This document shows positions 1 through 64,000 of a stretch of DNA of 64,000 bases, piece by piece. Position 1 is the first letter of the stretch, and the number at the start of each line of letters is the position of its first letter. The position numbers and the translations under genes were made by a program. Under the pieces are notes generated by a model, which ran no database searches, was not told where the DNA came from, and worked only from the letters and a program-made list of their open reading frames with translations. Source of the stretch: Nemopilema nomurai (lineage: Eukaryota; Cnidaria; Scyphozoa; Rhizostomeae; Rhizostomatidae); NCBI GenBank assembly GCA_003864495.1, contig ML133457.1, positions 2,748,001 through 2,812,000 on the forward strand, written 5' to 3'.

Positions 1-607
1 TGAAATAGACTATAAAAGCCAAGCTATTTAGGACACTAAAGAGTTATCAGCTTCGACTGTTGCATTGTCTTCAATAAATAGCTTTATAAAGGAACCTTTG
101 TATATCATTGTTATGTGCTCCTGAACTGTTTAAATTTCTTCCTGAGCAAGTGTTTTGCGGTACAAACTAGCATGCAAAAACTGCTTCCGCTATTTCTAGC
201 TATTGAAAACTCTTTTTAATAGGCTTGATGTTGTTCAGTATTTTAATATCGGATGCTACCATTAAATTGTGTTATCTGCTTTCACGCTGTTTTTCTGTGA
301 TCTCGACTTCCAAACATTAAACGGATTGCTAGACTATCATAGACTTTCCTTAAAGATACAACAGAAGATCTGTACGATTACCTCAAAAGTGTTCATATGA
401 AAAACGAAGAAAAGCATAAAAACGCTATAGGTTCACAACCCGCCGGTCTAGAGACCAGAGTGTCTTTCTACACCTATCCCCACCAAAAACCCTGGCTTAA
501 CATACTGTTCTCGTGTAATATAGCAGCACAGAGGATATACCCAACAAAATAAAAGCTATTATATATATTTAAAATAAAAAAGCGACAATCAAGAAATTGG
601 AGTGCAC

Positions 608-3600
608 CTTTCGTGACCACGATCTGATAGAAGACTTTGCCCTGGTGTGAGGTCGATCACCAATGAGGCTTGTGAGCCACGGCTGTCAAGGACAAACATC
701 GGTTTTAATCCATCGTGAAAAGACAGCGGAATCTCAACATCCCCACGTAAGACAACGAGTATAACGTAGACACACAAAAGATCAAGAAAGCCTTGTCAGA
801 AACTTCTTTGACACTCGGAATATTTATTTGAAAAAGGAAAGTAGGTTTTCGCTGCCTGAGACATTAGAAATGAATGCTCTCTACCAGATGAAACTAATGG
901 TTGCAAATGGTGATTTCCATGCAGAGTTTCTTCAAGGAAACCCGTGAAAAGCGCTTTCATTTCATCGGCGTGATATTTTGCGATTTTCGAAACATAGACC
1001 GAGGGTAGAAAAATGATATCCAAATAAAAGAAAAATTGCCTTCCCCACTCCCAAATTTACTTTGGAGGGACTTCACTGAGTAGAGAGGAGATGGACTTTT
1101 TTCGGACTCTGTAACAGTCCGCTTCCAGCTCACAAGCCTTAAAACTATAATGCTTTATAAATTCATTTGACTTTTAGAGAGAGATTGCTCCATAGAACAC
1201 TAACCGACTTTGAAGAAGCCCTGGTCTTTTGTGCTCCCGATCTCCAGTCCATTTCTGGGCCTTGCGTGGTGACCCATGGATAGTGTAGAGATCCTTCAGC
1301 TGGGGTTGCACCATTGTCGGTGACATTGTGTCAATTGGCTTGATGGTGTGGCACACAAAGGTATCATGCTTCTCACGACTCGAGGGGCCAGTTGATCCCA
1401 CTTCCTTTTTACTTTTTGTTCTTTTGAAAAGACACTGTTAAAAGGGATGGTTTGAAATTCATCTTTGGTTAGCAGCTTGCTCAAGGAATACAATACATAC
1501 TTATAGAACAGAGAGCGGTTTAACAACAAATTGGCAGAAGAACGATGAAAAGTGTGGGGATTAACCAGGAAACAACCAAAGACGACTAATTTCAAAAAAG
1601 AGAAGCTTCGGCCGGTTCATTGGGTCATGCTAAAAAGCAAAAGATTGAAAAGTCTTCAGGCCTACCTTGGGAAGAAGCAAATGACAAGCTTGGTTTTCGT
1701 TAATACTTACAACCCATCATAGACACTTTCACTAGCAAATGTGAATTAGCAATTACTTCAAGGGTACTATTTCTAACTGTTTATCAATAGCTCCTAAGAT
1801 GACTTTTATAATTTTGCAATGAGCAGTCCGAGCTTGACATTCCTACGCATACTTACAAAAAGTCAAAATTAAATCAAAAGGGCTTTTACCGAACATTTCC
1901 TTTAACAAACTTCGATCTAACTAGGCAAATAGTTGCTGCCATATTCTCAATGTAAGGTTTATACGTACAACAACAACAGCCATTAGCACCATGAAAAGGA
2001 ACGTTGCTGTGGCGACGGCCGCGACCGGGAACCAGACCTCTTCGGTGAAATTTCGATGCAGACTCACAATTTCTACATTTCGCTGAGACAAAATATTTCA
2101 CTACGTCAGTACGACTTTTCATGCAAAATTACTTATAAACATTGAAAAGGTTATTACTTCAGGGAAATAGGTTATTACTTCAATAACATAACACAAAATT
2201 ACTTCAGGGAAAAGAAATTGGTATCTAAAATATCATTGGTATCATCTGGCAAAATATCATTGAAACTATTAGTTGGCTCAACATTCTTTGTTCATATTGA
2301 TACTTAGTGCCTTAACAAATTTATTAGCAGATCCGTTAAGAATATGGCATGCCTGGAAAATGAAAACACATAATGCGAAAAACGATTCATCCTACAGGTT
2401 TGACCAAAGTCAGAAACAGATCAAAGATGAAATTGAATTTGAGAGGGAGAATGTTACGGGTAAAGGACCATTTTCATAATACTACACTATGGTGCTATCT
2501 ATATGGCTATTTATAAGCTATGGAAAGTTATGTCATGGATGCTGTTTGCGTTTCCTTGCGTGACAACTGATTTCTAGCTGTGACTTCATTTAGCCTCGTA
2601 TGATGGCTATAAAATTGGAAAGGCTTTTGCCTAGCGTGATGCAGCTCAAGTACTGTATAAGTAACAAACACGTAATATAAATACGGCTAGGCAACCTTGG
2701 ATGGATTTTAAGTATATTCACACAATTTCACACATCCATAAAACTTAAATAAGTGAATACATTTTATTAATTCTAGATTTTACGAAGCATGGAATAGATT
2801 CAAACAATGAATAGACTGACAAATGAAAGACCAGTTTAGGTGCAAATGTCCCACAAGGAAATATTCAAAAAATCGGAAAATACCTTGGAATAAAATGTCG
2901 TGACGTTATAATCCTGCAAGAAACCTTTCATCCCTTCGGTTTTGAAGAGAACCACAAGATCTTGACCAGAGATGTAATGTCCTGTCTTAGTTTTAGACGC
3001 GGCCTTTCTGCAGTAAACCTCCAGAGTCTGTGAGGCTGATTTCAACTGAAAGAGACACCAAGAATGATGAAATATTCCATGTGTTGGAAAAACCTGTTCG
3101 GCTAGAGGAACAAACTAAACTGGGCGCCACCCTACTGTCTTGTTCAAAATAAGCAAATTATTCTCCCTTACAAAGAGTTAACGGACAGTGGGAACGAATC
3201 CATGTTGCTCTTCACAGTTGAAGAACTCAATTATTCATGACCACTGGACGCGAAGAAGCTTGAATTCGGAGCTGCACTAAAAATAGTCGTGTGTCTCTTA
3301 TTATAGCAACTTAATATCCTGCCACTTGTTTCCTGTAACCATGCTTAACAAACGAAAAAAATGACTTCAAAAATATGAGTTTTGGGCAAAAACATGACTC
3401 TTAATAGCCTTATTATGGATAGAAGTGTTTTTCACAGTGAACATTTATTTAAATGTGGACATGACAAACGCAACTAAGCTTTCAAAAAATAATGCATGAG
3501 CAAATATGACCGACAAAACTCTTGAAAAGTGTCGTCTTGACAACGAGGTAACCTTCTTTAGCACAACACAAGTTAAAAACACATCGGGATTATTCCAAAT

Positions 3601-6600
3601 CAGAGAAACTGACAATGTTGAAGAAAATCCTGGCGGTAGCAGAGTTGTATCAAAGATCCATAGGATACAAATTCATCGGTGCTTAAGACTGGACGTCAAA
3701 AGCAATGCTTTTCCATTCGTTAGACAAACCAAGAAATACTCCCAAAACTACCACGAAGAATGGTCCCGCTCTTTACAACCTTGAACGTCGGTGAAAAAAG
3801 CAAGGAAAATCCTGTCGGCAAGACATTCCAAGCTCTAGTTGAGACGCCTTTGATATGGCCTAGACTTGTGCGTTTCTGTGTAAATTTAGCCTCCAATTGC
3901 AGTCCTACCTTTTTCAAACTGTCCGAAATTTCTAGGTTTGAAAAAACTGCCGCAATAACATTATCGGACGACACCGCGTCGATTGCATAGAAGAAGGCCG
4001 GTTCGAGACATTGCTGTCTCATGGCCAGTTATTGAAGAGAGTATCGAGATACAAAAGCCTACCAAATGACGCTTTCCCAAGGATAAAAAATCAAGCCTGG
4101 GCATTATAATGGGGGATAAACGAGGAAATTAAGCAATATTTCACCAAGCTTAGAAGTGTTTTGAAAGCCAGAAAATATGCGGGAAATATTCCGGCCCTCT
4201 CATGTGGACTACTCCGCTAACAGTCATGCGACTGCACTGTTTGTCTGAAAATTACAAAAAGGCAATGCTCTTGAAATGACGATTGCAAAGCTGCTAAACC
4301 AACATGTTGATTCGCTCTTACAAGGAATCTGAGAAATTTAATAAAACCAGTTGGCAAATCACAGATAAAATCCAACAGGTTGCGAAAGGCTGAACAACAG
4401 AAAGGCTAAATACGCTCTGTTCGGGATCAAGGCTATTTTTAGCTGGATGGAAGCACAAGAAAGCTTATGAGAGCGCTGTGTCATCACGGCAAGCTCAAAT
4501 GGCACTTGTCTGGGGCCACATATGGAAGGGCGATTTAAACCGACTTTACAGAACATAGCAGCTTTGTAAAACAGAGTCTAGCTCTAAAAAAATTCTCATT
4601 TGCCAAAGGCATAACAGATACTTCAAGCTCGACGGACGGAACTCTCTTTGTTTACCATAATCTACTCACTGTGCCTTCCCCTTCTGCCCTATAGGTGCTC
4701 CTTTCCAAGAGACAACATGCTATATCCTTTTATGATCTACATAATCTACTGTATATTTGCGTGTCCGTGAGGTTTAGGTGTACTTTTTGCAACAGACCTT
4801 CACTACTCGTCACCGCACTCTAACGACCCAACTAAGACCTTTTCGTTGGGTACTTTAAAAAGGTGAGTAAATATATTAAGTCGGCTGACGAACCTTTTTC
4901 GTGCCTAATATCCAACAAGACGCGTCATTTTGTCCTATGCCCGAAGCTATTGTCTGCAAAAACTTGTCCCGTCTTGATTCAAGTTGCGGCTTTGTCAATC
5001 CAACATTCTGAAACAAACAATGTTCTTCGCATTCACTCAACAAAAATGCATGAAAAAAATCGAGAACGTAGATCTACGAAAATTCGACCAATAACTTTCC
5101 CTCGAAAATGGGGTTCACTACAGAATGTTCCTTCTCCCGGGTGCAAATGTGGCAAATCTAGAAAAAAACTTTGTAAAGATGGCAGCATTGAATCTACGAC
5201 AAATCCTTTAAGAAAAACAATTTACGGCTCAATTTCGTGGAGGTATACCATTTAAATCTTTCTTATTTAGAGTGTCTTGGAATTAATCTTAAACGGAGAA
5301 ACAGCTCTAGTCTGCCATAAACTTCCCCCTTAAGGCCACTTTTCTAAAGCATGTACGTTATGAACAGAAGCGGGAACCGTATGCGACCCCTCACAGCCAG
5401 AATTATGAAAGAGAGCCTTCGAAAGCTATCAATTATAAACGACCCTCCCGGAGGCCGAACACCTGCATTACGCTCGGCTATTTTGGCTTCCATCCAATGA
5501 GCCACGTGCTAAAATGTCCTTCAAACTTTCGCCGATTCTCATTAGATATTTCTTAACTGCAGTTCGTGTTCTTTTGCTGCTTGGTGGCTGGCAATGTGTT
5601 GCAAATCACACTAGTGGCCAGTGACAAATACAGGCAATATGGCAAGAAAGAAAATGCACTACAAACTACAGAATCAGCTTCCCCAAATTATTACCGGAAA
5701 GTTGATAGATTAATACTTGAATTCAAATGAGAGCTTTCAAAAGTGAACCACGTATCTCCACATGTAATTATGAACAATATTTGATCTTTTTGTGAATTTT
5801 ATTAAAACAAAACAAATGAACTATTAAGAACTTAACACTTGAAATTCCCAAACAAAATTCCTTTGACTATTGATTAGAATGAAGGAATAAGGGCAATCTT
5901 TGAATACTGAAAAGAATGTAGTCCTTGAAACAAGATACAATTTGGTATTTCTCACACGAGCTTTGGCTGATTTTGAAACAGTCTAAACTTGGGTAAGCGT
6001 TGATCTAAGTTTTTAATCTGTTAGACTCAATGTTAGATTAATACATTTCCTGTTTGCTCATGAAAAGGAACGAATATTTTCCTGAAAATTCCTCGAAAGG
6101 ATTTTCCAAACCTTAAGAATCTTCTACCAAAAGAAGTTACTACCGTTTCAGAATAAACTCAATAACATAAATAACATCAGGATGGATTCTGCCAACGTCT
6201 AATCAAATCCACGCAAGTCTTCCGACAATAAAATACTTCACACAGGCCTTACAGTTTATCATTCAAAATGTATCAGTATTTTACTACAAGATACAAACCA
6301 CTTACGGATATCTAAATGTGAACAACCATTTTATGATATAGAATACTTTGATGTTTCTCCAACTTCACCAAAAAAGCCTTTTCTTAAATTGTGTCTCATG
6401 CGGGCATTAGCGGTGGTATGGTCAAGTGGACAAAGCAGTAATTTGGCCAGGAAGCAGACAAACTAATGTCAGGAAGCCACAATCGAACCACATCTCCCCA
6501 GGAGCCTTTGACAGTGCAGGGCCAACCCGTCTGTCTAACCTTAACTGGGCGGTCAAGGGGTATCCAATTAAAACCCCAAGGTGTAGCCAGATTCATTTTA

Positions 6601-9600
6601 CTTTCAACTAATATGGAATTAAATACAACAAATACCCATACACAGAGCCACCATTGCAATTAGTTCCAATCTAATAGTACGTTAACCAGTGCCTAGTAGC
6701 TTTACGATTCTTTGGGAAATTCAAACTTACTTTATCATAAACTGGTTTAGAAAAAAGACATTTTCATACAACAAAATTTTAGAGATTATCATTTTCAGTT
6801 TACTAAGTTGCTATCTCTGCATATTCTACAGACAAAAATAGACAATTAAAGAGACATAAACATGCACTTGCTAGACTTTCTTATATTCCTTTGGAGTAAG
6901 CATCCACAATGCTCTTATAAAGACTATGCAAACATACACTATTGCCAACATACATCCCTTAGAAGTGTACTGGTGGATTGCAGTTTCCTGCCATTGCACA
7001 TGTATCATTCATTAAAAATGCCTGACTCCTAGAGAGAATTATTTAATTGTTAAACAAAATATTTAATTAGAAATGACTGATTGCTAGATTGGTTTTTTTC
7101 CTTTAAAGGGTATCAAAAGTGTCTTTAAAAAGTATACATCAATTTTTTGCCAATTTGGCAAAAAACTTTCTGGGCCTTTATACTGTGACATCCAAAAATG
7201 ATTCACAGTCAAAAAGAGACTTGAGATTCAAAGTAGATTATTACAAGACTGTATTGTGTCTAGGCACAAATAGGAATTCTATCATGCTGTTAATTGATTA
7301 CCTAACTGAAGTGGCAATTCCAAATTTCAAAAAAGACTGTTCACACGTTTATCAGTGACTTGAATCTATCAAAAAATGAGTCACCTTTAAATTTGATGTG
7401 AATTCAACTGTTGAGGCTTTGAAATTCACCCTGTTCAGCAAACTTATAAACCAAAAAAAGAACATCAAGAAGTAATTCACACAAATGATCTTTAACTTAG
7501 GTGGAGATTTATTCTTGAAGGAAATGTTTTTTCTGTCTCCTGACATACCTATGTAAATTTCAAGGTTTCAAACTTCCATAATCATAACTGTTCTTGAAAA
7601 CATGTATAATCCTCGAAATTTTAAAACCGGAACATTCTACAGTGTGACTGTGCTTGCTAGCACTTGCCACATAAACATATAAGACATTTTGTTGCATTGG
7701 GTAAGCATACACATGACTTTTGAGAAAACAATTTTATCAATGCCTAAATCGTGGAAAAACAGCTAAAACTACAAATTTTTATAAATTTGTCTTCTCAGTA
7801 GCTAACAAAAAAATTTTAATTTAGCTAAAATGTTCAAACTTCTTTTTGATGCATCAACATTTGTTTGATGGTGGAGTATCATCAAACTTATTTGAAGTAA
7901 TACTCTCAGAGGTTATTTTCTGTTTGACCACCATGTTCTGTCAAAAAAGTCTTAACCAACAACATACAATTTGGTATGAGGTATTTCATCCAATGCTTTA
8001 ATTGTTCTCAATATTGCCCTTAACATTCAAAGAATTTTCAAAACTCATCCCAATATTCCATTAATTTGTCCTATTCACTTGTCCACTTGTCAGCCAAATA
8101 AGTTATCTAGTAAAGCTTGTGTAGCATGGTAAACAAAAACCTTTCAACAATATTAATATGAACAATGGATGTGATACCAGAGAGTTGGGGACAGTGGGGC
8201 ATCTGTCCCCTAAATAAGAGAACAATAATTGATTGTTTTCCTGAAACAATATGGGCAATAGTATATGTAGACAAAAGTATATTATTTTACAAATAGGGTC
8301 CCTAATGAGTTAAGAAGCAAGAACTGTTTCACTCATATATAACCCAGGGCAGAATGTGGATGTCCTGTTAGATACTGTTAGATTTAGGAGTTTATCAGCT
8401 CAATGATTGATCCCCAAGAGATTAAAGAATCATGAAGTCTTTAAGAAACAACTAAAAACTTGTAGTCAGAAACTAGATATAATCATATTTGATAAATGCT
8501 AGGTGGCTACAATGTTTATGGACCAGTTTTATAAACATTTTGAAAATCTGAAACCGCATACTACATATTTCTTTTTTCTTAGTAACCATTGAACATTTGT
8601 AATTATAAATTATTTCTTTTTCAGCGGGTCCACACCAGCCCTTGGGTTGTTCCAAACCTGATCTGCCTCAACAAATATTTTAGATATGTATCATCAATGG
8701 CTTTCTCTACTACCAAACAAGGTGAAACAAAAAAACGGAAAATTATTTCTATAGCAGCAAGAAAATGATAATACTGTCCTGATGTCTGAAGTACCAAATG
8801 ATAATACTGTCCATCATAATTGAGTGTGTTGCTAATTATGATAAAGTTTCATTTTTCTTTTAATTTTGATACTTTTGATAAATTTTTCTGCAGTCTCAAT
8901 CAGTGTTCTCTATTCCTAAATGATTGATTCAACATCAACATTGGAAAAACAAAATTTGTGCAACAGCTTTGCCAATACCAACCCAAGTTTCAGAGCAAAT
9001 AAGGGACCATATGCAGGTTGAAATATTAGTTGTCAATGTTACGTCTTAGAAATTAATTAAATTATCAGATAGCCACTAAGGTAGAAATATTATTCTCCAC
9101 AAACAGAGAAATACATTTATGACAAAACCTCATTCGTCTACAGCTGATTGAGATAAAACAGAAACACTTTGGTGAATATTGTTTTCAAGTTCTAGCTTTG
9201 AGGACCAAAGTTTTGAAACTCATAGAACACATGTCTATCATCTTATAAGTCGATACCTGAAGTGAATGAGATTAGCATTCCCTTGCGAATATTTCTGTTG
9301 CTGACACGGTTTTTCACAATACAAGCAAGAGGCTGGTTTATCACTTCATCACCAAGAGCCGTTTTCTCTGTACATATCAGCAAATAATCGTCAAGGAATC
9401 GTGCAACAAAAAGATAAATACTCACAACAACAAGGACATACGCGTCGGGAACAATCTTCTCTGAGCTACCATCCTGCTGGGTCGCTCTTCGTTTGAGAAA
9501 AGAAAATTCGCTCGCAACCAGATGTCCGAGGTCGTCTTTAGCGTTCTCTGCAGATGAGCTGGAGGTAACTGACAGTTCATCGCTTCTCTTTATTATTGGG

Positions 9601-10929
9601 CGTCCTCCCATTGTGACAGTTAAGGCCATTCCTAAAGAGAAGAGGACGAAATAAAACCAAAAAACCCATCAACGAAGCACGGTTTACTTCGTTGTTATGC
9701 GTGAAATGCTAGGCCTATCTGGACAATGACCTAATCTGTTTAAATATTGAATGTCATTTCCCTGGAGCAGGAATACAGTGTTTATGTTTGCTACCAGAAT
9801 GGAATTAAAAAAGGAAAAATTGTCATTCATTCAACTGCAACGAAAACATTTGATCGAATATTGAGTCTTCTCGCAAATTAAATTAGTATACGTTCTTTAA
9901 CAAAGTTTCAGTTATTTAAGATTCTTTGAGTTCTCGCAAAATGTAGAAAGGACCCTGGCAGTTGGGAATGTTGGTTTGTAGGGGGTTTTTGGCTCAGCAG
10001 CCACTCGTTTCATGATTTTTATGCTTCGGAAAAGTTCATGGGAGTCTCAAGAATCACTAAAAGAGCCATTTCACGAAGGTTCAACATAAACATGGCTTGA
10101 TGTCTAAAAACGCTTCAGAGGCAAAGGAACATAGCAAAACAAAAAAGTTATTTATAGGTAACGTTTTCACAAGTGAAAGAACACATACACACATTAATCA
10201 ATGTATAGGTGAGTTCTAGTTATTCAAAAGTAGGATTCAAAAGTTAGAGACAAGTTAGGGTGTATGCTTGGGTAATGGGGTGTCTTCTGTTCTGGAAAGT
10301 GAAGCAAAAATCATTCGTAAATGATAACATTTTCATTTAGGTAGAATAGAACACAAAATGAATTTATGAATATTTAATGCTTATATTCAGTGACAGTCTT
10401 TACAAAAACAGTAGATATTTCTCATCGGAACAGCAAGCTAACACTGAATAAAAGACATCGAGAAATAAAATATTAAACTTACATTCAAAATTTCACACAA
10501 AATTTAAAAAAACTGGATTTAATTACATCGGCAATTTAAAGAGTACAGAGGAGAACCATCGATATTTGATTTCAGCTGTTTATAAATAATTGAACAGGGA
10601 ATTCGTAGGTTTGGAGGAACTTCAACACTTATAATCTTCTCCCACTAAAGAGCTACCCAGATATATTAACTTGAAGATTAAAGGAATACTGAAAATAGAA
10701 ATTAACCGAGCTATTGACAGATGCCTGGGTATTTCTGAAAGTTTGAATGAACACCCTGAATAACATGACATGCTTGGTCGAAATTTGTTCTGCGAACTGA
10801 TGGACTGATCTTCCGGCGAGTGATGTTTATTACCAATAAGAATGCTGTGAAAAATACAAACTTACCTCGAGATTCGTGGCCATGAAGCAGTAAGACATTT
10901 AAGATGAAATAACGCATAAAATCTCGCAT
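608..10929 (-). CDS. Single-pass membrane protein, unrecognised family, probably 3'-partial
   Basis: Spliced model on the minus strand with exons 10929-10866, 9631-9426, 3045-2884, 2082-1969, 1434-1205 and probably 682-608. All have AG/GT borders and matching phases, and all read openly. Exon 1 encodes a 21-residue hydrophobic start (MRDFMRYFILNVLLLHGHES) that looks like a signal peptide. Exons 2 and 3 give a Ser-rich stretch and an ectodomain with one NVT and one NFT glycosylation sequon. Exon 4 holds a transmembrane segment (VWFPVAAVATATFLFMVLMA onward). Exon 5 starts with the basic stop-transfer CLFKRTKSKK and continues as a polar tail. The last listed exon is the weakest, and no stop codon is reached, so the gene probably continues beyond the left edge. 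One intron is 6.4 kb long. I do not recognise the family. It lies in tandem, same strand, downstream of the receptor phosphatase at 14.3-23.1 kb, but no shared sequence is visible. Confidence 0.5.
3046..9425. other. Large intron, no recognised gene
   Basis: A 6.4-kb AT-rich intron of the membrane protein gene. Medium ORFs on the plus strand (3506-3784, 3760-3990 and 4863-5255) encode nothing I recognise and have no convincing splice context. The last has a short Cys/Lys-rich end (CKCGKSRKKLCKDG). A tRNA-like promoter motif near 6.4 kb is listed separately. Confidence 0.5.
6408..6510 (+). repeat. Possible tRNA-derived SINE head
   Basis: TGGTCAAGTGG at about 6419-6429 matches the pol III A box, and a B-box-like AATCGAACC lies about 60 bases downstream. 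The spacing is wider than in a normal tRNA and no cloverleaf forms by eye. This could be an old SINE or chance. Confidence 0.2.
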
Positions 10930-11351
10930 TATAAGGCACGGTTCTGGTTATTTTGTCAAAAACCATAACTCGAACAGAATGGCAGCTTCATTGTATAAAT
11001 TGGATTTGATTAGAGCGCTCCTGCACAGAAGTGCGGCCTTGCGCATCCTTGTTTTCCTCATTTATTCGTAAGACTTGTTCTGATAGTAAAATATGTTCGT
11101 TGGCAGTACAGTATTCTCTCCTAATTAACGGACACTCCAAAAAACATCTCTGATTAGCGGACGAATATTTTTCTCCGATCGTTTTCCGGTCAAAGTCTCA
11201 TAAAAACTTCATAAAAAGTCACTCTAATCAACAGATAATTTTTTGCACAAAATAGTAATTTGGTTTCTTCTTGTTTCCAAGTAGCGGACAGAACAAAAAG
11301 CTAGGAGCAAGCGAGTAAAAAACTGAGACGAGTGAAAATTTCTTCAAATAT

Positions 11352-11515
11352 TTATTTCAAACACTTAGACAATTGGCAACCTAGTTGGCTTTGTATAGCT
11401 TCGTGCGTCTTTACAGCCCAGTTTACAAATTTTTCGCGTTCTTGGAAATGGTAAATCACTGGAATCGCCAGATCATAGCCACCTCCACGATTCAATCTCT
11501 TTTCAATAGCCTCAG
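11352..11515 (-). CDS. Possible orphan terminal exon
   Basis: After a good acceptor (ttgcattacag) an open frame of 54 codons runs to a TAA that overlaps an AATAAA hexamer. The peptide is charged and soluble (EAIEKRLNRGGGYDLAIPVI, then a Trp/Lys-rich part). It needs an upstream exon ending in phase 1. A further open stretch at 12009-12221 (minus) could belong to it, but no clean junction was found. It cannot be the last exon of the receptor phosphatase, which ends in its own stop at 14284. Gene identity unknown. Confidence 0.25.
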
Positions 11516-11769
11516 CTGTAATGCAAGTGTTTGGCACTTTCAAGAATGATATGCATATTTTGAAATCTTAATGCTTTCTTTTCGCAAAGAATTGATTCTA
11601 ATGATGGCTATTGCAGTATCATCCACCTCACTTGTTGGTTATTTTTTCTTTATTAAGTGTCTAAATTCAACCCAATATCTGCTAATAACTCAGATTCCAC
11701 CTTTACAACTTTCAATTACAAAAACTCCGGTCTATTCATAAATCTGAGACTTATAGCCCATTAGTGACG

Positions 11770-11788
11770 GTGGGGGGGGGGGGGGGGA
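11770..11788. repeat. Poly-G tract
   Basis: An almost pure run of about 17 guanines on the plus strand. Such a tract could form a G-quadruplex and is prone to length error in assembly. Confidence 0.8.
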
Positions 11789-14283
11789 GGAAGGTGTAAT
11801 GTTTATATGAATATACTTCCGATCATGTGATGATTGTCTCCTGCAAGGAAGCATGTTTTTTAAAGTAGTGAGTTCTGGATTTGGGATGATTAGAGAACAA
11901 GTGAAATTATGACTTTTCTCTGAGCCTTCTCCTACGAGCCCCGAAACGCTACAAACAGAAGGGTGCATTCTCACAAACTGAACTAGACAGAGTGATTGCG
12001 CACTGACATTAGGATGACAGGTAAGCATGTATCCTTGTCTTGTGTCGTAAGGACGTTAGAAGACGCTGGCGAATCTGCTCTTTAAAGACCCTTTTAGGTA
12101 ATGGACCCGGAAAATATTCTTGAGAAACGTCAAAGAATTCTCGGTTGCAGAAGACCCATCTTTGCAACCTCATTCGTGCCCGGAAGACAACGGGTATGCA
12201 AGTTATGGGGTAAAAAAACATTAGACAATAGATATATATTCAATATGTGTGCACTGTGGAGAAAAACAAGAGTTTTGAAGTAAGCGATTTGGCACAAATA
12301 TATGATGTGTCAATCTATTCTCTTCTTCTAAACCCAGGGAAACAACCTAAGTGTGACGAAATGGAATGCCTGTATTTTAAGACGTTTTCATTTCCCTTGC
12401 CAGTTTCCACATCAATATCTTAGAGCCCTAGGCTAAGCTATGGTCCGTTATGAAAATATTGGACATTGAGCACCACCCTCGGCTTATCTCCCTTAAATTG
12501 CAGGACAGAAAAAAGCGGAGAAAAAAACGGATAAAAATCAGGAAACACGAGCGATGCTATGCGTCGGCTCTTTGAAAAACTATGATCAGCGTCAAAGGTT
12601 TTTTATTTCAGTTCAAAAAGTTTTTCCTTGAAACTAAACAATTTTCAGAATTTTAGTGCTAAGATATGGTGCACATTTTAGAGTGATGATGAAACTATTC
12701 TTAACTTCATTTTCACCAATAATGTCTCAAAACAAGTGAATTAGACCTGCCCTGACTTGCTTTCGGAATCTTCAGTAATTCAAATCCACTCACTTAAGTC
12801 TGAGATACAGCATCTGACCGGTGGATTCATTTGATACATTTCCCACCACTCACCATCCAGCAGCGCTGCTTAAGGACATCTGCTCTAGAACGATTTGTTC
12901 AGGGCCATCGCTTAGATAAATAGAGTCGAAACCATATAGCGTTTCATCAATAAACACAATTGACCAGTATATATTGGTTTAGGTAACACCGTTACTTTAC
13001 TGGTACTGCAGAAGATAAGAAAGTCCACTATCTTATTAGAATTTAACAAATGAATTATAAATGAAAATTGAAAAAAGTGACTTTAAAGCGTTTATTAAAA
13101 GTATGCAGATCTCTTGCAATAACAATTAGTTATTACGAAAGATCTCAACATTTGAACAAAAGAATTATAGTTCGCATAGAATTTGCATGTTGAAGGGGAT
13201 GGTTAGCAATTATTGTAGAATCAAAAGATGGAAACGTTTTGTTGATGCATATGTATTCAGCTTTTTCTGAAGTGCAGTTTTAACCAGAGAAACATTGTAA
13301 TCCGAAATTTTCTTGCTTCTTGAAACTGCAAAAAAATTGTCTTACCAGAATTACGCCTTCCTCAGTGAGAAATTCTGTCCTAAATAGAAAACAATGTGAT
13401 CTTCTAGTTAATAATATTGTATATGGTGGCAAGACATCGATTAATTTTAGATTTTTCTAGAACCATCCATTTTATCTTAGGAATGCAGTACTGTTGAAGC
13501 ATGATATGTCTAGAAGCACTATACAAGTTTCTGCTTGCCTTTTTGACATCCAGTTTTCACAATTTCATGAGTCAGTGAAACTAACTAGACAAAGCAGACG
13601 AAGGAAATGAATTTTGTATCATCATTTACTAGGGAAAAAGAAAATGTAATGAAGAGAGAACTACAATAATTTTGGGATACCTTGCTAAAAGTTACACATT
13701 TACAATACAGGGTGTGATTCAGTCACGACATTGATCGCTGCCATATTGCAAAATGCATCAATAAATATTTTGTGAAGAAGTAAAAGACATTTTTCATATT
13801 TCATGACCTCAATCAGGCTTTGTGTACATTACAAAACAATTTCAAGAAATGAATAGGACATTATTCATCCTCTACGTATCTGTTGGTAAGACCAATCGAT
13901 TGAAATATTGATTTACATACAAGCCAATGGGTACATTGGTTGGCAGTATGAGAAGATATTATGGATGGGATACATTGAAGAAGAAGAAGTAACAACGAGC
14001 AAGTTGCTCTTGTCGGTTCACTAAGATCGGATTTGTTTATGGATTTCTGTCTCTCATTACAAAAGGCGGAAGAGTATCAGTTGCTGGTCAAAAAGCAGGC
14101 TCAAATCAAATACAAGCACAGCAGGGTTTCAAATGCTTAATAATAACATGCTTGAGTGTTGCTAAGACACTATATAATTAAATATAAATATAAGAACGTA
14201 GAACAAGATTAAAGTTTAGTAAAATATAACAAGCAGCGATTACAATGCAGCGAAAAGCAACTGTCCGTGATGCAACAAGGGCG
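11789..14283. other. No confident gene
   Basis: AT-rich DNA. Short splice-bounded open pieces on the minus strand (for example 13351-13384 and 12852-12882) could not be fitted in phase to either neighbouring gene, and no known domain was seen. Confidence 0.4.
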
Positions 14284-17200
14284 TCACATGCTTGAAGTGA
14301 TGTCCTAAACAGAAGAAGAAATGACAGATAAACAACCACAAGAGGTGACAGTTAACGAAGAAATGAATTACCAGCGTACTGTGAACATGACTTACAACAT
14401 TCATGACCCAGAGACATTTCAAAAATAACGTGCATAACAACCTTTCTTAATGACAAGACAAGTAAGCAAGCAACTCGCAAAGCCAGGTGAAATTATTTTA
14501 CAAAGCGCTGGAATTGTAGAAACTACTTACGGAATTATTCATATACTCCTGCTGATCACCATGTGTCTGTGCCAAGTATTCTTGTAGGGCCTGAGATGAT
14601 AGTTCAAGTATATATATATATAGCTTTTTTATAAGGAACCACTTTATAAGGAACCTACATGTAGAAGGCCGAAATATTTAAAGAACTTATACTACTAAAA
14701 ACGAAATCCCTAAGGAACTTTTCGATTTGAAAATTTTTTATAACTGCAAGCAACAAGAGCTAAAAAGCCCGTTCCATTCATTAGCAGCCAATACTCGCAT
14801 AGATTGTTTGCTATTCGCGTGTCAAGTGCTTCATTGAGTAGTTTCCGCACCTCTCTCTATTAAGTGCTAAGGCTTATTGATGTGCAGTGAAAATTAAGGA
14901 ACTTTTAAGGAACTTTTGGTACTAAAATGTGATGACTTGAGGTCTACAGATAAGGAACTTTTGGAACTAGGCCTTGTGGTAGGTTCCTTATAAAAAGCGT
15001 GTATTTGATCATTTTTCTTGATGTATGGCAAGGGGCATTGTCCTGCTGAGAAATAAAATGATGGTCTGGATCGCCAAAAATAATTTTGACGCTTATTTTC
15101 GAGTTTTTATCAAGGATATTCAGGTTTCAGCTTTTATCTCCCCCAAACTTGAAAATCTCAGTTTTCGTGCAACTCTGCACACAGCTCGCTCTCCTCTTTT
15201 CAAAATTTTTTTGGCCGTCCACATCTCTCCTTTTATCCAAGGAGCCCGTTTGTTGAAATTTTTAACAATTTTAAAAGCTGCGGATTTGCTGCATCCTATT
15301 TGCTTCCCGATTTCAGCAAAGGAAAGTCCAGTAAGTCGCAGATGTTTAATTGCAACTCGTTCACCTCCTGAAAATTCACGGACCTACTTCTCATACTTCT
15401 CTTTTCCTATTTTTCTTTGATTTACAAAATTGATGTCGGCAATATTTGTGATATCTCGTGAAAAGGAGAGTTTGTTTACATTTTTTTATTGTTTTGGTCA
15501 CGTCAAGTTCTATTTTCGAGCCAAAGTAGTCCAAACCGTTTTCAACAGCCGCATACGACATTTTCGAAGCCATATTTTTAGGCCCTTCGTTTCAATACTT
15601 TTGTCCACTTAGTGTAAGCTGCGGGCCAATAGCTCCCAGCTTGGGCCTGTCTGTGGAAAAACTAGCAGTTCAAGAATGAGGTCTGAAACTGACAGCGATC
15701 AGGCAAAAAATCTTAAAGCCTGTGTCGCAGGCCAACAGTCAAGCAGATTATTGGTGATTGACACTAGATGTTGCACTGATCCGAAGGTGACCAAGGTCAA
15801 AAGCGCATACCTCATAAACAAACCGGTACTGGTCAAATCGGTCGACGGCTGCAGCACGGTCTTCTCGCAACATTTTCACAACTTTGTAAACATCCACAGA
15901 GCCATGTTCTGCCAGAGTCTGAATGCAGTTGGCAATAGCGACAAAAACTGCCGACATACCAATTCCATCACTGCAAAAAAAGTGGATTATACTATAAACA
16001 ACTTCTAAGGAGCCATACTATTCCATGGTTTGAGTTAAGGAATGTATGTTTCAGTCATTGACCATTGAAGCTACATATGAAAACCCAGCCACTTTCTAGG
16101 TCGCTTTGCTTTAGATCACGAATTGCTTTGCATACCTGACCCGTTGGTTCAGTTTACTGTCATGCAAAGTTGACATTGGATAATTTTGTTGAAGCATTTA
16201 ATTCAAGTTCTTATCTTTGCCCAATGCATTGAGCATATATTTCTCATGATCATCAAAAGATCTAGTGTAAGTGCCTGATCGTTACCTTTGAACATGGGAA
16301 TAAATACTTCCTGATAGTAAAAAAACTCAGGAAAGTGAAATCACTTTGAGGCACAAAAGGTGCAGAGAAAGCAGGAAGATGGAGGAACAAAACAATACAT
16401 TCTGTATTGCCAACAAAAGGAATATGGAAGGTCGCCAAAGCCATAACCCTTTAATCTGGGTCTCCTATTGGGATGCTTCATTGACCGGAGCTATATCGAG
16501 CGTGGAACAATTCTCGACCCATATGAAAGCACACCTTGCAAGGAGAGATAGGCCAGAGAAGGCATAAAGTGACGCTTACTTGCAGTGGACGACCAGCTTT
16601 GAGGGTTCACTTGCCTCGAAAGTCTTTGTAGCTTCCAGCAGGAACCTGATAAATGAATTCGCACTTTCAGGGATGTTGTTCTCTGGCCAGCTCATATACC
16701 TGAACAGTGACACCTTCCTCAGTTCGCCCTGTAAACAAGAAGGGTGATAAAATTGAGAATTACCAATTTTATGTAACAATTCATAGAAACTTTAGCGCAA
16801 GGTGAAGTGAATTTTTACGGAGGCAGTCGTCCAGATTGACGACTAACGTGACATAACAACGTGACATAATATGGGAAATGAGGGCAAACAACAGCGCTGG
16901 TTTAATCAGAAAACCAACAGCGAAGGAACAACAGCTATCACACTTTACTATAAGAGAGGGTCATCAAGTGAAGTGAGTGCAATTACATTGGCACAAACCT
17001 TGCCCTTCACCATCATAGTAGTAACAGTGAAGTCCGGTTTAAGTTCCTTCTTGCTAAGCTGAACTTCAAACTCCCCATATGTTTTTGCCACACTATCAGG
17101 TGGCCAGTACTGATAACATTTCTCCTAAAATAACAAATTTATGATAACTATGATAGAGAGCCATGGTTGACTGTGAAACGACATTGCTTAAGCATATTAC

Positions 17201-20200
17201 CCATTTGCAGACACTTATCAGAAAGAGTTTTAAATGAACTTTATAAAGAATAGTAGCAAGTTTTTCTCACCACTCCCTCTTGAACCAAAGGCACGACCAT
17301 AACGATAACATGCACATTTTGTTCAATCACCATTTTCCAGAAATCTCGGCATGTTTTTTCCAATGGTCCTTGGGTCAAAATGATCTTTCGATCAGAATGA
17401 CTGTCCTAAGACCGATAAATGTAACTCGATCAGAAAGGTCTGCTAGATCACAGAGCAGTGAAAAACAATACAGTATAATTCAATTGGCGATATTACAAGG
17501 TTCAAGAACAAAGAGATGAGATGGCGTTAATCAAATTTCAAGAATAGAGGACTCAATGAGAGACTAAATTAAAAGGGCTTAAAGTCAAAAAGTTGTGCTA
17601 TGTCACTGTCAGTATATTGTCATCATTTGATGTCTATTTACAAGTGCAATTGTCTTTATGACTTGAACCTAATCAAGAGGATTAGCCTGCCCAAGTGGAC
17701 AAGTTAGTAACTCACCCTGACATGACTGGCATTTATATAGCCGTCGATGCCCACTGAGTCGCCTCCAAGAATGACTCTTGTCTCGGGTCCTGTGACAGAA
17801 AATGCCTTATTAAAAAGCTGAAGGCGCGGATCATCAACAAGTAAGCGGGCTCGGGTCGGCTGGTAATAAAAAGAACTGGGAGGCACGAAATGTACTCACA
17901 GCAAACAGTGTCGTGCCCAATGAGTTCAATCGTGGCTCTATGAATTCGTTGAAAAATATACGCGACAATATCGTTACAGAATTTTAACGGCTGTTAAATG
18001 GAGAGAAACAAAACAATATCAACTTCAAGAGTTCATTGGTGAATGACATAACAACCCTTTTCTGGCGAATATGATGATAAAGGCCTTATTTACATGAAAG
18101 AGCAAATTACATGGGGACTTTTCTTAACGATTGATGCGTGGCACAAAGCCCATAAGAAGTGGTGAATGGTAGGAAAATTACTCCATGAAGGTGTAGTTAG
18201 CTTGGAAAGTGCCTCCATTATGGTTTTCAAACAAGAGGAACTAGCAAATTGAAACGCTTAAGATGAACCATTTTCACATTGTGGCTAGAGACATAACAAC
18301 AAATCTAGAGTCTCAACACAGTTTTCGAACAACATTAAGAATTAAAATGGTCACCACGAGAAGCTGGCAATTCTAACTTCTAGAGCTAGAAACCTAGAAA
18401 GCCAGAAAATTTTCTGGATCAGGCATTCTTTAATGCAACTTTTATTTCAAGCCGGAGGTTTTGCGCAACACTAAGCCAGGTCTCCTCCCAGTGCTCCCTT
18501 TTTGAAATTAGTACCAGTTCGCAATGGCAGTTTTTCAAAGGCATTCAGGAAAGAAATCAGTGGAATGAACTATTCTTGCACCGATAGCTCTAACATAAAG
18601 GAACCCGGGTACATGCAAATCTAGAAGAGCGACTTCCTATTAGCAATGAGAAGTGAGGACAAACTAATGTTTCTGTCAGTGGGTAGGCTAGCAATCACTC
18701 GTCGGCTTACTCGGTATCAAGCTGTTGACTCTGTTTTTTTCCACCCATTGTGGAGGATAGATGCTCGATGTGGGCATGTCATAATCCAGATGCTAAAAAA
18801 TACATCAAGAAAAAAAACAATCTAATAACAATAGAAGACGCTATGATGGTCATTGCATTGTCCAATGTCCAAAAACTATTGAAACTGAGGGTATAACATT
18901 GCATTCTATATTAGTCGATTGCAATCTGCTTTATCTTTCTGCTACATAGTCAAAAATGAATGCGACATATGAAAATATCCTTCCCGCGAAATATAGACCA
19001 GAAAAGAGCAAGCTTAACCCAGTTTCTTTCGATCAGTAGTTTTGCGCAATTCGAGAAAGCAAATATTTCAACGTTCAACGTGCAGAACGAGATGAACTTA
19101 CGAAATGTTGTAAAGACCCTGTTTTGAAAAATAGCTCCATTCCCCAGAAAAATTGAAACTTACAGCGAATTCCTGCTTCAAAACATCCAGTCGCCTGCTA
19201 TGCTCTTCGAAATCTGATGGCTTTAAATTGGTTGACAATGGCTTTAAAGTAAGAAAGCCCATAATTTAAATTCATTATTTATTAGCGAAAATTCATTAGT
19301 TATAACGAAGCACACTTTTAGAAGAAGAGACAGGCAGCAACCTTGAAATCCCTCTTAACAAATCCAGTCTTGCAGACAAACTTCTAAGACCATTAATCTA
19401 TACAACAGAGACTGTAAGTGCCAAGTGGTGTAATTTCAAATAAATTCGCCGTCAATAGAGTCTCAAGTGTGACGTCATCAAAAATCAATTTTTGGAATTT
19501 CTGAATTTCAACTACACACTATAAAAGATCATCCCGAAGTACTTCCAAACATGCAAAATTAGCCTCAAATCGGTCGAGATATGGCCAATGAGAGATTTGA
19601 AGTTTGCTAACGAATCACTGCTATACTTTTCTCTGTTTGTACAGTTGTTAACAGAGACCAAAATACAGAGGTTTCATGGGGACAGAGCCAATACGCATGT
19701 AGTCATAGTTTTGCCAATTTCTAACACAATTGAGTAATTTTGCTTCTTTAGAAGTATTCAATGGCTCTCTTTCACTTTATGGGATCCAAATTAAAAAATT
19801 CCTAGTTTTCGCGGCATAATCAAGATTTCAAGGATGGCAAAAATTACCGGTTTGTATGGTCCAGTCTCCTCGGGCTCAATCTGAATTTTGCTTGCAGCCT
19901 CGTCATTGTTTGATAATAACTGATACTGTTGGGTTGATCGAGCTTCGGAGGTACCCTGTTGCAAATCTTCATACGTAGGACTGGAATTGGCATTGTGTTG
20001 GCTTTGGAGAGCATCTGGATACTCATAATCGTGACCGTCAACGTTCACCTAGATCGAGAAGCAAAGAGAAATGTAAACTACGATCGCTCTCATACGCTTC
20101 ACTGTCACTTGTCGCAAGTATTGTTGCCAAACCACATTAGAGATTGGGGAAATGTCTTCTCAAAGATCAAATGCTGCATTTCCATTGCTTTTGCAGAACA

Positions 20201-23141
20201 AAGGTTAACTTGTCACAAAATTCAGGAATTGTATAGACTATTGGAATGTTTTTTTCAAACCAACGGCTCACTCTTTATTCATTTTCTTTTACCAGAAACC
20301 ACAGCACGCATACCCAACTGTTAGCTTTGCTGGCAATGACGAAAGCAGTACAATGGGAAAATAAGCCATTTTTAACTAGAAGACAGCTTCATTTGAGACT
20401 GTAAGGCATAATAGTAATCACTGAAGTCAAGACTACGCCCATCCGACTGATTACCTGCGGGCTCTGGAATTCTTCGTTTGCATTGGCAGCTGGTGTCTCC
20501 TCGGCCAGGTACGCCCGGTTGCCAATCATAAACGCATTTTGACGCCCTTTGTCAGCTGCCTTCCTTCTTCTAACTGAGATTATCTGGTAGAAGTTAAGTC
20601 GTAGTTATTGAAAAAGAAATAACAAGAATGCAGCTAGGAAACACCAGAACAATGCAAAGTGACAATGTCTGTGGCAAATTTACCCCAGTGCCGGCTATTA
20701 CATGTCAAAGTCACATTTGAGTCATGAACTACTGGACCAAGCTAGTTATGTATTTGCTCAATTTGAGTAATTCTGAAAACGCTTGCTAAAATAAAATTCT
20801 ATAATAAAATTAATCAATTTCATGAAATTCAATTTTAAAAGAACTTCAAAAGACAGGTGCTTTAAAAATGGAAAACATGCTTACAACAATGATGATGATG
20901 ATGAGCAAAAGCAATGCGAAGGTTGCTCCCATTCCAATCAGAACCATGGTCATTTCTGACAGAATACCATCATCAACACTGTCTACCCCTGCAATTTCAA
21001 CTGCATTCACCTGGAAAGCAAACATCAGTTGACAATAACAACGAAAAATTCATGCGAAGAACGAACAAATTACAGTTCAAGACTGTATCAAGTAAAAACT
21101 TTCAAATTATATTAAAGTCTTTGAAATTACTTTAACGAATGTGAATTCAGATGACGTCGCTGCTACAAAGCTACTGGATCGGAAAAAGGTGAGTCGACGT
21201 GTTGAGTTGAACGTTAACGTACCTCCTTATCAAAAGCAGCACTCAGCCTCCAGGTTGTGCCATCGTCAATAAACTGCTGCACTAGTCTGTGTGTTCTGCT
21301 TGTAACCTCGGTATCAACATCCATTGCATTCGTAGGTGAACTAGATACATAGAAATCGATTTCTGCCTTTCCATACATCTGCGATGCATCTGTGCATTTG
21401 TTTCCAAACACAACAATCTGGGAAGGTTGAATTAATGAAAATCCGTTGCTGGTAACTATGAAACTGGCAAGTTTCACTTTGAAATTGTCTTTCTGTCTGC
21501 AAAATTGGCCATTAGATAAATCAGTTTTCAGCTTGATGTATAATCGAGGTGGTGGCGCAGTGGCTGGTTTAGAATCAAAACTGCTGACATTCAGGCCAAC
21601 AAAAGATCCTGTCTGAACTCTATCAGCAATCGGCTTAAGTTCCGTACTTGCAGCGTCGCTAGCATTAGCCAACTTTGAAACTTCTACAACTGGAATGACA
21701 CTTCCGCAATCAAACCGCACAAGCCGCGAGCCAGTGTATGTCTTGTCATTCTTGAATGCATCGTTCACGCCATTGAGAATTTGAGTCGCTAAATATTTAT
21801 ACTCAACAGTTTGTGCATCATTCTCACGAATATGAACCGTGCATTCTCGGTTTACAATCTTGAATGAGAAGAGAAACTTTTTAGGACCAGGTTGAATGGT
21901 TGGATGAATACCCTTCGACACTGATGAAGCAAGCATCGGCATTTGTGATGAAGACGGCAAGATGGTAGCTACTTCAAATGAAGATATGCTGGAGGTGATA
22001 GCTTGGTGTTCTGTTTTATCTGGCATTTGTGAAGTGGAGAGCACTGAGTGCCTGGTTGTCAGCCTGTTGACGTTGGCCGATGGGATAGAAGCTTTACTTG
22101 TCTGAGGCAATTTGAGAGAGCCCTCTTCTTCCGTGGATGATACCAGCGCGGGCCCTTCAAATGACGACGATGCTGACACGTTGAGAAATGCTGCTGCGAC
22201 CGTTTCACCTGCAAAAAAATAAACACATTTCCAGAAACTCTCTTCAATAATTAGCATCGAAGCGGGTATTGAGAACAATGCTTTTTACAACAAAATCTTA
22301 ACTTCACATCAGCATGAAACCGCGGAAACATAAAGTTTGCATACACAAGTATTTTGCGTCATCAGGGCATGATAATGTACGAAAGTAACCAAAAGTATTT
22401 GCTAACCAAAACCAAAAGTAGTTTCCAACCATGCTCGACATTGAGTAAGTAAAAATGGATAATAATGTATGCTATAACAATGCATATTGAAAAAATGCAG
22501 AAGACATTTCAAGGTTCTCTTAAGCATTTGATGCATATTTAAGCTTGATAAATGAAATAGCTTTCAATAAATCTTACAGTAAGTGCCCACATTATCAAAT
22601 AAAATCTTTAAATAGGTGTTCCTCTCAAATAATTCTGCATTACCTTTATATTAAGAACATTAGCTATATGGGTCTTATGGGGCAGGGAAGGCAATAAGAC
22701 AAGGGGAGGAAGAAATTGACATTAAAGATAACCACTTCTGAGAAGAAGGGTAGTCCAATAGATCTTTGGAGAAGCTAAGCAATGAAATGATTTGAAACCT
22801 ATTTGTATCTAGTCTAGTAAATTATGCTTTCTAAAAAAGAGAACATCACCTGCTACAAACAAGTTACATGGACAACAACCAATTCAAGCTTGGTGTATGT
22901 TCAAATTTGATCACATTTTTTGCTGATGTATAATAGCAAAGAGAGTGATCAAGATGTGGATTCTTTCAAGGCTGAAGCATTGCTGCAGAAGCACTGAAAG
23001 AACACCTAGTGGTCATTTATCTATAGATACCGACAATTGATAAGGAACTAAAAAAAATTTTAAAAAACAATGCAACAAACCATTGAGGATGTGGGCCCCC
23101 ATAATCCCAATCACACACTGAATAATAATGCAGCTATTCAT
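14284..23141 (-). CDS. Receptor-type tyrosine phosphatase with inactive-looking catalytic domain
   Basis: Fourteen coding exons join in phase: 23141-23081, 22208-21223, 21010-20885, 20583-20455, 20048-19848, 19220-19164, 18792-18711, 17789-17716, 17405-17271, 17124-16999, 16728-16580, 15970-15811, 14590-14531 and 14304-14284 (TGA). The product is about 788 aa. Order: signal peptide (MNSCIIIQCVIGIMGAHILN); Ser/Thr-rich mucin-like segment to about residue 128; SEA-like module with DCGSVIPVVEV around 187-197, a likely autoproteolysis site; transmembrane helix about 371-393; Tyr-bearing juxtamembrane region; one phosphatase domain from about 505. Family landmarks include KNRVNSLIP, ILTQGPLEKTCRDFW, EKCYQYWPPDSVAKTYG, SWPENNIPESA and VVHCNDGIGMS. 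Cys708 is present, but the signature Arg is Met714, WPD is WPE (Glu675), KNRY is KNRV and the Q-loop QT is DR, so catalysis is unlikely. Known receptor phosphatases usually lose these residues only in their second domain; here the only domain has lost them. Exon structure is certain apart from untranslated exons. Confidence 0.88.
14622..15000. mobile_element. Short inverted-repeat element (TAAGGAACC family), copy 1
   Basis: The left end reads GCTTTTTTATAAGGAACC and the right end is its near inverse (GGTTCCTTATAAAAAGC). The interior repeats TAAGGAAC several times and contains ACATGTAGAAGGCCGAAATA, also found near 43.66 kb and 54.23 kb. It lies in the intron between the last long phosphatase exons, directly beside a decayed Tc1/mariner sequence. 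No coding capacity; it may be a non-autonomous relative of that element. Confidence 0.6.
15005..15561 (-). pseudogene. Decayed Tc1/mariner transposase
   Basis: Minus-strand frame 15380-15120 encodes a helix-turn-helix region (VAIKHLRLTGLSFAEIGKQI, then GCSKSAAFKIVKNF) as in Tc1/mariner DNA-binding domains, ending at a stop. Further along, DPDHHFISQQDNAPCHTSR (about 15085-15030) is the box around the second catalytic Asp. The catalytic middle between them is missing and the frames disagree, so this is an internally deleted, dead copy. A possible start lies at 15561. It sits in an intron of the receptor phosphatase, in the same orientation. Confidence 0.8.
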
Positions 23142-23758
23142 TTTGAAACCAAACTTTGTTGATCCTCCACCTTGAAGCTGTGTTGATCCTATAAAAAATA
23201 ATGCAGGAAAATGTAATAATTAGAGAAACAGAAACAGATTGGCAATGAATAGCTGGACAACAAATTTAATAATATTAATGAACTTTTCATTAGAAATTTC
23301 ATATATTAGGTATACGCTGGACCTCATTTTAAGTTGGCAACAAGGTCACAATCCAATAATCTAAAAACAGGTCACAATCCAATAAGATTTTCAAATTTCA
23401 AAAGTATTCACAATTTTATGTTTTTTGCCTTGTCTTGGAATACATTTATCTTATAATGTTTTTGAGCTGTGCCAAAAACACAGCAATGGTGGGCATAAGC
23501 AATTTGCTCCCCTAACAGTGAAGTGTAGCAAGACAAAGACCACTCTTAAAAGAAAACTTTAAGGGGTAGTCACTACGATCAGATGCTGCAATTGTTATGC
23601 AAAATGTTTGGTCCCTTTAGAAGCAGAAGGTAGCCTTTGGAAAATTCAAGGCAATGATGAATTCCCCTTCATGATCTGCACACCTGGTACATTGTACTAA
23701 AATTTTGGGGAAAAGGCTCAAATTTTTCAGAAGGTGGCTGTTAATCAATGATGCCTGA

Positions 23759-23773
23759 CCCTAACCCTAACCC
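23759..23773. repeat. Short interstitial telomere-like motif
   Basis: CCCTAACCCTAACCC, two and a half units of the animal telomere repeat, in otherwise AT-rich DNA. It may mark an old repair event or be chance. Confidence 0.5.
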
Positions 23774-26700
23774 GGTCTGCAGAGTATGGCACTTTTCGAC
23801 AAGATATCTGGTGTGCAAAAAGCCTTGGTGTGAAAATTTCTGGTGTGCTGAGTTTTTACCAGGTATTTTCTCCTGTTGTGGTTAAAATTTGTAAATATGC
23901 ATTTCACCGTAAAAATGCAAAGGACTTTGCCTGCCTCCTCTTCTTTTTGGAGACTCAATAAAGACTGACGTCTGGGAATTTATTTGGAAATAAAATTTTG
24001 TCTCCAGCCTATTTTTGGTTAAGTTGGTAATCATTAAGTGCTCAGTTAGAGGAAGGGAATTAGGCAAATACAAAGTTAGCAAAGTTGTTGACAGGATCAA
24101 GAATGAACATCAAAGGCATCCACATGTTTTGAAGGACAGTAGCTAAGCTGAACCTAAAATTTGTTTCAATTCATTTTCAAGTTCAAGTCTGTAACTCATG
24201 TGGAATCATAAAACCACTCCTTAGTCATCTAAATACAATTTAAGCCACGCTCATTTTGTCTAAGGAACAGCTTATGGGCAACTAAAGCCTTATTTTTCAG
24301 AAGTTTCGAAACCCTACTACCTGGACTGGAAAGCTAAGAAGCATTAGCAATTTGGAGTTTCTATTTCCCTTTGTTAATGAAGAATGATTTGACTCTGTAC
24401 AGTACAGTAAAGCAAACTGTTTTGCCATTGATGCAAGTGAGAATTATGTTATTTCTTCTTCTGAGACCATAGCGATTTGGAAGTCCTTTTTCCAACAAAA
24501 ATAGACTAGCTCCAGCTCTACACTAAAGGGATCACAAGTATAAGAAAAGAGTCACTTAAAACCTTTGGTAGCAAGTCTTATGATTTAAAAAGCTGCCAAC
24601 GTCACCAGTCCCAGAACTAGCATAATAAAATGAGTGAATATATAAGATCATAGCCCTGCTATTTTTCAACGATACTTTAAATACATGTCGAAGTATACTG
24701 TTGAAGATAGTGCAAGTTTTTATTTGTATATTTGTCAGGTAAGACTCGTGATATCCCAAATTGTTCATACGCTACTGTGCTTGTTTTTATCAGCTGACAT
24801 TTTCTATGGGACCACACAACAGCCACGCCAATTTTAGCTGCCACAACGAAAAGTTACTGGTAAATTTTTACCCGGAAGTCTGGAAAAAGTTAACTGTTTG
24901 GCGAAACCTAAGAATCGGGATTCTACAACAAAAACATTTTGCCTTCCGGATGTAATACAAACCTGCCATTACCAATGAAACATAGGCGCCTAGGCTTGTA
25001 CCAATACTAGGACAGCCATGAGGGGGTGGGTATTCTGTAGTACTCTGGCACCGTACCATCAAACTCAAACATCAACTGTTCTTGTAGAACCCCGATTCTT
25101 AGGTTTCGGCAGAACAAATTGGCGAGTCTGAATTTACTGGCCTACGGAAGAAATATGTCGACAGGAACAGGCAAATTCCGCACTCTGGGAAGAAGGAAAG
25201 GGCTGCCCAATAAATTGCAGGTTGAAACCTAACAATAGAAAGAAGGAAGAGATAAGAAACCCTTACCTTTTACTTTATTGCGCCCTCACTTGCTGGAACG
25301 CCCTGCTTGAGTGTTAGAAGATTTGCGGTTAGAAATATTTGTTGTCCAACCCATTGATCTCAACAAAACTAGAAGTACGTTTATGCGCATGCGTACATGT
25401 CAGAGAACATCTAAAGCAAAAGCAAAATTAGCGCCATTCAATAAAAACAGACTTTTCTTTTGGGGACATAATGAATGCTTCAATTACAAAATTTGGGATT
25501 ATTTGAAAGTCCTTATTATTGAGAATTTAACTTCGGATTTGCGAAAAGCCTTGGGGTGAGATCAGATCATGTAAATTACAGTGGCGCAGCGTCAAGGGAA
25601 GCTAGTAATGCGCCGCATGCCCCACAAAATCTGTCCAAAAATATTTTTAAAAACGCCTTTTTTAAAAGAAAACAGTTTCTATTGCTTAAACAGTTGCTTT
25701 GACAATTAATTGAAATTTGCACTGTCGCATCCATGATCCGCCCATCGGAGTTCAATGGATCCACCTTAGCTTTTACCTTGACTGAAGTTTACTAATCTTC
25801 CCTGTTTCTGAAGATCCCTTTGTTTTGGACTGACTTTGGCTAGCAACCTTTGTCTACAACACTGCTCATTTCCGGGAATGCGGAATTCTGACAGCATTAC
25901 CTGATACAAAACAATTGTTTTTCCCTCTTTAAATGTAAAGTTTTGCAAAAAGTTGGATAGAATGCTGTATCAACGAATGATCTATCCTGCTAACGAGAGA
26001 TTGCTCCAATTTTTTACTCACAGTGTTGAGGACAGAGCTTTGAAAGGGAAGCAACTGACCTCAGCTTGCTTCGTGTTCTCTTGATAAGAAAGTCAAGTCA
26101 CGTGACCAGATACTGATCACAAAGAGCCAATCCGCATGCCCTAGTTGAATTGAATCTCAGCATATATCTTCGACGTGTGGATTCAAACAAATAGACGATA
26201 TGGATTATAGGGTTATAGAGATAGAGGTGTATAAGATGATTGCACAAATGCATTTTCCTTTAAGCTTGAGTGCCAAGGGAGGGTACTCAATTAGTGAGAG
26301 TACCCAAATAGGGGTGGTACGGGGGTCTGCCCTTTTAGAGTACCATTTTCGACTGTATGTTGTTAATATTATTATCAATTATTAATATTATTAATAAATA
26401 TTATCATAACCACGAGCATTAAATTGTTATAGAAGATCTTGGATTTTTTATCAGCTCAAAGGTTGTAGCCTAATTCATTTGAACATAGTCATGCTTGTCA
26501 TGTCATGTTGTTGTCAAAAAATTGTCATGTTTTTATTAAATGTCAAAAATGTCAATTTTGTTATGTCAAAAAATTTCATTTCGTAGTGTGTAATAGATGT
26601 TCCGTTTGGGCATGATAAGAGCGTAGAGAGTGCGCCTTTTTAACTATCTGATGTTTTTAAAAAGCTATAGCTTCCGGGGACTTCGCATCCTGTTCCCCCA

Positions 26701-26859
26701 CAAGGGGGCAGGCCCCAGGTCCCTCGCCGCATACCCACATCTGCAACTCACGCTACGCCACTGGTATATTACAGTATGACGAAATTAGCTCCCCCTGCTC
26801 AGTGGCGATATGAGAGCATAATGTTTCTATGCGTTTTTGTGCGCCTCTCTAGTAGCACT

Positions 26860-27030
26860 TCGTTATCATAGCACTCTATAATGATTATGACACATGTAAA
26901 ATGTCTAAGTTCAAAAGTCTGAAAATATGTTTTATGCAATAAAGTTCATTGCCAACCGTAAATTAAAGTACATTTCTTGGGAAACAAGGGTTCTTTCTCA
27001 CGGGGGAAAGTGCTTTTCACGGTGAAAAGG
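26860..27030. repeat. Dispersed repeat, copy A
   Basis: Shares an ordered series of blocks with 32420-32590: GCACTCTAT, TTATGACACA, TACATTTCTTGG, ACAAGGG, then an AAAATGCTT/AAAGTGCTT block and a GGTAAAAAG/GGTGAAAAG block. The two are in direct orientation and clearly diverged. Family unknown; non-coding. Confidence 0.6.
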
Positions 27031-28433
27031 GCAAGGCCCCCCTTGTCTCTGCATACACTTTTCACGGGAAAGAGCCACCACTCAGAGTGACCATCGGTTT
27101 AGAGTGCACATCTCAATGAATTTGAATTGCCTGAGAAAGTTTACATCCTGAACACATATGTGCAACTTCTTTTTATGGTTTTTTAGTAGACCATGTAAAG
27201 TTGGTTACACATCAAAAATTACAATTGATGCAAATAAAGGACAAATAATAGAAAGTTACCTCAATAAGTTAGGAAATAGATCAAATATGAACCAAGCAGT
27301 AAATAAACATTTTGTTCTTTTTTAATTTCATTATCTGTTTTAAAAAATAATAGTGAACGGTAGAGAAATACTGATCCCTGAAAAATGGGGACGCCCCCTC
27401 CCCCAGTGGCACCGTGCCTGGCAATCATTGATAGATGAAATGACCAAAACTTTGAGCATGAAAAAGAGGCCTTAAATGTTCTTATGGTATAAGCTGCTCA
27501 ACACTACCTGTAAAAGGTTAAAGCATCGATACTCGATACTTCAAAGCAAAATAACATGTGTTGAAAAACGAGCTTTAATGCAGCAGGCTTAAGCATATGC
27601 TGCATTGCCATCCCACGCCACCCTATGGCTACGTGCCTGGAAGAAAGGCGGCAAGGACCATAGAAACGATTGGAAACCAAAAATTTTCAAAGAATTTTAA
27701 GGAATACAACCTAAAGGAAAACAATTTGTGGCCATTTACATTTGGCCTGATTTAGCGTTATGGTGCTTTACATGGTTCAATTAAAGACCTTCAAGATACT
27801 CATTTGTAAACAAGTATTAAGTATTAGAATTTGTACCTGAATGCAGCACCGGACTATTTCCTTTTTGACATAACTAGATATTTCAAATCTCTTCAAAACA
27901 AATCTGGTATTTTTCAAAAAATAACTGTATTTTTAAAAATTAAAGTATTTCTTACTAATCTCATGGGATTCAAGCTGGATTTTGCCCAGGCAAATTAGTT
28001 TCCAATGCAAATATAAATTTAGATAAGCTCAAGCCCTACACCAAGGACTCGCCTGCTGCTTGTGCTTCCATCTCAGGCAGAAGGAGCCCCACCAGCTCTA
28101 TGGTAACAAAAGTCTGGGGGTAAGCAGCCAGAAAATTTAGGGGGAAGCTAACTAAATGAACAGAGATAATTACAAGCAAATTGCATTTACATAATGATAA
28201 CAATACACAATTACAAATTGATGCTAAAGTGGGAGCTCTTGAAGTTTTGATGCTCTAACTTGGTCCCTATAGTTATAAAAAGAAGATCTCAAATAATGCC
28301 CCTTGGTATTCAATTCATCGGCAAATAAGCTGTTTTCAAATATTAACCCTTGGTAGTTCTTCAATCAACAAAAAGACACATTGCTTCGACAAACCTACTT
28401 TCAAGAAGAAAGTTTATTGAAATCGGTGATTTA

Positions 28434-29149
28434 GGCCCTGTTCATACGGAAACGCAATCGTTCCTTTCCGTTCTTCTCCGTTCTGAAAACTGTAACGCTC
28501 AGGGGTTGTGTTCACACGGGAACGCTTCAAATGACATCGTTCCATTCCAAAAAGTGGAACGATAAAATAAGTGATACGAAAAGTGGAACGGTACGCAATA
28601 GTTTCGTTCCGTTCCCGTGTGAACGCTAATAGTTTTGCCTTTGGCACATGCGTCTGTGTTGTTGTTGTGGGAAGCAAGATGTGACAATAGTAATCACAGC
28701 GAAGAAAATGGAGGATTTCACAAACACTATTGGTCTTCTTGCAGTTTCACTAGCTACACTCTCGTCGTCCGTCCATTTAAAATACTCCACGCCATTCTGC
28801 AACCTTTGAAATCCCTTCCCTTTAGGTTTGGCTTCTATTTTACAATGAGCTTGCTCTTTTGGGGCGCTTTAACATTCTCCATTCGATGGTTTTTTATTCA
28901 AATTGTTTTAAAACCAACGAAATCGGCTCGGAGATAAATCAAAATGACGAAATCAATCCCCATTATGGACATGCGCATTAAAGATCATTTGCTAATTTTG
29001 GCGCACAAATTGCAGAACGGAACGATTGCGTTCCCGTCTGAACATAAACAAAAATCGATACGCAATCGTTCCGTTATCTTGTGAACAGTATACTATTCCG
29101 TTCCAGAAATTGGAAATAAAATGGAACGCGTTCCGGTGTGAACGGGGCC
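28434..29149. mobile_element. MITE-like element with GGCCCTGTTCA ends
   Basis: The left end GGCCCTGTTCATACGGAAACG and the right end CGTTCCGGTGTGAACGGGGCC are inverse copies with a few differences. The interior is rich in further AACGGAACG/CGTTCCGTT motifs in both orientations, as in a fold-back element. Flanking trinucleotides are TTA on the left and ATA on the right, an imperfect version of the 3-bp duplication made by PIF/Harbinger elements. An open frame at 28635-28937 (+) resembles nothing known. Confidence 0.65.
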
Positions 29150-30810
29150 ATAGGAAAGAAGAAAAGTGTTTTTTGGTACTGCTAGGAACGAACGGCCTCT
29201 TTTGATGTAGTTTCTTGCTTTTGAAGATTTTGGCTGATTCTTTGTCACCTTGATAAATACGTAATGAGGGTTCAACAGTGATGCATTTTTACAAAACATT
29301 TTTACTGTTTACTGTAATACCGGCTGTTATGGGTGCACTTGAACTTATAATTTAGTTTTAGGCTACTACGAGATGATGCACTTGCTGGAGGTACCGCGAA
29401 CACTCCAAAGCCCTCATGCAGCGGTACCATTTTATTAAGATGGTCACGTTGGCCTTCGATTCAAGGACGAAGAAAGGACCGAGGCAATGACCAACCCTTA
29501 AAATATAATAAACAGATTTCAAGCCTTGAAGCTGGTCTGCTCGTTTGTTATTGTATGTTCGTTATCGTCAATTCATGTCGGACATAAAAGCTTGCAAAAC
29601 ACTTTTTACAGGGAGTTAAACACTTCTCACAAATATAAAAGTCTTTATTTGACGACATGGACAACAAAATAAGCTTATGAGTCATCTATGACGTCCTCAA
29701 ATGTGCAATTTTGGCTGTTTTCTTGGTACTTTCATAATACTTCCCCCATTTTCTTCACACATTCCACATGTTCAGATTTTATTAATGCATCATTCATTTT
29801 GGCTACAAAATAACATTTTTGGTCTACAACGGAGAACCGGTATCAGAATATATGTTATAACCTTCCTCCAGCTGAAGTTTTCATGATTCAAACTTCTTAT
29901 TACCAGTTCGAAGTACAATACACTTTCATTATTTACGATAAATATTACTAATTAACTTTTCTCGAATATGGCATTAAAAGGCAAAAACTTCCTCCGGTCC
30001 AGACCGTGAAGCCGTCAATTCTTCTGCACTCTGATCTAGCAAATTTTGGCTTTTTAGAGTTCTTTGTTCACAACTTTGTGATAATAAATTGAAACTGTGA
30101 GATTCGAAGTACATGTTGGTATCATCAGCAAAATCGTAGAAGGAAATCTTGAAAGATGAGTTGGAAAAAGATCATTGATGAAATTAGAAGCAAAATAGGC
30201 TCAAGGGCAGATCCTTGGGTCACAGCAAAAGTAAAATTAAAATGAATGAAATAGCAACCATTCACAGAAACATGTTGACTACTGTTATCAATATAATAAC
30301 TAAACAATGCCAGAACTGTTCCTTGAATGCAAACATGTTCAAATTTTGCAAAAAGTTCTGACGATTGTCGCTGTCAAAGGCTTCTTGATCGATTCTATTA
30401 TATCGATTAGTGCATGATTAACAGAATGGGTAGCGCGGAAAACAAACTGTGATTCGTGAAGGAATTTGTTTATTTTTTCGAAATCTTTTCTGCAATCTTG
30501 CTGAAAATAGTTAGGAGAGCAATTAGACTGTACTTTGAAGTAGCCATATAGGGAATTTCTTTTTGAGTAATGGGGAAAAAGTACAGAAAAACGGCTTTTC
30601 TTCGCCAATTTTTGTTTAATTTCAGCTGACTTTAATCTTCTGTGAATAATTCATTTCTCCAGCGCTTCCCCAATCTTTACAATTCACTTTTAAATTAGAA
30701 GCTTGCTGTATCTTGTTCCAAACGCCACATAACTTTTTTAAAATAACCATTTGGTATGGAAAAGTTTAAATGTTTCAGTTAAGAATTATCGTATCAAGAA
30801 TCAAAGAGAG
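29150..30810. other. No gene recognised
   Basis: AT-rich DNA with scattered short ORFs and no convincing domains or splice structure. A minus-strand ORF at 30339-30608 (HESQFVFRATHSVNHALIDI) looks like a decayed non-LTR reverse transcriptase piece, but it is too short to assign. Confidence 0.35.
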
Positions 30811-30817
30811 TGCGGAA

Positions 30818-30862
30818 AAATAACCAACCCGAGCAAGACTCGAACCCACGACCCCTGATTTT
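30818..30862 (-). repeat. tRNA-like SINE fragment (B-box half)
   Basis: On the minus strand the text reads GGGTCGTGGGTTCGAGTCTT, a textbook T-arm with the pol III B box GGTTCGAGTC, followed by an A/T-rich tail. The A-box half is missing, because the upstream side is occupied by the Harbinger-type sequence that starts at about 30863. It is probably a tRNA-derived SINE cut by that insertion. Confidence 0.5.
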
Positions 30863-31144
30863 AGCCCTGTCTACACTAGACAAACTAACCCAGGTTCGCC
30901 CCAGGTTTTAGCTAAACCAGGTTAGATTTTGCAGTGTGGACAAAAGGAACCTGGGTTCGCCCTGGGTTAGTTTAACCCATCTCCACAAGTGGGTTCGACC
31001 TAGGCAACGTTCGCATGCGAATTACGAACATGTGCGAATTCCATATACACTTCACGCGATGCGATTTGAGAGAACTGAAAATTTGCATAAGGCTTTGGCA
31101 CCAAAGTATTACCCAGACAAAACACACAAAAAACGGTAGTCAAG

Positions 31145-31333
31145 ATGGCAGCCGTTAACAGAAGAAGAATTTTGATTGTAATGTTAATGAGAAGAAGACA
31201 GCGACGTAATAAGTATGTAAAACGTTTTTGGACTCGTCCGATATTGCAGAAAAGAAAAGAGCAAGGAGAGTATTTTAATTTAGTGAGAGAGATACAGCTA
31301 GGAGATCACGAATCTTTCTTTAAATATTTCCGT
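31145..31333 (+). pseudogene. HARBI1-like transposase, N-terminal fragment
   Basis: The reading frame from 31145 gives RFWTRPILQKRKEQGEYFNL followed by VREIQLGDHESFFKYFR. This is the characteristic N-terminal segment of PIF/Harbinger nucleases, in which WxRP and a KYFRM motif precede the helix-turn-helix. After KYFR (31333) the similarity stops and the frame continues only to 31381. All catalytic residues are missing. The preceding run is Arg-rich, as is usual in this family. Confidence 0.75.
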
Positions 31334-31338
31334 CCTTC

Positions 31339-31503
31339 AAGTCCCAGTGACTTGGCGATTTCCATCCATGCCGATTCTTGAGCATTCTTGTTTCGGTAAA
31401 GTGCGTGAGCATTATTCGATACAACTTCTTTACTTTGTACGGCATCAATCAGCGATTCAATTGCTCCAGTCTAATTTTGCGAGATTATTTGTTTCGACGC
31501 CAT
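31339..31503 (-). pseudogene. Myb/SANT-MADF protein of Harbinger, N-terminal fragment
   Basis: On the minus strand the frame from the ATG at 31503 reads MASKQIISQN, then a TAG, then TGAIESLIDAVQSKEVVSNN and QESAWMEIAKSLGL. The spaced Trp and the LIDAV/AWMEIA pattern fit the MADF or Myb/SANT DNA-binding fold encoded by the second gene of Harbinger elements. The TAG stands where a Trp is expected, so one base change explains it. The fragment ends five bases from the transposase fragment on the other strand. Confidence 0.65.
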
Positions 31504-31590
31504 GTTTCTTTCCTGTTGGGCAAACTGATCAATCAATAGTTGGGCATAAAAACTGTGCATCTCACCTTTTCGGCGCTTAGGGTTACGCAC

Positions 31591-33833
31591 TGTGTAACGC
31601 AAGGAAGTGGATTATTGCTAAATTCCACTGACAGCAGACCGCATGGCCACATTTGCGGAAAGTGGTGACTTTTCAAAAATGCTTTTCAATACTATTCCTG
31701 AAACATTCTGATGGAAAACATGGCTTTTGGAATATTCCTGGGGAAGCTTAAGTCTGAGCTTGCAAAAGCCCTGAAAAATTTATTTATATTGTTTATTTTT
31801 ATTTATATTTATATCTATCCCCGAGTTTTGTTGGCCGCGGCTGCGTAAAATTCGGTTGTCGGGTCAAAAAATCGAAAATGCCACTGAAATAGTTCCACAG
31901 AAAGATTTCTAACCCTTACTTTCACAATATTTCAATACAGAATTTAATGTTCAGTTCAATAATATTCAATAGTTTCTCCTACTACAACCAATTGTTGAAA
32001 TATCTTAAAATTTGCGGATCGAGTTGAATTTTTCGGCCATAGAAGAATTGCCTTCCTCGCCGTTACAGCTAGACTGCAATACTGACTCTACGTTTATATA
32101 AAATTTAAAGCTAATAGCGATTCTAGCAGAAAAATTATCTGAAAGGAGTGAAAAATACTCTTACGCGTAACCTAAATTTCGACCTAAATTTATGCATATC
32201 AAAGAAAAATAGCATCCTAAAGAGGCATCCTCTAACGAACATACTGAAATGGTCTCCCTCTAAATCTGAGGTTTAAAAAAGGTGATGGTGATGGGGGCCT
32301 AGTCCCCCCACTTTTCCAGAAAGTTGCTCTTATATAATAATAGAAAGATTGCTCTTATAATAAACGATGTGATAGCACAATATTTATATGCCTGTTTGAG
32401 CGAATCTATAATATCACTTTATTATGAAAGCACTCTATCATGGTTATGACACACGTAAAATATGTAACGTTAAAACTTTTAAATTGTTTTATGCGCTGAC
32501 GTTTATTCACCTCGCAATTTAATATACATTTCTTGGCAGACAAGGGTGGTTTTTTATGGGAGAAAATGCTTCTCGCGGTAAAAAGAGCGTAGAGCTGCTG
32601 AATAACAATCCCTGCCGAAAAGCACCCCGGGATAATGGTAGCCGGAACAAATTGGAGTTTACTATTCTCTCTTGCATGATACAAGCAAAGCTTCATAAGC
32701 GCCTCTGCTGAATTAATTCACCACTGTCGAATTAGCGCTCTTGTAAAACTTTATCTTTAATGCCAGTTTCGTCATTATCGGTGATTCAACAGAAAGTTTG
32801 GAGGAAACATCTTTTCTATAAGCTTACCCGGAAAATGTAAATTGGGGAAATGAGTGTTCTTTACCTCCTCTTTAAGAATAAAATACTAAAAATTTGAAAT
32901 ATGCTCCTTTTTGCACCAAAATACGTGGAAACGCTGCGACGTGGAAACCAGAACGAAATTTTAACTTTGTTGATTTGGGCCTGGACGTTCTCTTGGAGAT
33001 TGTCTCTCGTAAATATTACCGCGTTTCTTTTGGGTGGGAAATGAAAAAAGCTTTTCTTCATGCTGCCCAGCTGCTCGTGATGGCAATGACCAGTCTAGGG
33101 GTTATTGCTATAAAATTACCTAACATACGGAAAAATAGGCAATGACTTGAAAATTTGCTTTAAAGTTGCTTAAATTTTTGCCCACCTATGAGCCTAACGG
33201 TCCTGGCCCCTACTTAAAAAGCACTCACAGGCTTCAACCTTTTATCTTTGGTTTTGCCATAAACATCACAACCTTATTTTCACCTACTTGGCGAAGTGAG
33301 TACCTCTTGCGATAAAATAGCAGGAAAATATGCTCTACCACAACGATCCCACCTCCCTTCTTCACTCTCTGAACACAATCTTTGTCCTACACTATGTTAG
33401 CTATCATGGCTAAATCAACAGAGCTGGCACTGCTGTGGTGTCAGCATATCCACCAGCTTCATAAATGCAGGCTATGGTACACGACAATTTGCAGAAAGGT
33501 TCGAATATAATTTCCATTCTCTTCAAGAGTCTCTAACAAAAATCATTTATTAATCATTCCCATAATCTAGTGGTTGCCTTAATTGCCTAACTAGTATCAT
33601 ACACTATTCTACTTTTCTCTTCTTTCCGCAAAGTTACAAAAGTCTTCCGGGAAACGTTTAGAATTTTTAAAAATGAAAATGTATCATTAAATCCACGAAA
33701 TCAACTAAAAACCATCTGAATAGGCTGAATCGATTATATGCCTACAGAATTTGGTAAAGATCATTAAGACGATAAATGGTTTCAAAAAATTCTTATAGAC
33801 GTATAGTATAGACGCAATAAAACAATAGCAGAT
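31591..33833. other. Intergenic, no gene recognised
   Basis: AT-rich sequence downstream of the decarboxylase gene. Apart from the dispersed repeat at 32420-32590, only short unremarkable ORFs are seen. Confidence 0.4.
32420..32590. repeat. Dispersed repeat, copy B
   Basis: Second, diverged copy of the repeat at 26860-27030 in the same orientation, with the same order of blocks (GCACTCTATCATGGTTATGA, then TACATTTCTTGG, then the AAAATGCTT block). Confidence 0.6.
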
Positions 33834-36800
33834 CTAACAAAATTTGTCTTTAGCGATTCCATTCTCAAGCTGTAGATGCGCTACTCGAGCCCGCTGCGAT
33901 TCCGGTATCACATAAAGGATTTTGACATTTCCAAATCCATTAAAATGATTACCCATTGCAAGAGAGTATGCTCCCATGTTTTCAAAATATAACAAGTCTC
34001 CAGTCTCCATCTAAACAAGAATACAGACTTGAGTTGATTGGAAAGCTGTGTTATAACAAAGGGTACAAGTAGGTAGAATAAAGGTCCTTCGTACAAAAAG
34101 ACCATTAAATGCAATCTAATTTGCACAGAAAAGCTATTTGAAAAGAACATGATCCGGTTTCATACCTCTCTCTTGAAATGATGACAACTTAATTTACTCA
34201 CAATCTTATTGCAGAAAATTACCTTCGGAAGGACGATATTCTTGGCGATACAGTCCAACGGACCACATGAAACTCCCCATAAGACTGACTGGTAATTATT
34301 CTGTTCCTCACAGCGCTGAAAAAGTTAAGTAGTGTTTCTATTTAACGATGAGGCCTGAAGTGTATGAATCAAAATTTCCCAAACAAAAATATGTAAATGA
34401 AAAGCTTTACATAATTAGACAGATTCGTTTGTTAGCAAAATGCAGATGAGGATTTCAAAGAGCTCTCAGGGACATTATCATTACAACATTATCATTACAA
34501 CATTATCATTACAACATTATCATTACAACATTATCATTACAACATTATCATTACAACATTATCATTACAACATTATCATTACAACATTATCATTACAACA
34601 TTATCATTACAACATTATCATTACAACATTATCATTACAACATTATCATTACAACATTATCATTACAACATTATCATTACAACAATATCATTACAACATT
34701 ATCATTACAACATTATCATTACAACATTATCATTACAACATTATCATCATTACAACATTATCATTACAACATTATCATTACAACATTATCATTACAACAT
34801 TATCATTACAACATTATCATTACAACATTATCATTACAACATTATCATTACAACATTATCATTACAACATTATCATTACAACATTATCATTACAACATTA
34901 TCATTACAACATTATCATTACAACATTATCATTACAACATATCATTACAACATTATCATTACAACATTATCATTACAACATTATCATTACAACATTATCA
35001 TCATTACAACATTATCATTACAACATTATCATTACAACATTATCATTACAACATTATCATTACAACATTATCAGGACATTGTCACTTTTCATGGCATTGT
35101 CACTTTTCATGGCATTGTCACTTTTCATGGCATTGTCACTTTTCATGGCATTGTCACTTTTCATGGCATTGTACGAAAAGATGACAATACATGCTTTGTC
35201 ATTGGGTATTTTTCAAAAGCCTTCAATTCCATATCGATGATTAGAAAAACTCGTATTGTTTTTATAGTCTATGAGGTTACTCATCTATTCACAAACGAAT
35301 GCTATTGACGATTCCAGCATGTATCATTTACAGGCTTGAAATTATAGCGTAGTCTACTTTCTTTGACGAAAATGTTTTTGTTAATTTTGCAGGTATAGAT
35401 CACATATAATCTTTAAATTACAAATCTATAGTTGATGTGTACGCCTTTGCCGTAAAGGCTAAGGCAAGGATGAAATGTGTCAATCAATTGTTAAAATGAG
35501 ATCGATTGTCAATTAAAACAATAATAAACTACCGTTATTGGATTTGGCTCAACCTTTTTTCCAGGAAATCGGAAAGACTGATGAATGCTATCGCTCAAAA
35601 AGTATTCCATCAAAGTCTGAAACATAATCGTAGCAGATTGAGCAATTTCAGATTCGGAAAAGGATGGTTACAATGAAAATCACACTGAATTTAATAAACA
35701 CAATAATAATTCATTAGAATAATAATTTAGCTTTTAAAGTAGTAAAATTGAAATTGTCTTGGAATACAGTTCTATCAGGATTGGGTAGACACAAAAACGA
35801 AAATAGTATAAAGCGCACTTTCATTAGCAACTTTGAGTTAGTATAATCTTAACAGCTTTCTGAAGATTACAATGCTCTTGCTTTTCTATATTTTGCTGGT
35901 AGTACATTCTATACTGATCGTGCCACATATAGACATGCTTGACTTTAAAAATCTTTGTTATTTCTATTGGCACTTCTTGGTATATGTCCTTCCGATATAG
36001 ATTGTTGAAGTTTCTCTGTTGCCCCAAACTGTTATATGGAAATCTGTTAGAGGCTGGCCCGTTTAGACATGTTGAGCCCTGCTCTTGTTGAAGAAGGAGC
36101 TAGTGCTCCGACTGAAGATGCGGTTTGACATGATCAAACTTTTTGAATTCATACAATTATCGCATTCAATCATCTCACACATATCTCATTGTAACTCATA
36201 AAATTAATAACTTGCAGTAATTGATGGTAAGTGCCACAAAGAAATAACTACTTGCGAATTAGCTCAAAAAGGCTCCTTTGCAGATGTTTTTCATGTTTTT
36301 TTTTCCAAGTCATATTACAACCGAAAAATTCCAAGCGTTGTTAGATTTATTAAAATATGTGGGCCCAATTTAGCTAACAACTTAAATACATATCAAAAGA
36401 GTTTCACGGAAAAAGATAGTTCTAGTCACCCTATTAGAGCCTTCCATGGTGAATGACTTCTGTTCGGAGGATTCTCGAACTCCAACTACTTCGCAAGCAC
36501 ATGAAAAGGCCTGGTCAGAAAAATACCGTCCTGGTTCAGCAATTATTCGGATTCCGGAAGATGGTGGGAAATGCTCTTCAAAAGCCACTGCCAATGTTTT
36601 TGCAATCTGAAAATGAAATGCCGGTGTTTATCACTTACTACCGGGGACATCTGAAACTTTTTAGCGTCACTCTACATGGAAGCCCTACGCAGAGCTCAAG
36701 ACTGATAGAGGAACTGTCACAACTACTTCTACCTTTCGAGGCGCATCTCTAGCTAGGGGACCAAACAGTTCATAATAAGGGAACTTCTCCAGCAATCGAC

Positions 36801-39800
36801 TTCCATATAAAGTGCCAAACCCTAGGCGACCTGTCGTGATGTCAAACCCATTTATAATGGAAGAGGGACTTCGGGTAGTATTCATGTGGTCAGACAGTCA
36901 CGTGTTTGCATGATGTCCGCTTCGCTGACTTCTTTATCGTTCTCTGGTAGCGTTTTCCTGGCCGAGTAAAGCAGGACGTTTTCTCCTGAGAATCGATTAC
37001 GGCCATTCCCTTGGTGCTGCCTCAATAGATCAAATTGCTTTAGCCCAAGCTTAATTCGGTTTCTGTGCGGTAAGCCATGATGGTGAGTAATTTGAGTTGT
37101 GCCTTTTTGTCTATCAACTTTATCCTTCAAAAAGTTTTCATCAATTAAACTGGGGTTATTCTAACGTGGTTTTGTTACCGTTTTGTGGTGTTGTAAATTT
37201 GATTTGTGGTATTGTGATTTTAATTTTGTGGTGTTGTAAAAAATTTGACTCACTGGACAATTTTTCGTGAAATATAAGGAATCATTTGGTAAAACTAAAA
37301 TAATTTCAACTCAAAACAAAACTTAACACAACTGGAGAATATTATTAGTAAATAGTCAGCAGGGACGGATTTAAGAAGCGACTGGGTGTTGGACACTAAT
37401 TGGACTTCTGTGCCACACCCGTAAGGTCACTGGTAAATGATTGAAACGCCCATTTATAAAATTCGGTTTTTAACTTTAAGGTAAAGAAGATTAAAAGCAG
37501 TAGCATAGCCAGGGTTGGAAGATTGGATGGACAAAGAGGAGAAAATGTTTGCTGATCACACTATTAATAATTTGGGAAAACACCCTGTTTGAAAATGCTT
37601 TGGAAAATACTATTAGATTACAAATGAGTTGCCCAAATCAACATAACATCGTGGCAAATTAAATTGCTAAACAAAGAACAAATTGTAAAAACTTTGTCAG
37701 GTGCAATGTCGGCCTATACATACTTGGCGAAAATGGTCTTCTGTGCCTCTTGCACCAGGAAACCCTCCGCCAATATCAAGGAGAGTAAACCGAAAGCCTA
37801 AGCTTGCCTGAAAGAAAGAAATTTCCTATTTCCTGAAATGGTTGCAGAGATACGTATAAATGAGTTTCTCTATCTGCCAATTACAACGGAAATTTTTCAA
37901 ACGTTTTGGAAATATATCAATAACATTAAATGCAACAGTGTAATGCTAATCGAGCTGGAAACTTTATAAGTTGAGAAAAGACACACCGCGAAGCCAACGG
38001 TGGTGATCTGGAGATGAAGAAAATAAGTCACAAATACTGCAGTTAAAAGCAATAAAAAAGGAAAAACTTCAGGATTATGATCTTCGACTCTATGCAACAA
38101 GGAGGAGAATTTCTTTTCTCAAATGTCTGAAATTTGCCCCTTTAAAGTGGGTGGGGGATCTGGAAAATTGCTAGTGCAATGATTTCAAATCGCGTCATAC
38201 CTACATTAGAGCTAGCACATACCGTTTTCAGAAAAAGAAGAATACAGATAACTTACACCTTGATCAAACGCTTTTCTTGCTTCTCGAACTGCTGCTGAAT
38301 ATGTCGCCAAATCTGTGCAACCACTTCCAACATGAAAACTGCAATGAGTGGCAGAAGATTGTGCAGATATCAAGGTCAAGTTTAAAACAAAGGTTTTGAA
38401 ACAACTTATTGGAAAATCTTCATTGAATAGAATATCTTAAATAAAACCAACCTCACACCGATTACATTCAAATTCATTTCCTTTGCCTTTTCAAGTAGAG
38501 ATTTTATGGAACCTTGTTTCACTCCAAACTTAATCCCCATCTGTAAAAATTGACTCAATTCAAAACGCAAGGCTAAAAAGAGTAAGCAAATGTATAAAAG
38601 AGTCTTTGAGAGGTAGAATCATCAGTTATTAGTAATTATCAATTATCAGTACCATTTTGCATTACACTACACAAGCACTCATCCAAAATTCAAGCTTTAG
38701 AAAAGCTTTTCTATAAAAGCAATCACATAGAAAGTTATTGGTAGTAAAAACCGCTTACAAATTGACAAATGCATGGAAGTTTGTAAGCCCTCAGCTTCGT
38801 AGATTCGTCTAACTTACCGGGTTAGCAGACTTTGAACTGTCAACATTTATTCTCATTATCAATTTTGCATCAGGGTAAGTTTTCTTTATTTTCCCCAGCT
38901 CACTCTCATTGTCAAACGTCATCATACTGACGTTGTGTTTTCTTGCGTATTCTAAATGTGGGGTAGATTTGACGGTGTGGGCAAAAACAATTTTATCTGG
39001 TGATGTTCCCAGGTTTAGTATTGCCTCGATTTCTGTCTTGCTAGCACAATCGAATCCAAAGCCACTCTCTGAAAGCAGTTTTGAGACAACTGGATCAGGG
39101 TTGCACTTGACGGCTAGAATAAAACATTTGCGTGATAGTCAAGTATTGCGTTTTCTAGCTTGATTCATTACATCACCTTGCATAACAAAATAGGCGCAGC
39201 GCATGCGTAACTGATAAGTGAGTTGTACTTGCAAAGCAAAAACAGGCTTGCTTCAGTCCAATTGGAAAGCTAGAACCTTGTTTAATATTGAAACACTAAA
39301 CCAGCAAGGGCAAATAAAAACCAATCTCTTGATAGCCAACAAAGGACGAGCAACGAACTGCGGCATGACAAGGATACTGCTTGTTCTAAGAGTCCCAATG
39401 CTTAGCTGTCCAGCTGGTTCATTGGCCTGGGTAGCAAAAATGCAATTTGTGCCAAATCTTCGACGCTCCCACAATGTAAATCGAATCCCTCTGTTTAGAA
39501 TGAAAGAAGCTCCTCTTGATGCGTGAATTCTAGGAAAAACATTGCATGCACTGTGCACCATCTTCAAGCGTCTTAAACTTACCGTAGAATGGCTCTACAT
39601 ACGGCAGGCATTCCTTGAATAAGTCCATCTTGTTAATCACCTCGCCGAGATTGGCAATATATAGTATGTCCACGTTGTCCTAATGGAAAAATTAAAAATG
39701 TAAGCCAAATGTCTTTGTTTATTACTCATGAAGAGGAAGGAAAGTAAAACTCTAGCATCTAAAAAGCAAAAATTGCTAGATTATGTCATCTAAAACTAAT

Positions 39801-42800
39801 GTTGCAGTTAACCCCTTCTTCTTTGCAATAGAATTACCCTTAGTCAAACACAGGAGATATGTCTGTTCCATATGTCAAATCCCGATCCGGGTTACTCTAT
39901 GTATATCAATAGGCTCATGAGCGGTAATGTGCCTTTTCTTGTAAATAATTTCAGGTTTTTAACAAGAAGTATGATTTTATCGAAAAATGATTTCCGCAGA
40001 GTATACGAAAATTTAATGGCAATGTAGAAAATACTGTCTAAAGAAAAAGAGGAGCAGTGACCAAACGAAGAAGACTCGACCATTTGCCTCAAAAAGGGTA
40101 GGAGAGCGCACCAAACGATGTACGAGAGCGTACAGGCGAGACTCGTACTCAGGGAGCGTACCAGGTGACAAAGACTCGACCATTCAAAGAAGAGGAGCAG
40201 TGTAAACAAAGAAGCGACCATTTGCCTCAAAGGGTAGGAGAGGCACCAAACGATGTACGAGAGCGTACCAGGCGATCGTCATTGCCCAAAAAAGAAGAGG
40301 AGCAGTGACTAAACAAAGAAGATTCGACCATTTGCCTCAAAAAGGGTAGGAGAGCGCACCAAACGATGTACGAGAGCGTACCAGGCGAAAAATACTCGTC
40401 GATTGGCCCAAAAAAGAAGAGGAGCAGTGACCAAACGAAGAAGACTCGACCATTTGCCTCAAAAAGGGTAGGAGAGCGCACCAAACGATGTACGAGAGCG
40501 TACCAGGCGAAAAAGACTCGACCATTGCCCCAAAAAAGAAGAGGAGCAGTGACTAAACAAAGAAGATTCGACCATTTGCCTCAAAAAGGGTAGGAGAGCG
40601 CACCAAACGATGTACGAGAGCGTACCAGGCGAAAAAGACTCGACCATTTACCTCGGAAGAGCGTACCAGGTGAAAAGACTCGACCATGCCCAAAAGAAGA
40701 GGAGCAGTGACAAACAAAGAAGATTCGACCATTTGCCTCAAAAAGGGCAGGAGAGCGCACCAAACGATGTACGAGAGCGTACCAGGCGAAAAAGACTCGA
40801 CCATTTACCTCAAAAAGGGAAGGGGAGCGTACCAGGTGACAAAGACTCGACCATTGCCCCAAAAAAGAAGAGGAGCAGTGACTAAACAAAGAAGATTCGA
40901 CCATTTGCCTCAAAAAGGGTAGGAGAGCGCACCAAACGATGTACGAGAGCGTACCAGGCGAAAAATACTCGTCGATTGGCCCAAAAAAGAAGAGGAGCAG
41001 TGACTAAACAAAGAAGATTCGACCATTTGCCTCAAAAAGGGTAGGAGAGCGCACCAAACGATGTACGAGAGCGTACCAGGCGAAAAATACTCGTCGATTG
41101 GCCCAAAAAAGAAGAGGAGCAGTGACAAACAAGAATTCGACCATTGCCTCAAAAAGGGTAGGAGAGCGCACCAAACGATGTACAAGAGCGTACCAGGTGA
41201 AAAATACTCGTCGATTCCAAAAAGAAGAGGAGCGTACCAGTGACGAAGAGACTCGCCATTTGCCTCAAAAAAAGAGGAGCAGCGACAAACAAAAGACTCG
41301 ACCATTTGCCTCAAAAAGAGACCACTCAAAGAGGGAGCGTACCAGGTGACAAAGACTCGACCATTGCCCCAAAAAGAAGAGGAGCAGTGACTAAACAAAG
41401 AAGATTCGACCATTTGCCTCAAAAAGGGTAGGAGAGCGCACCAAACGATGTACGAGAGCGTACCAGGCGAAAAAGACTCGACCATTGCCCAAAAAAGAAG
41501 AGGAGCAGTGACTAAACAAAGAAGATTCGACCATTTGCCTCAAAAAGGGTAGGAGAGCGCACCAAACGATGTACGAGAGCGTACCAGGCGGATAATCAGC
41601 GTACCTGCGACTCGATTGGCCCAAAAAAGAAGAGGAGCAGTGACCAAACAAAGAAGACTCGACCATTTGCCTCAAAAAGGGCAGGAGAGCGCACCAAACG
41701 ATGTACGAGAGCGTACCAGGCGAAAAAGACTCGACCATTTACCTCAAAAAGGGAAGGGGAGCGTACCAGGTGACAAAGACTCGACCATTGCCCTAAAAAA
41801 GAAGAGGAGCAGTGACTAAACAAAGAAGATTCGACCATTTGCCTCAAAAAGGGTAGGAGAGCGCACCAAACGATGTACGAGAGCGTACCAGGCGAAAATA
41901 CTCGTCGATTGCCCCAAAAAAGAAGAGGAGCAGTGACTAAACAAAGAAGATTCGACCATTTGCCTCAAAAAGGGTAGGAGAGCGCACCAAACGATGTACG
42001 AGAGCGTACCAGGCGAAAAATACTCGTCGATTGGCCCAAAAAAGAAGAGGAGCAGTGACCAAACGAAGATTCGACCATTTGCCTCAAAAGGGGAGAGCGC
42101 ACCAAACGATGTACGAGAGCGTACCAGGCGAAAGACTCGTACTACAAGGGAAAAAGCGTACAGTGACAAAGACGTCGATTGCCCAAAAAGAAAGGAGCAG
42201 TGACTAACGAAGAAGATTCGACCATTTGCCTCAAAAAGGGTAGGAGAGCGCACCAAACGATGTACGAGAGCGTACCAGGCGAAAAAGACTCGACCATTTA
42301 CCTCAAAAAGGGAAGGGGAGCGTACCAGGTGACAAAGACTCGACCATTGCCCCAAAAAAGAAGAGGAGCAGTGACTAAACAAGAAGATTCGACCATTTGC
42401 CTCAAAAAGGGTAGGAAGCGCACCAAACGATGTACGAGAGCGTACCAGGCGAAAAAGACTCGACCATTTACCTCAAAAAGGGAAGGGAGGCAGTGACCAA
42501 ACGAAGAAGGACTCGACCAGTGAAGATTCGACATTTGCCTCAAAAAGGGTAGGAGAGCGCACCAAACGATGTACGAGAGCGTACCAGGCGAAAAATCTCG
42601 TCGATTGGCCCAAAAAAGAAGAGGAGCAGTGACCAAACGAAGAAGACTCGACCATTTGCCTCAAAAAGGGTAGGAGAGCGCACCAAACGATGTACGAGAG
42701 CGTACCAGGCGAAAAATACTCGTCGATTGGCCCAAAAAGAAGAGGAGCAGTGACCAAACGAAGAGGACTCGACCATTTGCCTCAAAAAGGGTAGGAGAGC

Positions 42801-45133
42801 GCACCAAACCATGTACGAGAGCGTACCAGGCGAAAAAGACTCGACCATTTACCTCAAAAAGGGAAGGGGAGCGTACCAGGTGACAAAGACTCGACCATTG
42901 CCCCAAAAAAGAAGAGGAGCAGTGACTAAACAAAGAAGATTCGACCATTTGCCTCAAAAAGGGTAGGAGAGCGCACCAAACGATGTACGAGAGCGTACCA
43001 GGCGAAAAAGACTCGACCATTTACCTCAAAAAGGGAAGGGGAGCGTACCAGGTGACAAAGACTCGACCATTGCCCCAAAAAAGAAGAGGAGCAGTGACTA
43101 AACAAAGAAGATTCGACCATTTGCCTCAAAAAGGGTAGGAGAGCGCACCAAACGATGTACGAGAGCGTACCAGGCGAAAAATACTCGTCGATTGGCCCAA
43201 AAAAGAAGAGGAGCAGTGACAAACGAAGAAGACTCGACCATTTGCCTCAAAAAGGGTAGGAGAGCGCACCAAACGATGTACGAGAGCGTACCAGGCGAAA
43301 AAGACTCGTCGATTGGCCCAAAAAAGAAGAGGAGCAGTGACCAAACGAAGAAGACTCGACCATTTGCCTCAAAAAGGGTAGGAGAGCGCACCAAACGATG
43401 TACGAGAGCGTACCAGGCGAAAAATACTCGTCGATTGGCCCAAAAAGAAGAGGAGCAGTGACCAAACGAAGAAGACTCGACCATTTGCCTCATAAAGGGT
43501 AGGAGAGCGTACGAAACGATGTACGAGAGCGTACCAGGCGAAAAATACTCGTCGACTGGCCCAAAAAAGAAGAGGAGCAGTGACCAAACGAAGAAGACTC
43601 ATCAAATCGAAAAGTTCCTTAGGGATTTCGTTTTAGTAGTATAAGTTCTTTAAATATTTCGGCCTTTTACATGTAGCAGGGGCGGCAGAGAGCACTAGTA
43701 ATACTATTAGTCTTATAGTAGTTCTTTTCCATAATTTTTCTAATTATTTTTGTAAAAAAATTGAAAAAAGTACCAAACGATAGCAAACAATAGCAAACGA
43801 CAGGTCTTCTTAATGGGAATGGTCCCATTGCTCTAGTTTACTTGATATTGGTTACGTGACGTGCATTATTCCTTAATTCCATAAAATAAGCCGCTGACAT
43901 TTCTTTGCAATCCAGTCGCAATAAGATTTGAAGGAGAACAATTGAAAGTTTCGTCATCTGCCCCATTGTTGGTGACGTTGCAACTATTGTGTCGCAGGCA
44001 TGTGAAACTACTGAACTATTCGTTTTGAGAATCCAATTCTCCGATTCTGATATGCGTTATCGATTTTTCATCTTGACATCCACGGCTCTTTCTCAGCAAT
44101 GAACATCAGAATTGAAATCCTGACCTTTAACTTAGTTTATACTGTCGCCAGTTTCTTTGTTTTGTATATTTAGATATTTCATGCGATTTGACCACAATTT
44201 GCGGCTGCAGTGAAATTCAATTCCAGGATTTACGGTATGAAGATAAAAAATTTATCGAATCCGAGAATAGCATCAAAATTGAGTCAGGCCTCACAGTCAC
44301 AAGTCGAGGAAATTTTTTCCAAAGCTCGCTTCAAAATGAATGAAGTTGCCTCAGATAGAGTTAAATGAAATGTTTTAGAAGTGTTGTCCTTTTTGTCAGA
44401 ACGGCGTAACGTAATCTATGAGCAACGTCTTAGTCTTAAAGACGATGGACAACCATGCGCAGAAGTTTCACTTAAAAACAGGTCTTGCCAAGTGGTTTAT
44501 GATCACTTTTCATGAATATGTGGCTTCATGAAGCTTTTTTTGAAATTTCTTGTACAGCTGTAGACTTTTTTAATTTTTTTTGAGTCACCTGAGCTGAAAG
44601 AAGCGGCTATACTATTCGTTTTCAGAAACCAATAGTGAGGTTACGGCATTACGTGGGCTACAAACCGTTGTAAAAAATGGCCGCACCGGCACCCATCACA
44701 CGCAAAATACTAGCAGAATATAATTTTCTGTAACCGCATATAATACTGCTTTGAACGATTTTCTAGAAAATAAATCATTTACAGCAGTATGTAGTATTAT
44801 ATTGTTGAGATTATGCATATTTCTATATTTGAGAAACAGATATTTTAACTTAATTCACTTCTTGGTTTAACTTCTCGTTGTATTGTAAGCCGGCATCAAT
44901 TCTCAAAATTGGCGTTTCTATGTGAAAAAAGGGTTGGGTCACCAAAACTTTTTGCTTCAAATTTCCAGGCAGTTTAAAATAATTGCGCTTTTATTATATC
45001 ACGCTTTCTTCTAAATTAAGGAACAATAAATCAATACACAAACCTTTTCTAGAAGCATCTTCTTTTTAGCATTAAAAAAATCACCCAAATCAAAGCCATC
45101 GTTGACGATCTCAATGAAGCTCTCACCGTCCAT
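33834..45133 (-). CDS. Ornithine decarboxylase-like PLP enzyme
   Basis: Ten coding exons join in phase: 45133-45044, 39679-39583, 39113-38818, 38540-38452, 38338-38257, 37807-37724, 36606-36430, 35616-35533, 34315-34223 and 34010-33834 (TAG), giving 422 aa. It is a fold-III pyridoxal-phosphate enzyme of the family that turns ornithine into putrescine. Landmarks in order: AVKCN with the cofactor Lys65; SFHVGSG; LLDIGGGFPG; AEPGRY (270-274); SDSIHQSFRF with Asp314; LWGVSCGPLD with Cys350; ENMGAY with Tyr379. The usual WGPTCDGLD reads WGVSCGPLD, so the Asp next to the catalytic Cys is Gly351, and NDGVYGS is SDSIHQS. These residues bind the substrate end, so specificity may differ or activity may be lost, as in antizyme inhibitors. 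The protein ends soon after the barrel and lacks the long C-terminal degradation tail of vertebrate enzymes. Intron 1 carries a 3.6-kb minisatellite; intron 8 carries a 14-bp satellite. Confidence 0.9.
34473..35073. repeat. 14-bp satellite array, about 43 copies
   Basis: Near-perfect tandem repeats of CATTATCATTACAA. Rare variants insert an extra ATC/CAT or lose a base, and one unit has AATATC. The array lies wholly in intron 8 of the decarboxylase gene. Because 14 x 3 = 42, a spurious open frame with a 14-residue period runs through it; it is not a gene. Confidence 0.97.
35077..35171. repeat. 18-bp satellite array, about 5 copies
   Basis: Tandem CATTGTCACTTTTCATGG units directly follow the 14-bp array after a GGA joint. 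Both units open with CATTRTCA, so the 18-bp unit may have arisen from the same seed. Confidence 0.93.
36620..37140. other. Intronic region with decayed ORFs
   Basis: Within intron 6 of the decarboxylase gene are two open minus-strand stretches (36885-36685 and 37130-36882). The sequence is more GC-rich than its surroundings, which suggests an inserted retroelement or processed sequence, but no domain could be named. Confidence 0.3.
40035..43602. repeat. 122-bp minisatellite array, about 28 units
   Basis: The commonest unit is 122 bp, with successive copies of TAGGAGAGCGCACC at 40347, 40469 and 40591. It contains GACTCGACCATTTGCCTCAA, GAGAGCGCACCAAACGATGT, ACGAGAGCGTACCAGGCG and AAGAAGAGGAGCAGTGAC. 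A second unit type carries an extra segment (TTTACCTCAAAAAGGGAAGG then GGAGCGTACCAGGTGACAAA), giving longer composite periods in places. Short motifs such as GAGCGTACCAGG and ACTCGACCATT recur within a unit, pointing to an older short repeat. The array lies in intron 1 of the decarboxylase gene. Many long spurious ORFs on both strands come from it; none is a gene. Confidence 0.96.
43608..43678. mobile_element. TAAGGAACC-family element, copy 2 fragment
   Basis: ATCAAATCGAAAAGTTCCTT and the following 50 bases are the inverse of 14660-14735 almost base for base, including TTTAGTAGTATAAGTTCTTT and TATTTCGGCC. It abuts the right end of the minisatellite array, so the array may have grown inside a copy of this element. 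Confidence 0.7.
44623..44710. repeat. 88-bp dispersed repeat, copy A
   Basis: CAGAAACCAATAGTGAGGTT through CACACGCAAAATAC matches 55995-56082 with three differences seen, in direct orientation. High similarity and sharp edges suggest a recently mobile element fragment. Confidence 0.85.
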
Positions 45134-45182
45134 CTTCAGTTTTAAAGCTTTGGATATTTTGTAAAAACTCTAATATAATGGC
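44989..45182 (-). repeat. Duplicated segment containing decarboxylase exon 1, copy A
   Basis: About 190 bp including the first coding exon and flanking intron and leader bases, nearly identical to 54443-54633. See the entry at 54501-54590. Confidence 0.85.
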
Positions 45183-48100
45183 AGTAGTGCTGAAGTTGTA
45201 CAAGGTCTTCTCTCATTGGTTGACACTTGATTCCAGGGAATACCCATGTCGCAATCGTCGCAATCGTCGCAAGCTAGCGATTGGTCAGTTTAGCTTGAGT
45301 TGGCCTCCCCTTGTTGTCTAAGCGACAACAACATAAGGTTTTTAACTTTGATAATAGGCCGCCATGCAGCTTGCCCCACAGATTTAAAAATCAAGGGCAT
45401 TGGACCAGGACTTCTGAGCTTTGTGCAAAGCAAAACAGAAGTTCTGAAATATTATTTTTTTCTTAGGTCTCGTCTACATCCTCTTTGAAAATCTTACAGT
45501 TCCATTTAAGCGAACGAGAAATAATTCCCCAACACACACTATTACCGCCGTTCGGCTCCGGCCCATCATGGCTGCGATTACCCCATTTATCTTACCGTTG
45601 CATTTCCAAATGTTATTATCTTCATTGTTTTTAGTTGGATTTGTAAAAGTAGTTATAAAGTTGTTTCATGTTTAAAAGTTATGTGTAGTGGAATTTTAGA
45701 ATATGAAAAATAAATTATCACAGATAGGCGGCTGCTTTACTGAACTTGACAAACTCATGTTTATCAAGATAAAACTGTCAAATTTTTAATTGAAGCTGTT
45801 TTTGTTATTGCCTGGTTTTGATTACCAAATGATAAAAATATTCCATGTTTGCAAGTGCATAGGATTTTAAATGAAATGAAAATTTTGAATGAACTGTATA
45901 AAGCTGCAGGATTGTTTTCATTTAAATCAAAGTCAGTTAGATTTACAAAACCACATTAATCCCAAACTGAAAAACTTTTCAAAAATTATCTTGTACAAGA
46001 AAAGACGGGATACTTTGAAACATATAAGTAGGTGACATTAACAGTTACCTTTTTTTAGAACAGTGGATTTCCAAATGTTTTGGAGGCTTTGACCTTCTCC
46101 CAAAACAAGATTTATAGTAATGGCAATGATCTGAACTATAATGAGCTATGAAAATCTGGGTGGGATTATTTGTTCAATGGTACTTAATATTGTATGGTAT
46201 TTTTCAAAATATCTTCTTAACATGTGATAATAAAAAATCTAGAAACCGTTAGTATTGAAATAGCAGCTAATCATTTAGCCTGAATTCGATTCTGATAATG
46301 AAATGTTAATCATTTTATATCAATGTTTTATTAATGATCATTTTAACTGATTGTAATTTAGAGACAAGACACAGTTTTCATGGAACTGCAATGACTTAAT
46401 AGGAGAGAAAAAGGAAAAATTATTTTGGACAATGTTGCCCCACACATGTTTACAAAATGAAAGACATTTACAAAAAATTAACCTATTCACACTCCCTTCT
46501 TGACTTTGGCTTGAACATCTAGTAGCCAAGTACTAAAATTGCTGAAAGTTTTCATAGCCAACCTACTGAGAATAACTAACTGCTCATTTCTAGTTTTGAA
46601 TCCTTTTGGTTTCAGTTATTCAGAAACTCTATACCTGAAAAGGTCTGTACTCTGATGTAGACTTGAAAAGGTTTGAGTAAGTGTAGTTGATGTGACTTGT
46701 GGGTTCTCTGTTTTAACCTTTGCCCGTTATTCTCTATATGGTTTAAGTTTCCAAAAAAAGTTTTATTTCTCTCCACATATGTAAGAGTTTTTGTTCCAAC
46801 ACCTGAATGGACCTGCATCTCAATATGGTTTTTAAGAAATGAATTCTTAATGCTTAAATCAGCTTTTAGTTCTAGTTAATTACAATCGTTGACCACTAAT
46901 TTCTTGTGTTGATGATAATAACTGGTGTAAAAAGAATTTTTTTGCAAGTTTTGAGGAATTTCTTCATTTAAAGGGCCTTTACTGATAATTATAGATGGCC
47001 TCTCATTAATGGCCGGTCCCAATTGATTCATAGCAATTTGAGTTGATGAGAATTTCGAAGAGTTTATTTTCAGGACACGTTTTTGCAGACAAAGCAACTT
47101 CAATTCCATTGGTAGCTACTGAGTGTCATAAGCATTTAAATAAATACAACGTCAAAGCTATGTATGTTTGGTACATAGCTCTGCAATGTGGCAGTTACTC
47201 CCATAAATTTTGCTTTCTACTGTTTCGTGGTGCTTTCTACTGTTTCGTGAACTGCAGAAGCACACCAGATTTAAGAGGGCCAAATTTTAAGCAACTTCTG
47301 CTTCAACTGTTTTTTGTAACCAAGCTTTCCATTACATAATAATGGGAGAATGCTATGACCATCAGTTGGTAAATCTAAGCCGGGGGAGATCCTGTACCAG
47401 GGATGTAGTGCTGGGGAATGGGGCACAACCCTGGTTAAAATTTTCGAAAACATTGAACCTTTTTCGCTCTTAGAAAGAGACAGGAATCGTGAATGTTTTG
47501 ACATTATAGTGATTTTCTCTCGTGTACCAAGTTGTAGTCATACATTAGCTGAATACCCAACCGGTCGTTATTGTTTGCGCCTCTGTCTGGCCTACTTCTG
47601 AATTGTTTGGTAGTATTTGCAGAAGCATAGAGCAAATAGTTTGGTAGGTTATAAAATAGTCATAACAGATATACCATAGTTACATACTTCAATAATTAAA
47701 GTTCTAGAGTCTTTTATTCAATCAGCCAAAGGCAGTACATTTGTGTTCACTGGCAGGAGGGCCCAGTCAGGATAAAAGAGGCCAAAGCTTTTAAACCCCT
47801 CCCCCCATTCTCCCCCGCCTCACTTTTGTAACATCGTAAGCACTGGTTAGGGGTATGAACTGTGAATCTAATTTTATGTTCTACAGCCCGGCGTAATTAA
47901 AGTTCCAATATATGCAGCATTTCAGAATTTATATAGTTCGTTTTACTCGGGATATCCTTTGCTTTCCTTGCGATTTTCTAAATTGACACAAAAAGCCAGC
48001 AGACTTCATTGAAACATTTGTCTTGCAAATAAGAAATAAACAGCTTGATATGAAAATTTGAGACATTTAAGAGGATTTTACTGTATGTTTGACTTTTCTC

Positions 48101-49293
48101 GTGACCTCATAAAGAAAAGCCGTGGTGGATGAAACGTTTGTGTTTCAGAATAAACGGACTTTATTCTGTGGTCAACTAGCTATGCATTTACTGATTTGTT
48201 TTCAAACAAAGGACCAGACATTGGAGGATGTCCCATTTTCCCATCAATATTCAATTTATCGTAATATGCAATAACCCTCAGAAAAAATAAGATTGAAAAG
48301 ATGCCAAATTACCAATTTGTTTTCTGGCACCATGACTTAAAATATATTCTATCAATATGTTACTCTATTCAGCTCTCGAGAAGAAACATCGAAGGTCTTT
48401 GAACCTCAACAAGTATTGATTATCTCAGCTGTAGTTTCAAACTTTTTCTAGTATGGGTAAGGTGACACAAAACAAAGTTGAATGCTGAAACCCCAAGCTA
48501 TCTGGCTCCTAAACCGGGCAATAGAACGTAGTTCCAAAATCGGGTACATAGCCACGCTTCCCCTTCCCTATGTGCGATTCGTTTTATTATTTCTATGAAT
48601 GTTTAAATCACCGTGAAAGTTTTTGGCGCTTGCATATGTTTTCGGGAAAAGATTATTGTGCCCATCTTATTCGTTTTGGCCCCATTTCTTCAAATCGGTG
48701 TCCAGCCTTTGTCTGAGTTTTATTTCGATGTTAAATAATTCTATCTGCTACAAAACTATTTTGATGAAGGTATCTTATTTACGTTAAAATAAAAAGAAAC
48801 TAGATCTTTTGTCATTATTTCAAGATAAATTTTTCACAAATTGCAGAAATGTGATTAAATTTTAGAATGAAATTTCTTTCGTATTGTCCAGGAAACAAGT
48901 GGTTACACGTAAAGTGCATTAAAATGACCAGGAAGCCGCCACTTTCGGCAGAAAGGGAAAAATGTGATGTGATTAATAATATGATGTGATGAATTTTCTT
49001 GCTGTAATGAATAATTATGGAAACTTTGAACCGTCAAAAGCCCCCAAATTCGCAATACGTTCTAAACTTTCTATATTCTCCATTCGATAACTTTATGGTG
49101 CATTTTTCAAAATTTGGCTCTATACGGGTTCTAATCCATTTTCGTTGCTTAACAGGTATTGCTTTAAATCCAAGCAGAGTCTACCGCAGGCCTATTTTGA
49201 GGCTCAGTGATAACCAATTTGTGCAGTGATAAATCCAAAATGGTCAGTGATAAATGGAAAATTGTGCAGTGATAAATTAGTTGAAACAGCAAA
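45183..49293. other. Intergenic, no gene recognised
   Basis: AT-rich DNA between the proximal decarboxylase exon 1 and the THAP transposon. ORFs are short, with no splice structure or known domain. Just before the transposon, 49207-49280 carries four spaced copies of CAGTGATAA. Confidence 0.45.
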
Positions 49294-49502
49294 ATTCGGC
49301 TTTAAAGTGAGGTGCCGCCTGATTGGTCAATCAGCGCGTGCCTAGATACGTTGGTAGCAACGAGGCGCACCAGAATAAATGTCAACAAGATACTGCGGTT
49401 GTAAACATTCGAGCTTAGCTGACGTCTATATTAACAATTTTTTTTCCAAATTCTCGCTTTTACAAAGTTCACTTGGCGTATTTATATCAATTAAATCGTG
49501 CT
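49294..49502 (+). repeat. Left 209-bp terminal inverted repeat
   Basis: Starts ATTCGGCTTTAAAGTGAGGT and ends ATCAATTAAATCGTGCT. It matches the inverse of 53283-53491 at 208 of 209 positions; the difference is GAGCTTAGC here against GAGCTGAGC there. It precedes the SWIM-YqaJ gene and probably contains its promoter. Confidence 0.95.
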
Positions 49503-49587
49503 ATCCTGTTCAGTACTTAAATAATTGCTTGGAATCGACACTTGAAGTGTTTGCGCTCGGAAGGCCTAGTCAGTCAATATAGAAGTT

Positions 49588-50226
49588 ATGGCGGAGGTAA
49601 TATCACTTACCGGAATGGTCAAGTTTTTCAAAGAGGATACAAACTGTTTGGAAAAAGGGGAGCTGAAATTCAAGTCAAGTTTTGTTCTTGATGTCAAGTT
49701 AATTGGCCATGAAGTTAAAGCTGTTGTACGAGCGTCGATGAAGGACAAGTGTTACAACGTGTCTCTGACTGTTGACGGTGAAGGGGGTATCTCTACTAGT
49801 CATTGTCAGTGTCCGAGAGGAAAATGGATCTGTAGTCATATGGCAGCTGCAGCTATATTTGTTAATAAACGTGGATTTTCCAAAACGGATCTTCCGAACT
49901 CTTGGATTGCAAGACCTAAAAAGTTCGTCGAACTCAAGCCTATGTCGGATTTGTTTCCCACGCCGAAGCCCGACTATAGAGCAACATCACGTGAAGTTGA
50001 TGATGAAGACAGGGCTTTCTTTTATAAAGAACTTTGTGAAACAGGGCTTACGTGTCCTTTTCAGTGGATACTTGGTCCAGAACCGCCACAAATTCAAGCC
50101 AATAACCCGCTAATGCCGCAGCTAATAGAGGACCTTGTAGAAGACTTCTTAAGCAACAAAGAAGCATTCATTGAAAAATGTAAAGTAAATGATGCACAGA
50201 TAAAATGGTTGGCATCAAACACGTAG
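49588..50226 (+). CDS. SWIM zinc-finger protein, N-terminal half of transposon accessory nuclease
   Basis: A 212-codon frame starting just inside the left repeat. The motif CQCPRGKWICSH (CxCx6CxH, about residues 73-84) is a SWIM zinc finger, a DNA- or protein-binding module often found on transposon proteins. The end (QIKWLASNT then TAG) runs straight into the YqaJ frame: if the ribosome or an ancestral sequence shifted by one base at ACGTAG, the protein would continue VEQRLSPMW without a gap. The two frames were therefore almost certainly one protein, separated by a single-base deletion or, less likely, by -1 frameshifting; no canonical slippery heptamer is present. Its role in transposition is unknown. 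Confidence 0.8.
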   Translation: MAEVISLTGMVKFFKEDTNCLEKGELKFKSSFVLDVKLIGHEVKAVVRASMKDKCYNVSLTVDGEGGISTSHCQCPRGKWICSHMAAAAIFVNKRGFSKTDLPNSWIARPKKFVELKPMSDLFPTPKPDYRATSREVDDEDRAFFYKELCETGLTCPFQWILGPEPPQIQANNPLMPQLIEDLVEDFLSNKEAFIEKCKVNDAQIKWLASNT

Positions 50227-50888
50227 AACAGAGGCTTTCTCCAATGTGGGCTAAATTCAGGCGATTACGCTTAACAGGCAGCAATTTTGGGGCAGTTTTG
50301 AAAGCCATACAACGCAACAAAAATCAAAACCGACCCTACCCTCCTTCCCTGTTTAAAACATTGAGAATGGAATATTCACTTGGAAAAAAAGATGCCATTA
50401 TGTGGGGTCAGATGCATGAGGAGATGGCAATCCAAAGCTATTCTCAGATAACAGGCAACACTGTAACAAAAACTGGTCTCCATTTATTTCCTTGTGGTTT
50501 TTTGGGTAGCAGCCCAGATGGCATTATTTCAGTTCCTGATGACACAGAAAATATTGGGGTTATTGAAGTTAAATGCCCATTCAAATACAGAAATGCAAGC
50601 ATCAGTGAGATAATACAAAATGAACTACCTGATGGTTCTAAGGGAAGCTCATTCTACCTTAAGAAAGATGGTCATCTGAGAGAGAACCATGAATACTGGC
50701 ATCAGGTGCAAGCTGAAATGGCCTCAGTTGGTGTCAATTGGGCACATTTTGTGCTATGGACTCTAAAGGAGACATACTACACCCAAGTGATCAGAGACCC
50801 AAACTGGGAAAAGATATCACTCCCATTGCTTCAAGACTTTTATTTGAATGAGCTGTTTCCAACATTTTATACAAAAGATAATGAGTAA
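50221..50888 (+). CDS. YqaJ-like nuclease domain, C-terminal half of transposon accessory protein
   Basis: An open frame that can be read from an ATG at 50205, though the homologous part begins at about 50221. It carries the YqaJ/lambda-exonuclease pattern in order: RLTGSNFGAVL, MWGQMHEEMAIQSY (Glu), LGSSPDGII (Asp), GVIEVKCPFKYR (Glu-x-Lys) and YWHQVQAEM (Gln). All residues expected for metal-dependent nuclease activity are present. In phage the family trims DNA 5' to 3' for recombination; in these transposons a role in end processing or repair is plausible but inferred. Codons and composition match the preceding SWIM frame, supporting a single original gene. Confidence 0.85.
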
Positions 50889-51410
50889 ATAATAATTACT
50901 TGATGCTTTCTGTCGTTATTTCTATCATTTCTTATCTATAAAATGACTTAAAATCATTACATGTTCATTTTATTCTAAATTAAAAACAGTAACAAACTTT
51001 TACAAGAAAAAATAACAGTATTAACTGACATAAACCTCCAACTGTAATAAGTTACATACTACTGTATAAACCTACACATAAGGTGCACTTTTCTCTCATC
51101 AGCCTGTTTTACATTGTGTATCATTATACTGTAACAATTTAAGTCATCATGTGTCAAATGAGACAGTCTTCAATATTCAATAAGTAGGCAACGTTTCTGG
51201 AGCATTGACTTAGATACCCAAAAAACTTTTCATTATCAAATATTTTCATAGCACAAAGGCCAGTTATTGCCCCCAACTTGAATTGATTTTTGGATTTGGG
51301 TTGTATGCATGCTTTTCATTAGGTTGCATAAAATTATAAATTCAGCTTAAGTATGGAACAGCTTTTGTGTAGATTTTTACAGTATATGCTGTATATTATT
51401 GTTTATATTA
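50889..51410. terminator. Convergent 3' ends of the two transposon genes
   Basis: A 522-bp AT-rich spacer between the YqaJ stop and the transposase stop, with no ORF of note. Both transcripts must end here or overlap. Exact poly(A) sites cannot be fixed by eye. Confidence 0.45.
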
Positions 51411-53213
51411 TCATTCTTCAAAATCAGACACAATAACTGAAGCAGAATAGTTGTCAAATACCCCAGAAATAACAGGTGACTGCAAATCCACAAGAGCAGC
51501 ACAGACTTGAACTATCTTGTCTGCAAATGGCCTTAAAGGGGCAGTCAGCTGATTGACGATCTTATAGTTTCTTATTCGTCCAATTGCTCGTTCGACATGT
51601 ATTCTGCAACCAGCCAGTTTTCTTGAAAATGTTGCCTCTTCCTTGGTAAATTGAGATTTGCCAGCAAGAAAGGCAGGCAGATTCAAAAACACATTTTTTG
51701 GCAAGATGTCATGAATTAAGAATCCCTTGTCTGCTAAAATTAAATCCCCAGCCTGTAGAAAGATAATGAATATACATACATATGATATAAACAATATATT
51801 CAGAAAAGAATTTCTGTGTTGTTGTCACAAAGATGGCAACAAATTTTCCTTTTAAAAGGAGGCTAGGCTCTAATTCAAGTTTACTCTGACAGAATAAGGA
51901 CTGTAATTGTTGGAACACTGGAACATTATTTGCAAATGTTGAATCTTTGGAAAAAAATCAATGGCATTGAGGGGCAAAGGAAGTTTTAAACATGACATAC
52001 ACAGCTTGCAGATATACTTAAAATTTGGCATCATACTTTTAGTATCCTGTTCTAAGTATGGAGAGGTTCTACTATACTGTAATTTTAGTTGTATAAAACA
52101 CACCTGTAAATGATGCAATATGCCACTGTCCTTTGTCACAGCCTTGTCACTGGCACTTCCTGGAAAACCATTGCTTACAAATGTTACTGCACCATTTGGA
52201 GCAACACCAATCAAAAACTTGCCTGTCAAATAATGTTTGTAGTTGCTAAAAGAAGAGGCTGCAGCTGCAAGGTCTTTTCTTGGCACACTAATTCTAAATT
52301 CTGTGCAGTCAATTATTATTCTACAGTTTGAGAAGTCACCAAAGGAATCCGGAAGACTGCATTTATTCTTTTCAATGCTTGGCAATGACGTTATCATACC
52401 TTTGAAGAGAGTTTCATGAGTTGAATGTAAATATGTCATGAAAATGTTTTGTACGCTGGTCTGGCTGATCATGAATCTTCGAGCTAAATCAAAGTATGGC
52501 AAATCCAATTTAAGTTTCATGAGGAACATGAGCAGTTGGTCTTCTTTTGAGACAGAGATGATAGCTGATCCTGACCAGTATTTTAAAGGGGATAACCTAT
52601 CAATTAGCCTGACCAAACAATTGAAAAATGGCCTTTGTAACCCTGTATACCGTAGAACATCATCGTCACTCAAATTAGAAAACGAGAAGCAGCTTTTTTG
52701 AAGTTGAGAAATTTTATCCTCAGCTGCTGCAAGTTTGGCTTTTATTGATCTCAACTCTAAGAAATCGGTCTCTGGCTCCTCGAATCCGACACCATACCCT
52801 TCAGGTTGCGTAACATCAGATAACAGCAAAGTACTCTGCGAAACAGTTTCAGGCACTGCCGTAGATGCAGTAGGCGATGTTATGGGCATTGCTGCCTTCA
52901 TAGAAGCCAATGTCTTCCTTTTTGACACACGCTCGTCAGCTGAATTCCCACGAAGATTTAAGTTAGGAATCGCACCCTTCTTCAGTCGTTTTCTCCTAAA
53001 CTTTTCAGGAGCATCACTTTTTGGTTCTGTGAACTGGTCCGACGAGAAATGTTTGCTACACACATAAGAGCTTGAAGATGGTGTGAATCCCTCCCTCCTT
53101 ACTCTAGCAATCCAAGATTTTCTTGTGTTGCAATCGGCTGGAAACTGGAAAAAAGATTCATCCGAGGAGGTTGATGAGGCGCTACAACCAAACACTGAAC
53201 AGAATTTCGGCAT
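51411..53213 (-). CDS. THAP-domain DDE transposase, apparently intact
   Basis: Two exons, 53213-52104 and 51752-51411, joined in phase at CAG/GCT across a 351-bp intron (GTGTGT donor, tttctacag acceptor), giving 483 aa. The start is placed at MPKFCSVFGC because it opens the THAP domain; the frame is open further upstream into the right repeat. THAP zinc ligands are Cys5, Cys10, Cys52 and His55, with Pro25 and Trp34 conserved and AIPNLN closing the domain. A linker with a short coiled coil leads into a DDE_4/Harbinger-like nuclease: Asp302 (IIIDCTEF), Asp378 (LILADKGF) and Glu424 (HVERAIGRIRNYK). The PGSASDKAV box fits the same fold. No stop or frameshift was seen, so the gene could be functional. 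THAP presumably binds the terminal repeats. Confidence 0.9.
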
Positions 53214-53282
53214 CTTGGGCCTAACTCGATATTTCGGGCCAACGATGGAATATGTTGATACAAACGAAATCAAGAACAGCAA

Positions 53283-53491
53283 AGCACGATTTAATTGATA
53301 TAAATACGCCAAGTGAACTTTGTAAAAGCGAGAATTTGGAAAAAAAATTGTTAATATAGACGTCAGCTCAGCTCGAATGTTTACAACCGCAGTATCTTGT
53401 TGACATTTATTCTGGTGCGCCTCGTTGCTACCAACGTATCTAGGCACGCGCTGATTGACCAATCAGGCGGCACCTCACTTTAAAGCCGAAT
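53283..53491 (-). repeat. Right 209-bp terminal inverted repeat
   Basis: Inverse of 49294-49502 with one difference in 209 bases. It lies directly upstream of the transposase start and probably supplies its promoter and the transposase binding site. Confidence 0.95.
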
Positions 53492-54204
53492 AAAGAATTC
53501 ATACGAAAAAAGTAACAAAAAATAAGCACACAGAACGTAACGGTAATAATATGAAAAGCGAAGCAAACAAATCAAAAGTTTCTGGTGTATAATAGTTCAC
53601 AGTTACTATGTTTTAAAAACGTTTTCAGAAACATTCCGTGTCGCTCGAATTGCTGTCTGACATTTGAAATTTTTCGTACACGCTTTAGACACCCACCAGG
53701 GAATTATCCGAAGACGAAAATCTGTGTGACGTCAATCCGAAGTGCTCCGAAAATGGCTTTCAAAAACAATTCAACTCAACGAACAACTTACAAACGCTTA
53801 TAACTACAAAACCGTAAGAGATATGAAAAAATAATAGCAGATCTGTGTTCAGGAGGCCAGATTACATCGTAATCGAAAGTAAAATTGCTTGGCTGGAGTG
53901 GTCCTTTAATAACCAATGCATGTACCTGGACATCCTCACAAATTACGGGATGGGAAGATTTAGACAGAAAAGATTAAAATTTTTAGCAGCTATGATTATC
54001 CTTTGATTATCCAACCAAAAAATCCCCTTTATCCGTTGTCCACGAAAACATACTTGTTCCTGCGACCTCATTTTGCCAAATTTCATAACATTCATCAACA
54101 CTTTCTACGTGCTTTGAAAACACTCTTTGATTGGCTATTCAATTCAACAGCTTCATCATGAAAATAACATGCTATGAGTAAGTTGAATATCATGTTCAAA
54201 TAAG

Positions 54205-54290
54205 TGGTTTCTTATAAAAAAGCGGGCATTTCGGCCTTCTACATGTAGGCTCCTTATAAAGTGGTTCGTCATAAAAAAACGTGTATATGT
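54205..54290. mobile_element. TAAGGAACC-family element, copy 3 fragment
   Basis: CTTATAAAAAAGCGGGCATT, then TTCGGCCTTCTACATGTAGG and CTCCTTATAAAGTGGTTC, is a diverged inverse copy of the left end of the element at 14622. Only about 85 bp remain. Confidence 0.6.
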
Positions 54291-54500
54291 TATTCTATTC
54301 TGCGTTAGCAAATCATATCCATAGCCATTATTTATGCATTTTGTCTGCCACCAGAGTAAGTAGACCCAAAAGTTGCCAAAGACATTGCAGACAGGAGGCG
54401 ATCGCCCGTTCACAGTCCATTCCATGCAGTTAAAAGTAATCACGCTTTTATTATATCACGCTTTCTTCTAAATTAAGGAACAATAAATCAATACCCAAAC

Positions 54501-54590
54501 CTTTTCTAGAAGCATCTTCTTTTTAGCATTAAAAAAATCACCCAAATCAAAGCCATCGTTGACGATCTCAATGAAGCTCTCACCGTCCAT
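54501..54590 (-). pseudogene. Second copy of decarboxylase first coding exon
   Basis: The 90 coding bases match 45044-45133 exactly by eye, from ATG (54590) to the GTTTG donor after AAG, and would encode the same 30 residues (MDGESFIEIVNDGFDLGDFF onward). About 190 bp around it are also duplicated (54443-54633 against 44989-45182), with a few changes in the leader. No further decarboxylase exons follow this copy on its own side. It could be a dead duplicate or an alternative first exon spliced to the exon at 39679; both would make the same protein. The THAP transposon and most other repeats lie between the two copies. Confidence 0.8.
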
Positions 54591-55409
54591 CTTCAGTTTT
54601 GCGGCATTGGATATTTTGTAAAAACTCTAATAATGGCAACCGTAAAAACCAGACCATAGGACCCTAAGTGCTGGAATACAAGGCTAGGCATCAAATGGCC
54701 GCCGTACATTTTCGATTTATCAACATTCTTTGTGTATTTTCTCCTCGCTGATGGCTATTGTTCAGTAAGGCGCTAAGAGCATTTGAAGTACAGTTTCAAA
54801 TGGCTTATAAAGTTTCAAATGGCAATATTTTGGCAACATATTTTTGTGATGTGATCCTTTGATTTTCAAACTGTCTCTACGTAAACAAAAGTTAGTCGTG
54901 GGCGTTCCCTTTAGGTAAAATTGATGTGTCCTAATGGTAATGACTGCCAACTGAGATCAACTGTTGTCTAACCTTATAGGTATTAGGTTCTGGTTTTTAC
55001 GGTTTGCCCCTCATAATTGGGACGGAATTTGTTTTGTAAAGCTGAATACGCGCTGACAACCGGAAATAACCGATGTTAGGCTAATAGGTATTAGCCTTGG
55101 TTACTAGACAAAACGATGAAGTGCTGGAAAGAGCAGGAACAAAGCCATTCGAAGAAGACAATTTAGGACATATAATGCGTTAGGAAGAGTTAGAAAATCT
55201 TAACGTGACAGGGAAGATCAGCGGAAAGAGAAGAACGGACGGCAAAGACTAACATATATGATAACGAAAGAAGAAATAGTAAAGACCGCAAAAGACAGGA
55301 AGAGATGGAAGTCCATGATCGGGACAGGGTTTACACGGGGACGCAACGGAACGGAACGATGTGGATTGGCCCAGAATACAGGAAAGCACTATTAATACTA
55401 CCGTACATC

Positions 55410-55450
55410 CTCGAATTGCACCCCCCCCCCTCGAATAAGCCCCCCCTCCA
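55410..55450. repeat. C-rich TE-end-like sequence
   Basis: CACCCCCCCCCC followed by TCGAATAAGCCCCCCCTCC. C-rich motifs with CGAATAAG are common at transposon-derived repeats in animal genomes. No partner end was identified. Confidence 0.3.
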
Positions 55451-55994
55451 TTTATTGATTTTCGACTCCTGAGATTGCCTTTGGCATTTTAGTGAATTAC
55501 CACAAAAATTTATATTTTTGTTAGTAACTTAATCAAATGTTACTTTATTCTTAGATTATTTTTTATATTATGAAAAGAAAGAAATTTAAAAAGTTATCTT
55601 TTCATGTGGCATGTTTCAGGTAATCTTAAAAGCAAATTACGGCGCAATCGTAAGAAGGGCCACGATTACCTTGCGCTGTCGTGTTATATTGGCATTGCCA
55701 TCCTAATAGCAAATTCAAGCTGTCACATTTAACAAAAGCGATGTTTGCAAAAGGATTTTCAGCGAATTATCGACTCTCTGTGCAACCATGGAAAAGAGAG
55801 CAAAAGGGCAATGAGTAAACATTCGTCACGGTGCGCAGGGAAAGGGCTCAACCTTGTTGTTATGGCGCAACAACTTCTCAAAACTTTTTGATCCCCTTTT
55901 TTTTTGTCATTTTGCGAGTAATAAATGGGCCCTAGAATTCTTAAAAAATACGTTATCAGCGATTGCCTTGATAACCCCCCAACGCCTCCCCTGT

Positions 55995-56082
55995 CAGAAA
56001 CCAATAGTGGGGTTACGGCATTATGTGGGCTACAAACCGTTGTAAAGAATGGCCGCACCGGCACCCATCACACGCAAAATAC
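55995..56082. repeat. 88-bp dispersed repeat, copy B
   Basis: Direct copy of 44623-44710, differing by G for A, T for C and G for A at three positions. Confidence 0.85.
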
Positions 56083-57520
56083 AAGTCTAACAGAAACCCG
56101 GCCTTTAGGGTGTGGTCTAGCCTCACTAGTTGTTGCTATTAACGGCCCTCTTTTATCGGCAAGCAAAGAACGTATAAAGCTTGCATTTTAAGGACATAAA
56201 TTCCTAATAACTACACATTGTGAATTCAATAAACCAAAGCATCAAATAATTCTACTCGACCTAAGTGCAAAATTGACTTTACGATAAAACTAGAGTGAAA
56301 GCTCGAGAATAAAACAAAAACTAAATATAAAACTAAAATTATCTAAAATATAGAATATTCTAAAGTCTTAATTTAGAAAGATCTCGCATCACCAAACACG
56401 GCCAGCAAAAATAGGTATTTTTCTTTGTCTCCACTCTCCACATATCCGAGAGAAAGCCTCATAAACAGCATCTGATGAACGGTTTTTTAGAGAAACTTTA
56501 GGGCACGGCCTTCCATCGTTTTTTAAACGAAGTCGCAGTTGGTGTGTTTATTGTCGTTACGAAGAAAGAATTGTTAATATGTCGTTTACACCCCCAACGT
56601 AGAAATGGCAACACGATTCATTTTGAATGCAAAATGCCACAAGAATTGAAGAACGAACGGAGGTATTAGAAGTTGCCCGGCTAATAGCAATACCGCATTT
56701 ATTGGGTCTTTCACAACAGCATGATTGGCCGATTTACGTCACACAAGGAGGCATAAACAAAGGCGGTTGAAAAAATTGCTATTAGGATCTGTCACCCTAA
56801 TAGCAATATTTATGGGCTGGGTCAGTAGTATTCGCTAGCGGCCGTCAAATGAATGCGTCACAATAAGCGTAGCAGGGTCTTTTTCTTGAAAGGAACGATT
56901 CAATTTGAAGGTTACCGGCTTCCGCTCACTTCACCATGGCCATATCTGAGCAAAATTGCATTAAAATTGTTTCCTTTTTAAGTAAACTGATTTCGCCGAG
57001 GGTTTTGCAGTGCTAGTTTCGTTTTCAAAAAATATTACCAGTGGATTATGAGAGTTTTCACAGAAAAAAACTGCTATTAGACTAATAACACTAATAGCGC
57101 TACCAGCCCCAGTTTCTACCAAAAAATGTGTACCAGTGGTACAGTCGGTGATATAGAAGAGGCGAATGGAAGAAGCACGACCAGCAGAACTAGTCGCCTA
57201 TAAACTCCGAGAGCAAGGAATTGAGCAAAGAAACAGACTTATTTCAATAGTAACTCAACTTATCAAACTGAATGTCAGCATCACGAGGCGAATTCCATGC
57301 CCTTCCAGAACTACTCCTTCTTCCCCTGTGCCTTGATACACGTCATCACTACATAGCCCCCTTTTTTAAGAAACAAAACAAAACAAATCTAAATGTGCAG
57401 CTGTAAAGTATTTTTAAAGCGGTTAAATTCTAATAAGAGAGTCCATGTCCATATCGCACTGGTACCGATCTTTGTCTGCTCGATCTCCTATGCTCCTGTT
57501 GTTCATGTTTGGAGTTTTGT
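56083..57520. other. No gene recognised
   Basis: Non-coding, with repeated CTAATAGCAAT-like words (56681-56810 and 57070-57105) that suggest an old element, but no boundaries could be fixed. Confidence 0.35.
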
Positions 57521-57524
57521 TCAC

Positions 57525-58945
57525 GTTAATCCTCACTGCTACATTCTGATTCTATAACCTCCGGAATTCTCTGAAAATGCGAAACATTCCGTGTAATGCG
57601 ATGCTTATCTTTGTTTTCTACGACAACTCTAGTGCCGTTACATTCAACCGTCGATTCTAAAAGACTGAATACTCCAAGAACAGGCTGAACACCCCAAGAA
57701 CACCCCAAGAACACCCCAAAACATCCTAAAACATCCTAAGAACATCCTAAGAACATCCTAAGAAGCGGCTGAACACCCTTTAAAACATATCGAAATCGGC
57801 ATATCATTCGGAAAATAATTTCGTCAATCAATAAAAATTAATTTTGGGGCGGGAAAGGGCCTGATAAGTCTAGTGCTGTTGGTGTTGTTATAACCAACTG
57901 ATGTTTTGCGCGTCAAAAGTGTGAACGGGGGTTTGTACACTTGTCGGGTTATACTTTACACCAAGTAACTGTAAGTAACGAGCGAACTCATCTCCATTGA
58001 ATGGTGGTCCATTGTCTGACGTTAACTCTAGTGGTATTCCATGGGTGGCAAATATTTTGTCTAACTTTGGAATAACAACATAACTTTTCGTCGATCTCAC
58101 TATCTCTACCTCTGGGTATCTGCTATACCGGTCGATAACGACTAGAAGTAATTCACCTGACGAAAGTGAACCAAAAAAGTCGAGATTAAGTTTTTGCTAT
58201 GGTGCAGTTGGCATCTCAGTCATTCGAAGAGGTTCAGGAGGATTTGGCCTCCCAACAGCTTCACAGGGCAGACATCTATCAATAGTCTCCTTGTCAAATG
58301 AATCAATTTCAGGAAACCAGATCACTTCTCGCAAAAGTGCTTTTGTTTTTTCTAGTCCCTGATGGCTTACGTGAGCTAAGTCAACTGCTTTCTTTTGTAA
58401 CGTAGCAGGTAGGACTATTCTCGAACCACGTGAGATTATGTTTGATTTTCCGATTGATACTTCAGCTTTGACTGGTATGACCGATTTGACTGTGTCTGAA
58501 TCCCAACGATTGGGATGAATTGCAGCTCGAAGTGCTTTTAAAACGCTCCACGAATTTCTTCCAGAGTCATTGACATTGGAATTGCTTGCTGTAGTAAAAG
58601 GTTTACATACTCATCAGCCATTTTGCCTTGTTTTCCCGTATTACTCACGGAAGGGTGTCGTGACAGAAAGTCCGTATGATTTGTTGGTCTTGGTTTTTAT
58701 TTTACATGGAAATCGAATGGTTGAAGGCGAAGTACCCATCTCTCAATTCTAGTACATGGTTTTGATCTTGCACTGCCATAGATAACTTCCAAGGGCTTAT
58801 GGTCTGTTTCGATTGTAAATGGATGACCATAAAGATAAAGATGAAAATGTTCCACGGCCCAAACTATGCTTAGGGCTTCTCTCTCGGTTTGAATATATCG
58901 TCGCTCACGGTAGGAGTTTTGCCCGAGTACAGAGGCATGCATATA
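57525..58945 (-). pseudogene. Ty3/gypsy-type pol remnant (RNase H and integrase)
   Basis: Read on the minus strand from 58942: RNase H (RYIQTEREALSIVWAVEHFH, LYGHPFTIETDHKPLE), a linker with DFLSRHPS, the integrase zinc region (LAHVSHQGLEKTKALLREVI with RCLPCE), the integrase core (LDFFGSLSSGELLLVVIDRY, ELTSDNGPPFNGDEFARYLQ) and, after a gap, a C-terminal piece (KHRITRNVSHFQRIPE). At least two in-frame stops (after GAF and after PTAP) and a frame break make it dead. The reverse transcriptase, protease, gag and long terminal repeats are missing. Confidence 0.88.
57683..57768. repeat. Short tandem repeat in the integrase tail
   Basis: Units of about 11 bp: AAGAACACCCC, then AAAACATCCT and AGAACATCCTA, repeated about eight times with drift. 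It interrupts the decayed integrase C-terminus. Confidence 0.7.
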
Positions 58946-59233
58946 TTTACGAGCCTGTTGGTGGTAAGGAATTTGACATAGGAATATTTACATTACGAGT
59001 TTTTTTCGCCGAAATATCAAAAGTAAAAATAGTCAGTTGAGAGTAGAACAAACCAATCAGAGACATGTTTGGGGGGACATGCTATCCTTATCGATTCTTC
59101 TATAATATCTACTGTTCAGATCTAAAAGTTTGATCTAAGTTTCTCATAGATAAAGGCAGCAATTTATAATATTTTCCAATATTTTACTTAATATCACTTA
59201 AAATACTACTATTAACTCTTGAATTCGACCAAG

Positions 59234-59848
59234 TCAAAAGAAATGTGAGTCCCGACTCTTTCTATGTCCAAATGTATCAATCATCGCATTCATGTCACTT
59301 TTCAAAACTTCATTTGACAATTTTCTCTCGATGCTAAGTAGTGCCAAATTGCTCAGCCGTTCTTGGTCCATGGTTGATCTGAGATATGTTTTTAGCCGTC
59401 GAAGACCACTGAATGAACTTTCAGCTGAGCAAGATGTTGCTGGAATCGTTGCCAGCAATGATGTTGCTTCATACAGGACTGGTAGTACTTGATGCAAACC
59501 TTCTTGAAACATCTTCTGGACAAGCATTGCTGCATTATTACCATAAGATTCAGAAGTGCTTTGCTTCTTGTAATTTTCAAAAACCACCTTATCATTTTTA
59601 AGGCACTCTTGGTCGATTTGATAATGCAACGATATTGACTCGTAGCTTTCATTCTTTGGGTTATTTAAAAATACCACGTCTGCCAAAGCACATAGAATTT
59701 GCTGGTCATTTTCTGCAAAGCGGGATTGTATTAAATTTACGGGACAAATCAAAGACACTGTTACATTCTTTGCATTCAACTGAGTATCGGTATTTTCTTT
59801 TTCTTGTTGTCGAAGCCATGACTGCCAGATGAAAATATCTTGCTCTTG
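59234..59848 (-). pseudogene. hAT transposase, C-terminal part
   Basis: Open minus-strand frame ending at 59234. The signature LLATIPATSCSAESSFSGLR followed by RLKTYLRSTMDQERLSNLAL is the hAT dimerisation region (with IPATS and Trp/Leu-rich ends). The frame begins right after a TGA at about 59849, and nothing resembling the BED finger or catalytic core is found upstream, so this is a 5'-truncated copy of about 200 codons. The frame itself is undamaged. Confidence 0.85.
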
Positions 59849-60299
59849 TCAATTCTCTTTCTTATAAAGACTTCACAATACTCCACCACTTCAACTCAAA
59901 TCTGAATTATCATTTCAAGTGAGCCCTATTTATCTGTTAAATGATTGTGATAGCATTACATAGTTTTCTGAATTTGAGATTCGAAACGATTGCGTCATTG
60001 CCATCAGACAATAAATGCACACTGCTCTTGCGTCACGCAGTTTCGTTGAGGACAGAGGGCGGTATTGAAAGTCTATTTATGTCCTAATATCAACTTCAAA
60101 GTGAGTCCGGAGCCACGGGGGGATGCCGTTAAGCCTTTGACCGTCAAAACATATTGAAAAGAAATCACTATCTTGGACTAATCTCCTCGGACAATGTTCA
60201 ACCGAATTGACTAGAGTAAGTCCCATCACTTTCCAGTGTTATTTCTGCCCGACTATTTGCGAAGAATTTTTGAAAACTTGCCCGACTGCCATGGTTTTC

Positions 60300-60350
60300 G
60301 AAAACTGGGGGGGCTGCCACCCCCCCCAGCCCCCCCGGCCCGTACGCTTA
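60300..60350. repeat. C/G-rich TE-end-like tract
   Basis: CTGGGGGGGCTGCCACCCCC and the following GCCCCCCCGGCCCGTACGC resemble the GC-rich ends of hAT-type elements. It lies about 450 bp beyond the truncated hAT frame and may be its other end. Confidence 0.35.
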
Positions 60351-60493
60351 TGATCTTGGATTCTGCGAGGATCAGAACGAGTACCCTCTGCTGAAAAAAT
60401 CTGCCCAAAAAATTCTAGCTCAGTGCTCAGGAAATGGCATTTGATTTGTTCAGTGTAAGTCCGTTCTCTTTAAGACGTCGAAGGCAACTTTCT

Positions 60494-60640
60494 TATGGTG
60501 GAATATTCGGTTCAAAAACTTTTTACCCGTTTTCGGGCCCCATTTTATGATGGAATATTCGGTTCAGAAACTTTTTACCCGTTTTCAAGCCCCATTTTCC
60601 ATTTTCGGGCCCCATTTTCATTTTCGAGCCCGATTTTGCT
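60494..60640. repeat. 52-bp tandem repeat, two copies plus partials
   Basis: ATGGTGGAATATTCGGTTCA with ACTTTTTACCCGTTTTCGGG repeats after 52 bp, then partial CCATTTTCGGGCCC units follow. Confidence 0.85.
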
Positions 60641-60840
60641 TCTGCTTGCTGTTGAGCAAAAACGCGTGCCATTTTCAAAAAGACCGACCTGTCAAAACTG
60701 CATGACACTAAGCCGAGGTGATAAAGTGCTGACATCTTTTTCATGTGTTCTCGAGGCGTGCTCTTTCACTTGCTGCGTGCTGTTTTTTTCGGGCCCGTTT
60801 TTACTCAACTTCCGGTTTTACTAGTAACTTTATCATCACT

Positions 60841-60958
60841 CGCGCGGTGATTTCTGCTCGTTTCGCGCAAAATGACTTTTACCGCGCGATAATTTTTGCT
60901 CGTTTCGCGCAAAAATAAATCTACTGCGCGGCGATTTCTGCTTGTCTCGCGCTCTTTT
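60841..60958. repeat. 42-bp tandem repeat, about 2.7 copies
   Basis: CGCGCGGTGATTTCTGCTCG followed by TTTCGCGCAAAA, restarting at 60883 and 60925. CpG-rich, in contrast with the surroundings. Confidence 0.85.
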
Positions 60959-60959
60959 C

Positions 60960-61972
60960 GTCCAAGGTAGATTGCGCAATACATGCTTTAATAAGAAACC
61001 GGATCGGATGACAGAGACCCCCGGAAATCTATCAAAACAAGAAAGGACGACAAAGAGCTTAACTGTCACTTCAGTTTACGCTGGAGTTTAAAGATAATTT
61101 TGCAGCTTGATGAAGACAGAGCGTAAACGTAAACAATAATTTGTGTTAAGCGTTGGGAGGCCGAACCAGCTTTTGGTAGATTTAAAGTATTGCTTTTAGA
61201 ATAGGTTATGTATCTCGATATAACATCCATTTATCTGGTTTGTTTTTCTTGCTGTGTACATGGAATTTGTGAATGAAATGAAGAAATACTTCATTAAGGG
61301 CGAATAGTTTTTGTAAATCTGAAACTTTGGCAACTTAGCGTGCCCTCAATACATGTGCCCCAGACATTTGAAATGCTTCCTATGGCTTGGGTAAAATAGA
61401 ATCTTAATCTTTTTTACATTGGGTGAGTGAATAGAAACTAAATCGAAATTTTAAAGTTTCATTATATTCAGGAGGACGATGTAGAGGACGGTGATTAAAA
61501 ACTACAGTCTTCATATTTAATTTATGATCATTATTAACTAAGAATTTAACTTAGACAGAAATATTATCTGGCCTCATTTTTTAGTTTATTTCATAGAAAA
61601 ACAAGTAGAGTTTGTCTCAGTAAGAACAGAGTTCCATTCTCGTTGTGTACACTTTTTAATTGTCAATAATAACTTACCCTCTCAATCGCGCCTTAAAACC
61701 AATAGGTCTATGTGCAAAATTTTTACTATTTTGAATTTGGCATTTCAAAGTTATATAAATACTCCTACATGGCCAAAATACTTTCCAGGTCGTGTCAAAT
61801 CCCTTCACCAACTATGGCAATTTCCGTCTCTGAGGGTAGTGATACTTTTGCCCTGCAATGATACTAGCGGGGCCGGCGAAACCGGGGGACCATGCCCCCC
61901 CCCCACCCCACTTTTTTGGCTAGCTATAGCATATGATATTTATTCTTCAAATCATTAGACAGATTCAAACGA
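60960..61972. other. No gene recognised
   Basis: AT-rich, with a C-rich tract near 61890-61915 and only short ORFs. Confidence 0.4.
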
Positions 61973-62557
61973 CTAGATTTTTCACTCGACTTTTTGCTGT
62001 ACATTTGTATTCCAAAAATCAAAAGGTGTATAGTGTTGTGGCCAAACGGCTAGACATTTCGCTATACAACTTGCTCGACTTTCTAACTTGGAATCTCGCT
62101 TTCGCGAAAATCTCATTCTCGTCACCCAGCGCGCCAAAAAAGTTTAATTTCAATCGCAAAATGGAGGGCAGACAAAGGAAAATACTTGCAATGATACTGT
62201 TATTAGAATCTGATGATGATAATGAACGAGTAGCTCCATGCTTTAACAAATCGGGTGCAAAAAACGACAACCGCGAAACTCAAACAGTGAAGTAAGCAAG
62301 TAAAATCGACAGCGAGCAGTTTGGCGCGCAGTTTCTGAAAAGCAATTAGTGGGCATGCGCGCGCTCTACAAAAGTCGAGAAACCGGCCAAACGACAATAC
62401 AACGCTATACAGCTTGAAAATCCACCAGATTTTTTTGACCAAGATCAAAAACGCTATACATGAAAAAAATCCACTATACAACTCTATACAAGGTGGCCAA
62501 ACGACAAGATTTCCTAACTAGATTTTTGTATAGAGAAAAGTCGAGTGAAAAATCCAG
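61973..62557. mobile_element. MITE-like element with TTTTTCACTCGACTTTT ends
   Basis: The left end CTAGATTTTTCACTCGACTT and the right end GTCGAGTGAAAAATCCAG are inverse copies, and the subterminal words CTATACAA and GGCCAAACG recur in both halves in opposite orientation. An internal ATG at 62161 opens a 44-codon frame (MEGRQRKILAMILLLESDDD) that resembles a transposase N-terminus with an acidic stretch, perhaps Harbinger-type. A clear target duplication was not seen. Confidence 0.65.
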
Positions 62558-62564
62558 GGCTTAA

Positions 62565-63195
62565 AGCTGAATTCACACTGGATGCGTCGTGGTGCGGCGC
62601 GTTATAAAGCGTCACTCGAGGAAAAATTTGGACTGTTCACACACAAAGCGTCATACGGGGAGCGTCATTCGGTTTTGATGCTTTCACAACACAATGTCTG
62701 CCTATCACAAAGACAGCCTTGTTGTTCTTGTAACACAAAACAAAGCCAGAGCTTAAATTTTTCTTGAAAAAATGAGGAAACATTTATTTTGGTTGCTCTT
62801 TGGCGTTTTGTATCGTCGATTAATTCCCTTTCACTCCATCAACAGTTTTATACAACAAGCTTTCCTCTGAAAGTCGGAAAATGTGTCCTCGGGAAACGTG
62901 CCTTTTAAAGAAACCCGTTCATCAAGGTGCTACCTACGTCCCCGTACTTAAGTGATGTTTTAAAACTATAGGGCTTTGAGGTTCCGGTTATGAAAGAGAA
63001 CGATGACTCAATTCCCGAAGTTTTCTATTGTTCTGAAGCGTCAGCACGCGGCAAAGTTGAATTTATTTAACTTTGACGCATCGTGACGCTAGGCTGGAAA
63101 AACGCGATGCGTGCGCATAGCGTCAAACTAATCCCACCATATTTGGTCAGCGTCATGACGCGCCGCGCCGTGACGCGTCCAGTGTGAATTCAGCT
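62565..63195. mobile_element. MITE with 38-bp ends and TAA target duplication
   Basis: The left end AGCTGAATTCACACTGGATG and the right end CGTCCAGTGTGAATTCAGCT are inverse copies, extending about 38 bp with a few changes. TAA flanks both sides (62562-62564 and 63196-63198), the 3-bp duplication expected of PIF/Harbinger elements. The interior contains many GCGTCA/TGACGC words and no coding sequence. It begins eight bases after the end of the preceding element. Confidence 0.88.
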
Positions 63196-63479
63196 TAAGG
63201 GAACAGGCATTGCCAGACAGGTGCCAGACAGGTGTAATGTTCAAGCTGCTTTGACCCTTTGACACAGCGTGCATCATAATTGCGTCATAATTGCAATTGA
63301 TGTAATGTCAACTGCTTGCATTTGCCAAATCTGTACAACGAATCTTAAGTCATTGTGGTTCCATAAGTTGCGGCTTGGAGTTTACGAGATGCCAGAAATA
63401 TTGCTAACTTGAGTATGTCAAAGTCTGCGTCCATATATTGATTCCAAGTGGACAGTAGCTATAATGGTAATTCTGAATT

Positions 63480-63915
63480 CGAGGACGTCTTGTCGTTGTA
63501 CGGGAGCGAGATCGATTTAATGCAATGGAAGTCGAAGGAGTGACTCTGAAGACACTGCTAAATGCTAGAGGATTACATTGTTTCAGCGACTTTAACGAAA
63601 GTTTACACGCACTAAAAGACTTTCAGGGGGAATTGCTTGCTGCCTTATATTTGTTCCGAGGTTGCTCGTGATCAATCCAGCTACATCGTGCACTAATCGA
63701 GCCTCCTTTTCAACAGTAAGACGCTTGAAAACGTGGCTAAGATCAATCACGTCCAGTAAAAGATTCAATGCCTTGGCCCTGCTTAACGTTCATAAGGAGC
63801 TCACAGATGCTTTAGATCTGGTCGCAGTTGCTAATGAATTCACTGGATTTAATGATCGGAGAAGGCACTGTTTTGGACAGTTTGACTCCTCTGGCTTGGT
63901 GTGCCGAGCTGACTT
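63480..63915 (+). pseudogene. hAT transposase C-terminal fragment
   Basis: The plus-strand frame from 63662 reads VINPATSCTNRASFSTVRRL then KTWLRSITSSKRFNALALLN, the hAT dimerisation region. Upstream, SLYGSEIDLMQWKSKE (about 63493-63540) fits the preceding conserved segment but is separated by stops and frame changes. It is a decayed copy in the orientation opposite to, and distinct in sequence from, the hAT frame at 59.2 kb. Confidence 0.78.
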
Positions 63916-64000
63916 GACAAATCTGACTTTTCTCCGCAAAATGCTATCAGATGTTGTACTTTCGAAAATATCATACACTAATCACATTTTATGATTGATT

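What the first reader, a model, noticed from the sequence alone, without database searches (positions are those of the whole stretch)
49294..53491. Young THAP-DDE transposon with a partner SWIM-YqaJ nuclease gene
The terminal repeats are 209 bp and differ at one base, the transposase has all zinc ligands and a plausible D302/D378/E424 triad, and its intron is clean. The partner gene encodes a phage-recombinase-type nuclease fused to a SWIM finger. How a YqaJ exonuclease helps a cut-and-paste transposon is, to my knowledge, poorly understood. An intact or nearly intact copy is a good object for that question.
Basis: partly seen in the sequence, partly recalled or inferred. Interest (0 to 1): 0.88.

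Follow-up and report, generated by a model that had tools for sequence, protein, structure and literature searches.

The report
Jumping gene with broken exonuclease partner
This is one low-copy member of a known kind of animal jumping gene: its DNA-cutting enzyme gene reads open, but in this assembly the gene for its partner enzyme, predicted to chew back broken DNA ends, is split by a one-base frame break, although related copies show that evolution has preserved that partner.

The parts
49296..53489 (.). whole element, 4194 bp
   Evidence: inverted arms and ten empty sites
49294..49295 (.). AT target duplication, left
   Evidence: single dinucleotide in ten empty sites
53490..53491 (.). AT target duplication, right
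   Evidence: single dinucleotide in ten empty sites
49296..49502 (+). left terminal inverted repeat, 207 bp (weaker match to 49511)
53283..53489 (-). right terminal inverted repeat, 207 bp (weaker match to 53274)
49479..49488 (+). TATA-like stretch in left arm, possible promoter of the nuclease gene (inferred)
   Evidence: same offset in both arms
53297..53306 (-). TATA-like stretch in right arm, possible promoter of the transposase gene (inferred)
   Evidence: same offset in both arms
49588..50226 (+). first half of the nuclease gene, SWIM frame (212 aa to its stop)
   Evidence: SWIM match at 49756-49863
50193..50888 (+). second half of the nuclease gene, YqaJ frame
   Evidence: YqaJ match at 50247-50732
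50215..50226 (+). place of the frame break between SWIM and YqaJ
   Evidence: one base fewer than in the two other near-full copies
52104..53213 (-). transposase exon 1: THAP, HTH, D302
   Evidence: THAP match at 52956-53201
51753..52103 (-). transposase intron, 351 bp, GT-AG
   Evidence: splicing itself not observed
51411..51752 (-). transposase exon 2: D378, E424, stop
49187..49293 (.). left part of the host repeat that the element jumped into
53492..53626 (.). right part of the host repeat that the element jumped into

Best explanation
The window holds one insertion of an ISL2EU-type DNA transposon whose THAP-DDE transposase gene is open and whose convergent SWIM-YqaJ nuclease gene is split by a one-base frame break in this assembly, and the nuclease would likely act as a 5'-phosphate-dependent 5'-to-3' exonuclease that resects the broken ends the transposase is predicted to leave. 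Shown: ends, AT duplication, gene order, open transposase, frame break, the recurring convergent pair in the genome, and purifying selection on the nuclease. Predicted: lambda-exonuclease-like fold, active site and 5'-phosphate pocket; one promoter copy in each terminal repeat. Inferred and untested: that the transposase cuts the element out and pastes it at AT, and that the nuclease, brought by its SWIM domain, strips 5' strands at the donor break so that repair runs by homology, which would restore or duplicate the element. In this copy the second gene is predicted not to work unless the break is an assembly error, so it could move only with nuclease from other copies.
Against: No activity, transcript or repair product was seen. 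57 of 150 YqaJ hits have no listed DDE_Tnp_4 hit within 3 kb and 3 have one in another orientation; both lists are capped at 150. 123 of 150 YqaJ hits have no SWIM hit within 3 kb and 2 have one on the other strand. Against C143 and C25 the transposase shows no significant constraint (p 0.50 and 0.12), nor does the SWIM half against C143 (p 0.53). The wider dN/dS counts used well-aligned blocks only, which lowers pN. A shared fold does not prove exonuclease activity. TIRs start TC, not the usual GG.
Confidence: 0.55

Rival explanations
1. The nuclease is the second-strand cutter, like TnsA of Tn7: the DDE transposase cuts the 3' ends and the PD-(D/E)XK partner cuts the 5' ends, so that the pair makes a clean cut-and-paste reaction.
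For: A DDE enzyme paired with a separate nuclease is the Tn7 plan, and loss of TnsA gives cointegrates (PMC9527255, passages). Active-site residues are invariant in 33 of 33 relatives.
Against: The closest structures are end-dependent exonucleases, and the 5'-phosphate pocket is conserved, which a cutter of internal sites would not need.
Confidence: 0.15
2. The partner is mainly a DNA-binding or recruiting factor, like the Myb-like protein of Harbinger, and its nuclease activity matters little.
For: In Harbinger the second protein brings the transposase to the nucleus and to the ends (PMC9179366, passages); the SWIM part is a conserved extra domain.
Against: The catalytic residues are invariant in 33 of 33 relatives, and the YqaJ half shows the stronger constraint in the comparisons with C143 and C25.
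Confidence: 0.15
3. The frame break is an assembly error of one base and the window copy is fully intact.
For: One-base indels are common in long-read assemblies (recalled, not tested); it is the only break found in the nuclease gene of this copy.
Against: All three near-full copies carry nuclease lesions, some shared between C143 and C25, so decay is usual in this subfamily.
Confidence: 0.3
4. The subfamily is a dying lineage: the window copy, if it moved late, did so with nuclease supplied by other copies or families, and it is now inactive.
For: All three near-full copies have broken nuclease genes while the transposase frame is open in two of three; only two insertion sites were found; other families in the genome keep long open nuclease frames.
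Against: Whether a nuclease of another family can help this one is unknown, and the break may postdate the insertion.
Confidence: 0.5

Closest known systems
ISL2EU group of the PHIS superfamily (PMC4482050, parts 1-3 of 4 read)
   Same: AT duplication, THAP-HTH-DDE transposase, second gene with a YqaJ nuclease domain, TIR length within 6-259 bp, animal host (likely)
   Different: ends start TC rather than the usual GG; nuclease carries a SWIM domain, which I did not find described; nuclease frame broken in this copy
PIF/Harbinger
   Same: related DDE transposase and a two-gene plan
   Different: TWA 3-bp duplication and a Myb/SANT second protein there; AT and SWIM-YqaJ here
KolobokE and KolobokD (PMC9587614, passages)
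   Same: DNA transposons that also carry an exonuclease (a lambda-exonuclease-like one in KolobokE)
   Different: another transposase superfamily, TTAA duplication
Lambda exonuclease and LHK-Exo
   Same: predicted fold, active-site residues and 5'-phosphate pocket
   Different: here fused to a SWIM domain and carried by a eukaryotic transposon; no annealing-protein gene seen in the element
MuDR of maize (PMC3276141, passages)
   Same: a transposase gene and a helper gene of unknown function, with promoters in the terminal repeats
   Different: unrelated transposase and helper protein

Membership tests
ISL2EU | 2-bp AT target duplication | tested here: met
   ten empty sites, 8 AT and 2 AC
ISL2EU | A|AT|T target | tested here: inconclusive
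   window site reads A|AT|A; the C143/C25 site reads A|AT|T
ISL2EU | transposase with DDE, HTH and THAP | tested here: met
   Pfam cut-offs passed
ISL2EU | second ORF with a YqaJ domain | tested here: met
   60 bits against a cut-off of 22; the gene is frame-broken in this copy
ISL2EU | TIR length 6-259 bp | tested here: met
   207 bp
ISL2EU | TIR usually starting with GG (a tendency in the source, not a rule) | tested here: not met
   starts TCGG
ISL2EU | transposase inside the ISL2EU clade of a tree | not tested
   no reference sequences were on hand
PIF/Harbinger | 3-bp TWA duplication | tested here: not met
   AT
PIF/Harbinger | second ORF with a Myb/SANT domain | tested here: not met
   no such match in the four ORFs scanned
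Lambda-exonuclease / YqaJ nucleases | PD-(D/E)XK active site in a lambda-exonuclease fold | tested here: met
Lambda-exonuclease / YqaJ nucleases | 5'-to-3' exonuclease activity | not testable with these tools
   needs a bench assay
TnsA-like second-strand endonucleases | TnsA fold | tested here: inconclusive
   not among the rows shown, which excludes nothing

The most novel reading that the evidence does not exclude
These elements are two-enzyme resecting transposons: a transposon-borne lambda-type exonuclease, made from the same terminal-repeat promoter as the transposase and in a sister family sharing its first 37 residues, strips the 5' strands at the donor break so that the cell repairs it by copying the element back, turning cut-and-paste into net duplication.
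Probability: 0.3. Interest if true: 0.75.

Novelty: new member of a known kind. Interest (0 to 1): 0.45.

Why it matters
The authors who described the group state that the function of the second gene is unknown (PMC4482050). Here the gene recurs next to its transposase in one orientation, is under selection and keeps a lambda-exonuclease active site and end-binding pocket, which makes end resection a concrete, testable proposal. The same genome also holds a better study object than the window copy: a sister family with several near-identical copies, in which both genes have long open frames.

Tried and rejected
Programmed frameshift or intron between SWIM and YqaJ: rejected, because 33 aligned relatives are single proteins across the junction and the two sister copies differ by one base there; other frame breaks or stops in the subfamily lie at other places.

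Terminal-repeat identity as a clock: rejected.

An empty allele of the window insertion on another contig: not found; the flank matches listed are dispersed repeats, and the search scored only 40 of 91 and 40 of 1461 candidates.

Excision footprint at the C133 paralogue of the C143/C25 site: looked at. I read it as an empty site with a separate short insertion nearby and do not use it as evidence.

Host identity by a host gene: two unnamed relatives, no answer. P0013 of Rhopilema esculentum has no match above 64% here, so the host need not be that species. Assembly size (212.9 Mb, 226 contigs) resembles Nemopilema nomurai (213 Mb, 255 scaffolds; PMC6441219, passages); inference only.

Transposase fold search: no match reached E 0.001; the THAP part matched THAP structures, the catalytic part gave weak matches to DDE enzymes, and no conclusion is drawn. 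No TnsA chain was among the rows shown for the nuclease model.

Literature searches. That a SWIM fusion in these transposons is not described rests on (4 papers hold YqaJ, SWIM and transpos*; I saw passages of one, PMC7826175, and the listing only of three; SWIM absent from PMC9179366; PMC4482050, parts 1-3 of 4).

Full report
What is there. Inverted arms at 49294-49511 and 53274-53491 bound a 4194-bp element, 49296-53489. It lies inside a short dispersed host repeat. Ten copies of that repeat, fetched from those listed, give paralogous empty sites: all ten hold a single dinucleotide (8 AT, 2 AC) where the window has AT on both sides of the element. So a 2-bp AT duplication is shown. The terminal repeat proper is 207 bp with one mismatch; the match runs on to 216 bp with three mismatches in all.

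Genes. On the minus strand a THAP-HTH-DDE transposase of 483 aa lies in two exons with a 351-bp GT-AG intron. D302, D378 and E424 match residues invariant in 31 of 31 relatives (31 of the 120 listed hits, 624 in all, were aligned). On the plus strand a SWIM half (49588-50226) and a YqaJ half (50193-50888) follow each other in different frames. The two other near-full copies differ from the window by one base at the junction, and 33 relatives (33 of 72 hits, chosen for length) are single proteins across it. So this copy has a frame-broken nuclease gene, or the assembly has a one-base error; reads would tell.

Copies and age. Two other near-full copies, on C143 and C25, are 97.5% and 97.8% identical to the window copy and 98.4% to each other. 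They share flanks next to the element: the left flank is 98.7% alike over 2 kb, while my 2-kb alignment of the right flanks breaks down after a matching start. I read them as one insertion on two haplotypes or duplicates. Both have broken nuclease genes: a shared 10-bp deletion, a shared one-base deletion and a shared stop, with further lesions in C25. The transposase frame is open in C143 (one 6-bp deletion, no stop) and shifted in C25. Arms differ at 10 of 211 and 12 of 212 bases in those copies, against 3 of 214 in the window copy, so the window insertion looks the younger. But arm identity is no clock. A sister family in the same genome has four full-length copies alike to 100% after rounding (C77, C160, C56, C150), one at 98% (C25) and one in two pieces (C2), while the arms of the copy that I read differ at 6 of 270 bases. 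Recent movement is better supported there than for the window copy. In that family the frames around YqaJ are 621, 621, 621, 620, 515 and 407 aa and those around the DDE domain 607, 607, 607, 557, 519 and 390 aa, without stops in the matched stretches; one copy has both at full length. I read the letters of one copy only (L089, C77); its SWIM and YqaJ halves lie in separate ORFs, as in the window.

The pair is a unit. PF09588 gave 150 scored hits in this genome (of 209 candidates), PF13359 also 150 (of 617). Ninety YqaJ hits have a DDE_Tnp_4 hit within 3 kb tail-to-tail, 3 in another orientation, 57 none. In 1000 controls with DDE hits shifted by 15-100 kb and strands drawn at random the tail-to-tail count averaged 3.0, maximum 9. 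The window's own pair is not among the 90, because its DDE domain is split by the intron and is absent from the capped list. Of 150 YqaJ hits, 27 have a SWIM hit within 3 kb: 25 on the same strand, 24 of these upstream, and 2 on the other strand (with the 64 SWIM hits above cut-off).

Selection. Against a diverged subfamily (copies on C56, C31, C133) synonymous differences are saturated (pS 0.84-0.92) while non-synonymous ones stay at 0.27-0.28 in both halves; only well-aligned blocks were counted, which lowers pN. Against nearer relatives (C143, C133) dN/dS is 0.41 for SWIM and 0.24 for YqaJ. Against the C143 and C25 copies the YqaJ half gives 0.20 and 0.09, Fisher p 0.0006 and 1e-5; the transposase (p 0.50 and 0.12) and the SWIM half (tested against C143 only, p 0.53) are not significant. 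Within the nearly identical C56 group a ratio of 1.7 occurs on very few changes. The partner has been preserved while these transposons spread.

Terminal repeats as promoters. A TATA-like stretch lies at the same offset in both arms, about 30 bp before the arm match ends, and both genes start further inside. In the sister family both start codons lie at offset 157 inside the arms, so the first 37 residues of the two predicted proteins are alike except for two. Long repeats may thus carry one promoter copy for each gene, as known for MuDR (PMC3276141, passages). No transcript data were available.

Comparison. The ISL2EU group of the PHIS superfamily (PMC4482050, parts 1-3 of 4) has AT duplications, a THAP-HTH-DDE transposase and a YqaJ partner of unknown function. 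PMC9179366 states that no proof of ISL2EU activity was known to its authors (passages). The window element fits, except for the usual GG start; a tree was not possible. It is a new member of a known kind.

Host. The best named relative of the nuclease is from Rhopilema esculentum (P0001, 97% over 71% of the query), but another nuclease of that species (P0013) has no match above 64% here. The host is likely a jellyfish, but not surely that species.

Noticed in passing
L089 440-4537 (G000 C77), other copies on C160, C56, C150, C25, C2: Sister THAP-DDE / SWIM-YqaJ family, about 4.1 kb with 270-bp terminal repeats; four full-length copies alike to 100% (rounded), and both start codons lie inside the repeats, so the two predicted proteins share their N-terminus.
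   Followed up: partly
G000 contigs C1, C2, C25, C45, C56, C133, C143 and others: 118 of 150 YqaJ hits lie in segments that make up 3.5% of the assembly (segments chosen after seeing the hits), as if these elements nest in a few repeat-rich regions.
   Followed up: partly
P0001 (Rhopilema esculentum LOC135689022) versus window 49588-50888: 97% protein identity to the window nuclease over 71% of it, while another nuclease of that species (P0013) finds no match above 64% in this genome; if the host is another species, horizontal transfer is worth testing.
   Followed up: no
L009 and L010, beside the element: A remnant of another SWIM-YqaJ gene lies near the C143/C25 copy, so the copies seem to nest.
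   Followed up: no
window 34419-35308 and 40581-43598: Long tandemly repetitive stretches that give repetitive ORFs, in three frames in the first stretch.
   Followed up: no
window 58197-58610, 59234-59848, 63596-63994: ORFs that look like remnants of a retrotransposon integrase (first) and of hAT transposases (the other two), by recalled motifs only.
   Followed up: no
window 49187-49293 and 53492-53626: A dispersed host repeat of about 240 bp; the ten copies fetched are 88-97% identical to it piece by piece.
   Followed up: partly
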